From Mycobacterium barrassiae (GTDB lineage: Bacteria; Actinomycetota; Actinomycetes; Mycobacteriales; Mycobacteriaceae): a DNA stretch of 64,000 nucleotides. Numbering within the stretch: position 1 is the first letter of the stretch; the number at the start of each line of letters is the position of its first letter. Of the stretch, positions 1 to 64,000 are shown one piece after another. Under the pieces are notes generated by a model. The model saw only the letters and a program-made list of their open reading frames with translations. It had not been told where the DNA came from and did no database searches. Made by a program: the position numbers and the translations under genes. The stretch spans positions 126,458-190,457 of the forward strand of contig NZ_JACKUK010000016.1 of assembly GCF_025822765.1 (NCBI RefSeq). Direction: 5' to 3'.

Positions 1-476
1 TCGTCACCGTCGCGGACCGCCCTGGTCTTGAAGAGGGTGGGATCTGCGCCCGCATGCGGTTCGGTCATCGAATAGCAGGAGAACAACTCACCGTTCAGCA
101 GCGGCATGAGGTACTTCTGCTTCTGATCCTCGGTGCCGTAGTGCGCGATGATCTCGGCGTTACCGGTGTCGGGGGCTTGGCAGCCGAACACGATCGGCGC
201 CCACTGTGAACGGCCGAGGATCTCGTTGAGCAACGCGAGCTTCAGCTGGCCGTAGCCCTGCCCTCCGAGCTCGGGTCCGAGATGCGTCGCCCACAGACCG
301 CGCTTGCGCACCTCTTCCTTGAGTGGGTCGACCGCGTCGCGCCGTTTGCCCTCCAGCGGCACGAACTGCTGGTGTGGGAACGCCAGGTCCAGCGGCTCGA
401 CCTCCTCGCGGACGAACTCGTCGGCCCAGTCCAGCACCTTCTGATACTCGGGGTCGGTCTCGAAATCCCACGCCAT
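1..476 (-). CDS. acyl-CoA dehydrogenase, N-terminal part (runs off window)
   Basis: The first 158 residues of an FAD-dependent acyl-CoA dehydrogenase are visible; the rest lies beyond base 1. The ATG at 476 follows a short 17-nt gap after the upstream dehydrogenase gene. The N-terminal helical domain begins MAWDFETDPEY and continues through RGLWATHLGP and YSMTEPHAGADP, the stretch where the middle beta domain and FAD contacts begin. It is clearly paralogous to the complete 431-residue enzyme at 40195-41490, which starts MAWDFSTDPEW and shares the same motifs. It is the third gene of a TetR-alcohol dehydrogenase-acyl-CoA dehydrogenase operon. The natural substrate cannot be told from sequence. 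Confidence 0.93.
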   Translation of the reverse strand, partial: MAWDFETDPEYQKVLDWADEFVREEVEPLDLAFPHQQFVPLEGKRRDAVDPLKEEVRKRGLWATHLGPELGGQGYGQLKLALLNEILGRSQWAPIVFGCQAPDTGNAEIIAHYGTEDQKQKYLMPLLNGELFSCYSMTEPHAGADPTLFKTRAVRDGD

Positions 477-493
477 CGTGGTCTCCCTTCGAT

Positions 494-1504
494 TCAGGTG
501 AACGTGACGACGACCTTGTCGGCGGCGCCCGGGGTGGTGGCCATTCGCAACGCCTCATCGACGTCGTCGAATGGGATTGTGTGGCTGACGATCTCGGCGT
601 ACTTCTCCCAGTTCGCGACGAGGTCCGCGGTGACCTCGAAAATCTCGTCGGGATAGCCCATCGATCCGACGATCGTGATCTCGTTGCTCATGACGCTGAG
701 GAAGTCGACGGACACGGGTTCCTTGTGGACCGCGACGATGCCGAGGCGTGCACCCGTCTTCGCGGCACCGATCGCCGACGAGATCACCACGGGGACACCG
801 GCGGCGTCGAGATAGATATCGGTGTCCGCCTTGCCGGGGAACATCGACTCACCGGGACCGTGCAGATCGACGAGACGTGCGGCGAGGTCTTCGTTCTCGG
901 TGTTGATCACCGCATCTGCGCCCACTTTCAGCGCCTTGTCGAGCCGGCTCGGAATCAGGTCGACCACGACGATGTGGGCCACGCCAAGGGATCTGAAGGC
1001 CATCGTCGCGCCCAGCCCGATCGGGCCTGCGCCGAACACCACTACTTTGTCGCCCGGTGCCGGCCGGCACTGGTTGACCGCGTGCCGGGCCACTGCCATC
1101 GGCTCGTTGAGCGCTGCCACCTCGAACGGGACGTGATCGGGTACCACTTCCAGGCTCTTGCCGCGTACGGCTTCTTCGATGAGGAGGTACTCGGCCAGGG
1201 CGCCGCCCGGGCCGCCGTTGCCGATGAATCCGGAAGGCGCGGCCAGTGGGTTGATGACGACGTGGTCGCCGACGGCGATTCCGGTGACGGCACTGCCGAT
1301 CTCGACGATCTCGCCCGCCGGTTCATGTCCCAGCGGTTGGCACCCCTGTCGAGGTGGTATCCCGCCCATGGCGATGTACAGCGAATCGGAACCGCAGATT
1401 CCGCACGCCCGCATTTTGACCAGGACGTCGTTCGGCCCGACCGTGGGTGTCGGTACGTCGAGCACCTGAGTTTCACCGGGCGCGGTCACCATCGTCGCTT
1501 TCAT
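494..1504 (-). CDS. zinc-type medium-chain alcohol dehydrogenase
   Basis: A 336-residue MDR-family alcohol/polyol dehydrogenase expected to oxidise an alcohol with NAD(P)+. The GroES-like N-terminal domain carries the catalytic zinc residues C37 (in CGICGSD), H60 and E61 (GHE), with a further candidate Glu in NEPMAVARHAV. The Rossmann domain has GAGPIG. The four-cysteine structural zinc lobe usually found near residues 90-115 is absent; that stretch is Gly/Pro rich (FIGNGGPGGALAEY), so this is a catalytic-zinc-only form. Its ATG overlaps the stop of the TetR gene (ATGA), so the two are translationally coupled and probably controlled by that regulator. Confidence 0.9.
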   Translation of the reverse strand: MKATMVTAPGETQVLDVPTPTVGPNDVLVKMRACGICGSDSLYIAMGGIPPRQGCQPLGHEPAGEIVEIGSAVTGIAVGDHVVINPLAAPSGFIGNGGPGGALAEYLLIEEAVRGKSLEVVPDHVPFEVAALNEPMAVARHAVNQCRPAPGDKVVVFGAGPIGLGATMAFRSLGVAHIVVVDLIPSRLDKALKVGADAVINTENEDLAARLVDLHGPGESMFPGKADTDIYLDAAGVPVVISSAIGAAKTGARLGIVAVHKEPVSVDFLSVMSNEITIVGSMGYPDEIFEVTADLVANWEKYAEIVSHTIPFDDVDEALRMATTPGAADKVVVTFT

Positions 1505-2157
1505 CTCGCCGCCTTCAGATTGAACCCTGCGATCAGGGCCGCGATATCGTCAGTCACCAGCTCGGCGAATGACCGGTCGCCGAAACCGCCTGATGCCCAA
1601 TGCCGCACGCCCTCGCTGACATGCATCCCGGCGAGATGCGACAGGTGCTTCACGTCGACACCTGCCGCGAGCTTGCCGTCGTTCTGAGCCTTGGCGAACA
1701 GGTCGCCGAACATGTCGGCATCGATGTCGCTCTGCTCGCGTCCGGACAAGATCCGGTGCTCGTGCCGGTACCCCTCGAGGATCGTCTCGACGATGAGATC
1801 GCGCGGGTTGCGCGCCATCGAACGTTCGAGGCTGCGCAGCGCCTCCGCGATCACGTTCTCGATGTCATAGTCGGTGTCGAGCATCGCGCGCACGGTTTTC
1901 TGCGCCGCCCGCGTCGACAGCAGGCCGACTTCGAACAACACGTCCTCTTTGGCCGGGAAATAGAAGTAGAACAGTGCGCGGGACACGCCCGCAGCCCGGC
2001 AGATGTCAGCGACAGTGGTCTGGGAGTAGCCGTTGGTGCGCCACAGCGCCATGGCCGCCTGCACCAGACCGCGCTTGGTCTCGTGCGAGCGAGCCCGCTG
2101 AAACGACGCACGGCGCTGACTACCGTCAACACCATTCGCTGTCGCAGGCTTGGGCAC
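1501..2157 (-). CDS. TetR family transcriptional regulator
   Basis: A 218-residue regulator with an N-terminal TetR helix-turn-helix (about residues 28-75: TTVADICRAAGVSRALFYFYFPAKEDV) and a helical ligand-binding C-terminal domain. The GTG start at 2157 has no Shine-Dalgarno sequence. A TANNNT -10 box on the minus strand (bases 2169-2164, TACAGT) ends 6 nt before the GTG, which fits a leaderless mRNA. The gene is divergent from the SDR at 2221 with an imperfect palindrome between them, and it is the first gene of the operon with the alcohol dehydrogenase and acyl-CoA dehydrogenase. Autoregulation and control of both flanks is inferred. Confidence 0.93.
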   Translation of the reverse strand: MPKPATANGVDGSQRRASFQRARSHETKRGLVQAAMALWRTNGYSQTTVADICRAAGVSRALFYFYFPAKEDVLFEVGLLSTRAAQKTVRAMLDTDYDIENVIAEALRSLERSMARNPRDLIVETILEGYRHEHRILSGREQSDIDADMFGDLFAKAQNDGKLAAGVDVKHLSHLAGMHVSEGVRHWASGGFGDRSFAELVTDDIAALIAGFNLKAAR

Positions 2158-2163
2158 AGCCGC

Positions 2164-2169
2164 ACTGTA
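2164..2169 (-). promoter_or_regulatory. putative -10 box of the leaderless TetR transcript
   Basis: Read on the minus strand this is TACAGT (TANNNT), ending 6 nt before the GTG at 2157. The spacing matches mycobacterial leaderless promoters, in which transcription starts at the first base of the start codon. No ribosome binding site is present. Confidence 0.45.
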
Positions 2170-2192
2170 ACAGCTGGATTGGGGCTTGCATA

Positions 2193-2213
2193 TAGTTGAC
2201 GTTTGTCTAACTA
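2193..2213. promoter_or_regulatory. putative TetR operator (imperfect palindrome)
   Basis: The arms TAGTTGAC and GTCTAACTA mirror each other with a one-base offset around a 4-base centre, in the 63-bp gap between the divergent TetR and SDR genes. The site overlaps a possible TTG start at 2203, which argues that the SDR really begins at 2218 or 2221. Assignment to the neighbouring TetR protein rests on position only. Confidence 0.5.
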
Positions 2214-2220
2214 TCTAGTG

Positions 2221-2976
2221 ATGGCAGGTTCCCTGGATGGCAGACGAATACTGGTGACCGGCGGCGCGACGGGTATCGGCGCGGCAGCCGTCGAGGTCCT
2301 GACCGGGGCGGGCGCCGGCGTCGTCGCGACCTATCACACGACACCCCCGCCCGACGTCGACGGCGTCTCGTGGCTGCAGTGCGACGTGCGCGACGCCGCC
2401 GCGGTCGACGACATGGTGGCCACCGCCGCCGAGCAGCTGGGCGGCCTTGACGTGCTGCTGCACGCCGCCGGCATGTGGCAGGCGGGTATCCCCGGTCAGA
2501 TCACCGGCGAGGACATCGACTTCCTTGTCGCGACCAACCTGAAGGCCACCATCTTCACCAACCAGGCCGCCTACGCGGTGATGCGCAAGAGCGGGGGTGG
2601 GCGCATCATCAACTTCGGGTCGGGGGAGGCGGTGATGGGCAGCCCCATCTCGGCCGTCTACGCCGCGACCAAGGGTGCCGTGTCGGCGTGGACCCGATCG
2701 ATCGCCAAGGCGTGGGCCGCCGAGAAGGTATCGGCGATCGCGTTGGCTCCTGCTGTGCAGACTCCGGGCGCCGACAGGCTGCGTGAGTTCCTGGGCCCTG
2801 CGGCCGCCGAGTTCATCGACGCCGAGATCAAGAAGACCATCCCGTTGGGCGGTGCGCTGGGCGATCCCGTCGAGGACCTCGGCCCCGCGCTGATCTTCTT
2901 CTGCAGTGACGCTTCACATTTCATGACCGGGCAGCTCGTCGCCATCGACGGCGGCCTCGTCATGCTGGGCGCATAG
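2221..2976 (+). CDS. short-chain dehydrogenase/reductase (SDR)
   Basis: A 251-residue classical SDR. The nucleotide-binding motif TGGATGIG is near the N terminus, the central NAG-type motif appears as HAAG, and the catalytic YxxxK is YAATK in SAVYAATKGAV. The C-terminal ITGQ-like segment appears as MTGQLVAIDGG. An upstream TTG at 2203 and a GTG at 2218 are in frame, but the first lies inside the presumed operator, so the ATG at 2221 is preferred. It is followed 2 nt after its stop by the VOC gene, so the two form a unit. The substrate is unknown; an alcohol/ketone oxidoreduction in the local catabolic pathway is inferred. Confidence 0.9.
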   Translation: MAGSLDGRRILVTGGATGIGAAAVEVLTGAGAGVVATYHTTPPPDVDGVSWLQCDVRDAAAVDDMVATAAEQLGGLDVLLHAAGMWQAGIPGQITGEDIDFLVATNLKATIFTNQAAYAVMRKSGGGRIINFGSGEAVMGSPISAVYAATKGAVSAWTRSIAKAWAAEKVSAIALAPAVQTPGADRLREFLGPAAAEFIDAEIKKTIPLGGALGDPVEDLGPALIFFCSDASHFMTGQLVAIDGGLVMLGA

Positions 2977-2978
2977 AC

Positions 2979-3425
2979 ATGGCACCCCGACTGCACCACG
3001 TGGTGATGCGCAGCCATTCGGCGCAGACGTTTGTTGCCTTCCTGACCGACGTCGTCGGCATGGAGATCCAATTCCAGATGCGCGTGCCGGGGGAGATTCT
3101 GGAGAAAACCCTGGGCTGGCCGCCGTCCGACGGAGCGGATGTCACGATGCTCGGCACCGGCGACGCCGGACTGATCGAAGTGCTCGACGTTCCCGAGCAC
3201 CTGCGTGACGTCGCCCCGGAGGGCCTTGCGGCACTGTCGTTTCTCACCGATGACTTCGCGGGCACGCGCGAGCGGGCCGAGGCCCACGCGAGCGACGTCA
3301 CCGCGCTCGACACCGGCGTCCCGGGCGTCGACCTGTTCTTCTGCACGGTGGGCGGCGTACCCGTCGAGTTCATGGGTTCCTATGCCCCCGAAACGGATTC
3401 GGATAACACCGCGGCGCACTCATGA
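2979..3425 (+). CDS. VOC/glyoxalase-fold protein
   Basis: A 148-residue protein with the vicinal-oxygen-chelate fold pattern: it opens LHHVVMRSHS followed by DVVGMEIQFQMRVPG and ends with GVPVEFMGSY, where the second-module metal Glu is expected (the E of VEF). The His of LHHVV is the other expected metal ligand. Members include dioxygenases, epimerases and isomerases, and the specific reaction cannot be assigned. The gene is cotranscribed with the SDR (2-nt gap). Its last 6 bases overlap the convergent LysR gene. Confidence 0.72.
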   Translation: MAPRLHHVVMRSHSAQTFVAFLTDVVGMEIQFQMRVPGEILEKTLGWPPSDGADVTMLGTGDAGLIEVLDVPEHLRDVAPEGLAALSFLTDDFAGTRERAEAHASDVTALDTGVPGVDLFFCTVGGVPVEFMGSYAPETDSDNTAAHS

Positions 3426-4319
3426 GAAGTGGTGCTTGGCGAGCAGATCCAGTACCACACGCACAGCGGGCGAGGTGGCCCTGTTGCGTACCACCGCGGC
3501 GCCGATGTCGCGACGCGCCGCCCGGTCGGTGATCGGGATCTGTACGCAACCTCGCGGCACCACCGACTCGCGTGGCGCGATGGCGATACCCAGTCCGGAA
3601 GCCACCAGGCCACGCATCGTGTGAAGGTCGTCGCCTTCGAACGCGATGGTGGGCAACACGTTCGCGGCGGAGAACAACTCCTCGACCGAACCCCGCAGAC
3701 CGAAATCGGGTTTGAGCGTGATGATCGGCTCAGATGCGAGATTGCGTATCCTCAGCGCCGTCTTGTGCGCCCACCGGTGATCCACCGACACCAGAACACA
3801 GAGCGGCTGGTCGAACAGGTGGATGGTGTTCAGGCCTTCGGGTGGCGGCTTCAGGCGCGAAACCAGTGCGATGTCCGTACCGCCGTCCATCAACGTGTCC
3901 AGGCACGTGCGCCGAGCACCCTGACTCAACACGAACTTCATGCCGGGATGTGACTGGCGCGCCGCTTTGATCAACTCGGGGACGAATCGTTCGCCGAGCG
4001 ATGTCTGGAAGGCGATGCGCACGGTGGCGCGCCACGATTCCTCGCGGGATCGCAGGCTTTCCAGTCCGTCCGACACCGACTCGAGCGCCCGTTCGGCGTA
4101 CGGGATGAAGGCGCGCGCGGAATCGGTCAGCCGGACACCGCGGCCAACCGGCTCGATGAGCTTCACGCCCAGCCGCTCCTCGAGGCGGCGGACGATTCGG
4201 CTGACCGTGGGTTGTGGCATCCGCAGCATCGACGCTGCCGTGGTGACGTGCTCTACGTCGCCGAGTGCCACCAAGACGGGCAGGTAGGGCAGCACTTCGG
4301 TCACGGCCTCGTCATTCAT
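3420..4319 (-). CDS. LysR family transcriptional regulator
   Basis: A 299-residue LysR protein with an N-terminal winged helix-turn-helix (HVTTAASMLRMPQPTVSRIV) and a C-terminal periplasmic-binding-like effector domain. An in-frame upstream start at 4361 exists, but a perfect-arm LysR-type palindrome (4347-4363) lies across it, so the ATG at 4319 (MNDEAVTEV) is preferred. It is divergent from the MFS transporter at 4391, the usual arrangement in which a LysR protein controls the neighbouring gene in response to a small-molecule inducer. Its 3' end overlaps the VOC gene by 6 bp. Confidence 0.92.
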   Translation of the reverse strand: MNDEAVTEVLPYLPVLVALGDVEHVTTAASMLRMPQPTVSRIVRRLEERLGVKLIEPVGRGVRLTDSARAFIPYAERALESVSDGLESLRSREESWRATVRIAFQTSLGERFVPELIKAARQSHPGMKFVLSQGARRTCLDTLMDGGTDIALVSRLKPPPEGLNTIHLFDQPLCVLVSVDHRWAHKTALRIRNLASEPIITLKPDFGLRGSVEELFSAANVLPTIAFEGDDLHTMRGLVASGLGIAIAPRESVVPRGCVQIPITDRAARRDIGAAVVRNRATSPAVRVVLDLLAKHHFS

Positions 4320-4346
4320 GACGTAAATGTATGTGAGTGCGCCTAA

Positions 4347-4363
4347 ATATGCATTAGACATAT
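4347..4363. promoter_or_regulatory. putative LysR binding site (T-N11-A type palindrome)
   Basis: The 17-base sequence ATATGCATTAGACATAT has perfect 5-base arms (ATATG/CATAT) around 7 bases and sits between lysR and the divergent MFS gene. It fits the T-N11-A LysR-box pattern. Location and symmetry are seen; binding is inferred. Confidence 0.55.
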
Positions 4364-4377
4364 GAGTTTGTAACTCC

Positions 4378-4383
4378 TACGTT
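4378..4383 (+). promoter_or_regulatory. putative -10 box of the leaderless MFS transcript
   Basis: TACGTT (TANNNT) ends 7 nt before the GTG at 4391 and no Shine-Dalgarno sequence is present. This matches a leaderless promoter that the adjacent LysR site could control. Confidence 0.4.
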
Positions 4384-4390
4384 CGATCAC

Positions 4391-5566
4391 GTGCTGGTCA
4401 CGAGCGCGCCCAGATCCGAGCGGCAGTTGTCGGCGGCATTGTGGTGCGCAGGTTTGGCAGCGTTCTCGCTGATGTACGCCCCGCAGGGGTTGTTGACCCA
4501 TATCGCGCACGAGACCTCGGTGAGCGCGTCGCGCGTTTCGTTGCTGGTGTCGGCGACCACGTTCGGCCTCGCGTTGTCCGTGCTGCCCTGGGCATGGCTG
4601 TCGGACCGAATCGGTCGGCGGGCCGCGATGCGCATGGCCGCCGTCGGTGCCGCGCTGACAGCGCTGAGCGTTCCCTGGCTGACGTCGTTCGATGCCCTGC
4701 TGGTCGGTCGACTGGTGCAAGGTGTCGCGCTGGGCGGTATCCCCGCGCTCGCCGTCGCGTTGCTACACGAGACGGCACAACCATCGAGGGTCGCGGGGAT
4801 GGCGGGCAGCTACGTGGCCGCCACGTCGTTGGGTGGCTTGAGTGGCCGCATCATCGTCGCTCCGGTCGCCGAGCATCTCGGTTGGCGGATGTCGCTGACA
4901 ATCCTTGGCGCTGTGGTGATGCTGCTGATGGCGGCGTTGATCGCGCTTCTGCCATCAGGGGATTCGCCGACTACGTCCACGCCTGCACGAAACACAGTGC
5001 TCGACCACCTTCGCGATCCACGCATGCTGGCGCTCTTCGGGATCGGCGGGACGCTCGTCGGCGGGATGATCGCGGTGTTCAACTATCTGCCGTTCCGGCT
5101 CGAGGCCCCGCCGTACTCGCTGAACCCCACGGTCGTATCACTGATCTTCCTCGCGTACCTCGGCGGCACCATCGGTTCCCATGTCGCCGGCCGGCTGACC
5201 GGTCGCGTCGGTCCGTCGGTGGTGCTCGCGACCGGCTGCTGCCTACTCGCCGTCGGTGCGGCGATCACGTTGGCGGGGCCGCTGACCCTGATCGTCGTCG
5301 GCGTCGTGGTTCTGACGACCGGCCTGTTCATCGGACATGCGGTCGCCACGAACCTGGTGGGGGCGCAGGCTTCTGGCGGGCGGGCACAGGCAAGCTCGTT
5401 GTACACGATCAGCTATTACGCCGGATCGAGCATTTTCGGGTGGGTCGGCGGGGTGGCCTGGCTGGCAGGTGGATGGGTCGGGGTGGTGGTGCTGGTGATG
5501 GTCCTCGGTCTTCTCGCGGCCGCGATGACGGTGCGGGCCGTCACTGGAGCGTCACGAGCTCAGTGA
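4391..5566 (+). CDS. major facilitator superfamily transporter
   Basis: A 391-residue polytopic membrane protein with about 12 predicted hydrophobic segments and the MFS loop 2-3 signature WLSDRIGRRAAMRM (around residues 73-86). It probably moves a small molecule by proton-coupled transport; the hydrophobic pattern gives no substrate. The GTG start is supported by the correctly spaced -10 box and the absence of an upstream in-frame start. It is divergent from the LysR gene, which likely regulates it. The last 15 bp overlap the convergent LLM gene. Confidence 0.9.
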   Translation: MLVTSAPRSERQLSAALWCAGLAAFSLMYAPQGLLTHIAHETSVSASRVSLLVSATTFGLALSVLPWAWLSDRIGRRAAMRMAAVGAALTALSVPWLTSFDALLVGRLVQGVALGGIPALAVALLHETAQPSRVAGMAGSYVAATSLGGLSGRIIVAPVAEHLGWRMSLTILGAVVMLLMAALIALLPSGDSPTTSTPARNTVLDHLRDPRMLALFGIGGTLVGGMIAVFNYLPFRLEAPPYSLNPTVVSLIFLAYLGGTIGSHVAGRLTGRVGPSVVLATGCCLLAVGAAITLAGPLTLIVVGVVVLTTGLFIGHAVATNLVGAQASGGRAQASSLYTISYYAGSSIFGWVGGVAWLAGGWVGVVVLVMVLGLLAAAMTVRAVTGASRAQ

Positions 5567-6514
5567 CGTGATGGCGGAGGACAGGAACTCCTGTGTCCGG
5601 GCACGTGATTCGCTTCGACTGTCGGCGTCGTCGCCCAGCGGCACCACCCGCACGGCGAGGTCGGTGACACCGGCGTCGCGATAACGACGCAACCGGGCCA
5701 GGATGCTCGCTTCGTCGCCCGCCGCCATCGTGTCTCCGACGTCTTCGGCGTCCCCGTGCTCCAGTAGCCGGACGTAGTTGGGGGAGAAGTCGGCATGGCC
5801 GAGCACCTCGCTGGCATAGGACCGGGCGGCATCCACCTCGCTGTTGGAGCACAGGGCGACGGGAACACCTGCGATGATGCGCGTCCCGGTCCGGCCCACC
5901 GCCTCCGCCGCGGCGACGATACGGGGAACGACGTAGTCGCCGATCGCCCGTTCGTCGGCCATCCAGAGAATCGTTCCGCCCGTGCGTTCGCCTGCGAGCC
6001 GCAGCATCGCAGGCCCGAGGGCGGCGACGAGCACCTGCACGCCGAAGTCCTCGGTGACGTCCACCGGGCCGTGCACGTGAAAGCTGTTGTTGTCCACAGC
6101 GATCGGGCCGGGACCGGCTAACGCCGCATCGAGCACGTCGAGGTAGTCACGCACCAGCAGCGCCGGTTTGTCGTACGGCAGCCCGAGTTGGTCGGTGATG
6201 ATCCAGTGGTGCGACGGCCCGACACCGAGCGTAAAGCGGCCCGCGCACGCCACCTGGGTCGTCAACGCCTGTTGCGCCATGATCAGCGGATGGCGGGTCT
6301 GGATCGGCACGACGGCGGTGCCGATCTCGATACGGTTGGTGACCTGCCCGAGGAGCGCGACGGCCGTCATCGCGTCGAGATAACCCGGGACCTGCGGCAT
6401 CCAGAACGACGCGAAACCGTCTCTCTCGGCAGTCTTTCCGTCGTCCAGAAGTCCGGTCAACCGATCGGCACGCGAGCGCTCCTTGTCGGAGCCGACCATC
6501 AAGCCGATGCGCAT
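5552..6514 (-). CDS. LLM class flavin/F420-dependent oxidoreductase
   Basis: A 320-residue luciferase-like monooxygenase-fold (TIM barrel) protein. Typical elements are the opening MRIGLMVG, FWMPQVPGYLDAM, IEIGTAVVPIQTRHP, the substrate/cofactor loop GRFTLGVGPSHHW, and ILVAALGP-like VLVAALGPAMLRLAGE. In mycobacteria this family often uses F420 instead of FMN; sequence alone does not settle which. A TTG one codon upstream (6517) is possible, but an AGGAGG box 6 nt before the ATG at 6514 decides the start. It is the last gene of a three-gene operon, 9 nt after the 247-residue protein. Confidence 0.9.
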   Translation of the reverse strand: MRIGLMVGSDKERSRADRLTGLLDDGKTAERDGFASFWMPQVPGYLDAMTAVALLGQVTNRIEIGTAVVPIQTRHPLIMAQQALTTQVACAGRFTLGVGPSHHWIITDQLGLPYDKPALLVRDYLDVLDAALAGPGPIAVDNNSFHVHGPVDVTEDFGVQVLVAALGPAMLRLAGERTGGTILWMADERAIGDYVVPRIVAAAEAVGRTGTRIIAGVPVALCSNSEVDAARSYASEVLGHADFSPNYVRLLEHGDAEDVGDTMAAGDEASILARLRRYRDAGVTDLAVRVVPLGDDADSRSESRARTQEFLSSAITSLSS

Positions 6515-6523
6515 CAAATCCTC

Positions 6524-7267
6524 CTACGGCACATAGCGGTCCCACTCGTGCGGGACGACGGGATAGAAGGGCGCGGCCAGCATCGGTTCGACACCGCTCT
6601 CCTGCCATCGTGTGGTCAGCACCGGGTCCAGCCGCTTCGCCGTGATCACCGGGTCGTCGTCGAGGAAGCAGTATGTGATCGACTGACCGCCCGGTGCGCT
6701 CGCCAGCCGGGCGTCGACGTTTAGCGAGGTCGCCGACCAGACACCGGCCACCCCGTCGACGGAAAGCAGCGAATCCGTCGGCGCATCACCGCTTTCCAGC
6801 AGCAGGTACACGCCTTTCACCGGCCACCACGGCAGCACGTCGGAGCCCACCTTGACGCGCGGCGCCGCCGACTTGACCTTCACGTCGTAGATACCGCGTT
6901 CGACCGGCGGCAACAGCGGAAGTTTCCGCTTGCCGCCGATGAGCGCCTTCGCCAGCGCGAGAAAGCCGTCCATGCCCGCGATGTCGGTGAAGAAGTACGT
7001 CATCACATGGTCGATCGAGTTGTGCGGCTCGTGCGCCACGGCGCGCGCCGCGCGGCATGCGGGCGTCGACACCAGCCGCAGAGACGCTCGCACCGCCGAC
7101 AGCCGGTGCTGTTCGGGGCGGTGATCGAGGGTGTGCCAGCGCAGGTACTCGGCGTCGGCACCGTCGGGATGTCGAGTGGCCATGGAGACGAACAGGGTGG
7201 TGATGTCGCCGCGACCGGTAGCAAGGACGTCGTCGATCTCATCGGAGGGGGTGCCAGGTAGCTGCAT
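6524..7267 (-). CDS. conserved hypothetical, possible EthD-like dimeric barrel protein
   Basis: A 247-residue soluble protein that I do not recognise firmly. The N-terminal half contains LFVSMATRHPDGADAEYLRWHTLDHRPEQ, here split as LFVSMATRHPDG and YLRWHTLDHRPEQ, which resembles the EthD/dimeric alpha-beta-barrel pattern with a conserved WH...DH. A second similar half follows from about residue 125 (KGVYLLLESG), suggesting a tandem ferredoxin-like fold. The start has an AAGGA box. It sits between an epimerase and an LLM oxidoreductase in one operon and is probably an accessory catabolic enzyme; no activity is assigned. Confidence 0.75.
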   Translation of the reverse strand: MQLPGTPSDEIDDVLATGRGDITTLFVSMATRHPDGADAEYLRWHTLDHRPEQHRLSAVRASLRLVSTPACRAARAVAHEPHNSIDHVMTYFFTDIAGMDGFLALAKALIGGKRKLPLLPPVERGIYDVKVKSAAPRVKVGSDVLPWWPVKGVYLLLESGDAPTDSLLSVDGVAGVWSATSLNVDARLASAPGGQSITYCFLDDDPVITAKRLDPVLTTRWQESGVEPMLAAPFYPVVPHEWDRYVP

Positions 7268-7277
7268 CGAATGTCCT

Positions 7278-8204
7278 TCAGGGCGTCGAGGTTTCGGGCA
7301 GGACGATCTCGGGGTGTCGTGCGGCGATCATGCGTCGGAACCCGTCGCGCCAATGCACCTTCGTCGGGCCGAGGATCTCGTGCATGTACGTGACGTCAGG
7401 CCACAACGGAGTATGCGCGTCCGCGCTATATGTAAAGGTCGGTTCGACACCGACGAGCTCACCCATGTAGGCGCAATAGTCCTCCACGCTGACCGTCTCG
7501 CTGCCGGCCCAGTTCACCACGATCGGGGGTGTCGCCGCGACCTCCAATGCGCGGATACCCAGCTCGACGTAGTCGTCCTCGTAGATCGGGTTGTAGTTGT
7601 TCGGCTTATCGGGATGCAGCCGAATCGGCTGGCGCGCCAACATCAAGTCGAGCCGGTCGGCGGGTGCTCCACCTTCGGGTCCGTAGGTGGAGCAGATGCG
7701 GATGATCGTCAGCGGTATGTCGTATTGCCTTGCAATCCAGGTGCATACGGATTCGGCGGCGATCTTGGAGATGCTGTAGTTCGGGCGCAGCGGGACGCCG
7801 GGCGGATCGGATTCCCGCAGCGGCCGCCGACCCTGATACGCGTACACCGAGCCGGTGGAGCAGAACACGAAACCTTTGGCGGCGCGGCAGTGGTACAGCA
7901 GATCGCCGGACTTCTGCGCGTTCGTGTCGACGCACTGTGCCCATTCGCCGGCGCCGGGGTCGACGGCGGCATGGAAGACATAGGTGAAATCGTCGGGCAG
8001 AACCGAGAAGTCTCCGACGCTCATGTCGAGTGCGACCGGGGTGATGCCCGCGGCCGTGAGCTTGTCGCGATCGGCCGTGCTCCTGAGTCGCGCGGCGCCC
8101 CACACGTCGTTGTGCTGCGCCAATGCCCCGGCGATGGGGAATGCGATCTTGCCCGTCGCGCCGGTGATCAGGATCTTCTCGGATTCGAGCATCCCATCAG
8201 TCAT
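7278..8204 (-). CDS. NAD-dependent epimerase/dehydratase family protein (extended SDR)
   Basis: A 308-residue extended SDR. It starts with a Rossmann element ILITGATGKIAFPIAG, in which the third glycine of GxxGxxG is alanine. The catalytic YxxxK is YSISK in the segment after LRPNYSISKIAAES. The family reduces, oxidises or epimerises sugars, sterols or aldehydes. The ATG at 8204 is taken; a second ATG four codons in is possible. It is the first gene of an operon with the hypothetical protein and LLM oxidoreductase. A shared operator-like motif (8221-8241) lies in the 44-bp gap to the divergent acyl-CoA dehydrogenase. Confidence 0.87.
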   Translation of the reverse strand: MTDGMLESEKILITGATGKIAFPIAGALAQHNDVWGAARLRSTADRDKLTAAGITPVALDMSVGDFSVLPDDFTYVFHAAVDPGAGEWAQCVDTNAQKSGDLLYHCRAAKGFVFCSTGSVYAYQGRRPLRESDPPGVPLRPNYSISKIAAESVCTWIARQYDIPLTIIRICSTYGPEGGAPADRLDLMLARQPIRLHPDKPNNYNPIYEDDYVELGIRALEVAATPPIVVNWAGSETVSVEDYCAYMGELVGVEPTFTYSADAHTPLWPDVTYMHEILGPTKVHWRDGFRRMIAARHPEIVLPETSTP

Positions 8205-8220
8205 AGCGCACCGCGCCGCA

Positions 8221-8241
8221 AATGTTAAGTACTTGATATTG
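8221..8241 (+). promoter_or_regulatory. motif A site 1 (CAAGTACTTGAT-type operator) with leaderless -10
   Basis: The 21-base site has the core TTAAGTACTTGATATTG. It matches the sites at 13804-13824 and 17244-17264 at most positions. It fills the gap between the divergent epimerase and acyl-CoA dehydrogenase genes, so one regulator could control both. A -10 box TATTGT (8237-8242) overlaps its end and lies 6 nt before the GTG at 8249, consistent with a repressible leaderless promoter. Confidence 0.6.
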
Positions 8242-8248
8242 TCGGACT

Positions 8249-9424
8249 GTGCAGCTCACCTTCGACCCCGAGGTCGAGGCCTTTCGTGCGGAGTTCGTCA
8301 GGTTCCTCGACGAGCATCTGCCCAGTGAGGCCGAGGCAGCCGAGCCGTCGACGTCGACCGCGCATGTGCCGGAGTGGTCGCGGCGGTGGCAGCGGGTGCA
8401 GTTCGACCACGGCTGGCTGTTGCCCGGTAACCCGCCCGAATACGGCGGCCGCAACGCGGGCATCCTCGAGCAGTTCGTCCATCGCGAGGAACTCTCGCGG
8501 CGGAGGATCTATCACGCGTTCAACCCGCAGGGTGTCGGCATCATCGCCGCATCGCTGCTGTCGTTCGGGACCGACGAGCAGAAGCGGCGGTGGGCGGTGC
8601 CCATCCTGCGCGCCGACATGACGGCCTCACTCGGCATGAGTGAACCCGGCGCGGGATCGGATCTCGCGGGCTTGCGTACCCGCGCCGAGCTGGTGGATGA
8701 CCACTTCGTGGTGAACGGGCAGAAGGTGTGGACGTCGGGCGCCCACGACGCCGACATCATCCTGACCTTCGTGCGCACCGACCCCGACGCACCGAAGCAC
8801 AAGGGCATCAGCGCGCTCATCATCCCGACGGACACACCGGGAGTGGAGCGCCGCCCGTTCGCGTCGGTGTACGAACGTGACAACGTCGACTTCAACGAGG
8901 TCTTCTTCACCGACGTCCAGGTGCCGGCCGAGAATCTCGTCGGTCCGCTGGGCGGCGGGTGGAAAGTGGCCAACGGGTCACTGGGACACGAGCGCACCAT
9001 GATGTGGATGGCGTTCGCCAACCGGCTCGAACAGCTGCTGGAGGATTACCATCCTGTCGGCGAGGTGAATCGCGATCGGTACGCCACGATGGCGATGGAC
9101 TATCAGGCGTTGCGTCTGCTGGGCTCGGTCGCTCTCGGGCAGGCGGCGCGCGGCGAGCGCGACATCCCGGGAATCTCGGTGCTGAAGCTGCTCGGATCGG
9201 AGGCCGAGCAGAATGCGCTGCGCCACGCGCTGGATGGTGCCGGTGCGGACGGTCTGCTCAGCCCGGCGTTGACGGGCCCGTACAACCCTTACAGCCCAGA
9301 CCTTTTCACCGCCAGCTGGTTCACTCGCTACATCAGCAGCTATGCCGGCACGATCTCGGGTGGTACGTCAGAGATCCAGCGCAACATCATCGCGCAACGC
9401 GTGCTGGGGCTGCCCGCGCGTTAG
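8249..9424 (+). CDS. acyl-CoA dehydrogenase
   Basis: A 391-residue FAD acyl-CoA dehydrogenase with all three domains. It has the substrate/FAD motif LGMSEPGAGSDLAGL, the middle-domain KVWTSGAHDADI, and the C-terminal GGTSEIQRNIIAQRVLGLP. It is a close paralogue of the enzyme at 38218-39393, with which it shares the start MQLTFD and overall length. The GTG start has no RBS and follows a perfectly spaced -10 box, so the mRNA is probably leaderless. It is divergent from the epimerase operon under motif A site 1. The 3' end overlaps the convergent norD-like gene by 38 bp. Its partner subunit, if any, is not adjacent. Confidence 0.93.
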   Translation: MQLTFDPEVEAFRAEFVRFLDEHLPSEAEAAEPSTSTAHVPEWSRRWQRVQFDHGWLLPGNPPEYGGRNAGILEQFVHREELSRRRIYHAFNPQGVGIIAASLLSFGTDEQKRRWAVPILRADMTASLGMSEPGAGSDLAGLRTRAELVDDHFVVNGQKVWTSGAHDADIILTFVRTDPDAPKHKGISALIIPTDTPGVERRPFASVYERDNVDFNEVFFTDVQVPAENLVGPLGGGWKVANGSLGHERTMMWMAFANRLEQLLEDYHPVGEVNRDRYATMAMDYQALRLLGSVALGQAARGERDIPGISVLKLLGSEAEQNALRHALDGAGADGLLSPALTGPYNPYSPDLFTASWFTRYISSYAGTISGGTSEIQRNIIAQRVLGLPAR

Positions 9425-11099
9425 GCGCCGCCAGTTCGCGCAACGACGACAGGAACAGCTCGTCCATCCGCGGGCTCAACTCGGCCAACGTCGCGGCGCT
9501 GGCATGGCTGGCGGAACCGAAAACCCGCACCAACGCCTCGGTGTCGGTGGTGGCTCCCAGTGAAAGGCACAGGCACCCAACGCCGTCGATCCGCAGCTCC
9601 TCCAGCGCCCGGTGAGCGTCGGCTTCCGCGTAGCGCCCTTCGTAGCCGTCGTCGTACGGGAATCCATCGGACAGCACTAGCAGCAAGCGATTGGGCGTTC
9701 CGGCGTCGCGTTTGAGGATCTCGCCCGCACCGCGAATCGCGGCGCCGAGCCGGGTGTAACCCGACGGCTGCAGTTGATTCAGCTGCGACCGGCCGGTGAC
9801 GCCGAAGCGTTGGTCGAAACTCTTGATCACCGGCAGGTGCACGGCATGGCGTCCCTGGGATCGAAAGCCGTACACCGCAACACGGTCACCCAGATCTTCG
9901 AGCGTGGCGGCCAGGGTGGCTGCCGCCCGCCGCTGGTGGTCGTGTACGGCGAGACCCTCGTGGTCCGCGTCGGTCACCGAGCCGGACGCGTCGAGGAGGA
10001 TCAGCACACCCAGGTTGCGAGCGACCTTGCGGTGCTCGATGTAGATCTGCTCGGGCGGTGAGTAGCCGGACCGCAGATCCACGGCGAGGTCGACGAGCGC
10101 CTCGGTATCGAGTTCGTCGCCATCCGGCCTGCGCCGCAACACCTTTGGTCCGAGACCGATGCGTGACAGGCGTCGGCGAAGGACCTCGTCGCGTCGGATG
10201 CCGGCCGCGGAGACATGTGCGTGTGTCGTCAGCGGATAGTCGATGACGCGGCACCAGTCGGGACGATATCGGTTTCTGAAGACGTCCCATTCCGGGTACA
10301 GCACACCGCCGACACCGACTGTAGCTCCTGGGTTCTCGTGATCGATGAATCGGATCCGAGTGGGCAGCGGTCGGGCTTCCGGCCCCGCCGTGCGCCCGGC
10401 TCTCATGGCGCCGACGCGCATTTCCACGCCGCCGCTGCTGTCTCCCGACGATGGAGAGGTGCCGAGCAGCTTGCGAAGAAAGTTTCCGACCGTCTCGGAG
10501 TTGAACAACGGGTTGTCGAAGAGTCGCAGAATCTTGCTCTCCTCTGCGGGTCCGTCGTCTGAGCCTTCCTCCTCTGATTGCGCATGAACCGGATCGAACT
10601 GCAGTCGCAGGTCGGTGTCGGTGGCTCGCCGCGAGTTGTCTGTTGCGGCGGTCAACAGCCGCGAGGGTTTGATGACACCGAACCAGCCTGGCGGATCAGC
10701 GACTCTGCCACGCCCGCGGGCCTTTCCGAGCGACTCGCCCGCCGAGGTGGTGGTCGGTGGCTCTCCGAGGGTTATGGCGGCGGCAAGCGGCAGCTGGGTG
10801 GCCAGCTCGGCCAGCACGCGGCGGCCCTCGAGCGCCAGATACCGGCGAGCGAGCGACGGTCGAGCGCGCAACGGTTTGACCAGCTCTGCAACCAGACTGC
10901 CCGCTCCGAGCAATGCGCTCTGCAGCACCACCTCTCGACGCTGCCGGTCCTCCGAAACCCCGGCGGAGACGAAGACGACATGACCGTCGGTGTGCGCCGG
11001 CTGACCGGTCGGCGCCTCGGCTACGTCAACCGCCCGGCCAGCGATGAAGCTTGCAAGCAGCGAAAAGCGCTCGAGCTGTGGGGAACCGGCAGCGCTCAC
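9387..11099 (-). CDS. norD: NorD/CbbO-like protein with C-terminal VWA domain
   Basis: A 570-residue protein whose C-terminal third is a von Willebrand factor A domain with an intact MIDAS motif DASGS (370-374), followed by a Thr-containing GYTRLGAAIRGA segment and LSDGFPYDDGY. The middle is low-complexity and acidic (SEEEGSDDGPAEES), as in NorD/CoxE/CbbO proteins. Family members act with a MoxR-type AAA+ ATPase to insert metal or remodel a metalloenzyme. The GTG start overlaps the stop of the upstream ATPase gene (GTGA), so the pair is coupled. No nitric oxide reductase or Rubisco genes are nearby, so the client is unknown. The 3' end overlaps the convergent acyl-CoA dehydrogenase by 38 bp. 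Confidence 0.85.
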   Translation of the reverse strand: MSAAGSPQLERFSLLASFIAGRAVDVAEAPTGQPAHTDGHVVFVSAGVSEDRQRREVVLQSALLGAGSLVAELVKPLRARPSLARRYLALEGRRVLAELATQLPLAAAITLGEPPTTTSAGESLGKARGRGRVADPPGWFGVIKPSRLLTAATDNSRRATDTDLRLQFDPVHAQSEEEGSDDGPAEESKILRLFDNPLFNSETVGNFLRKLLGTSPSSGDSSGGVEMRVGAMRAGRTAGPEARPLPTRIRFIDHENPGATVGVGGVLYPEWDVFRNRYRPDWCRVIDYPLTTHAHVSAAGIRRDEVLRRRLSRIGLGPKVLRRRPDGDELDTEALVDLAVDLRSGYSPPEQIYIEHRKVARNLGVLILLDASGSVTDADHEGLAVHDHQRRAAATLAATLEDLGDRVAVYGFRSQGRHAVHLPVIKSFDQRFGVTGRSQLNQLQPSGYTRLGAAIRGAGEILKRDAGTPNRLLLVLSDGFPYDDGYEGRYAEADAHRALEELRIDGVGCLCLSLGATTDTEALVRVFGSASHASAATLAELSPRMDELFLSSLRELAAPNARAAPARVAR

Positions 11100-11914
11100 G
11101 TCCGGGGGAGTACGGCGTCGACGAGTTCGCCGAGCGCGCGCACCACATCGCGATCGTCGGACAACGCTTCGACGATCGCGGACTGGACGGACCGGCGCAG
11201 GCTCAGTCCTTCGGCGGCGAGACCGCCGGCGAGGATCAGCATGCGGGTGGACGACGCCTCTCTGAGCGGGGAGCCGTCCAGGCTGCGGATCGCGTTGCCC
11301 ACCGCCACCAGTGCGCGGGCGGCCTCGGTGTCGATCCCGGCTTCGCGCGCGACGATCTCGGTCTCGGCGTCTGCTGGGGGGAAGTCCAATTCGATGGCGA
11401 CAAATCGATGTCGCGTTGACTCCTTGATGTTCTTCAGCACGCTCTGGTAGCCGGGGTTGTACGAGATGACCAGCTGGAATCCGGGTGCGGCGGACAGCGT
11501 GGTGCCGAGTCGGTCGACCGGAAGTTCACGGCGGTGGTCGGCGAGCGGATGGATCACCACGGTGGTGTCCTGGCGCGCCTCGACGATCTCGTCCAGATAG
11601 CAGATCGCCCCCGTACGTACGGCCCGCGTCAACGGCCCGTCCACCCAGAGGGTTTCGCCGCCCTTGAGCAGGAACCGGCCGACCAGATCGGCCGACGTCA
11701 TGTCTTCGTGCCCGGCCACGGTGATCAGATCGCGACCGAGTTCGTGCGCCATCGCCTCGACGAACCGCGTCTTACCGCAGCCGGTGGGACCCTTGAGCAG
11801 CACCGGCAGTCCCCGACGGGCAGCGGCACGGAAGACCTCCACCTCATCGCCGATCGGATGGTAGAACGGTGCCGCAGAGCGGGTTTCGACCGAACCCGGC
11901 TGACTGTTGGTCAA
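11096..11914 (-). CDS. norQ: NorQ/CbbQ-like MoxR-family AAA+ ATPase
   Basis: A 272-residue AAA+ ATPase with Walker A GPTGCGKT (42-49) and Walker B AICYLDEI (about 103-110), a sensor-like segment LVISYNPGYQ and the C-terminal CbbQ/NorQ region. It is expected to form a hexamer that, with the VWA protein encoded next, remodels a metalloprotein. The open frame continues upstream through the AveC-like gene, but the TTG at 11914 is the best start: it lies just after the upstream stop (11919-11921) and gives a protein of normal length beginning TNSQPGSVETR. It is overlapped by norD at its 3' end. Confidence 0.87.
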   Translation of the reverse strand: MTNSQPGSVETRSAAPFYHPIGDEVEVFRAAARRGLPVLLKGPTGCGKTRFVEAMAHELGRDLITVAGHEDMTSADLVGRFLLKGGETLWVDGPLTRAVRTGAICYLDEIVEARQDTTVVIHPLADHRRELPVDRLGTTLSAAPGFQLVISYNPGYQSVLKNIKESTRHRFVAIELDFPPADAETEIVAREAGIDTEAARALVAVGNAIRSLDGSPLREASSTRMLILAGGLAAEGLSLRRSVQSAIVEALSDDRDVVRALGELVDAVLPRT

Positions 11915-11918
11915 GATG

Positions 11919-13085
11919 TCATTGTCCTTGCTCGTGGGGCACGATCGTCGGCATCTCAACACCCTCGGGCAGCACGAGCTGACCGTCGGTGTTGATGTAT
12001 CCCGAGTGTCTGGTGGGGATCGGCAGCGATGGATCGGCGCACGGCCGGTCGGTACCGTCGCCGCAAATGCCCGATGTGAAGTACGAGCGCTTCTGCACGT
12101 CCTCGGGCCACGGATCGGCGTGCGTTGCCATGAACTGCGCGGGGATGATGTAGAAGACGAAGAACGATGCGCTGATCGCGGCGAAGATCGCCAGGAACCG
12201 TACGAACTGCTGTTTGGCGAAACCGCCTCGGACATTGTCCAATCCGCGCTCGACGACGGTCCGCCCGCGGTCGTCGGTGAAGAAGCGCAGGCAGCACAGC
12301 GCGGCCTGGACGCCACCCCACATCAGGCCCTCGTAGATCGGCCACTGGTAGTACGTGCCGGCGTTGATCGACAGTGACTGGATGGCGCCGGGGAACGTGT
12401 ACATCCCAAGCGGCATGAGGACGAGGCCCTCCATGATGAAGTCGAAGACGAAGCCCCAGGCAAACGCCACACCGATCAGACCCTTGGTGCCGAGATTCGG
12501 CCACCGCTGCTGTGCCTTGCGCATCACCCAGCAGCCGAGAATCGTGCACATCAGCACGCCGTAGGCGTAGCCGGAGACGTTGATTCCCAACGGTTCTGCA
12601 ACTTGGGCGCCCGGCCGCTCGGGGGATAGCCAGCCCGGAACGTGAGGCGCCCACGAGCCCATGTTGAACGCCCACGCGTTGTACGTGCACCAGGTGTTGA
12701 TGTAGTTCAGCAGCGGGTCCTGGAAGAAGAACAGCCCCGTGGAGACCATGATCATGCCGTCCAACGTGATGCGTCGTTCGCGACGCCACGGCCGGATGAT
12801 GAACCACCAGATCGCAACCGGGAACAGCACCGGCGAGCCGATCTGCCAGAGCATCAGCGCGATCTTCATGAAGGTCGGCGGGTCGGTCGGCCCCGGTTCC
12901 ACCGGGGTGAAGTAGGGCCCGGTGATCCAGCGGATCCACACGTACACCTGCAGCGCCAGGATCAGTCCGCCCGCGGTCGCCCAGTAGTACACCCGTCGCG
13001 ACGACGTTGGCGTCGATGAGTCCAGCCGTCCCACGCTCCTCAGCGATTCGGTGGCCTCGGACTTCTTGTTCGACAGGTCGCTCAC
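11919..13085 (-). CDS. AveC-like (spirocyclase family) integral membrane protein
   Basis: A 388-residue polytopic membrane protein with about seven hydrophobic segments (roughly residues 33-54, 72-97, 110-128, 170-188, 203-231, 247-270 and 295-319), and a C-terminal tail containing the two cysteines of ICGDGTDRPCADP. The overall pattern, including FFFQDPLLNYINTW and GFVFDFIMEG, recalls the AveC-like family described in Streptomyces as a spiroketal-forming protein. That assignment comes from memory of the family and is moderate. The GTG start has a GGAGG box. It is the first gene of an operon with norQ- and norD-like genes, divergent from a TetR gene. Confidence 0.6.
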   Translation of the reverse strand: MSDLSNKKSEATESLRSVGRLDSSTPTSSRRVYYWATAGGLILALQVYVWIRWITGPYFTPVEPGPTDPPTFMKIALMLWQIGSPVLFPVAIWWFIIRPWRRERRITLDGMIMVSTGLFFFQDPLLNYINTWCTYNAWAFNMGSWAPHVPGWLSPERPGAQVAEPLGINVSGYAYGVLMCTILGCWVMRKAQQRWPNLGTKGLIGVAFAWGFVFDFIMEGLVLMPLGMYTFPGAIQSLSINAGTYYQWPIYEGLMWGGVQAALCCLRFFTDDRGRTVVERGLDNVRGGFAKQQFVRFLAIFAAISASFFVFYIIPAQFMATHADPWPEDVQKRSYFTSGICGDGTDRPCADPSLPIPTRHSGYINTDGQLVLPEGVEMPTIVPHEQGQ

Positions 13086-13124
13086 AACGCCTCCTGTGGT
13101 CGCGTGCCGAGAAAGATACCACCG

Positions 13125-13158
13125 AGTATCTGAAGAACCAATTGGTTTCTGAGATACT
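13125..13158. promoter_or_regulatory. 34-bp TetR operator-like palindrome
   Basis: The outer arms are AGTATCT and AGATACT and the central 12 bases AACCAATTGGTT form a perfect palindrome. Overall about 28 of 34 positions are symmetric. It lies between the divergent AveC-like operon and the TetR gene at 13176. It is the natural operator candidate for that TetR protein. Confidence 0.7.
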
Positions 13159-13175
13159 GTGCGATAATTGCGCGC

Positions 13176-13778
13176 GTGGTCGAGCAGTGGACGCGGGAGC
13201 GGCGCTTAGAGCGCACCCGGTCACTGCTGCTCGACGCCGCCGAGGAGGTGTTCGCCGAAAAGGGTTTCACCCCAGCGAGTCTCGATGACATCGCGCGTGC
13301 GGCGGGTTACACCAAGGGCGCGATCTACAAACACTTCGCGACCAAGGAGGACCTCTTCCTGGCTGTGAGCGACCGTTACTGGCGACGGTACTTCGACAAC
13401 TTCGCCGAGGTGATGGCGGCGGCTCGGCAGATCGGAGCGCCCGAACTCGATGAGATCGCCAAGCGGTGGCGGCGGCTCAGCATCGACCGCGGAGCCGAGC
13501 ATGCGGCCCTCGGTCACGAGTTCACCCTCTATCTGTTCCGGAACCCGGACGCGCGAGAACGTGTGGCGGCCAAGAGGTCGGAGGTTGTCGAGCAGCTCGC
13601 CACCTTCATCGTGAAGGGCATCGGTAAGTTCGGTGGGACGCTGCTCATTCCACCGCTCACTTTCGCGCAGGTGTTGATCGCCACCAGCGATGCGGTGGTG
13701 CTCAGCAGCCAACTCGACGACGTCGACCTCTACCGGCCGATAGTCGAGATGTATGTGTCGGCGATCAAGCTTCCGTGA
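13176..13778 (+). CDS. TetR family transcriptional regulator
   Basis: A 200-residue TetR regulator. The DNA-binding domain (residues about 10-57) includes SLDDIARAAGYTKGAIYKHF and TKEDLFLAV, followed by a helical effector domain. The GTG start has no RBS. A GATAAT -10-like hexamer (13163-13168) lies 7 nt upstream, suggesting a leaderless transcript. It is divergent from the AveC-NorQ-NorD operon across a strong palindrome, so it most likely represses that operon and itself. The ligand is unknown. Confidence 0.93.
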   Translation: MVEQWTRERRLERTRSLLLDAAEEVFAEKGFTPASLDDIARAAGYTKGAIYKHFATKEDLFLAVSDRYWRRYFDNFAEVMAAARQIGAPELDEIAKRWRRLSIDRGAEHAALGHEFTLYLFRNPDARERVAAKRSEVVEQLATFIVKGIGKFGGTLLIPPLTFAQVLIATSDAVVLSSQLDDVDLYRPIVEMYVSAIKLP

Positions 13779-13803
13779 CGTGCGGGGGCGCGTCGCTCCG
13801 CAG

Positions 13804-13824
13804 GAGTATCAACTACTTGCGATT
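13804..13824 (-). promoter_or_regulatory. motif A site 2
   Basis: Read on the minus strand the site is AATCGCAAGTAGTTGATACT plus C, differing from motif A site 3 (17244-17264) at one position out of 21. It lies 72 nt upstream of the first Rieske oxygenase start, in the opposite orientation to sites 1 and 3 relative to the gene. A TATAGC-like -10 follows at about 13837-13842. It suggests coregulation with the reductase and the 8249 acyl-CoA dehydrogenase. Confidence 0.6.
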
Positions 13825-13896
13825 GTGACATGGAGCATATAGCGTCGGCGCTGCAGCTCCCGGCTGGTAACGCCGGGCGGTCGACAGGAGGAGCCC

Positions 13897-15162
13897 ATGG
13901 CCCGATTCCCCAAGCCGCCGGAGGGTAGCTGGACCCAGCATTACCCCGAACTGGGTACCGATCCGGTGTCCTACGAGGATTCGATCAGCCCCGAGTTCTA
14001 TGAGAAGGAACGTCGGGCAATCTTCAAGCGTGCCTGGTTGAACGTTGGTCGCGTGGAACAGATTCCGCGCAAAGGCAGTTACTTCACCAAGGAGTTGAAG
14101 GTCGCCAACACCTCGATCATCGTGGTGCGCAACGGTTCCGGTGAGGTCAACGCTTTTCACAACATCTGCCGCCACCGGGGCAACAAGCTGGTGTGGAACG
14201 ACATGCCTCTCGAGGAGACCAGCGGCGTGTGCAGGCAGTTCACCTGCAAGTACCACGCCTGGCGTTATGACCTCGACGGCAATCTGACCTTCGTGCAGCA
14301 GGAGGGCGAGTTCTTCGACCTCGACAAGAGCCGATACGGTCTGGTGCCCGTGCACTGTGAAGTGTGGGAAGGCTTCATCTTCGTCAACTTCGCGCCCGAA
14401 CCCGAGCAGAGCCTGCGTGAGTTTCTCGGGCCGATGATCACCGGTTTGGAGGGTTACCCGTTCGACAAGATGACCTCGCGGTTCTATTACCGCTCTGAGG
14501 TGAAGGCGAACTGGAAGCTGTACATGGATGCGTTCCAGGAGTTCTATCACGCGCCCGTGCTGCATGCGAACCAGTCGCCGACCGCCTACTCCAAGGCCGC
14601 CGCCGAAGCCGGTTTCGAAGCCCCGCACTACCGCATCGAGGGGCCGCACCGACTGGTGAGCACCTCGGGCATTCGCGCCTGGGAGATGGCCGACGAGATG
14701 CGCAAGCCGATCGAGGACATCTGCCGCAGTGGGCTCTTCGGGCCTTGGGACAAACCGGACCTCGGCGAGATGCCCGCCGGCCTGAACCCTGCGAAATGTG
14801 ATCCGTGGGGCCTGGATTCGTTCCAGCTGTTCCCCAACTTCGTCATCCTGTTCTGGGGCCAGGGGTGGTATCTGACGTACCACTACTGGCCGACGTCGTA
14901 CAACACACACATCTTCGAGGGCACGGTGTACTTCCCGCAGGCGCGCACGCCGCGCGAACGCATCGCGCAGGAACTGGCCGCGGTGTCGTTCAAGGAGTAC
15001 GGCCTGCAGGACGCCAACACGCTGGAGGCCACCCAGTCCATGGTCGAGTCGCGCGTCCTCGATGACTTCGTGCTGTGCGACCAGGAGGTGCTGATCCGCC
15101 ACCTGCACAAAGAAACCGCGGCATGGGTGGAGGACTACGAGCGCAAGACGGTGGGGGTGTGA
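13897..15162 (+). CDS. Rieske [2Fe-2S] ring-hydroxylating oxygenase, alpha subunit type (copy 1)
   Basis: A 421-residue Rieske non-heme iron oxygenase. The Rieske ligands are C91, H93, C117 and H120 (ICRHRGNK and CKYHAW). The gap between H93 and C117 is 23 residues, longer than the 15-17 typical of dioxygenases. The catalytic domain has the mononuclear iron histidines in EFYHAPVLH (HxxxxH). Such enzymes insert oxygen into hydrophobic substrates using electrons from a reductase, plausibly the FNR-type protein at 17273. The ATG has a strong AGGAGG box. The next gene starts 1 nt after the stop. It is paralogous to 19079-20362, sharing the start (KPPEGSWTQHYP versus KPAEGSWTEHYP) and the VGV end. 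Confidence 0.94.
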   Translation: MARFPKPPEGSWTQHYPELGTDPVSYEDSISPEFYEKERRAIFKRAWLNVGRVEQIPRKGSYFTKELKVANTSIIVVRNGSGEVNAFHNICRHRGNKLVWNDMPLEETSGVCRQFTCKYHAWRYDLDGNLTFVQQEGEFFDLDKSRYGLVPVHCEVWEGFIFVNFAPEPEQSLREFLGPMITGLEGYPFDKMTSRFYYRSEVKANWKLYMDAFQEFYHAPVLHANQSPTAYSKAAAEAGFEAPHYRIEGPHRLVSTSGIRAWEMADEMRKPIEDICRSGLFGPWDKPDLGEMPAGLNPAKCDPWGLDSFQLFPNFVILFWGQGWYLTYHYWPTSYNTHIFEGTVYFPQARTPRERIAQELAAVSFKEYGLQDANTLEATQSMVESRVLDDFVLCDQEVLIRHLHKETAAWVEDYERKTVGV

Positions 15163-15163
15163 G

Positions 15164-15505
15164 ATGACGAGCACTGAAACGCACAAGCTGCCACCCGAAT
15201 TCGCCGATCTCGAGGAGTTCGCCGACTGGTGCCTCGGTTCGGAGGCTGAGCGCTACGCGAAGAGGCTCGCCTCGACGATGACCGAGATGCAGGCCTTCTA
15301 CGACGCGATCACCGCGCGTGCCGAAGAGGCCATCGCCTACTGCGACAAGTTCTCGCTGGACGATCTGCCCGAGGATGTGCTCAACCTGATGCATCTGTTG
15401 TATTCGATGATTCAGGTGTCCTTCCCGGTCGAGTGCTGGAAACAACCGAAGGTTCCCGACTCGGGTGCCACCACACTCGACTGCGTGTCTGAACCGGTTC
15501 CGTGA
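15164..15505 (+). CDS. small Rieske-associated protein of unknown function (copy 1)
   Basis: A 113-residue soluble, acidic, mainly helical protein that I cannot assign to a known family. Its core pattern EMQAFYDAI...EEAIAYCDKF...DDLPEDVLNLMHLLYSMI is repeated in the 111-residue protein at 20365-20700 (EIREFYDAF, EEAIDYCDKF, DDIPEDALNLLHLIYSMI). Both copies immediately follow a Rieske alpha subunit gene (1-2 nt gap), which argues for an obligate partner such as a small subunit, chaperone or assembly factor. It does not resemble the NTF2-like beta subunit of classical dioxygenases, which is longer. The 3' end overlaps the next gene by 4 nt. Confidence 0.85.
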   Translation: MTSTETHKLPPEFADLEEFADWCLGSEAERYAKRLASTMTEMQAFYDAITARAEEAIAYCDKFSLDDLPEDVLNLMHLLYSMIQVSFPVECWKQPKVPDSGATTLDCVSEPVP

Positions 15506-16755
15506 CGACCCGCACCGTCCTGCGCGCAGCGCGCTGGGCCGATGTCGACGCGGCCGAGGTGCGCTCACCGGCTGTCGTCGTGGTGGAGGGCAGTCGCATC
15601 ACGGCGGTCAATCCGACCGAGCCGCTGCCGGATTCGGCCACCGAGATCGACCTCGGCGATGTCACGCTGCTGCCTGGCCTGATGGACATGGAGCTCAACC
15701 TGCTCATCGGTGGTCCCGGCGGGCCCGAAGGGCTGCCCAGCCCGATGCACGGCGTGCAGGACGATCCGGTCTATCGCACTCTGCGCGGCGCGGTGAACGC
15801 CCGCACCACGTTGGAGGCCGGCTTCACCACTGTGCGCAACCTCGGTCTGATGGTGAAGACCGGGGGCTATCTTCTCGACGTCGCCCTGCAGCGCGCCATC
15901 GACCAGGGGTGGCACGTCGGTCCGCGGATCTACCCCGCCGGCCATGCCGTCACGCCGTACGGCGGGCACCTGGATCCCACTGTGTTCCAACGCCTCGCGC
16001 CCGGCATCATGCCGCTGTCGGTCGCCGAGGGCATCGCCAACGGCGTCGACGACGTGCGTGCATGCGTGCGCTATCAGGTGCGCCACGGCGCCAAGCTGAT
16101 CAAGGTGTCTGCGTCCGGCGGCGTCATGTCGCACAGTACGGCTCCCGGGGCGCAGCAGTACTCCGACGACGAATTCGCCGCGATCGCTGACGAGGCACAC
16201 CGCGCCGGAGTGCGGGTGGCCGCACATGCGGTGGGCGACAGCGCGATTCGTGCATGTATCCGGGCCGGTATCGACTGCATCGAGCATGGCTTCCTCGCCA
16301 GCGACGACACGATTCAGATGATGGCCGACACAGGGACCTTCCTGGTTTCGACGACCTACCTGACCGAGGCGATGGCCGTCGACCGCATCGCGCCGGAATT
16401 GCGCAAGAAGGCCGAAGAGGTTTTCCCGCGGGCGCAGGCCATGCTGCCCAAGGCCATCGCGGCTGGGGTGCGCATCGCATGTGGCACCGACGCGCCCGCA
16501 ATTCCTCACGGGCAGAACGCAAAGGAGCTCATCGCCTTGGTCGACCGCGGTATGACGCCGATGCAGGCGCTCCGCGCGGCCACCGTCGTCAGCTCCGAGC
16601 TGATCGAGGCCGAAGCCGACTTGGGTCGTCTCGCGCCGGGTTACCTTGCCGACATCATCGCCGTTCCGGGTGACCCGTCACGCGACATCACCACCACCCT
16701 CGACGTGCGGTTCGTGATGAAGGACGGTCTCGTCTACAAGCACGACGGGAGATAG
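15502..16755 (+). CDS. amidohydrolase-superfamily protein lacking the first HxH motif
   Basis: A 417-residue protein of the imidazolonepropionase/prolidase-like branch. The beta-sandwich edges (LLPGLMD near residue 57; ADIIAVPGDP at the end) and most metal ligands are present: K201 (carbamylated Lys position), H242, H262 and D330 (CGTDAP). The HxH that normally follows LLPGLID is replaced by M63-E64-L65-N66, so the alpha-metal site would be altered or absent. It may bind one metal, use Glu/Asn as ligands, or be a non-hydrolytic homologue. The GTG start overlaps the stop of the preceding small gene (GTGA). It is part of the Rieske operon, before the MarR gene. Confidence 0.85.
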   Translation: MTTRTVLRAARWADVDAAEVRSPAVVVVEGSRITAVNPTEPLPDSATEIDLGDVTLLPGLMDMELNLLIGGPGGPEGLPSPMHGVQDDPVYRTLRGAVNARTTLEAGFTTVRNLGLMVKTGGYLLDVALQRAIDQGWHVGPRIYPAGHAVTPYGGHLDPTVFQRLAPGIMPLSVAEGIANGVDDVRACVRYQVRHGAKLIKVSASGGVMSHSTAPGAQQYSDDEFAAIADEAHRAGVRVAAHAVGDSAIRACIRAGIDCIEHGFLASDDTIQMMADTGTFLVSTTYLTEAMAVDRIAPELRKKAEEVFPRAQAMLPKAIAAGVRIACGTDAPAIPHGQNAKELIALVDRGMTPMQALRAATVVSSELIEAEADLGRLAPGYLADIIAVPGDPSRDITTTLDVRFVMKDGLVYKHDGR

Positions 16756-16759
16756 CGCC

Positions 16760-17239
16760 ATGACCGTGCCCGAGGAACCCATCATGGACCTCGACGACAA
16801 CATCCTGTGGCATCTCAAGCAGGCGTGGTACTTCTCGCTCACCGCAGTGAACGACGCGGTCAGCAAGCACGGGGTGAGTACCGCCCAGATCGGCGTGCTG
16901 CGCCAGCTGAGCAACGAGCCCGGGCTATCGGGAGCGGACCTCGCACGCCGGATGCTGATCACGCCGCAGGGTGTTCAACTCGCACTCAAGGCGCTCGAGC
17001 AACGAGGACTCGTCGAGCGCAAACCCGATCCGCAGCACGCGCGAATTTTGAAGGCCTATCTCACCGCCGACGGCCGCAAGGTGGCCGCCGCGGTGGTCAG
17101 CGATGCGATCGCGGCGCACGAAGCGGTGTTCGGGGTACTCACCCCCGACGAGCAGCGGACGCTGCGCGACCTGCTCGCCCGTGTGGTCGAGAAGGGCACC
17201 GGTCACACGCTGGCCGATGACCACATTCGGGACTCTTGA
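16760..17239 (+). CDS. MarR family transcriptional regulator
   Basis: A 159-residue winged-helix regulator with the MarR pattern VSTAQIGVLRQL, LSGADLARRM, the recognition helix TPQGVQLALKALEQRGLVER and wing DPQHARILKAYLTADG. MarR proteins usually bind short palindromes and release DNA on binding phenolic or acyl-CoA ligands. It begins 4 nt after the amidohydrolase stop, so it is cotranscribed with the first Rieske module. Motif A site 3 lies 5 nt after its stop, making it the nearest candidate regulator of the motif A sites (inference). Confidence 0.92.
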   Translation: MTVPEEPIMDLDDNILWHLKQAWYFSLTAVNDAVSKHGVSTAQIGVLRQLSNEPGLSGADLARRMLITPQGVQLALKALEQRGLVERKPDPQHARILKAYLTADGRKVAAAVVSDAIAAHEAVFGVLTPDEQRTLRDLLARVVEKGTGHTLADDHIRDS

Positions 17240-17243
17240 GATT

Positions 17244-17264
17244 AATCGCAAGTACTTGATACTC
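17244..17264 (+). promoter_or_regulatory. motif A site 3 with leaderless -10
   Basis: The site begins AATCGCAAGTACTTGATACT and contains the perfect 10-bp palindrome CAAGTACTTG. It lies between the MarR gene and the reductase gene. The -10 box TACTCT (17260-17265) overlaps its end and is 7 nt before the ATG at 17273, so a bound repressor would block a leaderless promoter. It shares 20 of 21 positions with the site at 13804-13824. Confidence 0.65.
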
Positions 17265-17272
17265 TGACGAAG

Positions 17273-18286
17273 ATGATCGCCGAGGAGTTCGCGCCACTGC
17301 GGATCAAACGCGTGGTGCGTGAGACCAGCGACGCCGTGTCGTTGGTCCTCGACGTGCCCGCCGACTGCGCACAACGCTTCCGTTACCAAGCGGGCCAGTA
17401 CCTGACCCTGCAGGTAGAGGTTGCGGGTGACGAACATCGGCGGTGCTACTCGATGTCGTCGTTCCCGTACAACGGCAACGATCTGCAGATCACCGTCAAG
17501 CGCGACCCGGGCGGGCTGGTGTCCAACTGGCTCAACGACACCGCCGAGGTCGGCGACGAGGTGCGCGCCGCCCCGCCGGACGGCCGGTTCGTCCTGGGCG
17601 AGGCAGACCGCGACATCGTCGCCTTCGCGGGCGGTAGCGGTATCACGCCGATTTTCTCGCTGATCGGGTCGGCGTTGATCAACACCGACCGGCGTATCGC
17701 GTTGTTGTATGCGAACCGCAATCGGCAATCGGTGATCTTCGATGAGTCGCTGACCGCACTCGCGGCCGCAAACCACCAACGTTTAGAGCTCACACACCAT
17801 TACGACGACGAGGCCGGCGTCGTACAGCCTGCCGCGGTGGAGGCGCTGATCCCGGACGGCGGTGACGCCGACTACTACATCTGCGGTCCGGGCCCCTTCA
17901 TGGACGTCGTCGAGACCACGTTGCTCGACAACGGAATACCCCGCGAGCGACTACATCTTGAACGGTTCTCCGTCGCACCGGCGCCCACGTCTGCCCTCGA
18001 TGCCACGCAGCAGACCGAAGAGGTGGTCATCGAGTTGGACCGCGCGACCGTCACCGCGTCCTATCGAACCGGTAACACCCTGCTGCAAACCGCGCGCATG
18101 GCAGGCCTGAAGGCGCCGTCGTCGTGTGAAACCGGTTCGTGCGGAACGTGTATGGCCCGCGTCGTGGCGGGTAGCGCACGCATGCTCAACAACGACGCCC
18201 TCGACGACGACGAGGTGGCCGAGGGATGGGTGCTGACGTGCCAATCGTTGCCGACGAGCCGATCGGTGCACGTGGTCTATGAGTAG
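17273..18286 (+). CDS. FNR-type oxygenase reductase with plant-type [2Fe-2S] domain
   Basis: A 337-residue iron-sulfur flavoprotein reductase in the order FAD-binding barrel, NAD(P)H-binding domain, C-terminal ferredoxin. The FAD motif is RCYSMSS, the nucleotide-binding GGSGITPI is present, and the [2Fe-2S] cysteines are C285, C290, C293 and C323 (CETGSCGTC plus a distant Cys). This architecture matches reductases of Rieske oxygenases such as the KshB type of actinobacterial steroid hydroxylases. It probably supplies both flanking Rieske enzymes. The ATG follows a leaderless promoter overlapped by motif A, and the SDR gene follows after 12 nt. Confidence 0.93.
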   Translation: MIAEEFAPLRIKRVVRETSDAVSLVLDVPADCAQRFRYQAGQYLTLQVEVAGDEHRRCYSMSSFPYNGNDLQITVKRDPGGLVSNWLNDTAEVGDEVRAAPPDGRFVLGEADRDIVAFAGGSGITPIFSLIGSALINTDRRIALLYANRNRQSVIFDESLTALAAANHQRLELTHHYDDEAGVVQPAAVEALIPDGGDADYYICGPGPFMDVVETTLLDNGIPRERLHLERFSVAPAPTSALDATQQTEEVVIELDRATVTASYRTGNTLLQTARMAGLKAPSSCETGSCGTCMARVVAGSARMLNNDALDDDEVAEGWVLTCQSLPTSRSVHVVYE

Positions 18287-18298
18287 AGGAGCAGGCCG

Positions 18299-19042
18299 AT
18301 GAGCCGCGTTGCCGTGGTGACCGGGGGCGCATCTGGGATGGGGGAGGCCACCTGCCATGAGCTCGGCAGGCGCGGGCACAAGGTCGCGGTGCTCGACCTC
18401 AACGGCGATGCCGCGCAACGGGTCGCCGAGGAACTGCGCGCCGAAGGCGTGACCGCGCTCGCCGCGGCCGCCGACGTCAGCGACCGGGCAGCCGTGGAGG
18501 AAGCCTTCGCCAAGGTACGCACCGAGTTGGGCCCGGTACAGATCCTGGTCACCAGTGCCGGAGCGGTGGGATGGTCGGCGTTCACCGAACTCTCGCCGGC
18601 GGAGTGGCAGCGACTGATCGATGTGAACCTCACCGGGACGTTCCACTGTTGTCAGGTGGCGATCCCCGACATGCTGGCGGCCGGTTGGGGACGCATCGTG
18701 ATGATCTCGTCGTCGAGCGCCCAGCGCGGTTCGCCGGGGATGGCGCACTACGCCGCATCCAAGGGGGCACTGCTGTCGCTCACCAGATCGCTCGCCCGTG
18801 AATTCGGGCCGTCGGGCATCACCGTCAACAACATTCCGCCGTCGGCGATCGAGACTCCGATGCAACACGCCGGGCAGGCCGCTGGGCATCTGCCGTCGAA
18901 CGAGCAGATGGCCGCCAGCGTTCCCCTTGGCCATCTCGGCACCGGCGACGACATCGCCGCCGCGGTCGGTTTCCTCTGCTCCGAGGAAGCCGGTTTCATC
19001 ACGGGCCAGACGCTGGGTGTCAATGGTGGATCGGTGATGTAG
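18299..19042 (+). CDS. short-chain dehydrogenase/reductase
   Basis: A 247-residue SDR with the cofactor motif TGGASGMG, NAG-type motif TSAGAVG, catalytic Ser in SSSSAQRGS and YxxxK as YAASK, ending with FITGQTLGVNGGS. The Asp of VLDLNGD after strand 2 favours NAD(H). A strong RBS (GAGGAG) precedes the ATG at 18299, and it lies between the reductase and the second Rieske gene. It probably oxidises a hydroxylated intermediate made by the Rieske enzymes. Confidence 0.92.
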   Translation: MSRVAVVTGGASGMGEATCHELGRRGHKVAVLDLNGDAAQRVAEELRAEGVTALAAAADVSDRAAVEEAFAKVRTELGPVQILVTSAGAVGWSAFTELSPAEWQRLIDVNLTGTFHCCQVAIPDMLAAGWGRIVMISSSSAQRGSPGMAHYAASKGALLSLTRSLAREFGPSGITVNNIPPSAIETPMQHAGQAAGHLPSNEQMAASVPLGHLGTGDDIAAAVGFLCSEEAGFITGQTLGVNGGSVM

Positions 19043-19078
19043 TGACGGGCAACGGGTTTCAACGACAGGGAGGTTCGC

Positions 19079-20362
19079 ATGGCGAAGTGGCCTAAGCCGG
19101 CGGAGGGCAGCTGGACTGAGCACTACCCACAGCTCGGTACCGGACCGGTGTCGTTCCGCGACTCGATCTCGCCGGAGTTCTATGAGCTCGAACGCGAAGC
19201 GGTGTTCAAGCGCGCCTGGTTGAACGTCGGCCGCATCGAGGACGTGCCGCGCGTCGGGAGCTACTTCACTAAGGAGATCGACGTCGCACGCACCTCGGTC
19301 ATCGTGGTGAAGGGTAAGGACCAGCAGATCCGCGCCTTCCACAACATCTGCCGTCACCGCGGAAACAAGCTGGTGTGGAACGACTTTCCGCATGAGGAGA
19401 CCAAAGGCACCTGCCGGCAGTTCACCTGTAAGTATCACGGGTGGCGCTACGACCTCAAGGGTGATCTGACGTTCGTCCAGCAGGAGGGCGAGTTCTTCGG
19501 CCTGGACACTGCGCGGATGGGCCTGAAGCCGGTGAACTGCGACATCTGGAACGGCTTCATCTTCATCAACTTCGATCCGGAACCCCGGTGGACGCTGCGT
19601 GAGTTCCTCGGGCCGATGATCACCGCTCTCGACGACTATCCGTTCGAGATGATGACCGAGCGCTACGAGTTCGAGGCCGTCAACAACAGCAACTGGAAGA
19701 TCTTCGCCGATGCCTTCCAGGAGTACTACCACGTGCCGTCCCTACATTCGCAGCAGGTGCCGAGCGCTGTGCGCCAACCCACTGCGACGTTCGAATGTGG
19801 ACACTTCCAGATCGACGGGCCGCATCGGCTGGTGTCCACGGCGGGGACCCGGCGGTGGTTGATGGACCCCGAGTACATGTATCCCGTCGAACGAGTGACC
19901 CGTAGCGGACTGGTGGGGCCGTGGCGGACCCCCGAGACACATCAGTCCGCGGGCCTCAACCCGGGCGGCATCGAGCCATGGGGGATCACGAACTTCCAGA
20001 TCTTCCCGAATTTGGAGATCCTCATCTACCACGGCTGGTATCTGCTGTACCGGTACTGGCCGACATCGCACAACACCCATAAGTTCGAGGCGTACAACGC
20101 ATTTCATCCCGCACGGACGGTTCGTGAACGCATCGAGCACGAGGTGGCCTCCGTCGTGCTCAAGGAGTTCGCGCTCCAAGACGCGGGCATGCTGGGCGGT
20201 ACGCAGGCGGCGTTGGAGTACGGCATGGACGAGCCGATAGTCGACGACTACCCGCTGTCGGACCAGGAGATCCTGGTCCGACATCTGCACCACGAGGCTG
20301 TCAAGTGGGTCGAGGAATACGTCGAGGAACGCAAGGCCGAGCGTCATCCGGTGGGGGTGTGA
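19079..20362 (+). CDS. Rieske [2Fe-2S] ring-hydroxylating oxygenase, alpha subunit type (copy 2)
   Basis: A 427-residue Rieske oxygenase paralogous to copy 1. The Rieske motif is ICRHRGNK...CKYHGW with the same 23-residue gap between the first His and second Cys, and the iron site includes EYYHVPSLH (HxxxxH). The start has AGGGAGG. It lies at the downstream end of the reductase-SDR operon and is followed after 2 nt by the second copy of the small partner protein. The C terminus again ends VGV. The divergence between the two copies suggests different substrates or successive oxidation steps; no specific substrate can be assigned. Confidence 0.94.
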   Translation: MAKWPKPAEGSWTEHYPQLGTGPVSFRDSISPEFYELEREAVFKRAWLNVGRIEDVPRVGSYFTKEIDVARTSVIVVKGKDQQIRAFHNICRHRGNKLVWNDFPHEETKGTCRQFTCKYHGWRYDLKGDLTFVQQEGEFFGLDTARMGLKPVNCDIWNGFIFINFDPEPRWTLREFLGPMITALDDYPFEMMTERYEFEAVNNSNWKIFADAFQEYYHVPSLHSQQVPSAVRQPTATFECGHFQIDGPHRLVSTAGTRRWLMDPEYMYPVERVTRSGLVGPWRTPETHQSAGLNPGGIEPWGITNFQIFPNLEILIYHGWYLLYRYWPTSHNTHKFEAYNAFHPARTVRERIEHEVASVVLKEFALQDAGMLGGTQAALEYGMDEPIVDDYPLSDQEILVRHLHHEAVKWVEEYVEERKAERHPVGV

Positions 20363-20364
20363 CG

Positions 20365-20700
20365 ATGTCGCAGGCCCGCCTGCCGAGCGCATTCGCCGAG
20401 TTCGAGCAGTTCGCCGAAAAATGGTGTCTGGCAACCGAAGCCGAACGCTGGGAAATGCGGCTGAACACGCCGATGGCCGAGATCCGTGAGTTCTACGATG
20501 CGTTCACCCCTCGTTTCGAGGAGGCCATCGACTATTGCGACAAGTTCCCGTTGGACGACATCCCCGAGGATGCACTGAACCTGCTGCACCTCATCTATTC
20601 GATGATCATGGTTTCGATGGCCGTCGAGGTCTTCGGCACCCAGAAGCCCGTTGACTCCGCTGACGCCGTAATGCACCGCGTCAGTGCGCCAGTGCCGTAA
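20365..20700 (+). CDS. small Rieske-associated protein of unknown function (copy 2)
   Basis: A 111-residue protein paralogous to that at 15164-15505, with the same helices (EIREFYDAF, EEAIDYCDKF, EDALNLLHLIYSMI) and the same position directly behind a Rieske gene. An in-frame start at 20305 exists but lies inside the Rieske gene; the ATG at 20365, 2 nt after the Rieske stop, is chosen. Both copies contain a conserved Cys in YCDKF and end with VSxPVP (VSEPVP, VSAPVP). The function is unknown; a structural or maturation partner of the oxygenase is inferred from the duplicated linkage. Confidence 0.85.
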   Translation: MSQARLPSAFAEFEQFAEKWCLATEAERWEMRLNTPMAEIREFYDAFTPRFEEAIDYCDKFPLDDIPEDALNLLHLIYSMIMVSMAVEVFGTQKPVDSADAVMHRVSAPVP

Positions 20701-20730
20701 CCACTCCACGACGACTAGGACAGCATCACC

Positions 20731-21576
20731 ATGACCGTCTTGACCATCAACAAGCTCACCGCATCCGTGGGCGCCGAGGTGACGGGGTTGGACCCCGACG
20801 CGCTGGGCACCGACGATTCACTGGTTGCCGCAGTGCTCGACGCGCTGGAAGACAATGGTGTGCTGGTGTTTCCGAAGCTCGACCTGCAGCCTGAGGCCCA
20901 GGTGGAGTTCTGTCGCCGACTCGGCAAGATCGACCATTCCTCTGACGGCCATCATCCCGTGCCGGGCATTTACCCGGTGACATTGGACAAATCGAAGAAC
21001 GCGTCGGCGTCGTATCTACGCGCAACGTTCGATTGGCACATCGACGGTTGCACGCCCACGTACGACGAACCTCCGCAGAAGGCGACCGTTCTTTCGGCCA
21101 AACAGGTCGCCGAACGCGGCGGGGAGACGGAGTTCGCGAACTCCTACGCTGCCTACGAAGCGTTCACCGATGCGGAGAAAGAGCGTTTCGGATCGCTACG
21201 GGTCGTGCATTCGCTTGAGGCGTCCCAGCGCCGGGTCAACCCGGACCCGTCGCCAGAACTGGTGGCTAGATGGCGGGCGCGGCCCACTCACGAGCACCCC
21301 TTGGTGTGGACGCATCGGAGTGGGCGCAAATCGCTGGTGCTGGGCGCGTCGGCCGACTACATCGTCGGGATGGATCGCGACGAGGGACGCGTGCTGCTGG
21401 CCGAATTACTCGACCGCGCCACCCGGCCCGAGCTGGTGTACCGCCACAGCTGGTCCGTCGGCGACACCGTGATCTGGGACAACAACGGCGTACTCCACCG
21501 CGCGGTGCCATATGACCCCGATTCACCTAGGGAAATGCTGCGTACCACGGTTCTTGGCGACGAGCCCATCCAATAG
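20731..21576 (+). CDS. TauD/TfdA-family Fe(II)/2-oxoglutarate dioxygenase
   Basis: A 281-residue dioxygenase. The iron-binding facial triad is H103-x-D105 (DWHIDG) and the distal H256 (GVLHRAV), and R267 or R271 downstream is suitable for 2-oxoglutarate binding. TauD-family proteins hydroxylate substrates with concurrent decarboxylation of 2-oxoglutarate, often releasing a heteroatom group from sulfonates, sulfates, aryloxyacids or amines. It begins 30 nt after the second small Rieske partner gene and closes that operon. The substrate is not predictable from sequence. Confidence 0.92.
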   Translation: MTVLTINKLTASVGAEVTGLDPDALGTDDSLVAAVLDALEDNGVLVFPKLDLQPEAQVEFCRRLGKIDHSSDGHHPVPGIYPVTLDKSKNASASYLRATFDWHIDGCTPTYDEPPQKATVLSAKQVAERGGETEFANSYAAYEAFTDAEKERFGSLRVVHSLEASQRRVNPDPSPELVARWRARPTHEHPLVWTHRSGRKSLVLGASADYIVGMDRDEGRVLLAELLDRATRPELVYRHSWSVGDTVIWDNNGVLHRAVPYDPDSPREMLRTTVLGDEPIQ

Positions 21577-21643
21577 CGCTGAGCGAGTGCACAGCGTCTC
21601 GTTGACGCCGACGTGCCACTATGGAAATCTAATACCCGCATAT

Positions 21644-21658
21644 GAGAATCACGTTCTC
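21644..21658. promoter_or_regulatory. motif B site 1 (GAGAAY-N3-RTTCTC operator)
   Basis: The 15-base palindrome GAGAATCACGTTCTC lies 28 nt upstream of the P450 start at 21687. The same 15-bp architecture recurs at 37041-37055, 37165-37179 and 50450-50464, always in front of an operon. It is probably an operator of an unidentified regulator. Confidence 0.6.
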
Positions 21659-21686
21659 GTACTCAACAGAGATTACGGAGTGACGC

Positions 21687-22973
21687 ATGACGGAGGACCT
21701 CACCTCGGTCGATTTCTTCCGGGACAGTCGCCTGACGGATGACCCGTTCCCGTTCTACGAGGCGCTTCGCAACAAGTGCCCGGTCACCCGCGAGGATCAT
21801 TACGGCGTGACGATGGTGACCGGCTGGCAGGAGGCCGTCGACGTCTACAACGACGCCGAGACCTTCTCGTCCTGCATCTCGGTGACCGGTCCGTTCCCCG
21901 GCTTCCCCGTGCCGCTCGAGGGTGACGACGTCACCGAGCTGATCGAGGCCCACCGCGACGAGATTCCGTTCAGCGACCAGCTGCCGACGCTCGACCCGCC
22001 GACGCATACCAACCACCGCGCGTTGCTGATGCGGCTGATCACGCCCAAGCGCCTCAAGGAGAACGAGGACGCGATGTGGCAGCTCGCCGACGACATCCTC
22101 GACGACTTCCTGGCCCCCGGCGAGGGCGAGTTCATCAAGGGCTTCGCCGGTCCCTTCACGCTGCGCGTCATCGCCGACCTGCTCGGTGTGCCCGACGAGG
22201 ACCGCCCCGAGCTGCTCGAGCGGCTCGCCCGCGGCACGCATGGCGGAGGTCTGGGCAATGCCGACAAGACACTGACCAAGACGCCGCTGGAGTACCTGTA
22301 CGAGGTGTTCGCGGACTATGTCGAGGATCGGCGGGCGGCGCCACGCGACGACGTGCTGACGGGGCTCGCAACGGCCACCTTCCCCGATGGCACGATGCCG
22401 GAGGTCGGTGACGTCGTGCGGGTGGCCACCAACGTCTTCTCCGCGGGGCAGGAGACCACGGTTCGCCTGCTGTCCACCGCGTTGAAGGTGATCGGCGATC
22501 AGCCCGATATTCAACGCAGGCTGCGCGACGACCGCAGTCTGTTACCGAACTTCATCGAGGAGTGCCTGCGCATCGAGAGTCCGGTCAAGGGCGACTTCCG
22601 CTTGTCGCGGGTGCCGACGACTGTCGGCGATCAGGAGATCGGCGCCGGGTGCACGTTGATGGTGATCAACGGCGCCGCCAACCGCGACCCCCGCCGGTTC
22701 GAGGATCCCGACACGTTCGACCCCGAACGCAAGAACGCGCGCCAGCATCTGGCCTTCGGCAGGGGAATCCACAGCTGCCCCGGCGCGCCGTTGGCCCGCG
22801 CGGAGACCAGGGTCGGACTCGAGCGTCTCCTCGATCGCACGACCGACATCCGCATCAGCGAGGCGCACCACGGCCCTGCGAGCAACCGCAATTACCAATA
22901 CATTCCGACCTACATCCTGCGCGGGCTCACGGAACTGCATCTGGAATTCGATCTCGCCGAGGACAAGCCGTGA
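21687..22973 (+). CDS. cytochrome P450
   Basis: A 428-residue bacterial P450. The I-helix oxygen-activation motif is SAGQETT, the K-helix ExxR is ECLR, and the heme-thiolate loop is FGRGIHSCPG with C364 as the proximal ligand. No membrane anchor is present, as is usual for bacterial class I systems. The next gene is a [3Fe-4S] ferredoxin whose GTG overlaps the P450 stop (GTGA), so electrons are probably delivered by that ferredoxin. Motif B site 1 lies in its promoter region. The CYP family and substrate are not assigned. Confidence 0.95.
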   Translation: MTEDLTSVDFFRDSRLTDDPFPFYEALRNKCPVTREDHYGVTMVTGWQEAVDVYNDAETFSSCISVTGPFPGFPVPLEGDDVTELIEAHRDEIPFSDQLPTLDPPTHTNHRALLMRLITPKRLKENEDAMWQLADDILDDFLAPGEGEFIKGFAGPFTLRVIADLLGVPDEDRPELLERLARGTHGGGLGNADKTLTKTPLEYLYEVFADYVEDRRAAPRDDVLTGLATATFPDGTMPEVGDVVRVATNVFSAGQETTVRLLSTALKVIGDQPDIQRRLRDDRSLLPNFIEECLRIESPVKGDFRLSRVPTTVGDQEIGAGCTLMVINGAANRDPRRFEDPDTFDPERKNARQHLAFGRGIHSCPGAPLARAETRVGLERLLDRTTDIRISEAHHGPASNRNYQYIPTYILRGLTELHLEFDLAEDKP

Positions 22974-23164
22974 GGGTCACCGTCGACGAGGACCGCTGCG
23001 CCGGCCACGGCATGTGCCTGACGCTGTGCCCGGAGGTCTTCCAGATGACCGACGACGGTTGGGCGGTCGCGGACCCGTCCGAGGTGCCCGCGGGTCTCGA
23101 AAGCGCGGCCAAGGACGCCATCGCCAACTGTCCGGAACAAGCCATCTCTGAAATCGACGGATAA
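22970..23164 (+). CDS. [3Fe-4S] ferredoxin, His type
   Basis: A 64-residue ferredoxin with the CxxXxxC...CP pattern: C10, H13 at the variable position, C16 and C54-P. It has a short acidic surface and follows the usual length of P450-associated mycobacterial ferredoxins. It overlaps the P450 gene by 4 nt and is therefore its likely redox partner, receiving electrons from a ferredoxin reductase encoded elsewhere or from the NuoF-like protein at 31485. Confidence 0.93.
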   Translation: MRVTVDEDRCAGHGMCLTLCPEVFQMTDDGWAVADPSEVPAGLESAAKDAIANCPEQAISEIDG

Positions 23165-23177
23165 CCAAGGAGAGCGA

Positions 23178-23465
23178 ATGCCCAAGGCGTACATCCTCAT
23201 CACCGAGGACGTCAAAGATCCGGCCGGGATGGCGGAATACGGCAAGCTGGCGAGCCAGACAATGGGCAGCGCCACGCTGCTGTCGTTCGACACGAAGGCC
23301 GAGGTGATCGAAGGGCAGTGGCACGGCACCCAGACGGTTCTCCTGGAGTTCGAGTCGGAGGAGGCGGCCAAGGAGTGGTACTACTCCGACGCCTACCAGG
23401 AGGCACTCAAGCTGCGTCAGGCCGCCGCCGACTGCAACGGCGTCATCCTGCACGGCCTGGGCTAG
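23178..23465 (+). CDS. DUF1330 family protein
   Basis: A 95-residue dimeric alpha/beta-barrel-type protein: it begins PKAYILITEDVKDPAGMAEY and contains EGQWHGTQTVLLEFES and EWYYSDAYQEALKLR, the DUF1330 hallmarks. The biochemical role of the family is unknown. An AAGGAGAG RBS precedes the ATG. It is the last gene of the P450-ferredoxin operon and lies before a long hairpin. Confidence 0.88.
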   Translation: MPKAYILITEDVKDPAGMAEYGKLASQTMGSATLLSFDTKAEVIEGQWHGTQTVLLEFESEEAAKEWYYSDAYQEALKLRQAAADCNGVILHGLG

Positions 23466-23473
23466 TTCTTCCG

Positions 23474-23536
23474 CCGCGAAATAGCATTCCGGGTCGTGCC
23501 TTGCGCAGAATCGCGACCTGGAATGCTATTTCGCGG
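23474..23536. terminator. long hairpin between convergent operons
   Basis: Two 23-base arms (23474-23496 and 23514-23536), starting CCGCGAAATAGCATTCC, pair with one mismatch around a 17-base loop. It fills the 78-bp gap between the DUF1330 gene and the convergent alpha/beta hydrolase, so it likely terminates both transcripts. There is no T-run, as is common in mycobacteria. Confidence 0.7.
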
Positions 23537-23543
23537 GAGCACC

Positions 23544-24302
23544 TCAGTTGGGCACCAGCGGGCCGGTCGGCCTCGTCGCGGTGGCGTGCACCAATAACTC
23601 CGCGAGCTCCTTGGGCCTGCTGAGGAACGGCGAGTGCGACGTGTCGATCGTCAACTGCTCGACGCCAAGTCGCCGCGTGACGGTGTCGGCCAGCCATTGC
23701 GGCATCGACTGATCCTGAAGGCAGCGGATGAAGCTGCGGGGGAGGTCGGCCGCCCAGAAGTTCGGCACCGACACCGGGGTGACAGTGGTATCGCCGAAGC
23801 GTTCGGGGCCTAGGCGTTCGAACGCCCAGCGGGCGGTGGCCTCGTCGCAGTCGTGGTAGAAGTACTTCCACGCACCCTCGAAGTCGGCGAACCACATCGC
23901 GCCGTCGTCGTCGAATTTCAAGTACCCCAACATCTCTCCGACGTCGGCTTCGAAGTCCCCGTCCTCGGCGTCGCGCATCGCCATGGCTTCGGGATAGGTA
24001 CGACCCTCGCGCGGTAGGGCCGCGGCCAGGTAGATGATGTGGCTGACACGCTCCGGTGCGGCATCGGCGGCCAGGGTGGCGTCGAACCCGCCACCGGAGT
24101 GCCCGACGAGCACATCGCCCGATGTCAGTTCCGCCACGATGGCGTCGCGGCGATTCGCCAGTGTCGACTCCTCGTCGATACGCGAGCCGTGGCCGGGCAG
24201 GTCGACCGCGACGCCGTCGTGGCCGAGTGCCTCCAGCTCTTCGATCGTCTGTTCCCAACACCACGCGGCGTGAAATCCGCCGTGCACGAAGACGAATCGC
24301 AT
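23544..24302 (-). CDS. alpha/beta hydrolase
   Basis: A 252-residue alpha/beta hydrolase. The oxyanion region is FVHGGFH, the nucleophile elbow is VGHSGGG with S69, the acid is plausibly in the DQSMP/ID region and the His in DTSHSPFLS. The size and organisation resemble esterase/hydroxynitrile-lyase-type proteins. It starts 6 nt after the P450 at 24309 and ends the P450-ferredoxin-P450-hydrolase operon. A role in hydrolysing an ester or lactone intermediate is inferred. Confidence 0.88.
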   Translation of the reverse strand: MRFVFVHGGFHAAWCWEQTIEELEALGHDGVAVDLPGHGSRIDEESTLANRRDAIVAELTSGDVLVGHSGGGFDATLAADAAPERVSHIIYLAAALPREGRTYPEAMAMRDAEDGDFEADVGEMLGYLKFDDDGAMWFADFEGAWKYFYHDCDEATARWAFERLGPERFGDTTVTPVSVPNFWAADLPRSFIRCLQDQSMPQWLADTVTRRLGVEQLTIDTSHSPFLSRPKELAELLVHATATRPTGPLVPN

Positions 24303-24308
24303 CAGGGG

Positions 24309-25514
24309 CTAGTCCAGCACCCGAACGGGCACGTGCGACCAGCCCGCAACGTTCTGCGCCGCCACCCGCTTGCACTCGTCGAAGATGACCTCGTAGCGCG
24401 GCATGAAGTCGAGGAGTCGCTCGAGCGCGATCGCGCTCTCCATGCGGGCCAGGGCAGCACCCAGGCAACTGTGCACGCCGTACCCGAACCCGAGGTTCTG
24501 CGCCTCTGTGCGGTCGCGGTCGATGTCGAAGGTGTCGGCGTCGGTGAACGCCTCCGGGTCCCGGTTGGCCGACCCGGTAAGCAGGAACACGGGCTTGCCC
24601 TCGGGGATCGTGACACCGTGCAGCTCAATGTCTTTCATCGAACGGCGCACGTTGTACTGATTAGGAGCCTCGTACCGAAGCAACTCCTCGACCGCGGCGG
24701 GGATCTTTCTGCGGTCGTCGAGCAGCTTCTGCCACTGGTGGGGGAAGCGTGCGAACGTGACCGCAGCGTTGCCGACCAGCTTGGTGACGGTCTCCGCACC
24801 TGCACCGCCCAGCAGCGTTGCGAATCCCGCGATTTCGAAGTCGTCGAGCGACTGTGTCTGGCCGTCTTCCCGCTCGATCTCGGCAGCTATCAACCTGCTG
24901 AACATGTCGTCACGCGGTTCGGCTCGGCGCTGCTGAATGACGTTGTAGTAGAGCCCCATCAATTCACCGACCGCCTGCATGCCTTCCTCGGACATGTCGA
25001 TCTGGCCGGTTTCGCGACGCAGAGTGGTGTCCACCCATTCGCCGACCTGCTGGCGGTACTCCTCAGGGACGCCGAGCATCTGCGTGATGACCTGAACCGG
25101 AAAGAGCGCAGAGAAGTCCTGTACGACGTCGAAGCGCTGCGGGTTGACGCGCGAGAAGTAGCGGTCGATCGTTTCGGTGACCATGGGACGCAACGCTTGG
25201 ATGGCGCGCGGGGTGAAGACCTTGTTGACCAGGCTGCGCATCTGCCGATGTTCCGGCGGGTCCATGACGATGATCATCTTCGCCATCATCGGCTCATCGG
25301 AGCGCACCGTCGAAAGGTCCAAACCGTAAGCCGACGAATAGGTTTCGTAGTCCTTGTACGCCGCGGCGACGTCCTCATGCCGGGACAGTGCGTAGAAATC
25401 GTATTCTTCGTTGTAGTAGACCGGCGCCTCCTCGCGAAGGCGCCGGTATATCTCCCACGGTCCGTTGAAGAACTCTTCGGAGAACGGATCGAAGACGACT
25501 TTGGCTGCGGTCAT
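24309..25514 (-). CDS. cytochrome P450
   Basis: A 401-residue P450. The I-helix motif is LLGGAGAETVT, ExxR is ELLR, and the heme loop FGYGVHSCLGAA has C350 as the thiolate ligand. The ATG at 25514 (MTAAKVVFDP) is chosen over an upstream ATG because it overlaps the ferredoxin stop (ATGA). It is clearly paralogous to the P450 at 25724, with near-identical C-terminal segments (LLDFMPRYEV), so the pair arose by tandem duplication around the shared ferredoxin. Confidence 0.95.
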   Translation of the reverse strand: MTAAKVVFDPFSEEFFNGPWEIYRRLREEAPVYYNEEYDFYALSRHEDVAAAYKDYETYSSAYGLDLSTVRSDEPMMAKMIIVMDPPEHRQMRSLVNKVFTPRAIQALRPMVTETIDRYFSRVNPQRFDVVQDFSALFPVQVITQMLGVPEEYRQQVGEWVDTTLRRETGQIDMSEEGMQAVGELMGLYYNVIQQRRAEPRDDMFSRLIAAEIEREDGQTQSLDDFEIAGFATLLGGAGAETVTKLVGNAAVTFARFPHQWQKLLDDRRKIPAAVEELLRYEAPNQYNVRRSMKDIELHGVTIPEGKPVFLLTGSANRDPEAFTDADTFDIDRDRTEAQNLGFGYGVHSCLGAALARMESAIALERLLDFMPRYEVIFDECKRVAAQNVAGWSHVPVRVLD

Positions 25515-25711
25515 TCGTCTTTGATGAAGATCGCCTGCCGGGGGCATTGCCGTACGGCTTCCTTCACCTGCTGCTCGTTCTCGGGTGTCACCTCGTCCTG
25601 CAGGACGTGCAAATAGTCCTCTTCATCCAGATCGAAGACCTCCGGGATGATCCCCATGCACACCCCGTTGCTCTCACACAGACCGAAATCAACTTCGATT
25701 TTCTGAGTCAT
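25511..25711 (-). CDS. [3Fe-4S] ferredoxin, Asn type
   Basis: A 66-residue ferredoxin with C12, N15 at the variable position (CESNGVC), C18 and C56-P. It lies between two paralogous P450 genes: 12 nt after one and overlapping the other by 4 nt. It is presumably the electron donor to both. The Asn differs from the His of the ferredoxins at 22970 and 48579. Confidence 0.94.
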   Translation of the reverse strand: MTQKIEVDFGLCESNGVCMGIIPEVFDLDEEDYLHVLQDEVTPENEQQVKEAVRQCPRQAIFIKDE

Positions 25712-25723
25712 GCGCGATCCCCC

Positions 25724-26926
25724 TCACTTCAGCACCCGCACCGGCACATTGTGGTAGCCCGCCACGTTCTGCATCGTGACGCGGTGCAGTCCATCGAAGT
25801 CGACCTCGTAGCGCGGCATGAAGTCCAGCAGATGCTCGAGTGCGATAACACTTTCCAGGCGGGCCAGCGCAGCGCCGAGGCAACTGTGGATGCCGTAGCC
25901 GAGGCCCATGTGCGGCGACTGGGTCCGGTCCCGGGTGATGTCGAACTCTTCGGCACGGTCGTATGCGCGCGGGTCGCGGTTCGCCGCGGCCTTCATGATG
26001 AAGACCGGCTTGCCGGCAGGCACCGTTCCGCTGGGAAGCACGGCCTCCTTCAGCGTGTACCGCACGTTGTACTGCACCGGACCGACGTAGCGCAGCAACT
26101 CCTCGACCGCGTCGGGCACCTTGCTGCGGTCGTCGAGCAGCATCTGCCACTGGTCAGGATGTTTGGCGAACTCGACCACCGCGCTGCCGATCAGCTTGGT
26201 GACCGTCTCGGCACCTGCACCGCCGAGCAGTGCGCAGAAGCCGGTGATCTCGATGTCGTCGAGCTTGCGTGTCTCGCCGTTTTCGGTGGGGACCTCGGCG
26301 GCGATCAACCGGCTGATCATGTCGTCTTGCGGGTTCTGCCGCCGCTCCTGGACCAGGCCGTAGTAGTACATCCCCGAGTCGATGTTGGCCTGCATGTTCT
26401 TCTCGGACAGCTCGATCTGGCCAGGCTCGCGTTGAAGGCTGATGTCGATCCAGTGCCGCACCTGCTGCCGGAACTCCTCCGGCACGCCCGCCATCCGGGT
26501 GATCACCTCGACGGGGAACGGACCGGAGAAGTCCTGCACCACGTCGAAGTTGTCCGGATCGACCTTCGACAGGTAATGCTCGACGACGTTGATGACGGTC
26601 TCGCGCTGCGACTGGATGGCCCGAGGCGTGAACGCCTTGTTGAGCAGGCTGCGCATATGCCGGTGCTCCGGTGGATCCATGAAGATGATCGACTTCTGCG
26701 GGGGCTCGCCGGAGCGCACCATGGCGAGATCGCAGCCGCGTGATGACGAGAACGCGTCGGTGTCCTTGAGCGCGGCGGCGACGTCGGCGTGCCGGGTCAG
26801 CGCGTAGAAGTCGTTTTCCTCGTCGTAGTAGATCGGCGCTTCCTCGCGCATCCGCTTGTAGATCTCGTACGGATTGTCGAAGTACTCCTGCGAAACCGGG
26901 TTGAACACCAATTTGGGCTTGGTCAT
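25724..26926 (-). CDS. cytochrome P450 with Leu replacing the heme-loop Phe
   Basis: A 400-residue P450. The I-helix motif is LLGGAGAETVT, ExxR is ELLR, and the heme loop reads LGYGIHSCLG with C349. The near-invariant Phe seven residues before the Cys is Leu342 here, while the paralogue at 24309 keeps Phe. That residue tunes the heme potential in other P450s. The ATG at 26926 has an AGGAG box; an earlier ATG at 27004 is less likely. It is the first gene of the P450-ferredoxin-P450-hydrolase operon, with a 111-bp upstream gap holding the promoter. Confidence 0.95.
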   Translation of the reverse strand: MTKPKLVFNPVSQEYFDNPYEIYKRMREEAPIYYDEENDFYALTRHADVAAALKDTDAFSSSRGCDLAMVRSGEPPQKSIIFMDPPEHRHMRSLLNKAFTPRAIQSQRETVINVVEHYLSKVDPDNFDVVQDFSGPFPVEVITRMAGVPEEFRQQVRHWIDISLQREPGQIELSEKNMQANIDSGMYYYGLVQERRQNPQDDMISRLIAAEVPTENGETRKLDDIEITGFCALLGGAGAETVTKLIGSAVVEFAKHPDQWQMLLDDRSKVPDAVEELLRYVGPVQYNVRYTLKEAVLPSGTVPAGKPVFIMKAAANRDPRAYDRAEEFDITRDRTQSPHMGLGYGIHSCLGAALARLESVIALEHLLDFMPRYEVDFDGLHRVTMQNVAGYHNVPVRVLK

Positions 26927-27037
26927 GATCTCCTCTTTCGCCGCGGGCTGGCGTCGACTTCCTTTACGCGAGGCTGCATTTGTGTAACGTATAGTATGCC
27001 TCACGGCAAGGCCTTAGGTAAACGGATCGGCGCCGTT

Positions 27038-27829
27038 TCATGACTGAGTTCCTGCGTCGATGACGTCGTCGAGCAGGCCGAGCGCCTCGCCCAGTTCCGC
27101 GGCGATCTTGCGGACGACTGCGACGTCCTTACCGATGAACTCACTTGTCCGCTCGACGAACGTGTCGACCGAACCACCTGCGGCGACGAACCCCGCAACC
27201 GTGCTCGCCCCGCTGCCGTGGGTGATGGCCTCGAGTAGCTTCGCCTCGCTCACCCCGAGGCGATCGCCCAGCGCGACGGCCTCCCGCAGCAGTCCGATCT
27301 GCGCGGCGAAGAGCGCGTTGTTGGTCAACTTCACGGCCTGTCCCGCGCCGAGCGGGCCGACGTGCAGGATCGGGTCGCCGTAGGAGGCGAGCACCGGCCG
27401 CACACGTGCGACCGCGTCATCGGGACCGCCGACGAACAACGTGAGCGCACCGGCGGCAGTGTTGTGCGGTCCACCGCTGACCGGTGCGTCGAGGACGTCG
27501 ATGTTGGGGGAATGCGCGGCGATCGCTTGGACGGTGCGCGGGCTTCCGGTCGTGTGAACGACGAGTGCGGAGCCGGGGGACATCGCGGCAAGCACGCCGG
27601 GGGCGCACACCTGCGCCACCTGCTCGTCGGTGAAGACGCAGACGATGAGGACGTCCGCGTCCCTCGCGATGTCGTGAAGCCCCGCGACCGGCTGTGCGCC
27701 GAGCGCAGCGACGGCTAGGCGCTTTTCGTCCGTCCTGCCCAGCGCGCGGACCTCGTGGCCGGATTCGACGAGACGCGAGACCATCGGCCCGCCCATCCGG
27801 CCTGCGCCGACGAATCCGACTCGGGTCAT
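27038..27829 (-). CDS. beta-hydroxyacid dehydrogenase (3-hydroxyisobutyrate dehydrogenase family), copy 1
   Basis: A 263-residue NAD(P)-dependent oxidoreductase. It begins RVGFVGAGRMGGPM (dinucleotide motif), has the substrate motif DAPVSGG, and the catalytic Lys in AVKLTNNALF. It is adjacent to a second copy of the same family, whose stop overlaps its start (ATGA). Such enzymes oxidise beta-hydroxyacids or reduce tartronate-type semialdehydes. It is the last gene of the six-gene overlapping operon 32786-27038. Confidence 0.93.
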   Translation of the reverse strand: MTRVGFVGAGRMGGPMVSRLVESGHEVRALGRTDEKRLAVAALGAQPVAGLHDIARDADVLIVCVFTDEQVAQVCAPGVLAAMSPGSALVVHTTGSPRTVQAIAAHSPNIDVLDAPVSGGPHNTAAGALTLFVGGPDDAVARVRPVLASYGDPILHVGPLGAGQAVKLTNNALFAAQIGLLREAVALGDRLGVSEAKLLEAITHGSGASTVAGFVAAGGSVDTFVERTSEFIGKDVAVVRKIAAELGEALGLLDDVIDAGTQS

Positions 27830-28644
27830 CGCGGGTGTTCCATGGATTCCAGCGCGGTGTCGGCCGCGGTGAACACGGAGCCTTCAGGTGCCGATGCGCT
27901 GGCGGCGATGGTCGCCGCGTGGCGAACATCCTTCTGCAGCAGCGCACCCGCGATGGGTGCGAGACCCTCGACGGTGCCGCCGAATATCGCGATGCTGCCG
28001 AGGGCCTTGCTGGTGGCCGAACCGCCGTTGAGGACCTCTGCCAGGCGCACTCTCGGGATGCCAAGGGCTTCACCGAGATCGAGCGTGCTCAGGGCGCTGC
28101 CCAGGTTGGCGGTGAAGAGCAGATTGTTCAGGATCTTGGTGACCTGCCCGCTGCCGAGCGGACCCAGGTGGACGATCGGATCGGCATAGGTGGCGAACAC
28201 CGGGCGGCACCGTTCGGCGACCTCCTCGTCGCCGCCGACCATCACCAGCAGCTTGCCCTCTTCCACCGCGGGGCCACCGCCGCTCACCGGAGCGTCGATC
28301 ACCGAAACACCCTGCGCGGCAGCCTTCTCGGCGATCTCCCGACACGTGTCGGGATGCACCGTGCTGTGAATGGCGACGATGCCGCCGGGCGCCAGTCCGG
28401 CGAGCACACCGGTTTCACCGTAGAGCACCTCGCGCACGTCGTCGTCGCCGACCACGCACAGGCAGACCAGGTCGCTGGCAGCGCCCAATTCGGCGGGGGA
28501 ACCCGCGGTCTTCGCCGCGGTGTCGGCATACGGTTCGAGGCTGGCCGCCCGGCGGGCCCACAGCGTCGTCTCGAATCCGCCTTCCACGATCCGGCGTGCC
28601 ATCGGGCCGCCCTGACTGCCCAATCCGATGAATCCGACGCGCAT
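27826..28644 (-). CDS. beta-hydroxyacid dehydrogenase (3-hydroxyisobutyrate dehydrogenase family), copy 2
   Basis: A 272-residue protein starting RVGFIGLGSQGGPMARR, with DAPVSGGG and the catalytic Lys in QVTKILNNLLF. An upstream in-frame ATG at 28692 exists, but the ATG at 28644 shares a base with the stop of the preceding hydrolase (TGATG) and is preferred. It is divergent in sequence from copy 1 but of the same family; the two may act on different intermediates or form a heteromer. Strong coupling with both neighbours is seen. Confidence 0.93.
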   Translation of the reverse strand: MRVGFIGLGSQGGPMARRIVEGGFETTLWARRAASLEPYADTAAKTAGSPAELGAASDLVCLCVVGDDDVREVLYGETGVLAGLAPGGIVAIHSTVHPDTCREIAEKAAAQGVSVIDAPVSGGGPAVEEGKLLVMVGGDEEVAERCRPVFATYADPIVHLGPLGSGQVTKILNNLLFTANLGSALSTLDLGEALGIPRVRLAEVLNGGSATSKALGSIAIFGGTVEGLAPIAGALLQKDVRHAATIAASASAPEGSVFTAADTALESMEHPR

Positions 28645-29540
28645 CAACCCGCCTCCATTGCTTGCGATGTATTCGTCTTCGCGGCAACGCATTCCTCGAC
28701 GAACGACAATACCGAGCCGTGGTACTCCGCCGCGTTGAGAGACAAGGACATGTTGTGGCCGGTGCCCGGCTGCTCATTGGTCACGAACCGGGGTGACGAG
28801 CTGAACAGGGCGGCGATCTGCGACATCGCGTCCGCGTCCGAACGCCACACCCGTTCGTGCTCGGCGACACTGAACTGCACCGGCACCCGCACCTGCGGTG
28901 CCAGCGCCGGAAAGTCTTGCCGAGCCCAGTTTTTCGTCATGTTCGTCTCGTAGAGCGCGCCGGTCGAGGAGTTCGTCATCCCGGACAACACGTCGGGGGG
29001 ATAGAGCTCCGCCGGCTGCCAGAGCACCTCGCGCAGCCCGGTAGGCCGGCCCGTGGTCGTCGCGGCCTTCATGATGTCAGCCATCTCCGCGTGATACTGC
29101 AGACCGGTGCCCGCCAGCTCCAGTCCGATGATGGCGGACTCCTCCGCGCGCTCATCCGCGGCCAGCCGCACCACCAATTCGCAACCGGCTGAATGGCCGA
29201 CGAGAAACAGGCCGGCACCGCGGGAGTTCGCGCCGAGGATCTTGTCGATCGCGCCGTAGGCGAGCGCCACGCGCTGCTCGGGCCGCTCCATGGCCTCCGG
29301 ATAGGGCGCCGAACTCCCGTACCCGGGTCGGTCCAGCGCCACCATCGTGTAGCCGTTGTCGGCGCCCAGCCGCAGCAGCGACAGCGACGGATGTCCGGGG
29401 CAGTCGAAATACGCTGCGGTGCTTGAACCCCCGTGAAATGCGACGACGACGGCCTTGGGATCCTCAACCGCCGCGATGAGGCCGGACATGGGGACGCCGT
29501 CGACGAAGACGACGCGTGGCCGCACACTCGGGTCGCTCAC
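28644..29540 (-). CDS. alpha/beta hydrolase
   Basis: A 298-residue alpha/beta hydrolase. It has the oxyanion hole motif AFHGGSS, nucleophile elbow VGHSAGC with S117 and a C-terminal His in GTGHNMSL. The GTG start overlaps the stop of the DUF35-thiolase gene (GTGA). It is probably a thioesterase or ester hydrolase of the operon's pathway; the substrate is unknown. Confidence 0.88.
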   Translation of the reverse strand: MSDPSVRPRVVFVDGVPMSGLIAAVEDPKAVVVAFHGGSSTAAYFDCPGHPSLSLLRLGADNGYTMVALDRPGYGSSAPYPEAMERPEQRVALAYGAIDKILGANSRGAGLFLVGHSAGCELVVRLAADERAEESAIIGLELAGTGLQYHAEMADIMKAATTTGRPTGLREVLWQPAELYPPDVLSGMTNSSTGALYETNMTKNWARQDFPALAPQVRVPVQFSVAEHERVWRSDADAMSQIAALFSSSPRFVTNEQPGTGHNMSLSLNAAEYHGSVLSFVEECVAAKTNTSQAMEAG

Positions 29541-31180
29541 CCGTCGGTCCGCATCAGGATCACACCGCTTGGGGTGAGGCCGCCGCTGCTGACCACCGCG
29601 ATGCGGGCATCTTTGACCTGCCGCTCACCGGCATCGCCGCGCAACTGGGTGACCGCTTCGTGAATGAGACCCATGCCGTGCGTGCGTCCGTGGGAGAGCT
29701 GGCCGCCGTGGGTGTTGAGCGGGATCACGCCGTCGCGTGCGATGGCCGTGCCGCCGTCGAGGAAGTCCTTCGCCTCGCCGATACCGCAGAAGCCCAGACC
29801 CTCCAGCCACGACAGGCAGTTGAACGTGAAGCCGTCGTAGAGCTCGGCGACATCGACATCCTTGGGCCGCAAGGACGTTCGGGTCCACAGGTGCGCGGAC
29901 TGGCCGAGGACCTGTGGTTCGTGGGTCATCGTGGTCTGGTCCCAGTCGGTACGTTCGATGATCTGGGTGCCGACGGCCTCGAAATACACCGGCTTGCGCG
30001 GCATGTCCTTGGCGGCGTCGACCGCCGACACGACGACCGCGACGGCGCCGTCGCACGGGACGTCGCAGTCGTAGAGCCCGAACGGGGTCGTGATCGGCCT
30101 TGCGTTGAGGTAGTCGTCCATGGTCATCGGGTCGCGGTAGATCGCGGTCGGGTTCATCGCGGCGTTGGCGCGCTGGTTCAGGGCGATCCAGCCCAGCGTT
30201 TCCCGCGTCGTTCCGTACCGCTGAAAGTGCCGCTGGGCGTTGAGCGCCAGCACGTGGGCCGCCGAGGTGGCGCCGAACGGCATCTGCCAGCTGGAGGTGC
30301 GCGGCCCGCCGGGCGGGCTGGTCCTGCCCTCCTTCATCAGCTGCTGGAACGTCGCCTCCCACAGCGTGCGGAAGCACAGCACATGTCGCGCCATACCGGT
30401 GGCGATCGCCATCATCGCGGCGATGACGGAGCCGCCGGGACCGAAGGTGTCCATGCCGCCGTTGATCCACGTCGGGCGGATGCCGAGCGCGCCCTCGAGC
30501 GCGGTCACGCCGCCCTCACCCATGCCGGCGATGTCGAGTCCCGGATAGGTGGACAGTCCGTCGATGTCGTCGATGGTCAGGCCGGCGTCGGCGATCGCGG
30601 CTTCACACGCGTCGATGGTCAGCGACAGCGGGGGCACCATCAGCCGGCGGCCGAGCCGTGACGCGCCGATGCCGGTGATCGCGGACTGCTCCTCGAACTT
30701 CGTCGTGGTCAGGGGTGCGCTCACGTGGCGGGCGAAATCAGTTGGCTCAATCTCGTCTTCGGGGAGCGGGCCGCTCTCCTTGACCGGTGTCGGACGGAAC
30801 AGCGGTAGCCAGACGTCCTCGATCTTCTCGAACGTCACCTCGACCGTCTGTCCCAGCTCGAGCTCGTCGGGTTCGCACTCGACGATGTTGGTGGTCAAGC
30901 GAACTCGTGGGTCTTCGACGACGGCGACCTGGGCCACCACATAGGGCGGTGGGAGGTCGGGAAAGCCGAAGCGGTGGTTGACGGTAAATGCCGACAGCGT
31001 CGCCTTGCCGGAGACGTCCCGCACGCCCATGTTGCGGCCGCGGCAGTACCGGCAGACCGGTTGTGGCGGGTGGATCAATGCCTCGCAGTCGCGACACTCC
31101 TGGATGCGCAGGACGCCGTCGCCTCCGGCGGTCCAGAAGAATTCGTTCTGGGCGGTGAGTTCGGGAAGCGGTCGGGTCAC
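29537..31180 (-). CDS. fused DUF35 (zinc ribbon/OB-fold) and thiolase-like lipid-transfer protein
   Basis: A 547-residue two-domain protein. The N-terminal domain (about residues 1-130) has the zinc ribbon cysteines C29, C32, C43 and C46 and an OB-fold that binds acyl-CoA in DUF35 proteins. The rest (about 160-547) is a non-decarboxylating thiolase/SCP-type domain. The usual nucleophilic Cys segment is replaced by DTFGPGGSVIAA, as in aldolase-type homologues such as Ltp2, while a C-terminal His-rich GGQLSHGRTHGMG is kept. Ltp2 and the separate DUF35 protein ChsH2 act together in steroid side-chain cleavage; here the two functions are in one chain. GTG start, overlapping the ferredoxin stop. 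Confidence 0.88.
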   Translation of the reverse strand: MTRPLPELTAQNEFFWTAGGDGVLRIQECRDCEALIHPPQPVCRYCRGRNMGVRDVSGKATLSAFTVNHRFGFPDLPPPYVVAQVAVVEDPRVRLTTNIVECEPDELELGQTVEVTFEKIEDVWLPLFRPTPVKESGPLPEDEIEPTDFARHVSAPLTTTKFEEQSAITGIGASRLGRRLMVPPLSLTIDACEAAIADAGLTIDDIDGLSTYPGLDIAGMGEGGVTALEGALGIRPTWINGGMDTFGPGGSVIAAMMAIATGMARHVLCFRTLWEATFQQLMKEGRTSPPGGPRTSSWQMPFGATSAAHVLALNAQRHFQRYGTTRETLGWIALNQRANAAMNPTAIYRDPMTMDDYLNARPITTPFGLYDCDVPCDGAVAVVVSAVDAAKDMPRKPVYFEAVGTQIIERTDWDQTTMTHEPQVLGQSAHLWTRTSLRPKDVDVAELYDGFTFNCLSWLEGLGFCGIGEAKDFLDGGTAIARDGVIPLNTHGGQLSHGRTHGMGLIHEAVTQLRGDAGERQVKDARIAVVSSGGLTPSGVILMRTDG

Positions 31181-31488
31181 CGGACGAACTCCGAGATCGC
31201 CTCGTTGTCATCGGTTTTCGGATCGGGCTCGGGCGCCTCTTTGGCGTCCTGATGCGCGGCTCCGTCGTTGGACGGCCGGTGCTCACCCATGTAGATGATC
31301 GCGTGGACGGGGCAGTCCAGCAGGGCCCGCATCACCGCGTCGCGGTCTTTCTCAGGCACGGTTCCGTCCCCGATGAGGGAGGCATAGCCCCAGTCGTCGA
31401 GCGAGAAGTACTCCGGTGCGTGCTTGGCGCAGATGCCGAACCCGTCGCACAGCGTCCGATCCAGGCGAATCCTCAAGCCGTCAGTCAT
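31177..31488 (-). CDS. [3Fe-4S] ferredoxin, Phe type, with acidic C-terminal tail
   Basis: A 103-residue ferredoxin. The cluster pattern is C14, F17 at the variable position (CDGFGIC), C20 and C59-P. After the usual end at about residue 68 there is an unusual hydrophilic tail of about 35 residues rich in Glu/Asp/Pro (EAPEPDPKTDD). The ATG overlaps the stop of the NuoF-like gene (ATGA). It may accept electrons from that protein and pass them to one of the local P450s. Confidence 0.92.
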   Translation of the reverse strand: MTDGLRIRLDRTLCDGFGICAKHAPEYFSLDDWGYASLIGDGTVPEKDRDAVMRALLDCPVHAIIYMGEHRPSNDGAAHQDAKEAPEPDPKTDDNEAISEFVR

Positions 31489-32786
31489 GATCGAGCCACC
31501 GCCTCCACTTCGTAGGGCCGCACCGGGCGGAATGCACCGCTTCGGCAGGACGGGCAGTCGTTGGCGAGGTGGCTGCTGATGAGCTGCGGGAACTGGCGCA
31601 GCAGGCTTGCGGCGACGTTCGTGGCGCCGTCGAGGGTGCCGCACGCGCCGCGACCGCGCAGCACCACCGACCACCGCTCCAGCCGAGTGATGTCCTCCTG
31701 GGTCGCCGCGCCGTCGCGCAGCGCAGAGGTGACGGCGGCCATGGCGGCCGTGCCGTTGAAGCATGAGCCGCACTGCCCGGCGTTCTCGCGGTCGAAGTAG
31801 GACATCACCGCCGCGGCGACGGCGACGGGGCAGTCGTCGGTGAGGATCGAGATCGCCCCGCATCCGAGGCCGCTGCCGAGCCGGCGGATCGTCTCGTGGT
31901 CGAGTGTCGCGTCGAGGATGTCGGTGTTGATCAGCCCGGCGAAGTATCCGCCCATCAGAACCCCGCGTACCGAATCCGCGGGCACGCCGTGCACCTTCAG
32001 CAAATCGGAAAGCGGTGCACCGTGCGGAATCTCGTACAGGGCGGCAGGCTTACCCCCGCCCGTGATGGTCGCCAGGAATGTTCCCGGTGACATCGGTGTG
32101 CCTACGGCGCGGAAGCTCTGCGAGCCGTGCTCGTGGATGTACGGCAGGTTGGCCAGCGTCTCGACGTTGCTGACCGTCGTGGGCAGCCCCGCAACGCCCT
32201 CCTCGAACGGCCGGGGTGGTTTGTCCGTCGGTTTGGCGGGGCCGCCGTTGATGTGCCGCACTGCGGCGGTTTCCTCACCCGCGACGTATCCGGGTTCGAC
32301 GGTCACCAGTATCACGTCGGTTGGGCCGAAGGCCTGCGAGTCCAGTTGGGACAGTGCCCGGTTCACCGCGGCGGCCGACTGCTCATCGGAGACGTAGACG
32401 TACGCGCGGCTGGCGTTGAGGATCGCGGCGGCCAGGCGCAGGCCGTCCAGCACCAGGTGCGGTCGGTTGCGCAGCAGCCACCGGTCCTTCACTGACGCCG
32501 GTTCGCCCTCCTCGCCGTTGGCGACGATGACCGTCTGGGTGCCGCGCCGTCCGGCGTCGCGCACGGTGCGAAGTTTGGTCCCGAGTGGGAAGGCGGCACC
32601 GCCGCGTCCGAGCAGCCCGGACAGGTCGACCTGTTCGAGGAGCGCGTCGGGGTCGTCCAACGGCCGGTAGCCACCGGACTGCACATAGTCGGCCAGTTCC
32701 TCGGCACCGGCCTGCCTGGGGCGCAGCAGTCGCGGCGCACAGTCTGGCCATGCGGCCACGTTGAGAGCGGTTGCGGCAGTGGTCAT
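31485..32786 (-). CDS. NuoF-like NADH:acceptor oxidoreductase (orphan)
   Basis: A 433-residue homologue of the 51-kDa subunit of complex I/NAD-dependent hydrogenase. The NADH/FMN motifs are present: GRGGAAFP, NGEEGEPASVKDR and YVAGEETAAVRH. The [4Fe-4S] region is degenerate: CGSC is followed by FNG where CxxCxxC needs a third Cys, and further cysteines occur in RGACGTL and DCPSC. No other Nuo subunits are nearby. It starts the operon, and the ferredoxin gene overlaps its stop. It is probably a stand-alone NADH:ferredoxin reductase supplying P450s (inference). The ATG at 32786 is chosen; an open frame extends further upstream. Confidence 0.85.
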   Translation of the reverse strand: MTTAATALNVAAWPDCAPRLLRPRQAGAEELADYVQSGGYRPLDDPDALLEQVDLSGLLGRGGAAFPLGTKLRTVRDAGRRGTQTVIVANGEEGEPASVKDRWLLRNRPHLVLDGLRLAAAILNASRAYVYVSDEQSAAAVNRALSQLDSQAFGPTDVILVTVEPGYVAGEETAAVRHINGGPAKPTDKPPRPFEEGVAGLPTTVSNVETLANLPYIHEHGSQSFRAVGTPMSPGTFLATITGGGKPAALYEIPHGAPLSDLLKVHGVPADSVRGVLMGGYFAGLINTDILDATLDHETIRRLGSGLGCGAISILTDDCPVAVAAAVMSYFDRENAGQCGSCFNGTAAMAAVTSALRDGAATQEDITRLERWSVVLRGRGACGTLDGATNVAASLLRQFPQLISSHLANDCPSCRSGAFRPVRPYEVEAVARS

Positions 32787-32827
32787 GGCGCCTCCACCGG
32801 GTATGCGGCCGCGCTGGGGCCGCTGGA

Positions 32828-32833
32828 TAGGCT
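32828..32833 (+). promoter_or_regulatory. putative -10 box of a leaderless transcript
   Basis: TAGGCT (TANNNT) ends 7 nt before the ATG at 32841. No Shine-Dalgarno sequence lies between the two. It fits the leaderless spacing seen elsewhere in the window. Confidence 0.4.
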
Positions 32834-32840
32834 GACGGGC

Positions 32841-33314
32841 ATGAGGACCGCTGTGGTGCGCGTCGGGGTCGACCCGGCCGGCGAGCTCGCGCCCGCGCAG
32901 CTGACCGAGGGCATGGTGCGTCTGCGGGAATCGGCTGTCGCGGCGGGCATCGAGGTGGTCGAGAACAACCTCGTGGGCCTGCCGGCGCACCGACGTGAGG
33001 TCGAGTTGTTGATCGCGGGGGACGACGCCGCTGAACTCGAGCGGATCGCGATCGCCCTGTGCGCCAAGGCGTTCGGCACGACGCCCGTGCCCGGTGTGCT
33101 GACCTTCATCAGTCGGGGAACAGACGACGACGCCCATGGTGTGCTGGCGGGATTCGGGCTCACCGGTGAAATCGAACGTGTCGCCGATGACGAGGGGTGG
33201 GACGTCGTGCACGTGACGTTGCGCAAGTCCGACCTCGCACGTGTCCCGGAGAGCCGCATACACACCGCGCTGGAGGCGTCGCTGAACTGCGAAGTGCACA
33301 TCCACATGGTGTGA
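32841..33314 (+). CDS. conserved hypothetical protein
   Basis: A 157-residue soluble protein of alternating beta and alpha segments (TAVVRVGVDPAGEL; GIEVVENNLVGLPAHRREVELLIAG). I do not recognise the family. The fold pattern could be two ferredoxin-like modules (DVVHVTLRKSDL, then a C terminus NCEVHIHMV). It is divergent from the NuoF-like operon. The stop codon falls in the first unit of a four-copy 15-bp tandem repeat, so the last codons (Met-Val-stop) are themselves repeat sequence. Confidence 0.75.
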   Translation: MRTAVVRVGVDPAGELAPAQLTEGMVRLRESAVAAGIEVVENNLVGLPAHRREVELLIAGDDAAELERIAIALCAKAFGTTPVPGVLTFISRGTDDDAHGVLAGFGLTGEIERVADDEGWDVVHVTLRKSDLARVPESRIHTALEASLNCEVHIHMV

Positions 33315-33365
33315 ATCGATATGGTGTGAATCGACATGGTGTGAATCGATATCGTGTGAATCGAC
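33306..33365 (+). repeat. 15-bp tandem repeat, four units
   Basis: Four consecutive copies of ATGGTGTGAATCGAT/C lie at 33306-33320, 33321-33335, 33336-33350 and 33351-33365; the last has ATC for ATG. The first overlaps the end of the hypothetical gene, and every unit carries TGA in the same frame, so the gene stop is repeated four times. This resembles a small VNTR-like locus between convergent genes. Confidence 0.95.
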
Positions 33366-33378
33366 TCCGTGTTGCGCA

Positions 33379-34287
33379 TCAGGCGTCCAGGAACTTCAGG
33401 ATCGCGGGCGCGGCCTGCACCCACGTGTCGAACAGGCAGAACTTCTTCCCCCCGCTCGCGGCGAACTTCTCGCCCGCGCGCTCCCACGCGTCCTCCGGCC
33501 ACGGCGGATCGATCAGCGTGGAGCCCTTGACGAGGCAGCTGACCTCCAGCGAGGTGCGCTTCGGGTGATCCCAGTCGTTCTCGCCGCCGCGGATGATCAA
33601 CGTGGGAACCTGGATGTTGTCGAACATCTCGTCCTCGACACCGGGGATGGTCTGCCCCGGTTTCGGCACGAACGCGTTGAGCCAGCGCAACATCACCTTG
33701 AGGAACTCGTCGACGTCGAGAGCGTGGAAACGCGCCTCGTTGTCCGGGTTCTCAGCGATGCGTTCCTTCCACTCGGCGACATGCAGCAGACCTTCGATTC
33801 CCAAGCCCCGCGCCGCAAGGATACTCGGGACCACGTAGTGTCCGCCGAGCACGAATGATCCGTAGACGCCGCCGACGATGTTCCACACCACCAGTTTTCG
33901 CACGATCTCTGGATAGAGCATCGTGGTCAGCAGGGAGTCGCGTGCTCCGCCGGAACCGCCCGCGATGACACACGGACCGATGTCGAGCCCGGTGATCAGG
34001 GCGTGCAGAGTTTCGGCGCGCATATGCGATTCGCTCTTGCCGTAGAACTGCACATCTGACTTGCCGCAGTTCGGCCGGTCCCACAGCAGGACGCGATAGC
34101 CGCCCTTGACCAACGCCTGCGCCAGTGGCCTCAGCCCCGGGATGTCCTTGCTGAAGCGCCCACCGGGCGTCAGCGCGATGAATTCGCCTTCCTTACCCAG
34201 GATTTCGTAGACGACGCGACCGCCGTTGTACTCGAATGTCTTCTCGCCCCGCTTCAGCGTGAGGCCCGAGGACTGTGTAGAGGTCAT
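33379..34287 (-). CDS. alpha/beta hydrolase
   Basis: A 302-residue alpha/beta hydrolase. It has the oxyanion strand FIALTPGGR, the nucleophile elbow in AGGSGGARD with S112, and LLWDRPNCGKSD typical of C-C bond hydrolases and epoxide/haloalkane-type members. The ATG at 34287 is chosen over the longer open frame because it overlaps the Rieske ferredoxin stop (ATGA). It is the last gene of the amidohydrolase-Rieske operon. A meta-cleavage-type hydrolase role is possible but not shown. Confidence 0.87.
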   Translation of the reverse strand: MTSTQSSGLTLKRGEKTFEYNGGRVVYEILGKEGEFIALTPGGRFSKDIPGLRPLAQALVKGGYRVLLWDRPNCGKSDVQFYGKSESHMRAETLHALITGLDIGPCVIAGGSGGARDSLLTTMLYPEIVRKLVVWNIVGGVYGSFVLGGHYVVPSILAARGLGIEGLLHVAEWKERIAENPDNEARFHALDVDEFLKVMLRWLNAFVPKPGQTIPGVEDEMFDNIQVPTLIIRGGENDWDHPKRTSLEVSCLVKGSTLIDPPWPEDAWERAGEKFAASGGKKFCLFDTWVQAAPAILKFLDA

Positions 34288-34676
34288 GCCTGCACCATCA
34301 CATCGTTGCCAACCACCCGCACCGGGTAGGTCCGGATACTCCACTCGGGTTTGACCGCCGTCGTGCCCGTCGCCAGCTCGAAACCCCACTGGTGCCACGG
34401 GCAGTAGATGTACTCGAGGTCGCGCACCATCACCGCGTCACCGGGAACATCGTCGTTGACGACGGTGCGACCGCGCGGGCGCCCCGAACACAGCGGACCG
34501 CCTTCGTGTGGACAGTAGTTCGCGATGGCGTAGAAGGTGCCGTTGACGTTGTAGACCCCGACGCCGTGCCGCCCGATGGGCACCAGTTTGTGTGTGCCGG
34601 GAGGGATCTCGTCGACCGTGGCGACAACGTGCTCACGCCCCTGAGCGAGCCGGGGCGGTTTCTTCTCTTCGCTCAA
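34284..34676 (-). CDS. Rieske-type ferredoxin
   Basis: A 130-residue single-domain Rieske protein: C55, H57 (NYCPHEGG) and C92, H95 (YCPWHQW), with a 34-residue spacer that includes NDDVPGDAVMVRDLEY. It could be an electron carrier for an oxygenase, or a component of a hydrolase/decarboxylase system. The TTG start lies 1 nt after the amidohydrolase stop; this start is plausible but not certain. It is coupled to the downstream hydrolase by a 4-nt overlap. Confidence 0.87.
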   Translation of the reverse strand: MSEEKKPPRLAQGREHVVATVDEIPPGTHKLVPIGRHGVGVYNVNGTFYAIANYCPHEGGPLCSGRPRGRTVVNDDVPGDAVMVRDLEYIYCPWHQWGFELATGTTAVKPEWSIRTYPVRVVGNDVMVQA

Positions 34677-34677
34677 T

Positions 34678-35820
34678 TCAGAACACCCGCACCTGACCCT
34701 CGAGTGCCGGCACCGTATCCGGCAGGTGATAGGTCGCGATGCCGTTGCGGAACATCACGGCCTCGCGTGCATGTTCGGGCAGATGTTTGACCAGCCAGCG
34801 CGGATCGTCGAACGTCCAGTGCGGGTAGTCGCTGCTGAAGAGCAGGATCTTTTCGCACTCCATCCACTCGAATGCGCGAGTCAACTCCGTCTTGTCCTCG
34901 GGGTAGTCCAGCGGCTGGGTGGTGAACTTGATGTGGTCCTTGACGTACTCCGACGGCTTGCGCTTGATGTCCACCCAGGACTTGCGGGCCTCGTAGATGG
35001 CGTCCATCCGCCACATCAGCGGCAGGATCCACGTGAATGCGTGCTCCACCAACACGATTCGCAGCGTCGGGTACCGGTCGAACACCCCATCGAAGATCAG
35101 GCTCATCACCTGGTTCGCCGCGAGCAGCGAGTAGGTGACCATGAAGTCGTGGTTGTAACTCGGGAAGCCGACCGGCGGGATCGGCAGCTCCTCGTGGTGG
35201 CTGCGCGACAGGTGGCAGCTCACCGTGATGTCGTGCTTGGTGGCCGCCTCCCATACCGGGTTGTACTTGGGATCGCCCCACGCCGGGCGGTTTTCGGCCT
35301 TGATGAGGATCTGCGCCATGTAGGGATGACCGGCCCAGCGCTCGATCTCGCGGGCCGCATCCTCGGGGGCCTCGATGGCCGCACAGATCGATCCGCGCCA
35401 TCGCTCGTGCCAGTTGTTGTGGCTGTCCAGCCAGTGGTTGGCCTGCCAATCGTTGAGCGCCATGCTCATCGCGTGGTTGACCTCGGGAAAGCGCGCCGGG
35501 TAGGCGGCGGGCTCGAGAACTGCGATGTCGGCGCCGGCCTCCATGATCAGCTGCCGGAAGGCGAGGTCGGGGTCACTGCCGGCGAAGTTGCCGTCTGACG
35601 GGAAGGTGTCCACCCGCATCGCATACGCGTGTGCGTAGTCCGGTGCGTCGTAATAGATCTGGTCACCGATCCGGCGGGTCAAGAAGTACTTGCTGCGCCA
35701 CGGCTCGGGGATGTACGGCGTCAATTCGCCTGCCCTCGGCGTCGGATGGACGTCGGAGTCGACGCAGCGGACGGCGACGCGTTCCGTCGCGGGCTTTCGC
35801 TCTGTCGCTGTGACCGTCAT
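34678..35820 (-). CDS. amidohydrolase-related (PF04909 type) protein
   Basis: A 380-residue TIM-barrel metal hydrolase of the ACMSD-related family. The first-strand metal motif appears as VDSDVHP, later His residues occur in SCHLSRSHHEE and VEHAFTW, and SSDYPHW carries the final Asp. Members include decarboxylases and hydrolases acting on aromatic or ring-opened acids. It lies 28 nt behind another amidohydrolase of the same family. The substrate is unassigned. Confidence 0.88.
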   Translation of the reverse strand: MTVTATERKPATERVAVRCVDSDVHPTPRAGELTPYIPEPWRSKYFLTRRIGDQIYYDAPDYAHAYAMRVDTFPSDGNFAGSDPDLAFRQLIMEAGADIAVLEPAAYPARFPEVNHAMSMALNDWQANHWLDSHNNWHERWRGSICAAIEAPEDAAREIERWAGHPYMAQILIKAENRPAWGDPKYNPVWEAATKHDITVSCHLSRSHHEELPIPPVGFPSYNHDFMVTYSLLAANQVMSLIFDGVFDRYPTLRIVLVEHAFTWILPLMWRMDAIYEARKSWVDIKRKPSEYVKDHIKFTTQPLDYPEDKTELTRAFEWMECEKILLFSSDYPHWTFDDPRWLVKHLPEHAREAVMFRNGIATYHLPDTVPALEGQVRVF

Positions 35821-35848
35821 GGTGTGGCCTCCTTATCCGAAGTCTTCT

Positions 35849-36937
35849 CTACTGTGCGCCGACGCCTGCCCCGACGTCTATGCCGTACAACTGGGCGGCG
35901 TTTCGCCAGCACAGCTTGTCGCGCTGTTCGTCGGAGTACGAGGCGGGCACCTTCAGCTCGTTGTACTGCCAATGCGGATAGCTCGATCCGTACATCACCA
36001 TGTCGTCCTTACCGGTGAAGCCGAACCACTCACCGGCGAAGTCGGTGTCACCGGGTCCGTCCATCGCACCCTGCACGAAGTAGGTGTGTCCGGGCAGGTA
36101 GTCGCTCGGCATCTTCGGCGCCCACGGTGTCTGCTCCAGGTGGGGACGGCCGAAGCAGTCCATCCGCCAGATGAAGGGTGTCAACATGTCGGCTGCCCCG
36201 TCCGCCCAGACGAACTTCAAGTCGGGCATCCTCTCGAATACCCCTTCGGCGATGAGATTCATCAGGTGGTACAGGAAGTTGAGCGCCATGAAGCTCACGT
36301 AGTTCTCGTACGTGCGGGGCACCCCCGACGGCGTCGGGGCGAACGAGATGCCCGCACCGACCTCGATGTGCACCCCGACCGGCAGGTCGGCCTCCACCGC
36401 GGCCTCCCACAGCGGCCAGAACTGCGGCTTTCCGTATAGCTCGCGCGACTGCAGCGGCACGGCGACCTGTACGACGCGCGGGTGATCCTTGTATTTGGCG
36501 ATCTCCCGCAGGGCGCCGGTGATGTCGTCGGGGTTGACCCGGATGGTGCCCCGGAAGCGGTCCGCGTACGGGTTGTCCTCGAGCCAGCGCGTGACCATCA
36601 ATTCGTTGTGCGCCGCCGCGATCGCGGTGCCGAGATGGCGGTCGGGCATGGTGCCGCGGGTCATCGGGTGCAGGATCGCGATATCGGCAACGCCCTCGTC
36701 GAATATGTGCCTGCCGACGATCTCAGGGTCGGAGCCCGGATATTGCCGGTCCGGTCCTTCGGCCTTGGGCAAGTACTCACCGCCGGGCGCGCCGTACCAG
36801 TCCATCTCGTAGTCGGGGAAGCCGCGGCTCTTGAAGGGTTCGCGCATGAAGCTGCGCAAATCCTTGTTGGATTTGCTGAAGATGTGCACGCTGGCGTCGA
36901 TGACCGGGGTGGTCGTTCCGTCGGGATGTGTGATCAC
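35849..36937 (-). CDS. amidohydrolase-related (PF04909 type) protein
   Basis: A 362-residue TIM-barrel protein similar to the next gene (GSSYPHWQYNELKVP versus SSDYPHWTFDDPRWL). The N-terminal metal motif reads VIDASVHIF, so only one His of the canonical pair is visible, and the final Asp position reads SSYPHW instead of SDYPHW; metal binding may therefore differ from the neighbour. The GTG at 36937 is chosen because a GGAGG box precedes it by about 8 nt; the open frame continues upstream without support. It is the first gene of the operon, with motif B site 2 in the promoter region. Confidence 0.85.
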   Translation of the reverse strand: MITHPDGTTTPVIDASVHIFSKSNKDLRSFMREPFKSRGFPDYEMDWYGAPGGEYLPKAEGPDRQYPGSDPEIVGRHIFDEGVADIAILHPMTRGTMPDRHLGTAIAAAHNELMVTRWLEDNPYADRFRGTIRVNPDDITGALREIAKYKDHPRVVQVAVPLQSRELYGKPQFWPLWEAAVEADLPVGVHIEVGAGISFAPTPSGVPRTYENYVSFMALNFLYHLMNLIAEGVFERMPDLKFVWADGAADMLTPFIWRMDCFGRPHLEQTPWAPKMPSDYLPGHTYFVQGAMDGPGDTDFAGEWFGFTGKDDMVMYGSSYPHWQYNELKVPASYSDEQRDKLCWRNAAQLYGIDVGAGVGAQ

Positions 36938-37040
36938 GCAAGGCCTCCGAAGTCCGTCCGGACGGCCGGAATGCGCGTGGGGCTGCAACATGTGCCGACA
37001 CCGGACATAAAGCCATAGTAAAGCCTTGTTCTTCAAAGGC

Positions 37041-37055
37041 AAGAATTGTGTTCTC
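37041..37055. promoter_or_regulatory. motif B site 2
   Basis: AAGAATTGTGTTCTC matches the GAGAAY-N3-RTTCTC pattern except for the first base. It lies about 104 bp upstream of the amidohydrolase start on the minus strand (36937). It is the weakest of the four sites. Confidence 0.45.
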
Positions 37056-37164
37056 CAGCGGATCGCTTACTTCTTCGCAGGTCAGAGTGTGCGCTGGTCA
37101 GTCGCTTGGCGCTCGGTTCGTGAAACGAGGTAGCCGGAACCAGAGAACGGTTACAGCATCTAAG

Positions 37165-37179
37165 GAGAATGTTATTCTC
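37165..37179. promoter_or_regulatory. motif B site 3
   Basis: GAGAATGTTATTCTC has perfect 6-base arms around GTT. A TATTCT (TANNNT) -10 box at 37173-37178 lies inside the site, 46 nt before the GTG at 37225, so a bound regulator would occlude the promoter. Confidence 0.6.
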
Positions 37180-37224
37180 GTGCCTACCGACGGGGTAGTG
37201 ACGAGGTCCATCAGGAGGCCACAC

Positions 37225-38217
37225 GTGTTACTGGAGTTCGACGCCGATCAGCGGCTGTGGCAAGAAACCGTGCGGGACGCGGTGACCAAGGCTTGCCCGG
37301 CGTCGCTGGTGCGTGGCATCGCCGAGAACGGAGTGGACCCGACCCCGTTGTGGAAGACCTACGTCGACGCGGGTTGGACAGAGCTGGCCGACCCGGAGAA
37401 CGCGGTCGAACTGGCGATCGTGGCCGAAGAGCTGGGCCGAGCCACTGATCCCACCCCGTTTCTCGCGACCCTGACACAGTTCGCACCCTTGGCCGGTGAC
37501 CGGTTCGATCCGCAGGTCTCCGGCACCGCCGTGTACAGCGGGGTGAGCGCCTACCGCGACGCCGACGGATGGGTGCTGAACGGTACGGCGCGCCACGTCC
37601 TCGACGGCGACCGCGCCGAGAAGCTTGCGGTGGTCACCGCCGCGGGGGTGTTCGTCGTCGACGCAGGCATCGCCCTCACTCGGCGTAGCAATGTCTTCGA
37701 TCCCGTGCTGCACGTCGGCGAGGTCACTTTCGCCGGCGCGCACGTCCCTGACACCGACCGCGTCCATGTCGACACCGAACGGGCCCGCCACGTGGCGCTC
37801 ACCGGGATGGCCGTCACCACTGTGGGTGCGTGCCAACGCATCCTCGATCTGGTGCTCGAGCACGTGAAGCAGCGTCAGCAGTTCGGCGTGGCGATCGGAA
37901 CGTTCCAGGCTGTGCAGCACAAGGCCGTTGGCATGCATGTGGCGATCGAGCGTGCCCGTGCCCTGTCCTACTTCGCCGCGCTGACGATCGCCGAAGACGA
38001 TCCCCGGCGGCGGCTGGCCGCGGCGATGGCGAAGGCATCGGCGGGGGAGGCGCAGGCGCTGGTGTTCCGGCACGGTCTACAGCTGTTCGGCGCCATGGGA
38101 TTCACGTGGGAGAACGATCTGCAGTTCGCCCTGAAACGGGCGAAGGCCGGAGAACTGCTGCTGGGCGGTGCGGCTGAGCATCGTGCCGTGATCGCTGCGG
38201 AATACAGGGGTTTCTAG
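37225..38217 (+). CDS. acyl-CoA dehydrogenase, short form
   Basis: A 330-residue acyl-CoA dehydrogenase homologue, shorter than the usual 380-400 residues. It has the C-terminal motif GAMGFTWENDLQFALKRAKAGE typical of this actinobacterial branch and KQRQQFGVAIGTFQAVQHKA in the FAD-contact region, but a reduced N-terminal domain. The GTG start with an AGGAGG box decides against the longer open frame. The next gene, a full-length acyl-CoA dehydrogenase, starts directly after the stop. In actinobacterial steroid catabolism such adjacent pairs form alpha2beta2 enzymes, which is the likely arrangement here (inference). Confidence 0.9.
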   Translation: MLLEFDADQRLWQETVRDAVTKACPASLVRGIAENGVDPTPLWKTYVDAGWTELADPENAVELAIVAEELGRATDPTPFLATLTQFAPLAGDRFDPQVSGTAVYSGVSAYRDADGWVLNGTARHVLDGDRAEKLAVVTAAGVFVVDAGIALTRRSNVFDPVLHVGEVTFAGAHVPDTDRVHVDTERARHVALTGMAVTTVGACQRILDLVLEHVKQRQQFGVAIGTFQAVQHKAVGMHVAIERARALSYFAALTIAEDDPRRRLAAAMAKASAGEAQALVFRHGLQLFGAMGFTWENDLQFALKRAKAGELLLGGAAEHRAVIAAEYRGF

Positions 38218-39393
38218 ATGCAACTGACCTTTGACTCCGATGTCGAGGAGTTCCGCGCCGAGTTCGCCGCGTTCCTCGATGAGCATCTGCCGCCGGAGAC
38301 GGCGACCCAGGAGCGGCCACGTTCGGTGTCGCACATGCCGCAGTGGGCGCGCGACTGGCAGCGCCTTCTGTTCGACAACGGCTGGCTGTTGCCTGCGCAG
38401 CCACCGGAATTCGGTGGACGCAACGCCAACGTCCTGCAGCAGTTCGTGCACCTCGACGAGTTGTGCCGACGGCGCATCTATCACAGCTTCAACCCGCAGG
38501 GTGTGAACATCATTGCGGCGTCACTGCTTTCGTTCGGTTCCGACGAACAGAAACACCGGTGGGCGGTGCCTGTTCTACGCGCCGAACTCACCGCGTCGCT
38601 GGGGATGAGCGAGCCGAGCGCGGGCTCCGATCTCGCATCGCTGCGGACTCGGGCGGTTCAAGACGGTGATCATTTCGTCGTCAACGGTCAGAAGGTGTGG
38701 ACGTCGGGCGCCCATGACGCCGATTTCCTGTTGACGTTTGTGCGTACGGATCCCGATGCGCCCAAACACAAGGGCATCAGCGTGCTGATCATCCCCACCG
38801 ACACTCCCGGGGTGGTGTGCCGGCCGTTCGCCGACATGTGCGGCGAGGAGAACAAAGATTTCAACGAGGTCTTCTTCACCGACGCCCGGGTGCCCGCCGA
38901 GAACCTCGTCGGACCGTTGAACGGTGGCTGGGCGGTGGCCAACGGTTCCCTCGGTCACGAGCGCACCATGATGTGGCTCGGCTTCGCCGACCGCATCGAC
39001 AACATGATCGCCGATTTTCAGCCGCGCACCGAGCTGGAACGCGACCAGTACGCGACGACGATCATGGACTACCAGGCGTTGCGGGCCATGGGCTCGGCCG
39101 CCCTTGCCCGCGCGGCACGCGGCGAGATGGACACCGCGTCGGTGTCGGTGCTCAAGCTGTTCGGCTCCGAGGCGGAGCGGCAGGCGTTCGAGAATGCCCT
39201 CACCGCGGCCGGGGCCGACGGGCTCACACATCCGTCGACCACCGGTCCGTACGAGCACATGAACCTCGACCACTATTTCGTCAGTTGGTTCGAACGCTAT
39301 GCCCGCAGCTTCGGCGGCACCATCGCGGGCGGGACATCAGAGATCCAGCGCAACATCATTGCGCAACAGGTGCTCGGTCTGCCGCGGCGCTGA
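38218..39393 (+). CDS. acyl-CoA dehydrogenase
   Basis: A 391-residue full-length acyl-CoA dehydrogenase. Motifs include LGMSEPSAGSDLASL, KVWTSGAHDADF and GGTSEIQRNIIAQQVLGLP. It is a close paralogue of the enzyme at 8249-9424 with identical length. The ATG follows the stop of the short acyl-CoA dehydrogenase with no gap, strongly suggesting that the two proteins associate. The following enoyl-CoA hydratase begins 2 nt after its stop. Confidence 0.95.
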   Translation: MQLTFDSDVEEFRAEFAAFLDEHLPPETATQERPRSVSHMPQWARDWQRLLFDNGWLLPAQPPEFGGRNANVLQQFVHLDELCRRRIYHSFNPQGVNIIAASLLSFGSDEQKHRWAVPVLRAELTASLGMSEPSAGSDLASLRTRAVQDGDHFVVNGQKVWTSGAHDADFLLTFVRTDPDAPKHKGISVLIIPTDTPGVVCRPFADMCGEENKDFNEVFFTDARVPAENLVGPLNGGWAVANGSLGHERTMMWLGFADRIDNMIADFQPRTELERDQYATTIMDYQALRAMGSAALARAARGEMDTASVSVLKLFGSEAERQAFENALTAAGADGLTHPSTTGPYEHMNLDHYFVSWFERYARSFGGTIAGGTSEIQRNIIAQQVLGLPRR

Positions 39394-39395
39394 CG

Positions 39396-40166
39396 GTGAC
39401 CGACACGCTGATCGTCGACCGGCCGCACGCCGGCGTGGTGGCGCTGCAACTGAACCGGCCCAAACAGCTCAACGCGATCAGCGAGGTGATGCGTGACGAG
39501 TTGATCGCGACGCTCTCCGACATCGGTGCGGACGCGTCCGTGCACGCCGTGGTGATCACCGGAGCGGGTCGCGGCTTCTGTTCGGGTATCGACGTGCGCA
39601 ACTTCGCACCGCGGGCGCTCGAGGCGTCAGACCCCGCGATCGACCGGCTGCGGTTCCAGGAAGCGATGGCAGCACTGCCACAGGCGATCTGGAATCTGCC
39701 TCAGCCCGTCATCGCCGCGGTGAACGGACCCTGCGTCGGTGCGGGTTTCGCCCTCTGCCTTTCCTCCGACATCCGGATCTGCTCGACGGCGGCGAGCTTC
39801 GGCAACGGGGCGATCCTGTTGGGGCTGTCCGGCGCCGAGATGGGCATGAGCTATCATCTGCCCCGCATCGTCGGAACGAGTGTCGCCGCCGACTGGATGA
39901 TCACGGGGCGGACGGTGTCGGCGATTGAGGCCGACCGTCGTGGCCTGGTCAGCGAATTGACCGAGCCCGACCAGTTGATTCCGCGTGCAGTCGAACTCGC
40001 CCGCGCGATCGCCGAGCTGCCGCCGTTCGGCACGCAGTTGACGAAGCGCGCGCTGCAGGTGAACACCGACGCGGCGGGGCTGAGCGCGGCGCTCGAACTC
40101 GAGAACCGCAACCAGGTACTCAGCCACGCCACGGACGAAGCCGAGGCGCGACGGCGGCCGCGGTAG
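39396..40166 (+). CDS. enoyl-CoA hydratase/isomerase family protein
   Basis: A 256-residue crotonase-fold protein with the oxyanion-hole segments VVITGAGRGFCSGID and AAVNGPCVGAGFALCLSSDIRI, and GLSGAEMGMSYHLPRIVG in the active-site region. It is expected to hydrate or isomerise an enoyl-CoA made by the preceding acyl-CoA dehydrogenases. The GTG at 39396 is chosen because it follows the upstream stop by 2 nt; the open frame extends farther back inside the preceding gene. Confidence 0.93.
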   Translation: MTDTLIVDRPHAGVVALQLNRPKQLNAISEVMRDELIATLSDIGADASVHAVVITGAGRGFCSGIDVRNFAPRALEASDPAIDRLRFQEAMAALPQAIWNLPQPVIAAVNGPCVGAGFALCLSSDIRICSTAASFGNGAILLGLSGAEMGMSYHLPRIVGTSVAADWMITGRTVSAIEADRRGLVSELTEPDQLIPRAVELARAIAELPPFGTQLTKRALQVNTDAAGLSAALELENRNQVLSHATDEAEARRRPR

Positions 40167-40194
40167 TTCGACGATGAAAGGGTTGTGATCGGCA

Positions 40195-41490
40195 ATGGCG
40201 TGGGACTTCTCGACCGACCCCGAGTGGGCAGCGCAGCTGGAATGGGTCGAGCAGTTCGTCCGCGAGGAATGCGAGCCCATCGACTACGTGGTCAAGGAGT
40301 CCCACGATCTGCGGGACCCGGTGCGGCAGGCCCTGATTCCGCCGCTTCAGAAGATCGTCAAGGAACGCGGCTTATGGGCCACCCATCTCGGTCCCCATCT
40401 GGGTGGGCCGGGGTATGGCCAGGTGAAGCTGGCCCTGCTCAACGAGATTCTCGGCCGGTCGGAATGCGCACCGATCGTCTTCGGCTCCCACGCACCCGAT
40501 TCCGGCAACAGCGAGATCCTCGCCCATTACGGGACCGACGAGCTCAAGGAGCGGTACCTCGAACCGCTGCTGGACAACAGGATCGTGTCGTGCTTCTCGA
40601 TGACCGAACCACAGGGCGGCGCCGATCCGAAGGTGTTCACGACCACGGCGGTGCAGGACGGCGATCACTGGGTCATCAACGGCGAGAAGTGGTTCTCGTC
40701 CTTCGCGTCGATGGCGTCGTTCATCATCGTGATGGCCATGACCGATCCGGACGCGCCGCCGTATGAGCGCTATTCGATGTTCGTGGTGCCCGGCGATACG
40801 CCCGGGATCAACGTCGTGCGCGACGTCGGGTTGGGTTATCAGCCGCTCGGTGGCGGACGTGAGGGATATGTGCGGTACGAGAACGTCCGGGTGCCCGCCG
40901 ACCACATGCTCGGTCCCCGTGGCGGGGCATTCGTCGTCGCGCAGACGCGGTTGGGCGGCGGCCGGATCCATCACGCCATGCGCACCGTCGGCCTTGTGCG
41001 GCGCATCTTCGACATGCTCTGCGAGCGTGCGGTGTCGCGGTACACACAGGGCGACATGCTGTCCAACAAGCAGCTGGTTCAGGAGATGATCGCCGACTCG
41101 TGGATGGAGATCGAGGCATTCCGGCTGCTGACGATGCAGACCGCGTGGAAGATCGATCAACACAACGACTACAAGGCGGTGCGGGCGGATATCTCGGCGG
41201 TCAAGGCGATGATGCAGAAGGTGCTCCACGACGTGTCCGCGCGCGCCTTGCAGCTCCACGGCTCACTCGGCACCACCCACGAGATGCCCTTCGTGCAGTA
41301 CCTCGTCGAGTCCTTCGTGCTCGGGCTCGCCGACGGGCCCACGGAGGTACACAAGGTCACCCTGGCGCGGCTGCTGCTCAAGGACCGCACCCCGGCACCC
41401 GACATGTTCCCATCCGAACACCTGCTTCGGTTGCGCCAGGCGGCCGAGGCGAAGTTCGCCGACAAGCTGGCGGGAATCCCGCGCACCTAG
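40195..41490 (+). CDS. acyl-CoA dehydrogenase (431 residues)
   Basis: An acyl-CoA dehydrogenase of the longer class: MTEPQGGADP and INGEKWFSS in the middle domain, LHGSLGTTHEMPFVQY at the C terminus. It is the complete relative of the partial gene at 1-476 (both start MAWDF and contain RGLWATHLGP). It lies 28 nt after the enoyl-CoA hydratase and before an SDR. The substrate is unknown; a dedicated step on a bulky acyl-CoA is inferred. Confidence 0.94.
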   Translation: MAWDFSTDPEWAAQLEWVEQFVREECEPIDYVVKESHDLRDPVRQALIPPLQKIVKERGLWATHLGPHLGGPGYGQVKLALLNEILGRSECAPIVFGSHAPDSGNSEILAHYGTDELKERYLEPLLDNRIVSCFSMTEPQGGADPKVFTTTAVQDGDHWVINGEKWFSSFASMASFIIVMAMTDPDAPPYERYSMFVVPGDTPGINVVRDVGLGYQPLGGGREGYVRYENVRVPADHMLGPRGGAFVVAQTRLGGGRIHHAMRTVGLVRRIFDMLCERAVSRYTQGDMLSNKQLVQEMIADSWMEIEAFRLLTMQTAWKIDQHNDYKAVRADISAVKAMMQKVLHDVSARALQLHGSLGTTHEMPFVQYLVESFVLGLADGPTEVHKVTLARLLLKDRTPAPDMFPSEHLLRLRQAAEAKFADKLAGIPRT

Positions 41491-41501
41491 GAGGTCTGGC
41501 C

Positions 41502-42284
41502 GTGACGGCTTCGTGTGAGGGCAAGGTCGCCCTTGTGACCGGCACCAGTCGGGGGCTGGGCAAGGCGATCGCGAAACGACTGGCCGCCGAGGGTGCCACC
41601 GTCGCCCTCACCGCTCGCACCGCCGAGCCCGATCCGAAATACCAGGGCTCCTTGACGCAGACGCTCGAGGAGATCGAGCACGCCGGCGGATCGGCGATCA
41701 TCGTCCCCGCCGACCTCTCGAAACCCGAAGAGCGCGAACGACTCTTCACCGAGGTGGTCTTGAAAGTCGGTGCGCCGGACATTCTCGTCAACAACGCCGC
41801 GGTCACCTTTCTCCGGCCGCTCGACGAATTCCCGGATCGGCGGGTGCGGCTCATGACGGAGATGCACGTGATGGCGCCGTTGCACCTGACCCAGCTGGCG
41901 ATCCCCGGCATGCGCGAGCGCCATCGGGGCTGGGTGTTGAATGTGACATCGGTCGCCGGCGACCTGCCCGACGGTCCGCCCTTCTCCGATTTCGATCGTC
42001 AGGCCGGCTTCGGCATCTACGGCACCGTCAAGGCCGCGCTCAATCGTTTGACGAAAAGCCTTGCCGCCGAACTCTACGACGACGGCATCGCCGTCAACGC
42101 GGCCGCGCCGACCAACCCCGTCGCCACCGAAGGCGCGGGTGCACTCGACCTGGCCAAGACCGACACGGAGGACATCGCGCTGATCACCGAGACAGCGTTC
42201 GCGTTGTGCACAGGGGATCCGAAGACGCTGACGGGTCGCATCGCACACACCCAGACGTTCCTTCGCGAGATCGGTCGGCTGTGA
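41502..42284 (+). CDS. short-chain dehydrogenase/reductase
   Basis: A 260-residue SDR: cofactor motif TGTSRGLG, NNAAV in the middle, and YxxxK as YGTVK (GIYGTVKAALN). The SDR is somewhat longer between strands 2 and 3 (AEPDPKYQGSLTQTLEEIE). The GTG at 41502 has an AGGAGG overlapping the upstream stop. It is the likely beta-hydroxyacyl-CoA or alcohol oxidation step after the hydratase. Confidence 0.92.
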   Translation: MTASCEGKVALVTGTSRGLGKAIAKRLAAEGATVALTARTAEPDPKYQGSLTQTLEEIEHAGGSAIIVPADLSKPEERERLFTEVVLKVGAPDILVNNAAVTFLRPLDEFPDRRVRLMTEMHVMAPLHLTQLAIPGMRERHRGWVLNVTSVAGDLPDGPPFSDFDRQAGFGIYGTVKAALNRLTKSLAAELYDDGIAVNAAAPTNPVATEGAGALDLAKTDTEDIALITETAFALCTGDPKTLTGRIAHTQTFLREIGRL

Positions 42285-42369
42285 ACGGTCGGGGCGTCCG
42301 CGAGTGCACACCTGTTTTCGCGTCTGACGGCGTGTCGCGTGAACAACCGTACAGTCGGGGAGTGCGCCG

Positions 42370-43497
42370 GTGAGGCTTCAGCCGGCCGCCTATCTGCGGA
42401 CCACGCTTCCCTTGGATCTCTCCCAATTGGAACAGCTGGACAGTGGCCGCTACCACTCGATCTGGCTGCCCGACCACATGGTCAGCTTCTGGCCCGACTC
42501 GATCTGGACACCCGAATTTACCGATCTGGCCACGGTTTCCGCGTCGCCGCACCGCCACCTCGACGCGATGGCGGTCGCCGCGGCGGCGGCGGTTCTGACG
42601 CAGAACGTGCCGCTGGTCACCAGCGTGGTCGACACCGTGCGCCGTCATCCGGCGATGCTCGCGCAGAGCGCGCTGACCATCGATCATCTCGCCAAGGGCC
42701 GCTTCATCCTCGGCCTCGGCAGCGGCGAGACCGAGAACACGGTGCCCTACGGATTCGACTTCGCCAAACCGGTGAGCCGGTTCGAGGAGGCGCTGAACGT
42801 CATCCGCCTGTTCTGGGACAGCGACGGGCCAGTCGATTTCGACGGCGAGTTCTATCACCTCCACCACGCCCGCCTCGACACCGAACCGTATGACGGCACC
42901 CCTCCGCGAATCTGGATAGGAGCGAGCGGTCCGCGGACATTAGAAATCGTCGGGCGCTACGCCGACGGATGGTGGCCCACCGGGGCGTGGAATCCCGAGG
43001 ACTATGCCCAAAAGCTGGCCGCCGTAAGGGCTTCCGCGGAACGGGCCGGACGCGATCCCATGGCCATCACACCGTGCTACATCCAGGTATGCCTGATCGG
43101 CCGCGACGACGCCGCCCTGGCCGAGATCCTGGACGCTCCACTGGTCAAGGCGTTCCTGCTGCAGGTGTCGGCCGAGTTGCTCGCGAGCCTCGGCTACGAA
43201 CACCCGATGGGCGAGAACTGGCGCGGCTACCAGGACATCGACCCCGCGACCTTGACCCGCGAGCGCATCGTCGAGTTCCTCGACCGCGTCGACCCCGAAT
43301 CGATACTCGCCGTCGTCCCGCACGGCACTCCCAAACAGGTCGCACACATGATCAAGGACTACGTCGATGCGGGCCTGCGCGTGCCGAAGATCCTGGATTA
43401 TGGCGGGATGGCCGGGCTCTCGTACTCCGCCGCATCGGCCGACAACGTGCGCGCCGTCGAGGACGAACTGCTGAGCCTGTGCGGGGACATCCGGTGA
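42370..43497 (+). CDS. LLM class flavin/F420-dependent oxidoreductase
   Basis: A 375-residue luciferase-like TIM-barrel protein with WLPDHMVSFWP, GRFILGLGSGETEN and RIWIGASGPRTLEIVGRYADGWWP, typical of F420-type members. The GTG at 42370 is the only in-frame start near the 5' end and the gap to the preceding SDR is 85 nt. It could act as an F420-dependent dehydrogenase or Baeyer-Villiger-type monooxygenase. The downstream sulfotransferase overlaps its stop by 4 nt. Confidence 0.92.
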   Translation: MRLQPAAYLRTTLPLDLSQLEQLDSGRYHSIWLPDHMVSFWPDSIWTPEFTDLATVSASPHRHLDAMAVAAAAAVLTQNVPLVTSVVDTVRRHPAMLAQSALTIDHLAKGRFILGLGSGETENTVPYGFDFAKPVSRFEEALNVIRLFWDSDGPVDFDGEFYHLHHARLDTEPYDGTPPRIWIGASGPRTLEIVGRYADGWWPTGAWNPEDYAQKLAAVRASAERAGRDPMAITPCYIQVCLIGRDDAALAEILDAPLVKAFLLQVSAELLASLGYEHPMGENWRGYQDIDPATLTRERIVEFLDRVDPESILAVVPHGTPKQVAHMIKDYVDAGLRVPKILDYGGMAGLSYSAASADNVRAVEDELLSLCGDIR

Positions 43498-44663
43498 GCG
43501 CGATGCTGAACGCCGCCGACACGCTGCAGCGCGCGCAGGACGCGACGGGTCTGACCGACTATGGTGACCCGACACTGCCGGAGCGGTTCGCAACGGCTGT
43601 CGACCTTCTCAACGGCATGGGCATGGACGCCGACGGCCGCAGACAGGCCGAGGACGTCTGCCATTGGCTGCTCACCTCCCGCCTGGAGTTCTTCGAAGAC
43701 CGCAACCGATACCCGGTCGCCGACGAGGTCATCGAGCGGCCCATGTTCGTGACGGGTGAACCGCGCTCGGGGACCACTCTGATGCACGCGCTCATGTCGG
43801 TCGATCCCGATGCGCGCGCCCTTCGGTTCTGGGAGGTGATGTACCCGTCCCCACCGCCTGGCGGCTCCGACGACGACGATCCCCGCCGCGCCCGCGCCGA
43901 TGCCGATTGGCGTGAGATCAACGCCAAGATGCCGAAATGGCTGCACAGCCACCCGTACAACGACATGCTCGGCAACGGGTTACCGGAGGACGAGCGCACC
44001 TGGGCCTTCGACTTTCGCGTCATGACGCCGACCGCGTGGTGGCGGGTGCCGATGCCGACAGTGGTCGGTGGGCTGCCCACCGACGATGCCGCGCAGTACC
44101 GCATCCACAAGGGGATGCTGCAACAGTTCCAGTACGGACGGCCGCCGAAACAATGGGTTCTGAAGGGTTTTCACGGCTTCCGCCTGAAGGAGTTCTTCCA
44201 CTGCTATCCGGACGCGACCCTGCTGTGGCTGCACCGCGACCCCGTCCAGGTCGCGGCGTCGCGGACGATGATGATGGCCGACATCGCCGAGGGCATCGTC
44301 GGCCCCGTCGACCTGAAGGCTGCGGCGAAGATGCACCTCGAACTGACGCGGGCCTCCATCGCCAACACGATGACCAACCCGCTCACCGACGATGCGCGGA
44401 TCCTTCATGTGCGCTACACCGACTTCGTCGCCGACCCGGTGGGAACCGTCGGCCGCTACTACGAATTCTGTGGGCGGACACTCGGCGTCGATGCGGAGAC
44501 CGCGATGCGCGCCTACCTGAAGAACAACCCAGGTGACCGGCACGGGAAATTTCAGTACTCGACCAGGCTGCTCACCGACATCGGCGAGAACCTCGACGCG
44601 CTGCACGAGGAATTCCGGCCGTTCCGTGAGCGATTCGGCGTCGCGGTCGAGAAGAGGAACTGA
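43494..44663 (+). CDS. sulfotransferase family protein
   Basis: A 389-residue PAPS-dependent sulfotransferase-type protein: the 5'-phosphosulfate loop GEPRSGTT (about residues 89-95), the 3'-phosphate motif LHRDPVQVAASR and KGMLQQFQYG...KQWVLKGFHGF. Substrates in mycobacteria include sugars and sterols; here its position between an LLM enzyme and a TIM-barrel protein in a catabolic operon is unusual. The GTG overlaps the LLM stop (GTGA); an ATG at 43503 is an alternative start. Confidence 0.88.
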   Translation: MSAMLNAADTLQRAQDATGLTDYGDPTLPERFATAVDLLNGMGMDADGRRQAEDVCHWLLTSRLEFFEDRNRYPVADEVIERPMFVTGEPRSGTTLMHALMSVDPDARALRFWEVMYPSPPPGGSDDDDPRRARADADWREINAKMPKWLHSHPYNDMLGNGLPEDERTWAFDFRVMTPTAWWRVPMPTVVGGLPTDDAAQYRIHKGMLQQFQYGRPPKQWVLKGFHGFRLKEFFHCYPDATLLWLHRDPVQVAASRTMMMADIAEGIVGPVDLKAAAKMHLELTRASIANTMTNPLTDDARILHVRYTDFVADPVGTVGRYYEFCGRTLGVDAETAMRAYLKNNPGDRHGKFQYSTRLLTDIGENLDALHEEFRPFRERFGVAVEKRN

Positions 44664-44668
44664 GCACC

Positions 44669-45433
44669 ATGCACGGCAGGCTGTCGGTGCACAGTGTGAC
44701 GTTTCTCGGCACGCCCGTCGCCGAGCAGCACGCGATATGGCGCGCGCTCGGACTCACCCGGCTCAGCCTCATCGACTCCCAACTCGACGAATCCGGGCTG
44801 CGGCAGCTCATCGAGCAGCACCGATATTCGGTCGACACCGTCTACCACCTGTTCGACTCGGGGGCGGGCCTGTCCCGAGTCATCGAAAGCGCTGCCGCGG
44901 TCGGTGCGCGTGTCGTCTACATGCTGACCGGTGGCCGGGGCGAATTGGCTTGGGAACAGGCGGCCGAACGATTCTGCGGAGCGATCGCGCCCTGCGTGGA
45001 CGAGGCGCGGCAGGCAGGCGTTGCGTTGGCGATCGAGAATGCCTCCGTACTCTACGCCGACATCCACTTCGCCCATACGCTGCGCGATACGACGACGCTC
45101 GCGGAGATGGCCGGAGTGGGAATCTGTATCGACCTGTTTCACTGCTGGGCCGAGGCCGACCTCGCCGGTCTGGTCGGCCGTGCGTTGCCGCGGACCGTCC
45201 AGATTCAGCTCAGCGACTACGTGCTCGGTGATCGCGCACTGCCTGCCCGCGCCGTCCCCGGTGACGGGGTGATCCCGATCGAGCCGTTCATCCGGCAGGC
45301 TCTCGATGGCGGGTACGCCCACGGCTTCGACCTGGAGCTGATCGGACCGCGAATTGAGGCCGAGGGCCGAATAGAGGCGGCCCGCCGCAGTTGCGAACGA
45401 GTATCGACGATGCTGAAAAGACTTGGTGCATAG
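44669..45433 (+). CDS. sugar phosphate isomerase/epimerase (xylose-isomerase-like TIM barrel)
   Basis: A 254-residue AP-endonuclease-2/xylose-isomerase-like barrel. Metal ligands appear plausible in LAIENASVLYADIHF, ICIDLFHCW and DLELIGP. Related proteins isomerise or dehydrate sugars and inositols, but the substrate is not assignable. It starts 5 nt after the sulfotransferase stop and ends 9 nt before the DUF1214 gene. Confidence 0.82.
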   Translation: MHGRLSVHSVTFLGTPVAEQHAIWRALGLTRLSLIDSQLDESGLRQLIEQHRYSVDTVYHLFDSGAGLSRVIESAAAVGARVVYMLTGGRGELAWEQAAERFCGAIAPCVDEARQAGVALAIENASVLYADIHFAHTLRDTTTLAEMAGVGICIDLFHCWAEADLAGLVGRALPRTVQIQLSDYVLGDRALPARAVPGDGVIPIEPFIRQALDGGYAHGFDLELIGPRIEAEGRIEAARRSCERVSTMLKRLGA

Positions 45434-45442
45434 GGGATACCG

Positions 45443-46651
45443 ATGGCTTACGGCGACGGCCCTGACGATGCGGCGTTGTATGCCGCGTGGGCACAATTCT
45501 GCGACCGGTTGAAGGCCGCGGGCGAACGGGTCTTCAAGGACTACAACGCCGCCTCCGGTCTGCAGCGCGCCGACGGCTTCCGGTTCCTCACCCAGAACCT
45601 CGGGCAGGCGTTCGACCTGGCACTGGAGACCAAGGACACCCGCTACCCGGCGATCCACACCTTCTGCAATCCGACGCGCAAGCTCGGCGGCGACTGCGCG
45701 GACTTCGTTTACCAGCAGGCATGGATCGACGGCGAGTCGACGTACCGCATCACCGGCGAGCGGGGGACCGCCCGGTTCCTCAACATCACCGTGCAGGGCC
45801 CGCGCATAGACGGCCCAGGTGTCCTGCACGAACCGTTCGGTGATGTGCCGGAGGCGAACCTGAGCGGTCAGGCGCTATACACCGAGCCCGACGGCACTTT
45901 CGAGATCTACATCGGTGGTCGGCAACGAGGCCCGAACTGGCTACCCACCACGACCGGCTCGCGAAAGCTGTTCATCCGGCAGGGCTTTGATTCGTGGGAT
46001 GAACGTCCGGCCCGCATGCGGATCGAGCGGGTCGGTATGGACACTCCCAAACCGCCGCCCACCCCCGCGGTGATGATCGCTGCGATGGATTGGGCGGGTG
46101 GGTTTGTCACGGGTCTGATGGACGACTGGCCGGAGTTTTCGTTCAGCTTCGGCGGGGTGGACGCCGACAACCCCAACCGGTTCCCGCAGCCGCTCACCAC
46201 CGACTCAGACGCGAAACGCGGTCGCGCAGCGACGAACATGCACTGGGTGCTGGCCGCCGATGAGGCGCTGGTCATCGAATTCGACGCGCATGAGGGGCTG
46301 TGGATGTTCACGAACATGGGCGTCTTCTTCACCAGCATGGACTACCTCTACCGGCCGGTCAGCTACACGCCGAGCCGGACCGCGGTGGACGCCGACGGCA
46401 GGGTGCGACTGGTGCTGGCTCACGATGATCCGGGATACCACAACTGGATCGACACCCAGGGCTTCGAGCGCGGCAACATCACCTACCGGCACATGCTCGA
46501 AGGCGAGCCGGCCGAGCTGCACACGCGGGTGATCAAGCGGGCCGGCCTGGCCGACGCACTGCCGCCCGACAGCGCGACCGTCACCGCCTCGGAACGCGTC
46601 GCGCAGATGTGGGCCCGGTTCAACGGGATTCGGCAGCGCTACGATCTGTGA
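45443..46651 (+). CDS. DUF1214 domain-containing protein
   Basis: A 402-residue protein, soluble, with a C-terminal DUF1214-type beta-rich domain (HDDPGYHNWIDTQGFERGNITYR). The N-terminal part includes CADFVYQQAWIDGESTYRI. The function of the family is unknown, and some members occur in catabolic or cell-envelope loci. It closes the large acyl-CoA dehydrogenase operon; one base separates its stop from the stop of the convergent secreted-protein gene. Confidence 0.85.
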   Translation: MAYGDGPDDAALYAAWAQFCDRLKAAGERVFKDYNAASGLQRADGFRFLTQNLGQAFDLALETKDTRYPAIHTFCNPTRKLGGDCADFVYQQAWIDGESTYRITGERGTARFLNITVQGPRIDGPGVLHEPFGDVPEANLSGQALYTEPDGTFEIYIGGRQRGPNWLPTTTGSRKLFIRQGFDSWDERPARMRIERVGMDTPKPPPTPAVMIAAMDWAGGFVTGLMDDWPEFSFSFGGVDADNPNRFPQPLTTDSDAKRGRAATNMHWVLAADEALVIEFDAHEGLWMFTNMGVFFTSMDYLYRPVSYTPSRTAVDADGRVRLVLAHDDPGYHNWIDTQGFERGNITYRHMLEGEPAELHTRVIKRAGLADALPPDSATVTASERVAQMWARFNGIRQRYDL

Positions 46652-46652
46652 A

Positions 46653-47093
46653 TCAGAGCCGCTGCAGCTTGAACGTCCAGAACTGCTTTCCTGGTGGGCC
46701 GTTGAAACATCCCACGTCATAAACCGAGTCGATGGTTCCGACAAGTGACACCGCATCCCACGAATAGGTGTCACGGGTCGGCATGCTGTAACCCGGGAGG
46801 CACCGCAGGCCGTCGTTGACGTCGACGGTGAACGTATAACGACCGTCCACCAGATAAGCCTTGGAGCGGTAGTCGGCGTAGAACTTGAGTCGCGGGATCC
46901 CGCTGACGTCGATGCACTCCGCCGATTTCTCGGGGATGCACTGCGCGACGAACCACACCCATGACGCCTGTGTGTACCTGTTGGTGAGCAGGTCGTAGTT
47001 ACCCAGCAACATCGCCGCCTTGGCTGGCGGGGGGACCACCATGGCGGCCGCTGTCAGCAGGACCGCCGCGGCGACAGCCTTCAACGACCTCAC
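46653..47093 (-). CDS. small secreted protein, unknown function
   Basis: A 146-residue protein. The GTG at 47093, after a GGAGG box, gives a typical signal peptide (RSLKAVAAAVLLTAAAMVVPPP) with a likely cleavage after AKA near residue 27. The mature part contains Cys residues (CIPEKSAEC, GLRCLPG, VGCFNG) that may form disulfides. Secreted mycobacterial proteins of this kind have no known activity; the partial protein at 63510 is similar in type (signal sequence, aromatic and Cys rich) but not clearly homologous. Confidence 0.8.
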   Translation of the reverse strand: MRSLKAVAAAVLLTAAAMVVPPPAKAAMLLGNYDLLTNRYTQASWVWFVAQCIPEKSAECIDVSGIPRLKFYADYRSKAYLVDGRYTFTVDVNDGLRCLPGYSMPTRDTYSWDAVSLVGTIDSVYDVGCFNGPPGKQFWTFKLQRL

Positions 47094-47157
47094 GAGCGTC
47101 CTCCAATCTCGATTGCTGGCTGCATCAAACCACTCGGTCAGGAACTGGGTTGGTGAT

Positions 47158-48537
47158 TCAGTCAATCACGACGGCAGCCTTGTGCTCGGTGATAGGTCTG
47201 GCCGGCTGCTGCTCGTCGCAGATGCGCTGCAGTTTCTCCAGGGTCTCGTCCAGACCGGGGCCCAGAGGCTTGCTCGGCGTGAACGTCGCAGGCAGGTGCT
47301 TCATACCCTGAATGACACCGATCGTCTCGTAGTGCTCGGTGCCCTCGGGATCGCAGACGTAGTCCGGCATGCGGTCGAGCACCGCCGTCACCATCGACTT
47401 GAACACCGTACGGGCCACGTTGGAGCCCACACAGCGGTGCACACCGATACCGAAGCTGAAGTGCCGGTTGCCCTTCCGGTCCAGGATCACTTCGTTGGGG
47501 TTCTCGAACACCGCCGCATCACGGTTCGCCATGGCCCACGAAATCCAAAGGCGTTCGCCTTCCTTGAACTTCGTGCCCTCGATCTCGACATCGTCGGCAA
47601 AGGTGCGACCGTCACCCGGGGCAGGCGTGTAGTAGCGCAGGAACTCCTCGGTGGCCGGATCCAGCAGGGTGTCACGTTCGCGGCTGAGCAGCCCGCGCTG
47701 GTCCGGATGCTCGGACAGCCACTCCAGCGCATGGGCGGTCAATGCGGTCGTGGTGTCGAAGCCGCCGCCGATGATCAACCCGAGATTGCCGAGGATCTCG
47801 AGGTCGGGGGCGGGTTCACCGTCAATGCGCAACTGCAGCAGGGCGTTGATCAGGCCGGGCCTGGGGTTCTCCCGAACCTCCATCATCGTGTTGATCATGT
47901 CGATGCCCATCTGCCGATTCATCTCGGCGACCCGCGGCGCGTCCGGCGAGTGTTCGGGAGTGGACACCGACAGGTGCGCGGGCTCGCTGTAGACCGGCCA
48001 CTTCTTCAGCTCGATGCCCATCATCGCGAGAGTGAGCACCGCGGGCACGATGTTGGCGAGGTCGTCGACGAAGTCGATGCGGCCCGACTCGATCTTCTCG
48101 TCCAGCGCCGCCCGGGTGATCTCGTCGACGAAGGGCTTCCAGCGCTTGACCGCAGCGGGGGAGAGGTACGGATTCAACGCTCCGCGGTAGATACTGTGCT
48201 CGGGCTCGTCCATCTCCAGGATGCCGCCGCGAACCACGGTGGCCCGCTGCGCTTTCGGAATCGTGATGCCCTGGTAGCCCCTGCGCTCGCCGTTGATGTC
48301 GTGGTCGTTGGACACCACGGGGCAGCGCGCGAGCTCGAACACGTGCTTGCTGTCGGCAGCGACCCAATGCCCGTCGTAGACGTCCGTCCACGCCATCGGG
48401 CACTTGGCGTGCATCTCCTCGGTGATCTTCTCGAACTGTTCCCGATACTCCGGGGTGTGCCGATCGAAGTGATACCGATTCTTCTTGCGCTCGCTGTCGG
48501 CGGCAGCGCGATCCGCAATGTCGTCGACGTTACTCAA
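47158..48537 (-). CDS. cytochrome P450
   Basis: A 459-residue P450: I-helix IIGGGFDTTTA (the usual AGxDT appears as GGFDT), ExxR as EFLR, and the heme loop FGIGVHRCVG with C369. The TTG start at 48537 is supported by AGGGAG 8 nt upstream; a longer frame from 48612 has no RBS. The N-terminal segment before the fold is longer than usual (about 30 hydrophilic residues), and the C terminus is extended to about 90 residues after the Cys. It follows a ferredoxin gene and the SDR pair in one operon. Confidence 0.93.
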   Translation of the reverse strand: MSNVDDIADRAAADSERKKNRYHFDRHTPEYREQFEKITEEMHAKCPMAWTDVYDGHWVAADSKHVFELARCPVVSNDHDINGERRGYQGITIPKAQRATVVRGGILEMDEPEHSIYRGALNPYLSPAAVKRWKPFVDEITRAALDEKIESGRIDFVDDLANIVPAVLTLAMMGIELKKWPVYSEPAHLSVSTPEHSPDAPRVAEMNRQMGIDMINTMMEVRENPRPGLINALLQLRIDGEPAPDLEILGNLGLIIGGGFDTTTALTAHALEWLSEHPDQRGLLSRERDTLLDPATEEFLRYYTPAPGDGRTFADDVEIEGTKFKEGERLWISWAMANRDAAVFENPNEVILDRKGNRHFSFGIGVHRCVGSNVARTVFKSMVTAVLDRMPDYVCDPEGTEHYETIGVIQGMKHLPATFTPSKPLGPGLDETLEKLQRICDEQQPARPITEHKAAVVID

Positions 48538-48578
48538 CGCTTGTCTCCCTGTGCTTTCGGTCAGTGACTGCCGGCTCG

Positions 48579-48773
48579 TCACTCTTCGATCGAGATGGCC
48601 TGCTCGGGACACGACTGCACCGCTTCGCGCACCGCGTCCTCCTGGTCGGGTGGCACCACTTCGTTCACAGGCGAGGCGGTTCCGTCAATGTCGCTGAGCT
48701 CGAACGAATCCGGCGCGATCATCGAGCACAGCGTGTGGCCCTGGCAGCGTTGTGAATCAACGAAAACCTTCAC
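48579..48773 (-). CDS. [3Fe-4S] ferredoxin, His type
   Basis: A 64-residue ferredoxin: C10, H13 at the variable position (CQGHTLC), C16 and C55-P. It lies between the SDR and P450 genes (21 and 41 nt gaps) and is probably the redox partner of the P450 at 47158. Confidence 0.94.
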   Translation of the reverse strand: MKVFVDSQRCQGHTLCSMIAPDSFELSDIDGTASPVNEVVPPDQEDAVREAVQSCPEQAISIEE

Positions 48774-48794
48774 GGCGTTCTCCTGCCTTCCGGG

Positions 48795-49655
48795 TCAGTT
48801 GTGGTAGTCGTACCACTTGAGGTAGCCACCGGCGTCGACCCGAACCTGCATGCCGGTGACATAACGCGCCTCATCCGACGCCAGCCACAGCACCGCGTTG
48901 CTGATGTCCACCGGCTCGATCCACGGCACCTTCATGGCCTGTTGGACGTAGAAAACGGGTTCGGCGTCGGCGAGCGTCGGCTTGTCCAGATCGGGGCGGA
49001 ACGACCGGTACATCGGCTCGCTCTGCAACATGTCGGTGTTGCAGTTGGTCGGGTGCACAACGTTCGCGCGGATTCCCCGTGGTGCGAGCTCGGTCGCCAG
49101 GTCGTGGACGTAGGCCGACAGCGCCCGCTTGCTGTGGACATAGGCCATACCGCCGGGGTCGCCGCCGGGGTTGGGCTTGTTGTGAGTGTCCATCAATGCT
49201 GCGGTCGACCCGGTCGCCACGATCGCTCCGCCTTCGGTCAGATGCGGCAGCGCGACATTGATCGCGTTGAGCGTGCCGACGAGGTTGGTGTTGATGACGT
49301 CGACCCAGGCCTGCAGCGGCGGATCGCCCTTCATCCCCGCGATGCCTGCCTGGGCCACCACGATGTCGAGATGGCCGAACTGGGAAAGACCTTCTTCGAG
49401 CGCGGTACGCAGCTGCGACGCCTCACGCACGTCGGCCTGCGCGGTGAACACGCTGCGGCCCGTCTTCTCGACGAGCTTGGCGGTCTCCTCGAGATCCTCC
49501 GGCGTCGCCATCGGGTAACCGATCGTCGGAATGTCCTGGCAGAGGTCGACGGCGATGATGTCGGCGCCTTCCTCGGCGAGCCGGACCGCGTGGCTGCGGC
49601 CCTGTCCGCGCGCAGCGCCGGTGACGAAGGCGACCTTCCCCTGTACTCGTCCCAT
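48795..49655 (-). CDS. mycofactocin-coupled SDR family oxidoreductase
   Basis: A 286-residue SDR with the hallmarks of mycofactocin-dependent members: GKVAFVTGAARGQGRSHAV, then AVDLCQDIPTIGYP followed by an insertion of about 30 residues (MATPEDLEETAKLVEKTGR) before strand 3, and YVHSK as the catalytic YxxxK. These enzymes hold a non-exchangeable nicotinamide and pass electrons to mycofactocin. ATG at 49655 with AAAGGA upstream; earlier in-frame starts lack support. It sits with another SDR and the P450-ferredoxin pair, suggesting oxidation of an alcohol made by the P450. Confidence 0.95.
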   Translation of the reverse strand: MGRVQGKVAFVTGAARGQGRSHAVRLAEEGADIIAVDLCQDIPTIGYPMATPEDLEETAKLVEKTGRSVFTAQADVREASQLRTALEEGLSQFGHLDIVVAQAGIAGMKGDPPLQAWVDVINTNLVGTLNAINVALPHLTEGGAIVATGSTAALMDTHNKPNPGGDPGGMAYVHSKRALSAYVHDLATELAPRGIRANVVHPTNCNTDMLQSEPMYRSFRPDLDKPTLADAEPVFYVQQAMKVPWIEPVDISNAVLWLASDEARYVTGMQVRVDAGGYLKWYDYHN

Positions 49656-49705
49656 TGAGATGTCCTTTCGACTGTGCAGATTCGGTCTCTCGACCGTGCT
49701 GTTGG

Positions 49706-50404
49706 TTACGTATTCCGGCCGCCGTTGACGCCCAAGATCTGTCCGGTGATGTAGCCCGCCTCCTCGGAGATGAGGAATGCGCATGCCGCCGCGATGTCCT
49801 CGGGCTTGCCGATACGGCGCACCGGCGTCGACTCGATGCTTTGTTGCACGGTCAGATAGCCGCGTTCTTCGGACTTGCGCAGCATCGGAGTGTCGATGAA
49901 GCCGGGCGGCACCGCGTTGACGGTGATGCCGGCGGGGCCGTACTCCAGCGCGAGTGACTTCGTGAGTCCGTTGACCGCCGACTTGGCGGCGACGTATGGG
50001 GACATGTACGGCTGACCGGAATGGGTGCTCGACGACGAGATGTTGACGATGCGGCCCCAGCCGGCCTCGATCATGTCGGGCAGCACGGCCTGGATGCAGT
50101 GGAACACGCCGTTGAGGTTGACGTCGACGACGCGCTGCCAGTCCTCGAACGAGATGTCCGTGAAGCGTTTGAACTTCTCCAACCCCGCCGCGTTCACCAG
50201 AACCGTCACCGGGCCGAGCTTGGCGCGGACGGCATCGAGAGCTGCGTCGACCTGCGCGCGGTCGGTGACGTCGGCGACGTATGAGTGGTCACCGTCCGAC
50301 GGAGTGAGATCGAGAATCGCGACATTCATGCCGTCGGCGCGCAATCGCTGCGCGACGGCCTGCCCGATGCCGGAGCCCCCTCCGGTCACGACAGCGTTCT
50401 TCAA
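49706..50404 (-). CDS. short-chain dehydrogenase/reductase
   Basis: A 232-residue SDR: TGGGSGIG, NAAGLEKF, catalytic Ser in SSSSTHSG, and YVAAK (PYVAAKSAVNG), with YITGQILGVNGG at the end. The TTG at 50404 is the first possible start after an in-frame stop about 16 nt upstream; a weak GGCAGG precedes it. It is the first gene of the SDR-SDR-ferredoxin-P450 operon, with motif B site 4 about 46 bp upstream. Confidence 0.9.
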   Translation of the reverse strand: MKNAVVTGGGSGIGQAVAQRLRADGMNVAILDLTPSDGDHSYVADVTDRAQVDAALDAVRAKLGPVTVLVNAAGLEKFKRFTDISFEDWQRVVDVNLNGVFHCIQAVLPDMIEAGWGRIVNISSSSTHSGQPYMSPYVAAKSAVNGLTKSLALEYGPAGITVNAVPPGFIDTPMLRKSEERGYLTVQQSIESTPVRRIGKPEDIAAACAFLISEEAGYITGQILGVNGGRNT

Positions 50405-50449
50405 ACCCGCACCTGCCGGTCATGCATCAAGAATCGTCCTTCCGATTAT

Positions 50450-50464
50450 GAGAACCGTACTCTC
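50450..50464. promoter_or_regulatory. motif B site 4
   Basis: GAGAACCGTACTCTC is a 15-base near-palindrome with one arm mismatch, in the divergent gap between the SDR operon and the ALDH gene. Read on the minus strand it is followed by CATAAT, a possible -10 for the SDR operon. Confidence 0.55.
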
Positions 50465-50609
50465 GTCGCCCGCAAAACCGCAAGACAGCTTGACGGCCCG
50501 ATTCGCACTGGTGAGACGTTTGCTCGGTGATTGTCGCACCGTTAACCGCAGGCAGGTGGAGTTCTGGGCATTTCCTTGAGTTCTCTTGTCGCGAATGTAT
50601 GATTCGCCG

Positions 50610-50634
50610 GTGATGAGAATGAAGTTTCCATCAC
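50610..50634. promoter_or_regulatory. inverted repeat upstream of the ALDH gene
   Basis: The arms GTGATGAGAA and TTTCCATCAC match at 8 of 10 positions around a 5-base centre, about 35 bp upstream of the ALDH start. Possible operator for the ALDH-CoA-transferase operon; no other copy is seen in the window. Confidence 0.4.
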
Positions 50635-50668
50635 ACTCGGTCTGGTGGGGCGTGTGCTGAGGAGGATG

Positions 50669-52162
50669 ATGCGGGAAACGACGACGATCTCGAGTGACGA
50701 GTCGACCACCGACACCGAGCAGGGTGTCGACAGGCGGCTGCTGATCGACGGCAAGCTCCTCGACACATCGCGGGCGTTTCCAAGCCTCAACCCCGCCACC
50801 GGTGAGGTGATCGGCTACGCGCCGGATGCCACCGTCGCCGACGCCCGAGCCGCCGTCGCAGCGGCGCGGCGCGCCTTCGACAAGACCGACTGGTCGACGA
50901 ACACCGAGTTGCGGATCCGCTGCCTCGAGCAGTTCCACCAGGCTCTGCTCGACCATCGCGACGAGCTCGCGGCGTTGACCATCGCCGAGGTCGGCGCGAC
51001 GGAGGCCCTGTGCCAGGGCGCGCAATTGGATCAGCCGATCGCGATCGTCCGCTACTACGCCGACCTGCTGAAGACCTATCCGATGACCGAGGACCTCGGA
51101 AACATCGAGAGCCGCGGAATGCAACACCACCGCTGGGTGGAAAAGGAAGCGGGCGGCGTCGTTGCCGCGATCATCGCCTACAACTATCCCAACCAACTGG
51201 CGTTGGCCAAGCTCGCTCCCGCACTTGCCGCCGGCTGCACGGTGGTCCTGAAGTCCGCTCCCGACACCCCGTTGATCACGCTGGCCCTGGGGGAGTTGAT
51301 CGCCAAGCACACCGACATCCCCGCGGGCGTGGTGAACGTGCTCAGTGGTGCCGACCCCGAGGTCGGCGCGGCGCTGACCACCAGTCCCGACGTCGACATG
51401 GTCACCTTCACCGGCTCCACCCCAACCGGCCGCCGGATCATGTCGGCCGCCAGCGACACGTTGAAAAAGGTGTTCCTGGAACTCGGTGGCAAGTCAGCCG
51501 CGATCGTCCTGGACGACGCCGACTTCAACACCGCGGCGCTGTTCTCGGCCTTCAGCATGGTCACTCACGCGGGCCAGGGTTGCGCCCTGACGTCGCGGCT
51601 GTTGGTGCCCAGGAAGCACCACGACGAGATCGTCGAGCTGATCAAGAACAACTTCGGGCTCGTGCGCTATGGCGACCCGGCCGACCCATCGACCTACATG
51701 GGACCTCTCATCAGCGAGAAGCAGCGCGACAAGGTCGACGGCATGGTGAAGCGCGCCGTCGAGGCGGGCGCGACCCTGGTGACCGGCGGCGAGAAGGTCG
51801 ATCCGGGCTACTTCTATACCCCGACTCTGCTGACCGACGTGGACCCCGACAGTGAGATCGCTCAGGAGGAGGTCTTCGGTCCGGTCCTTGCCGTGATCGC
51901 CTACGACGACGATGACGACGCGGTGCGGATCGCCAACAACTCCATCTACGGCCTGTCGGGTGCGGTGTTCGGCAGCCAGGACCGCGCCCTGGCGGTGACC
52001 CGTCGCATCCGGACCGGCACCTTCTCGATCAACGGGGGTAACTACTTCAGCCCCGACAGCCCGTTCGGCGGGTACAAGCAGTCCGGCATCGGACGCGAGA
52101 TGGGCACCGCAGGGCTGGAGGAGTTCCTCGAGTCCAAGACGTTCGCGACGGTGGTGAGTTGA
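50669..52162 (+). CDS. aldehyde dehydrogenase
   Basis: A 497-residue NAD(P)-dependent aldehyde dehydrogenase (from the ATG at 50669, chosen for a close AGGAGG; several nearby starts are possible). Active residues: nucleophile C305 in GQGCALTSR, general base E271 in FLELGGK, and the cofactor motif FTGSTPTGRR. It is expected to oxidise an aldehyde to an acid, perhaps after the local alcohol dehydrogenases. The following CoA-transferase gene shares a base with its stop (TGATG). It may belong with the mce operon downstream. Confidence 0.93.
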   Translation: MRETTTISSDESTTDTEQGVDRRLLIDGKLLDTSRAFPSLNPATGEVIGYAPDATVADARAAVAAARRAFDKTDWSTNTELRIRCLEQFHQALLDHRDELAALTIAEVGATEALCQGAQLDQPIAIVRYYADLLKTYPMTEDLGNIESRGMQHHRWVEKEAGGVVAAIIAYNYPNQLALAKLAPALAAGCTVVLKSAPDTPLITLALGELIAKHTDIPAGVVNVLSGADPEVGAALTTSPDVDMVTFTGSTPTGRRIMSAASDTLKKVFLELGGKSAAIVLDDADFNTAALFSAFSMVTHAGQGCALTSRLLVPRKHHDEIVELIKNNFGLVRYGDPADPSTYMGPLISEKQRDKVDGMVKRAVEAGATLVTGGEKVDPGYFYTPTLLTDVDPDSEIAQEEVFGPVLAVIAYDDDDDAVRIANNSIYGLSGAVFGSQDRALAVTRRIRTGTFSINGGNYFSPDSPFGGYKQSGIGREMGTAGLEEFLESKTFATVVS

Positions 52163-53370
52163 TGAGCGGGCCACTTGACGGCATCCGCGTCCTCGAGGTC
52201 GCGATGTATGGGTTCGTTCCGTCGGCAGGCGCCGTACTTCGCGAGTGGGGTGCCGACGTCATCAAGGTCGAGCATGCGGTGACCGGTGATCCGCAGCGCG
52301 GGCTACGCCAGACCGGCCTGCTGCGGGTCGAGGGTGATCCCAACCCCAACATCGAGCACGCCAACCGCGGCAAGCGCAGCCTCGGCCTCGACATGTCGGT
52401 GCCCGAGGGCAAAGAGATATTGCTCGAACTGGCCAAGCGCGCCGATGTCTTCCTGACCAGCTTTCTGCCCGGGCATCGGCAGAAGTTCGGCATCGACGTC
52501 GACGACATCCGTGCCGTCAACCCGCAGATCATCTACGCCAGGGGCAGCGCGCTGGGGCCCCGCGGCGAAGAGTCGCTCAAGGGTGGCTACGACATGACCG
52601 CATTCTGGTGCCGTGCGGGCACGGCGGCCACGATCACTCCGCCGGGCACACCGGGCATGGTCGGCCCGCCGGGCCCCGCTTACGGCGACACCATCTCCGG
52701 CACCAACCTCGCGGGCGGGATCGCCGCGGCACTGCTGAAGCGCGAGCGCACCGGCGAGCCGTCGGTGGTCGACGTCTCGCTGCTTGGCAGCGGTCTGTGG
52801 TCGCTCGGCCACACCGTGGCGCTGACGAAGCACCTCGGTCAGCGGATGGAGGCGTTCCCTCCCGGCGTGCACGGATCACCGATCAATCCGCTGGTCGGCC
52901 TGTACCCGACGGCCGACGATCGCTACATCTCCTTCGTGATGATGCAGCCCACCAAGTTCTGGGCGGATGTCTGTAAGCACATGGACCTCGACGAGCTGGC
53001 CGACGACCCGCGATTCGCCACCGTCGAGTCGATCGCCGAGAACACCGAAACCGCGGCGGAACTCCTCAAGGAAGCGATGAGCAAGCGTCCGCTCGCGGAG
53101 TGGAGTGAACGCTTCGCGACACTGCTCGGTCCGTGGGCTCCGGTGCAGGACACCCTGCAGGCCGCGGAGGATGCGCAGATCCGGGCCAACGAATATCTGG
53201 TGCAGGCGGGAGAACTCGAACTGGTCGCGAATCCGGTGCAGTTCGATGTGAGTCCTCCGGAAACAGGCCCCGCCCCGGGATTCGCGGAGCAAACTGACGA
53301 AATCTTGCTGGAACTCGGACTGGATTGGGATCGCATCATCGAGCTGAAGACGGCCGGCGCCGTCACTTGA
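52162..53370 (+). CDS. CaiB/BaiF family CoA-transferase
   Basis: A 402-residue class III CoA-transferase. It has the N-terminal fold LDGIRVLEVAMYGFVPSAG, DVIKVEHAVTGDPQRG, and the conserved Asp in AYGDTISG (D176), then RTGEPSVVDVSLLGSG. It would transfer CoA to a carboxylic acid, the step after the ALDH. The ATG at 52162 shares one base with the ALDH stop. The yrbEA-mce operon begins 289 bp downstream. Confidence 0.92.
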   Translation: MSGPLDGIRVLEVAMYGFVPSAGAVLREWGADVIKVEHAVTGDPQRGLRQTGLLRVEGDPNPNIEHANRGKRSLGLDMSVPEGKEILLELAKRADVFLTSFLPGHRQKFGIDVDDIRAVNPQIIYARGSALGPRGEESLKGGYDMTAFWCRAGTAATITPPGTPGMVGPPGPAYGDTISGTNLAGGIAAALLKRERTGEPSVVDVSLLGSGLWSLGHTVALTKHLGQRMEAFPPGVHGSPINPLVGLYPTADDRYISFVMMQPTKFWADVCKHMDLDELADDPRFATVESIAENTETAAELLKEAMSKRPLAEWSERFATLLGPWAPVQDTLQAAEDAQIRANEYLVQAGELELVANPVQFDVSPPETGPAPGFAEQTDEILLELGLDWDRIIELKTAGAVT

Positions 53371-53658
53371 GGAGCAGAGGGACACAGCCCATGCCCGACG
53401 TCGCTTCGACCGGCACCCACGTGCCGCGCCGCACCGGCGCACGCCTTGTGGCCGAAGTTCACGTTTTGGACACGGGCAACGAGTTGGTCAAGTATGAACA
53501 CCTCGGCTTAGGCGAAGGGCCGCGGGGGTTGTGGGCTCGTCGACGCGACGTTCATCACGATCGATTGGGGGGTTTGGACGGTGCGCGGAACGGGTTGCCG
53601 CACAATACTGTTGGCTCGGCGGCGGTGCCGGCAGTGACGATCCTGGAAGGAGCTACTC
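53371..53658. promoter_or_regulatory. pre-mce intergenic region, no convincing gene
   Basis: This 288-bp stretch lies between the CoA-transferase and yrbEA. An open frame (ATG 53391 to 53672, 93 residues, Arg/Gly rich) overlaps the start of yrbEA by 14 bp and has no recognisable domain, so it is probably not a gene. GGAAGGAG just before the ATG at 53659 is the yrbEA ribosome binding site. A mce promoter may lie here; a TACTGT -10-like box is seen at about 53608. Confidence 0.5.
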
Positions 53659-54486
53659 ATGGCGCGGGGTAGCGGGCCGGAGCGCTGGTCACCGGGGTTG
53701 CCGCAGTTGAGCAGCTTCGCGGGACCGATGCAGGCTGTCGGTGGGTTTTTTGCGATGTCGGCCGATGCGGTGCGGTTTGTGTTCCGGCGGCCGTTTCAGT
53801 GGCGTGAGTTCGTCGAGCAGTGCTGGTTCATCGCGCGCGTGGCGTTGGCGCCGACGTTGTTGGTGGCGATTCCGTTCACGGTGCTGGTGAGCTTCACGCT
53901 CAATATTCTTCTTCGCGAGTTGGGCGCGGCCGACCTGTCAGGGGCGGGGGCGGCGTTCGGTGCGGTGACCCAGATCGGCCCGATCGTGACGGTGCTGATC
54001 GTGGCTGGCGCGGGCTCGACGGCGATCTGTGCGGATCTGGGGTCGCGGACCATCCGCGAGGAGATCGACGCGATGGAGGTGCTGGGGATCAACCCGGTGC
54101 AGCGGCTGGTGACGCCGCGAATGCTGGCCTCGGGACTGGTGGCGCTGCTTCTCAACAGCTTCGTGGTGGTCATCGGCATCCTGGGTGGTTATTCGTTTTC
54201 GGTGTTCATCCAGGACGTGAATCCGGGGGCGTTCGCGGCAGGGATCACGCTGTTGACCGGGGTGCCCGAGGTGATCATCTCGTGTGTGAAGGCGGCGTTG
54301 TTCGGCTTGATCGCGGGGTTGGTGGCCTGTTATCGCGGGTTGGTCATCAGCGGGGGTGGGGCCAAGGCGGTCGGTAACGCGGTCAACGAGACCGTGGTGT
54401 ATGCATTTATGGCGTTGTTCGTGATCAATGTGCTCGTCACGGCGATCGGTAGTCATCAGCGGGGGTGGGGCCAAGGCGGTCGGTAA
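53659..54486 (+). CDS. yrbEA: YrbE/MlaE-type permease A, 3' end altered by tandem duplication
   Basis: A 275-residue permease of the Mce transport complex with about 5-6 hydrophobic segments and the family motif REEIDAMEVLGINP. The ATG has a strong GGAAGGAG. A 109-bp tandem duplication (54343-54560) begins within the gene and shifts the frame, so the last residues are SHQRGWGQGGR instead of the native ending IRMTTG seen in the second repeat copy. The core protein is intact and probably functional. The permease pairs with the next gene's product and drives Mce lipid uptake with an ATPase encoded elsewhere. Confidence 0.9.
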   Translation: MARGSGPERWSPGLPQLSSFAGPMQAVGGFFAMSADAVRFVFRRPFQWREFVEQCWFIARVALAPTLLVAIPFTVLVSFTLNILLRELGAADLSGAGAAFGAVTQIGPIVTVLIVAGAGSTAICADLGSRTIREEIDAMEVLGINPVQRLVTPRMLASGLVALLLNSFVVVIGILGGYSFSVFIQDVNPGAFAAGITLLTGVPEVIISCVKAALFGLIAGLVACYRGLVISGGGAKAVGNAVNETVVYAFMALFVINVLVTAIGSHQRGWGQGGR

Positions 54487-54560
54487 CGCGGTCAACGAGA
54501 CCGTGGTGTATGCATTTATGGCGTTGTTCGTGATCAATGTGCTCGTCACGGCGATCGGTA
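54343..54560 (+). repeat. 109-bp direct tandem duplication, two copies
   Basis: Copy 1 spans 54343-54451 and copy 2 spans 54452-54560; both begin GTCATCAGCGGGGGTGG and end GCGATCGGTA. The sequences appear identical. Since 109 is not a multiple of 3, the duplication shifts the reading frame of yrbEA and adds about 94 bp of non-coding sequence before yrbEB. It could also be an assembly artefact. Confidence 0.9.
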
Positions 54561-54592
54561 TCCGGATGACGACGGGGTAGCGCGGGGTTCTC

Positions 54593-55450
54593 ATGGGCAC
54601 AGCGACGATCCTGAAGACGACGTATCCGCGGTTTACAAGGGGGGCCAGACGCCCGGTGGAGTGGTTGAGCCGTGTCGGCGACCACATGCTGTTCTACCTG
54701 AAGGCATTGGGTGGAATTCCGCATGCCTCGGTGCATTACCGCAAGGAGATCGTGCGGCTGATCGCCGAGATCTCCATGGGTGCGGGCACGTTGGCGATGA
54801 TCGGCGGCACGGTGGTCATCGTCGGGTTCTTGACTCTGGCCGCCGGCGGAACGCTGGCGGTACAGGGCTATTCGTCGCTGGGCAATATCGGCATCGAGGC
54901 GTTGACCGGGTTCTTGGCGGCGTTCATCAATGTGCGCATCGCCGCGCCGGTGGTCGCCGGTATCGGCTTGGCGGCCACCTTCGGCGCCGGCGTGACCGCG
55001 CAGCTGGGCGCGATGCGCATCAATGAGGAGATCGACGCGCTGGAGTCGATGGCGATCCGCCCGGTGGAGTATCTGGTGTCGACGCGCATCATCGCGGGGA
55101 TGATCGCGATCACCCCGTTGTATTCGATCGCGGTCATCTTGAGTTTCGTTGCGTCGCAATTCACCACGGTGGTGTTGTTCGGCCAGTCCGGCGGTCTGTA
55201 TGACCACTACTTCGACACGTTTCTCAATCCGATCGACTTGTTGTGGTCGTTCTTGCAGGCGGTGTTGATGGCGATCACCATCCTGTTGATTCACACCTAC
55301 TTCGGGTACTTCGCCTCCGGCGGTCCTTCGGGCGTGGGTGTCGCGGTGGGCAACGCGGTGCGTACCAGCCTGATCGTCGTGGTCTCGGTCACGCTGCTGG
55401 TCTCACTGTCGATCTACGGTTCCAACGGCAACTTCAACCTGTCGGGGTAG
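54593..55450 (+). CDS. yrbEB: YrbE/MlaE-type permease B
   Basis: A 285-residue permease with the family motif NEEIDALESMAIRP and about 5-6 transmembrane segments. It forms the membrane channel of the Mce system with YrbEA. It starts 106 nt after the altered yrbEA stop (13 nt after the ancestral stop), so the upstream duplication may have broken tight coupling. mceA follows after 10 nt. Confidence 0.95.
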   Translation: MGTATILKTTYPRFTRGARRPVEWLSRVGDHMLFYLKALGGIPHASVHYRKEIVRLIAEISMGAGTLAMIGGTVVIVGFLTLAAGGTLAVQGYSSLGNIGIEALTGFLAAFINVRIAAPVVAGIGLAATFGAGVTAQLGAMRINEEIDALESMAIRPVEYLVSTRIIAGMIAITPLYSIAVILSFVASQFTTVVLFGQSGGLYDHYFDTFLNPIDLLWSFLQAVLMAITILLIHTYFGYFASGGPSGVGVAVGNAVRTSLIVVVSVTLLVSLSIYGSNGNFNLSG

Positions 55451-55460
55451 GGACTCGCTG

Positions 55461-56657
55461 ATGAAGAGCAGTGCGGTACGTCCGCTGACCGGTTTGGCGT
55501 TGATCGTCGTCATCTGCGCGATCATCGCCCTGGCGATCAGCCTTTTCCGCGGCAGCTGGGCCGACACCGTCCCCGTCACCGTCATCGCCGACCGCGCCGG
55601 GCTCGTGATGAACCCCGACGCGAAGGTCAAGATGCGCGGCGTCCAGGTGGGGCAGGTGTCATCGATCGAACCGCGGTCCGACGGCACGGCTGCCCTCCAT
55701 CTGGCGATGGATCGTTCAGCGATGCACCTCATTCCGAGCAATGTCGCGGTGGACATCACCTCCTCGACAGTGTTCGGTGCGAAGTTCGTGCAGATGGTTC
55801 CACCCACCGACCCGTCTCCGGAGAAGCTGCGCGCCGGTCAGGTGATTCAGAACAAGCACGTCACCGTTGAAGTGAACACCGTGTTCCAGCAGCTGGTCAC
55901 GGTCCTCGACAAGATCGACCCGGCGAAGCTCAACGAGACCCTCGGTGCCATCGCGACGGCGTTCGACGGCCGCGGCGAGAAGTTCGGCCAGACCTTGGTC
56001 GATTTCAACGCACTGCTGGCGAAGATCGAACCGAGCCTGCCGAATCTGGCCCATGACATCGAGGCATCGGTGCCGACCCTGACAGCCTACGGAGATACTG
56101 CGCCGGATCTGGTCTCGACGATCGAGAGCACGACCCAACTGAGCAACTCCATCGTCGACGAGCAGCGGAACCTCGACGAATTCCTGGTCAGCACAATAGG
56201 TCTCGCCGACATCGGCAACGACGTGATCGGCGGCAACCGGCAGGGTCTGACCGAGGTGTCCCGACTACTGGTTCCGACCACCGGCATCCTGGCGCTGTAC
56301 CACGACTCGCTGCGGTGCGGTGTCGGCGGCCTCGTCCCGTTCGCGAAGTCGCCGCCGCAGTATTCGGCCATCATCGTGTCGGCCGGTCTGACACTTGGCG
56401 TCGAGCGGTATCGGTATCCGAGAGACCTGCCGAAGGTTGCCGCCAAGAGCGGTGGCGCCAATTACTGTGATGCACTTGGTCTGCCAGATCTGCCAGCCAA
56501 CTTCACACCGCCGTTCATCGCGGGCGACGTCGGCTCGAACCCCGCGCAGTATGGAAATCAAGGCATCCTCCTCAACTCCGAAGCGTTGAAGAACTGGTTG
56601 TTCGGCCCGCTGGACGGCCCGCCGCGCAACACCGCACAGATCGGAATGCCGGGATGA
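55461..56657 (+). CDS. mceA: MceA family protein
   Basis: A 398-residue Mce protein. An N-terminal transmembrane anchor (about residues 8-29) is followed by the MCE domain (about 38-115: VPVTVIADRAGLVMNPDAKV and VKMRGVQVGQVSSIE), then a long helical coil region. Mce proteins form hexameric tunnels that carry lipids or sterols across the periplasm. It is the first of six mce genes; mceB overlaps its stop by 4 nt. Confidence 0.95.
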   Translation: MKSSAVRPLTGLALIVVICAIIALAISLFRGSWADTVPVTVIADRAGLVMNPDAKVKMRGVQVGQVSSIEPRSDGTAALHLAMDRSAMHLIPSNVAVDITSSTVFGAKFVQMVPPTDPSPEKLRAGQVIQNKHVTVEVNTVFQQLVTVLDKIDPAKLNETLGAIATAFDGRGEKFGQTLVDFNALLAKIEPSLPNLAHDIEASVPTLTAYGDTAPDLVSTIESTTQLSNSIVDEQRNLDEFLVSTIGLADIGNDVIGGNRQGLTEVSRLLVPTTGILALYHDSLRCGVGGLVPFAKSPPQYSAIIVSAGLTLGVERYRYPRDLPKVAAKSGGANYCDALGLPDLPANFTPPFIAGDVGSNPAQYGNQGILLNSEALKNWLFGPLDGPPRNTAQIGMPG

Positions 56658-57679
56658 CGCGCTCAGTCGGCACAATCGTCAAGTTCGCGATCTTCGGCGT
56701 GGTGATGATGGTGCTCACCGCATTTCTGTTCGTCGTCTTCGGCGAGTCCAGAACCGGTGCGACCGATGAGTATTCGGCAGTTTTCACCGATGCGTCTCGG
56801 CTCGAAGCCGGGGACTCGGTGCGGATCGCGGGCATTCGCGTCGGTACGGTGAAGAAGGTCTCGCTCCAGGCCGACCGCAAGGTGCTGGTCGAGTTCGATG
56901 CCGACCGCAGCACCAAGCTGACCGACGGCACCAAGGCCGCGATCCGCTACCTGAACCTGGTGGGGGACAGGTATCTGGAACTCGTCGACACCCCGGGGTC
57001 GGCCAGAATCCTGCCGGTCGGCGCGCAGATACCAGCCGATCGCACGGCGCCTGCACTGGACCTCGATCTGTTGCTGGGCGGGCTCAAACCCGTTATTCAG
57101 GGCCTGAATCCGCAGGATGTCAACGCGCTCACGACATCTCTGGTCCAGATTCTGCAGGGGCAGGGCGGCACGATCGAATCGCTGTTCTCCAAGACGTCGT
57201 CGTTCTCGAACTCGCTCGCCGACAACAACCAGGTGATCGAGCAGCTGATCGACGAACTGCGGACGGTGCTGGACACGCTGTCCAAAGACGGTGACGAGTT
57301 CTCCGGGGCCATCGACCGACTCGAGCAGCTGATCAGGGGACTGTCTTCGGACCGCGACCCGATCGGCACGGCGATCGAATCCCTGGACAATGGAACCTCC
57401 TCGCTGGCAGACCTTCTGGGCCGGGCGCGGCCCCCGCTGGCGGGCACCATCGACCAGCTGAACCAGCTGGCTCCGATTCTCGACAACGACAAGGACCGCT
57501 TGGACGCGACGATTCAGCGTCTGCCCGAGATCTACCGGAAGCTCGCACGGGTGGGCTCATACGGCGCGTTCTTCCCCTACTACATCTGCGCGGTCACCTT
57601 CCGTGCCAGCGACCTCGAGGGCCGAACCGTCATCTTCCCCTGGGTCAAGCAGGAAGAGGGAAGGTGCAGGGAGGGCTAA
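56654..57679 (+). CDS. mceB: MceB family protein
   Basis: A 341-residue Mce protein with an N-terminal membrane anchor (about 8-30), the MCE domain starting TDEYSAVFTDASRLEAGDSV (VRIAGIRVGTVKKVSL), and a helical C-terminal region. The ATG overlaps the mceA stop. It is one subunit of the hexameric lipid-transport tunnel. Confidence 0.95.
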   Translation: MTRSVGTIVKFAIFGVVMMVLTAFLFVVFGESRTGATDEYSAVFTDASRLEAGDSVRIAGIRVGTVKKVSLQADRKVLVEFDADRSTKLTDGTKAAIRYLNLVGDRYLELVDTPGSARILPVGAQIPADRTAPALDLDLLLGGLKPVIQGLNPQDVNALTTSLVQILQGQGGTIESLFSKTSSFSNSLADNNQVIEQLIDELRTVLDTLSKDGDEFSGAIDRLEQLIRGLSSDRDPIGTAIESLDNGTSSLADLLGRARPPLAGTIDQLNQLAPILDNDKDRLDATIQRLPEIYRKLARVGSYGAFFPYYICAVTFRASDLEGRTVIFPWVKQEEGRCREG

Positions 57680-58783
57680 ATGCTTAAGTACCGCGGATCC
57701 CAACTCATGCGGGCCGGCTTCATGGGCATGGTCCTGATCATCCTGGTCATCGCGATCGGGCTGCAGCCGGAGCGGTTGTACTCCTGGGCCACGGCGCTGC
57801 GCTATGAGGCGATGTTCACCGAGGCCGGCGGTCTTAACGTCGGCAACGACGTGACGATGTCGGGAATCAAGGTCGGCTCCGTGTCATCGATCGAACTCGT
57901 CAACGGTGACGCCCTTGTCGGTTTCACCGTCGAGGGAAAGTACGCTCTGGGATCCGATACCACCGCGCATATCCGCACCGGAACCCTTCTCGGCGAACGT
58001 GTTTTGACACTGGAGTCCAAGGGCACCGGCACGCTGGATCGCCGCCAGGTCATTCCCACCACACGGACCTCGTCGCCCTACTCGCTGACCGACGCCGTCA
58101 GCGAACTGACCGCGAACACCGCGGGTACCGACACCGATGCGCTCAACCAGTCGCTGGACACGCTGGCGCAGACGCTCGACCAGATCGCGCCCCAGCTGGG
58201 CCCCACGTTCGACGGGGTGTCCCGGCTTTCGCGGTCGCTCAACAATCGCAATGAGAGCCTCGCCGAGCTGCTGAGGACAGCCGGGGACGTCACGGCGATC
58301 TTCTCCGAGCGCAGTCAGCAGGTCAACGCGCTGATCCTCAACTCCAACGATCTGCTCGCCGTGCTCAACGAGCGTCGGTACGCGATCACCAGCCTGCTGT
58401 CCGCGACCTCGGCGGTGTCACAGGAGTTGACCGCTCTCGTCGCCGACAACGAGCAGGAACTCGCGCCAACCCTGGAACGGCTGAACGCCGTCACCGCGAT
58501 GCTCGAGAAGAACCGCGACAATCTCGCCAAGATGCTGCCCGGCGCCGCGAAATACTATCTGACACAAGGCGAAATCGTCTCCAACGGCGCGTACTACAAC
58601 GCGCTGGTGCCCAACCTCGTATTCGGCCAGCTGTTGCAGCCGTTCCTGGACTATGCCTTCGGCTTCCGGCGCGGCATCGACGCCGGCCAGCCGCCGGACA
58701 CCGCCGGGCCGCGGGCCGAACTGCCGTTCCCCGTCAACAGCCTTCCCCAGCCAGGAGACCTGCCCAATGATGGCAACCCGTAA
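57680..58783 (+). CDS. mceC: MceC family protein
   Basis: A 367-residue Mce protein with an N-terminal anchor (FMGMVLIILVIAIGL) and MCE domain (YEAMFTEAGGLNVGNDVTM; VTMSGIKVGSVSSIEL), then a long helical region. It starts directly after the mceB stop. mceD begins inside its 3' end by 17 nt. Confidence 0.95.
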   Translation: MLKYRGSQLMRAGFMGMVLIILVIAIGLQPERLYSWATALRYEAMFTEAGGLNVGNDVTMSGIKVGSVSSIELVNGDALVGFTVEGKYALGSDTTAHIRTGTLLGERVLTLESKGTGTLDRRQVIPTTRTSSPYSLTDAVSELTANTAGTDTDALNQSLDTLAQTLDQIAPQLGPTFDGVSRLSRSLNNRNESLAELLRTAGDVTAIFSERSQQVNALILNSNDLLAVLNERRYAITSLLSATSAVSQELTALVADNEQELAPTLERLNAVTAMLEKNRDNLAKMLPGAAKYYLTQGEIVSNGAYYNALVPNLVFGQLLQPFLDYAFGFRRGIDAGQPPDTAGPRAELPFPVNSLPQPGDLPNDGNP

Positions 58784-60266
58784 GCGCCTGGTGGCCGGCA
58801 CCGCCATCGTGCTCGCCATCGTTCTCCTCGCCGGAGCCGCGTTGCTCGTCCGCAACGTGTTCTTCGGGCCGACCACGATCACCGCCTATTTCCCGACCGC
58901 GACGGCGATCTACCCCGGCGACGAGGTGCGGGTCTCGGGTGTGAAGGTGGGCAGGATCGAGTCGATCACGCCCGAGGGCACCGAGACGAAGATGGTCCTC
59001 AAGGTTGACCGCGATGTGCCCATTCCGGCCGACGCCAAAGCGGTGATCGTCGCGCAGAACCTGGTTGCGGCTCGCTACGTCCAACTCACCCCTGCCTACC
59101 GGACCGGTGGCGGTCCCACCATGCGTGACGGCGCGGTCATCGGCAGCGACCGAACCGCGGTGCCCGTCGAGTGGGACGAGGTCAAGACCCAATTGATGCG
59201 CCTGGCAACTGAATTGGGTCCGCAGCCTGGTACCCAGCCCGGCGTCGCGAATACCTCCGTTGGGCGATTCATCGACAGCGCGGCGAACGCATTGGAGGGC
59301 AACGGCGAGAAGTTGCGGCAGACACTCTCCCAACTTTCCAGCGTGGCACGGGTTTTCGCCGAGGGCAGCGGGAACATCGTCGACATCATCAAAAACCTGC
59401 AGGTCTTCGTCACGGCACTGCGGGACAGCAAGCAGCAGATCGTGCTGTTCCAGAACCGCCTGGCCAGCCTCAGCAGCGTCATCAACGACAGCCGGTCCGA
59501 TCTGGACGCAGCGGTGTCGAACCTGTCGGTCGCCATTTCAGAGGTGCAGCGTTTCGTGGCGGGTACCAGAAATCAGACCGCCGAGCAGATTCAGCGGCTG
59601 GGCAGCCTCACCCAGATTCTGGTCGACCACAAACTGGCCTTCGAGAACGTGCTGCACATCACGCCCAACGCCATCGCCAACTTCAACAACATCTACTACC
59701 CCAACGGCGGTTCGGTGACCGGAGCATTCTCGCTCGTCAACTTCTCGAATCCGATCTGGGCGATCTGCGGCATGATCGGCGCCGTCGCGAACACCACTGC
59801 GCCGACGACGGCCAAGCTCTGCGAGCAATACCTGGGACCCGCGTTGCGGCAGCTGAATTTCAACGGCATCCCGTTGCCGATCAACGCGTACCTGAGGCCT
59901 GCCATCAACCCGGACCGGATCATCTACACCGATCCGAAACTGGCACCAGGAGGCGCGGGACCGGGTGATCCGCCCGAGCCGCCGCCGACGGTGTCCGCGT
60001 ACACCGGTCAGGGCGATGTCCCGCCGCCTCCCGGCTGGAACGGGCCACCGCCCGGGCCCGGAGGGCTGTACGTGCCGGACAACGACGGGCCTGCGATACC
60101 GTCGCCTGCGTTGTACCCGGGCGCGCCAATTCCCAGCCCGCCCAACATCATCTCGAACACCCCGGCGGGACCGGCGACGGTCGAGGGCATGCTGCTCCCG
60201 CAAACGCCGGCACCTGTAACACCGAACGCACCCTTGCTTCCGGCGGAAGGGATGCCCCCCTCATGA
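58767..60266 (+). CDS. mceD: MceD family protein with Pro-rich tail
   Basis: A 499-residue Mce protein: N-terminal anchor (LVAGTAIVLAIVLLAGAALLV), MCE domain (AYFPTATAIYPGDEV, VRVSGVKVGRIESI), long helices and a Pro/Gly-rich C-terminal tail from about residue 393. The ATG at 58767 has an AGGAGA box and overlaps mceC by 17 nt; longer frames inside mceC are not used. Confidence 0.94.
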   Translation: MMATRKRLVAGTAIVLAIVLLAGAALLVRNVFFGPTTITAYFPTATAIYPGDEVRVSGVKVGRIESITPEGTETKMVLKVDRDVPIPADAKAVIVAQNLVAARYVQLTPAYRTGGGPTMRDGAVIGSDRTAVPVEWDEVKTQLMRLATELGPQPGTQPGVANTSVGRFIDSAANALEGNGEKLRQTLSQLSSVARVFAEGSGNIVDIIKNLQVFVTALRDSKQQIVLFQNRLASLSSVINDSRSDLDAAVSNLSVAISEVQRFVAGTRNQTAEQIQRLGSLTQILVDHKLAFENVLHITPNAIANFNNIYYPNGGSVTGAFSLVNFSNPIWAICGMIGAVANTTAPTTAKLCEQYLGPALRQLNFNGIPLPINAYLRPAINPDRIIYTDPKLAPGGAGPGDPPEPPPTVSAYTGQGDVPPPPGWNGPPPGPGGLYVPDNDGPAIPSPALYPGAPIPSPPNIISNTPAGPATVEGMLLPQTPAPVTPNAPLLPAEGMPPS

Positions 60267-61606
60267 TTCGACCGACCGTTATGAAGCGATCGATCATCGC
60301 CGGATCCTGTGCGGCGCTGGCGTTGACGAGCTGCTCGTTTCAGGGCATCAACTCGCTGCCCCTGCCCGGCGTGGAGGGACGGGGCCCGGAGGCGGTGACC
60401 TACCACGTGGAGGTTGCCAATGTGGCGACGCTGGAGTCGAATTCGCCCGTCATGATATCGGATGTCGTCGTCGGCAGCGTCGGCAAGATGACAGTCGACA
60501 ACTGGCATGCCGACGTGGAGATCTCGGTCAAACCCGACGTGGTGGTGCCGGCCAACGCCGTTGCGACGATCGGGCAGACCAGCTTGCTGGGCTCCATGCA
60601 CCTCGCGCTCAATCCACCGCTCGGCGAAAAGCCCGAAGGCCGACTGCAACCCGGCGGCACGATCGGGCTGAGCGATTCCTCGACCTACCCATCGACCGAA
60701 CGGACGCTGTCCTCGCTGGCCACCATTGTCAACGGGGGTGGGTTGGGACAGATCGGCGACATCATCCATAACTTCAGTACCGCGTTGTCCGGCCGGGAGC
60801 CCGAGATCCGCGAGCTGCTTACTCGCCTCGACAATTTCGTCGGGGTCCTGGATGAGCAGCGGGACAACATCGTGGCGTCGATCCAGCAGTTGAACCGGGT
60901 CGCAGGTAAGTTCGCCGGCCAGCGTGACGTCATCGACCGTGCGCTGAAGGAGATTCCGCCCGCGCTGGACGTGCTGATCAAGGAGCGCCCGAACCTGACC
61001 ACGGCACTCGAGAAGCTCGGGCAGTTCGGCGACACCGCCGCCGGTCTGGTCAACGACGCCGGTGATGACCTCGTGGCCGACCTGAAGAACCTGGAACCGG
61101 CGCTGAAGGCGCTCGCCGATATCGGTCCCGATCTGAGCTCGGCGTTGATTTGGGCGACGGCCTTCCCGTACGGTCCCGCCTTCGCCGACAAGATCACCCG
61201 CGGCGACTACATCAACCTGATCGCCGTCTTCGACCTCACGTATCCGCGTCTGAAGAAGACGTTGCTGCTCGGCACGCGGTGGGGCGATGAGAACGCCAAA
61301 CTCATTCCCGCACCGGGCGATCCGTATTACCTGAACTACTCCTACAGCCCGATGATGGTCGGTGTCACCCCGCCGCCGGATCAGCCTGTGGCGCCGCCTC
61401 CCGCGGAGCCGGGAGCAGCGCAGGTTTCGACCGCAGCCGCCCCGCTGCTGCCCGTCGTGCCGCCGCCCGCGGCCGCACCCTGGTTGCCTGCGGCGCCGAT
61501 GATGACGTCGTCGCAGATCTTCGCGGGGCCATACGGCGCCGAAGCGCCCGCACCGCCCGGCCCCGTTCCGCCACCCGCCCCACCGACACCGGGAGGCGGT
61601 GGCTGA
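60263..61606 (+). CDS. mceE: MceE lipoprotein
   Basis: A 447-residue lipoprotein-type Mce protein. The signal has a lipobox L21-T-S-C24, so it would be lipid-anchored by signal peptidase II; an ATG six codons downstream could also be used. The MCE domain follows (about 45-120), then helices and a Pro/Ala-rich tail from about residue 367. The start overlaps the mceD stop by 4 nt. It resembles LprN-type MceE proteins. Confidence 0.94.
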   Translation: MIRPTVMKRSIIAGSCAALALTSCSFQGINSLPLPGVEGRGPEAVTYHVEVANVATLESNSPVMISDVVVGSVGKMTVDNWHADVEISVKPDVVVPANAVATIGQTSLLGSMHLALNPPLGEKPEGRLQPGGTIGLSDSSTYPSTERTLSSLATIVNGGGLGQIGDIIHNFSTALSGREPEIRELLTRLDNFVGVLDEQRDNIVASIQQLNRVAGKFAGQRDVIDRALKEIPPALDVLIKERPNLTTALEKLGQFGDTAAGLVNDAGDDLVADLKNLEPALKALADIGPDLSSALIWATAFPYGPAFADKITRGDYINLIAVFDLTYPRLKKTLLLGTRWGDENAKLIPAPGDPYYLNYSYSPMMVGVTPPPDQPVAPPPAEPGAAQVSTAAAPLLPVVPPPAAAPWLPAAPMMTSSQIFAGPYGAEAPAPPGPVPPPAPPTPGGGG

Positions 61607-63333
61607 TGCTGACCCGCTTCGTACGAAACCAGTTGATCATCTTCACGATCGCATCGATCGTCGGCGTGGTGGTGATGCTGTTCGCCTACATGCAGGTGCC
61701 CACGCTGCTTGGGCTGGGACGCCTGACGGTGACACTGGAGTTGCCTGCGGCCGGTGGTCTTTACCGCTTTGGCAATGTGACCTACCGCGGTGTGCAGATC
61801 GGCAAGGTGACGTCGGTCAAGCTCACGGAGAACGGCGCCGAAGCCAAGTTGTCGCTGAACACCTCGCCGAAGATTCCCGCCGACCTACAGGCTGAGGTGC
61901 TCAGCGTGTCGGCGATCGGCGAGCAGTACGTCGATCTGCGCCCTCGCACCGACTCCGGGCCCTACCTGCAGAACGGTTCGCGAATCCCCGTGGCCAACAC
62001 CACCATTCCGCAGGAGGTGGGCCCGATGCTCGATCAGCTGAGCAAGCTGGTCGACACCATTCCGGGGGACAGGATCAGTGACCTGCTCGAGGAGTCGTTC
62101 AAGGCGTTCAACGGAGCCGGCCCGGACTTCCAGTCACTGCTCGACTCCGCGTCCACTCTGACCAATGACGTCAACGGTGTCTCCGATGAGACGCAGAGAT
62201 TGATCGATGACAGTGGGCCGCTGCTGGATTCGCAGGCTGAGACCACCGATCAGATCCGGACCTGGGCGCGCAGCCTCGCCGGCGTCACGGGGCAGATCGC
62301 GCAGAACGACCCTGAGATCCGTGCGCTGCTGCAACGCGGGCCCGGCTTCTCGGCAGAGGTGTCGGACTTGCTGAACCAGGTGAAGCCGACGTTGCCAATC
62401 CTGCTGGCGAACCTCACCACCGTCGGCCAGATCCTCGTCACGTACAACCCGTCGCTGGAACAACTGTTGGTGATGTTCCCGGCGATCATCGCGGCTCAGC
62501 AGGCGTTCGGCCTGCCGAAGAACAACCCGACGGGTCTGCCGTCCGGCGACTTCGCGCTGACCATCACGGATCCGCCGCCATGCACCGTCGGCTTCCTGCC
62601 GCCGTCACAGTGGCGCAGCCCAGACGACGAGACCGTTGTCGACACACCCGACGGGCTGTATTGCAAACTGCCGCAGGACGCTCCGATCTCGGTGCGCGGC
62701 GCCCGCAACTACCCGTGCATGGGGCACCCCGGAAAACGTGCCCCCACAGTCGAACTCTGCAACGATCCCAAGGGCTACCAGCCGCTGGCCATGCGCCAGC
62801 ACTATGTCGGGCCTTACCCGATCGATCCCAACCTGATCAGGCAGGGCGTCCCACTGGATGACCGCGTGGACTACCAAGAGCGGATCTATGCACCGGTGCA
62901 GGGCACTCCGCTGCCGCCGGGCGCGGTGCCGTCCGGGACGCCGCCGGGCCTACCGCCGGGCCAGCCCCTCCAGCCTGCCCCATTCATGCCGCCCGGCATG
63001 CCACCGCCGTCGGACCAGGCCCCGTTTGCCGTGTCAGGTGCACCGGTAACGGCCAGCGCTTCCGTTGCGCCGCCACCGCCGCCGGGTAACTCGCTCAATG
63101 GGACACCGATTCCCGCGCCGCCGCCTGCGGATCCGGCCCCTGGCGCCGTACCGGCACAACCAAGTTCGTTCGGGGGCAACGGTTCTGGGCATCCCGCCGG
63201 GCCGACCGTCGCCTACACCCCCTACGATCCGCGGACGGGGCAGTACCTGACCGGCGACGGTCAGTTGCAGCAGCAGACCAACATGGCCATCGGATCGGCT
63301 CCCAAGTCGTGGCAGGATTTGATGCCGACGTGA
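61606..63333 (+). CDS. mceF: MceF family protein with long Pro-rich tail
   Basis: A 575-residue Mce protein, the longest in the operon. It has an N-terminal anchor (LIIFTIASIVGVVVMLFAYM), MCE domain (TLELPAAGGLYRFGNVTYRG, VQIGKVTSVKL) and a long Pro/Gly-rich C-terminal region (about residues 430-530) before an ending that contains YDPRTGQY. It shares one base with the mceE stop. It completes the six-subunit set. Confidence 0.94.
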   Translation: MLTRFVRNQLIIFTIASIVGVVVMLFAYMQVPTLLGLGRLTVTLELPAAGGLYRFGNVTYRGVQIGKVTSVKLTENGAEAKLSLNTSPKIPADLQAEVLSVSAIGEQYVDLRPRTDSGPYLQNGSRIPVANTTIPQEVGPMLDQLSKLVDTIPGDRISDLLEESFKAFNGAGPDFQSLLDSASTLTNDVNGVSDETQRLIDDSGPLLDSQAETTDQIRTWARSLAGVTGQIAQNDPEIRALLQRGPGFSAEVSDLLNQVKPTLPILLANLTTVGQILVTYNPSLEQLLVMFPAIIAAQQAFGLPKNNPTGLPSGDFALTITDPPPCTVGFLPPSQWRSPDDETVVDTPDGLYCKLPQDAPISVRGARNYPCMGHPGKRAPTVELCNDPKGYQPLAMRQHYVGPYPIDPNLIRQGVPLDDRVDYQERIYAPVQGTPLPPGAVPSGTPPGLPPGQPLQPAPFMPPGMPPPSDQAPFAVSGAPVTASASVAPPPPPGNSLNGTPIPAPPPADPAPGAVPAQPSSFGGNGSGHPAGPTVAYTPYDPRTGQYLTGDGQLQQQTNMAIGSAPKSWQDLMPT

Positions 63334-63476
63334 CGGGACGTCGAATTTTGCGACCCAGCTGAAGGCGCGTCGCCTCCGTGCCGAGTGTGCGTTTTCCTTT
63401 GCGGCGCACCGAGTTTGACGCAGTAATCCGCACAGTCGCCCCGCGGCATGCGAACGATTCTCATCCGCGCATGTGG

Positions 63477-63499
63477 AGCCGTGCCGGCTTGGCACGGCT
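63477..63499. terminator. short hairpin between mceF and convergent gene
   Basis: Arms AGCCGTGCC and GGCACGGCT pair perfectly (9 bp) around a 5-base loop, in the gap between mceF and the convergent secreted-protein gene. No T-run follows. Likely a bidirectional terminator. Confidence 0.55.
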
Positions 63500-63509
63500 A
63501 GTAATTGCG

Positions 63510-64000
63510 CTAGGAGATTCTCTCCATCCGCAACGGCATTTCGATGACGACGGGCTTGTTGACGCCGCACGCACCGCTCGGGCCGGCGGTCCGGTCGCGG
63601 CCTACCATCAGGTCGGTGATCTTCAGGTCCCTTTCGTTGGCAATGGGATTGATTCCCCAGAACATGAACTTCTGGAAGCCGTTGACGAACGTGCCGTTGG
63701 AACAGGGAATCCAGTTGGGCACAACGCGGTCGACGATCCACCAATCCGAGAACCGCAGGGTGGCGCTCCAGCCCTGATCGCTGTGCACCTCGCCGGTGCA
63801 TTCGATGGGGCTCACACAGCTCGACGTGATGGTCCAGGTCTGGATCACCGTCTGCTGTTTGATCTTGACTTCGTTGGTCCTCGCCCATTCGCCGTTCGAC
63901 ATCACCCGCCACGTCCCGTTCAGCTCGATGCCGTAGTTCGAGGCGTGCGCCGTGGCCGCACCGCTTAGACTGCCCAGCACGGTGATCACGGTTGCCGCCA
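63510..64000 (-). CDS. secreted protein, unknown function (N terminus outside window)
   Basis: The visible part (over 160 residues) begins in what looks like the end of a signal peptide (VITVLGSLSGAATAHA followed by SNYGIELNGTW); the true start is beyond base 64000. The mature protein has Cys pairs (SSCVSPIECTG, IPCSNG, GACGVNK) and repeated aromatic strands such as GTWRVMSNGEW. Mycobacterial secreted proteins of this appearance often sit near mce operons; no function is known. Confidence 0.8.
   Translation of the reverse strand, partial: AATVITVLGSLSGAATAHASNYGIELNGTWRVMSNGEWARTNEVKIKQQTVIQTWTITSSCVSPIECTGEVHSDQGWSATLRFSDWWIVDRVVPNWIPCSNGTFVNGFQKFMFWGINPIANERDLKITDLMVGRDRTAGPSGACGVNKPVVIEMPLRMERIS

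Follow-up and report, generated by a model that had tools for sequence, protein, structure and literature searches.

Rieske oxygenases are among the well-studied enzymes of bacterial degradation, and their usual parts are an alpha subunit, an optional beta subunit, a ferredoxin and a reductase. The hallmarks of the alpha subunit are the C-x-H and C-x2-H ligands of the Rieske cluster, a 2-His-1-carboxylate iron site and a bridging Asp, while the beta subunit folds as an alpha+beta (NTF2) cone. Small, cofactor-free proteins that serve as obligatory effectors (MmoB, TmoD, DmpM), altering the kinetics of the oxygenase they bind, are a feature of diiron monooxygenases. According to passages of PMC4408171, the caffeine N7-demethylase NdmCDE comprises an oxygenase without a Rieske cluster (NdmC) and a glutathione S-transferase (GST)-like protein (NdmE), with the extra Rieske cluster residing on the reductase. 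Here we describe a clade of Rieske oxygenases which as a whole appears to carry one further protein beyond the usual parts list.

Two Rieske-small gene pairs in Mycobacterium barrassiae

The analyzed window is a stretch of 64,000 nt from M. barrassiae, in which the following features are found:

13897..15162, + strand: copy A of the alpha subunit of a Rieske oxygenase, 421 aa (ORF, Pfam, ligand residues)
15164..15505, + strand: copy A of the small partner protein, 113 aa, all-helical by prediction and of no named family
15502..16755, + strand: amidohydrolase (PF01979, Pfam), sharing 4 nt with the 3' end of small A
16760..17239, + strand: MarR-family regulator
17273..18286, + strand: FAD/NAD(P)H reductase with a C-terminal 2Fe-2S domain
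18299..19042, + strand: short-chain dehydrogenase (SDR)
19079..20362, + strand: copy B of the alpha subunit of a Rieske oxygenase, 427 aa, with canonical ligands in the M. barrassiae genome
20365..20700, + strand: copy B of the small partner protein, 111 aa counted from ATG
20731..21576, + strand: TauD-family dioxygenase, downstream of pair B

The gap between the Rieske gene and the small gene is 1 nt in pair A and 2 nt in pair B. Rieske A and B share 257 of 431 residues (60%), and the small proteins 60 of 107 (56%, with an E-value of 2e-41 in that one pairwise comparison). Both small proteins possess a first motif (EEAIAYCDKF in A, EEAIDYCDKF in B) and a second one (EDVLNLMHLLYSMI in A, EDALNLLHLIYSMI in B). 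These identities and spacings confirm the duplicated module reported in the preliminary description, which had quoted both motifs for the ~110-residue paralogues. Five copies of the small gene are present in the M. barrassiae genome, including the two in the window, and all five adjoin a Rieske gene; the third copy (G000:C16:108972-109292) is located ~17 kb upstream of the window.

PF00355 (Rieske) and PF00848 (Ring_hydroxyl_A) score above the Pfam cut-off in both large proteins. Rieske A exhibits the cluster ligands C91-x-H93...C117-x2-H120 and the mononuclear-iron set D211, H218, H223 and D372; the cluster ligands, the 2-His-1-carboxylate iron site and the bridging Asp are all found in both proteins of the window, and judging from their sequences A and B are Rieske oxygenase alpha subunits. 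All 232 clade members compared have both iron His residues and the Asp; H93 is present in 226, H120 in 224 and the bridging D211 in 224. The reductase (17273-18286) probably supplies both Rieske proteins with electrons.

Association of the small gene with one Rieske clade

M. barrassiae encodes 11 PF00848 proteins, and the small gene is found beside 5 of them. Of 185 distinct small-protein matches, 181 have a clade Rieske gene on the same strand no more than 300 nt away. If matches in loci collected starting from a Rieske are left out, 136 of 140 are near a clade Rieske gene, as are all 67 small genes in the part with genomes not chosen through a Rieske. The preliminary description had asked whether the small protein occurs widely without a Rieske partner, and these counts answer in the negative. 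The four matches without a Rieske comprise two at a contig end, one fragment and one orphan (L236), in which the small gene precedes an amidohydrolase gene and the 4.6 kb stretch contains no Rieske. Viewed from the Rieske side, 76 of the 79 loci have the small gene next to the matched Rieske; these loci come from the 80 highest-ranking of the 586 confirmed matches in a capped scan and thus cover the nearer part of the clade. The exceptions are two clade Rieskes that have no small gene alongside (L048 and L093, the latter with an NTF2-like gene in its place) and L044, where a second Rieske gene stands between the clade Rieske and the small gene.

The clade that carries the small protein spans Actinomycetota, Pseudomonadota and Binatota, and the presence of the small gene requires four changes on an 89-row tree, interpreted as a single gain plus three losses. 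With gene starts chosen by script, the spacing falls between -4 and +5 nt in 100 of 144 pairs, including a -4 overlap in 44 of the 144. A single genome can contain up to 18 small-protein matches, and no natural Rieske-small fusion was found among 307 ORFs with a small-protein match. Other neighbors are far less regular: relatives of the SDR occur in 42 of the 79 Rieske loci, of TauD in 30, of the amidohydrolase in 28 and of the MarR-family regulator in 18, with a P450 in 16. Of the neighbors tested, none but the Rieske gene accompanies the small gene almost invariably. The small protein therefore seems to be a near-constant partner of one branch of Rieske oxygenases, and consequently the enzymes of this clade probably have an overlooked type of subunit.

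Distances among Rieske paralogs and among their small partners are positively correlated in all nine genomes tested (Mantel p < 0.05 in six of the nine): each Rieske paralog keeps its own small partner, and the pairs co-diverge within genomes. Covariation between the two proteins exceeded that in eight shuffles (top z 11.9 vs. shuffle maxima of 5.8-8.9), but the covariation in two halves of the data disagreed (r 0.05). Structure prediction of the complex, proposed in the preliminary description, lent no support to docking: the tethered AlphaFold2 model reached a pTM of 0.79, approximately the value for an unplaced 110-residue domain (430/541 = 0.79).

Nature of the small protein and the altered B-type copies

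Pfam searches with small A and small B returned no family up to an E-value of 1, and 15 members of the small-protein family matched only five unrelated families, each through one member (best E-value 0.026). NCBIfam likewise gave no match. A PDB search revealed no credible match. The predicted fold comprises five helices and no strand (mean pLDDT 88.9). None of the Cys or His residues is conserved among 103 sequences (the best Cys columns reach 51% and 50%), and no conserved metal ligands or cofactor motif were found. Plasmid records label the protein "hypothetical protein". An NTF2-like beta subunit was rejected on the lack of a Pfam family match and on the strand-free prediction, which differs from the alpha+beta cone, and a ferredoxin on the lack of conserved Cys/His ligands and of a ferredoxin family match, in agreement with the preliminary description, which had considered the protein unlike either. 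Membership by sequence in the MmoB/DmpM effector family (no Pfam match) and an NdmE-type accessory (no GST family among the Pfam matches) were likewise discarded.

We consider it likely that one Rieske alpha clade has the small protein as its dedicated and probably stoichiometric partner, acting without a cofactor as either subunit or effector; its physical binding to alpha, the stoichiometry, the site and the effect on activity are what we infer. Electrons would pass from the reductase (17273-18286) to the Rieske [2Fe-2S] cluster of alpha and on to the mononuclear iron, where O2 would attack the substrate. The small helical protein would bind alpha, most likely at the catalytic domain or at the interface between alpha subunits, and could be needed for assembly, substrate gating or coupling.

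A special case, already counted within this likelihood and by itself rather unlikely, is a structural small subunit that replaces the NTF2-type beta (alpha3-small3) and has no catalytic role. In its favor, a beta-like NTF2 gene was detected in only 10 of the 79 loci (by four query proteins at E < 1e-6, a search that may miss distant NTF2-like genes), against 76 with the small gene, and in L093 the NTF2-like gene takes the position of the small gene. However, the small gene is also present in nine of those ten loci, and the small protein shows no sequence match to beta and differs from it in predicted secondary structure.

The preliminary description had left the choice between a subunit and a maturation factor, and our analysis favors the former. 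A chaperone that aids alpha folding or loading of the Rieske cluster or iron and then leaves might well be small, helical as predicted here, cofactor-free and encoded next to its client, yet a shared chaperone would not need the separate copies that the paralogs keep (up to 18 matches per genome). Moreover, 27 of 100 B-type copies examined have lost Rieske His ligands (both in 21, one in 6) with the mononuclear-iron site intact, and the small gene is kept beside all 27, which disfavors a role in maturation of the Rieske cluster. The median dN/dS of the small gene is 0.177 beside these copies vs. 0.270 beside canonical ones (the latter value for 40 of 73 canonical B copies). Thus, as far as can be judged from such comparisons, the small protein is not tied to the Rieske cluster. 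We regard a maturation factor as improbable, although a variant serving the catalytic domain alone may be envisaged.

There is little to recommend the view that the small protein works apart from the oxygenase, as another enzyme or a binding protein in the pathway: the small gene does share operons with many catabolic genes, and in L236 it precedes an amidohydrolase gene, but Rieske alone is near-constant among the neighbors tested (the others reach at most the 42 of 79 loci of the SDR), and Rieske and small partners co-diverge. An electron carrier such as an unusual ferredoxin, suggested by the similar size and the adjoining oxygenase gene, is hardly credible given the all-helical prediction and the lack of conserved Cys/His residues and of any family match.

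Loss of the B-copy His ligands with an untouched iron site and a retained small gene suggests that A and B form one heteromeric oxygenase. We tentatively propose, at somewhat less than even chances, that alpha-A, small-A, alpha-B and small-B constitute a single enzyme served by one reductase, in which the cluster of A feeds the mononuclear iron of B across the subunit boundary and the small proteins, as obligate subunits of a new class, serve coupling or assembly. The B Rieske site would thereby be free to change in part of the genus, with its active site under strong selection. Stepwise alteration (C-H/C-C, C-R/C-C, CxxC/CxxC) could have made it rich in cysteine and perhaps similar to a zinc or rubredoxin site. 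Alternatively, B may retain an iron-sulfur cluster with a different set of ligands (three or four Cys) and still pass electrons. The naturally occurring B subunits that lack the Rieske His ligands offer a ready-made test case for electron transfer between subunits.

Comparison with known systems

Should the small protein prove to be a subunit, expression of alpha by itself may fail, and the partner would offer a way to probe how electron transfer is coupled with substrate entry. Acinetobacter piscicola p38 has a candidate counterpart in its skatole/indole cluster (genes 1684-1690), where passages of PMC11434297 list the Rieske gene 1684 as upregulated in the presence of either indole or skatole. 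The spacing described there, namely Rieske (1684), two genes, a styrene-monooxygenase-like gene (1687), a flavin reductase (1688), one gene and a ferredoxin (1690), matches that of an Acinetobacter plasmid operon. Gene 1685, judged by its position, would encode the small protein; the main text of PMC11434297 contains neither "1685" nor "1686".

In lacking a Rieske cluster, NdmC, as portrayed in passages of PMC4408171, resembles the altered B copies. Unlike the GST-like NdmE of the same passages, the small protein (~112 aa) is predicted to consist of five helices. The reductase at 17273-18286 has no Pfam match to a Rieske domain, in contrast to that of NdmCDE. The Rieske beta subunit (NTF2-like, e.g. 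IadE/IacD, COG5517) is, like the small protein, small and encoded beside a Rieske alpha, but it is an NTF2 cone rather than all-helical as predicted here, shares no sequence match, and its NTF2-like genes can co-occur beside the small gene. MmoB, TmoD and DmpM are comparable as small, cofactor-free oxygenase partners and may serve as an analogy for the mode of action, although the small protein has no Pfam match to them, is predicted to be all-helical, and has a Rieske oxygenase as its partner.

A near-constant partner of one Rieske clade

The cluster in the window contains two Rieske oxygenase alpha genes (A and B), each adjoined by a gene for a protein of about 112 aa (small A and small B):

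13897-15162, plus strand, Rieske alpha A
15164-15505, plus strand, small A
15502-16755, plus strand, amidohydrolase
16760-17239, plus strand, MarR regulator
17273-18286, plus strand, FAD/2Fe-2S reductase
18299-19042, plus strand, SDR
19079-20362, plus strand, Rieske alpha B
20365-20700, plus strand, small B
20731-21576, plus strand, TauD-type dioxygenase

At the protein level Rieske A and B are 60% identical and small A and small B 56%, and both Rieske proteins possess the cluster and iron ligands. The small protein represents a real family, nameless in the libraries searched, and a single Rieske clade has it as a near-constant partner. Our Rieske-side scan of named genomes (the best 80 of 586 confirmed matches, corresponding to 79 loci) found the small gene adjoining the matched Rieske gene in 76 loci. 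The exceptions are L048, whose genome has 18 small-protein matches elsewhere, L093, in which an NTF2-like gene follows the Rieske gene instead (one small-protein match lies elsewhere in the genome), and L044, in which a second Rieske gene intervenes. When 283 loci were pooled, the partner was present for 232 of 237 distinct full-length Rieske matches, the five without it being these three and two distant Rieskes of M. barrassiae itself. The latter genome has 23 Rieske-domain matches and 11 PF00848 proteins, five of which have a small gene.

The preliminary description had regarded the small protein as a conserved partner of the Rieske gene, and the converse search agrees. It covered all places from M. 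barrassiae, its relatives, the Actinomycetota sample, 36 genomes selected through Rieske loci and 8 of 11 plasmid contexts, leaving out a 32-residue fragment (G333:C1:3073610, frame below 50 aa). Among 185 distinct matches (200 in total), 181 have a clade Rieske gene on the same strand within 300 nt, the small gene lying downstream of it in 161 cases and upstream in 20. Because the 36 genomes had been selected through Rieske loci, we made a recount: small genes are linked in 67/67 cases in the samples chosen otherwise (M. barrassiae, relatives, plasmids, Actinomycetota) and in 114/118 in the selected genomes, or 71/75 there and 136/140 over all samples once matches already in the 79 loci are removed; the small protein is thus rarely found without a Rieske partner. 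Two of the four unlinked genes stop at a contig end (L211 and L185). L215 is fragmentary and adjoins a Rieske-like scrap, and the fourth, L236 from Actinomadura (small gene at 2135-2464), is an orphan with no Rieske gene within its 4.6 kb stretch. The orphan precedes an amidohydrolase and an NTF2-like ORF, and by eye resembles locus C of M. barrassiae minus the Rieske gene.

A FastTree phylogeny was built from 89 Rieske proteins, of which 79 are clustered rows from the clade or near it and 10 are other Rieskes of M. barrassiae. Those with a small gene form one group in which the three exceptions named above are nested, and the small-gene label needs 4 changes, versus a mean of 14.1 after shuffling. 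We read its history as probably a single gain with three later losses. Support is uneven, with 38 of 86 inner branches starred, and some groupings join long branches, therefore the phylogeny is reasonable but not strong. No PDB chain comes near the scores of clade members: the best reaches 168 bits over a partial match, while full-length members exceed 300 bits with a related profile. Among paralogues within nine genomes, Rieske and small-protein distances correlate with r from 0.35 to 0.87, with Mantel p <0.05 in six (G357, G333, G359, G365, G337 and M. barrassiae) and not in G332, G362 and G358; over all 232 pairs the correlation is 0.91, shared descent included. In 100 of 144 pairs the genes are separated by -4 to +5 nt, with starts chosen by script.

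Distribution and gene neighbourhood

Five small-gene copies are present in M. barrassiae. The relatives' sample contains the protein in 20/41 genomes, i.e. M. barrassiae, 19/24 congeners and none of 16 genomes from the rest of the order. It occurs in 7/296 genomes of the Actinomycetota sample (M. barrassiae counted), in 1/398 of a phylum sample centred on an Ideonella genome (Pseudomonadota; at most 11 candidates scored per genome), namely the centre genome itself, in 11 plasmid records (Sphingomonas, Novosphingobium, Acinetobacter, Rhodococcus, Cupriavidus, Paroceanicella, Burkholderia and Variovorax), and in 36/36 genomes selected for a Rieske-first locus (1 to 18 matches each). Given these uneven counts, we call the distribution patchy: common in the genus of M. 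barrassiae, multi-copy in some genomes of Binatota and gammaproteobacteria, and rare elsewhere. An extreme expansion of the module is G357, the 2.2 Mb gammaproteobacterial MAG that harbors L048, with 18 small-protein and 27 PF00848 Rieske alpha matches, some in tandem.

Neighbors at the 79 loci, in counts bounded by locus ends and few query proteins, include a reductase like that of the window (23), a Rieske-type ferredoxin (10), an NTF2-like, beta-subunit-like gene (10), amidohydrolase (28), TauD (30), SDR (42) and P450 (16). As the small gene is also present in 9 of the 10 loci with an NTF2-like gene, it is not simply a replacement of the beta subunit; copy C of M. barrassiae likewise has an NTF2-like ORF downstream (judged by eye). 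For one subgroup, a tie to indole/skatole breakdown comes from gene order alone. Beside the window's cluster, the minus strand (9387-13085) encodes an AveC-like membrane protein, a CbbQ-type AAA ATPase and a VWA protein, with relatives in 7, 6 and 5 of the 79 loci, respectively, possibly an activase pair.

Altered Rieske sites in B-type copies

A few Rieske ligands were absent in the clade alignment, so we inspected relatives of Rieske B, of which 198 genomes of the genus have at least 109 by our own count of rows. All 27 lowest-identity rows and 52 of the other 82 were examined, duplicates counted; 26/27 of the former and 0/52 of the latter are altered. The remaining lowest-identity row, L330, has an in-frame TGA stop and was tallied as canonical by its Rieske ligands, the iron Asp not being reached. 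Among 100 distinct copies, 73 retain both Rieske His, 6 are C-H/C-C (one with Ser for the last Cys), 13 C-R/C-C and 8 CxxC/CxxC; both His are lost in 21 and one in 6, which is not a frequency, because lowest-identity rows were picked deliberately. In the CxxC/CxxC copies (L279, L281, L331-L336) residues are also missing after the site, and iron-site residues are intact. The four-cysteine motif was also seen in DNA at G888:C1:4108903-4108932, in a genome whose one listed match (8.9e-145) is weaker than any B-type row. Of eight altered copies searched against Pfam, the four CxxC/CxxC ones fall below the Rieske cut-off or miss it, with only sub-threshold, zinc-ribbon-like matches, and the other four pass.

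All 27 altered copies (27/27) retain the bridging Asp, the two iron His and the iron Asp. At positions with at least 95% conservation among the 73 canonical copies, a majority of the altered ones deviate at 21/83 in the Rieske domain and at 0/137 in the catalytic domain. Median dN/dS (Rieske/catalytic domain; simple NG86 in a GC-rich genome, pairs not independent) is 0.165/0.048 for C-R/C-C (78 pairs), 0.241/0.052 for CxxC/CxxC (27), 0.258/0.061 for C-H/C-C (15) and 0.116/0.069 for 30 of the 73 canonical copies (431). A tree of the catalytic part, most of its branches weak, requires 2 changes of the canonical/altered label and unites the four-cysteine copies in one group. Relatives of Rieske A keep both His in 71/72 copies, and such a copy stands beside altered B in 17/17 distinct cases where the stretch reached one; ten of the 28 loci listed have no A copy inside the stretch. 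The sole A copy to have lost a His (L106, 1365-2633) comes from a record flagged UNVERIFIED_CONTAM; its second Rieske motif is disturbed, and B of that locus is canonical.

Role of the small protein and electron route

The small gene lies within 400 nt of B in 100/100 copies, including 27/27 altered ones, and is not relaxed beside the latter (dN/dS 0.177, versus 0.270 beside 40 of the 73 canonical copies). This speaks against a role in inserting the Rieske cluster and in favor of one that concerns either the catalytic domain or assembly. Of the earlier alternatives, subunit or maturation factor, the cluster-inserting form of the second is therefore disfavored, and an oxygenase subunit or effector of a new kind is most likely. 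A tethered Rieske-small model (built for L102 with the stop read through, on an alignment of 111 rows) is confident for each protein, but its pTM of 0.79 matches the value expected of an unplaced small domain and lends docking no support; covariation between the two exceeds shuffles, yet two halves of the data disagree.

In altered B the active site remains strongly selected even in the absence of a normal Rieske site. Altered B would either receive electrons from elsewhere or hold a cluster with other ligands; clusters bound by three or four Cys are known. Electron transfer in Rieske oxygenases runs between subunits, from the Rieske cluster of one to the iron of the adjacent one, and as A is intact beside B, it would be the obvious donor. 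That the A and B pairs form one heteromer is possible, and we lean slightly against it. According to PMC4408171, the oxygenase subunit NdmC has no Rieske cluster, and in that respect it is a precedent for altered B.
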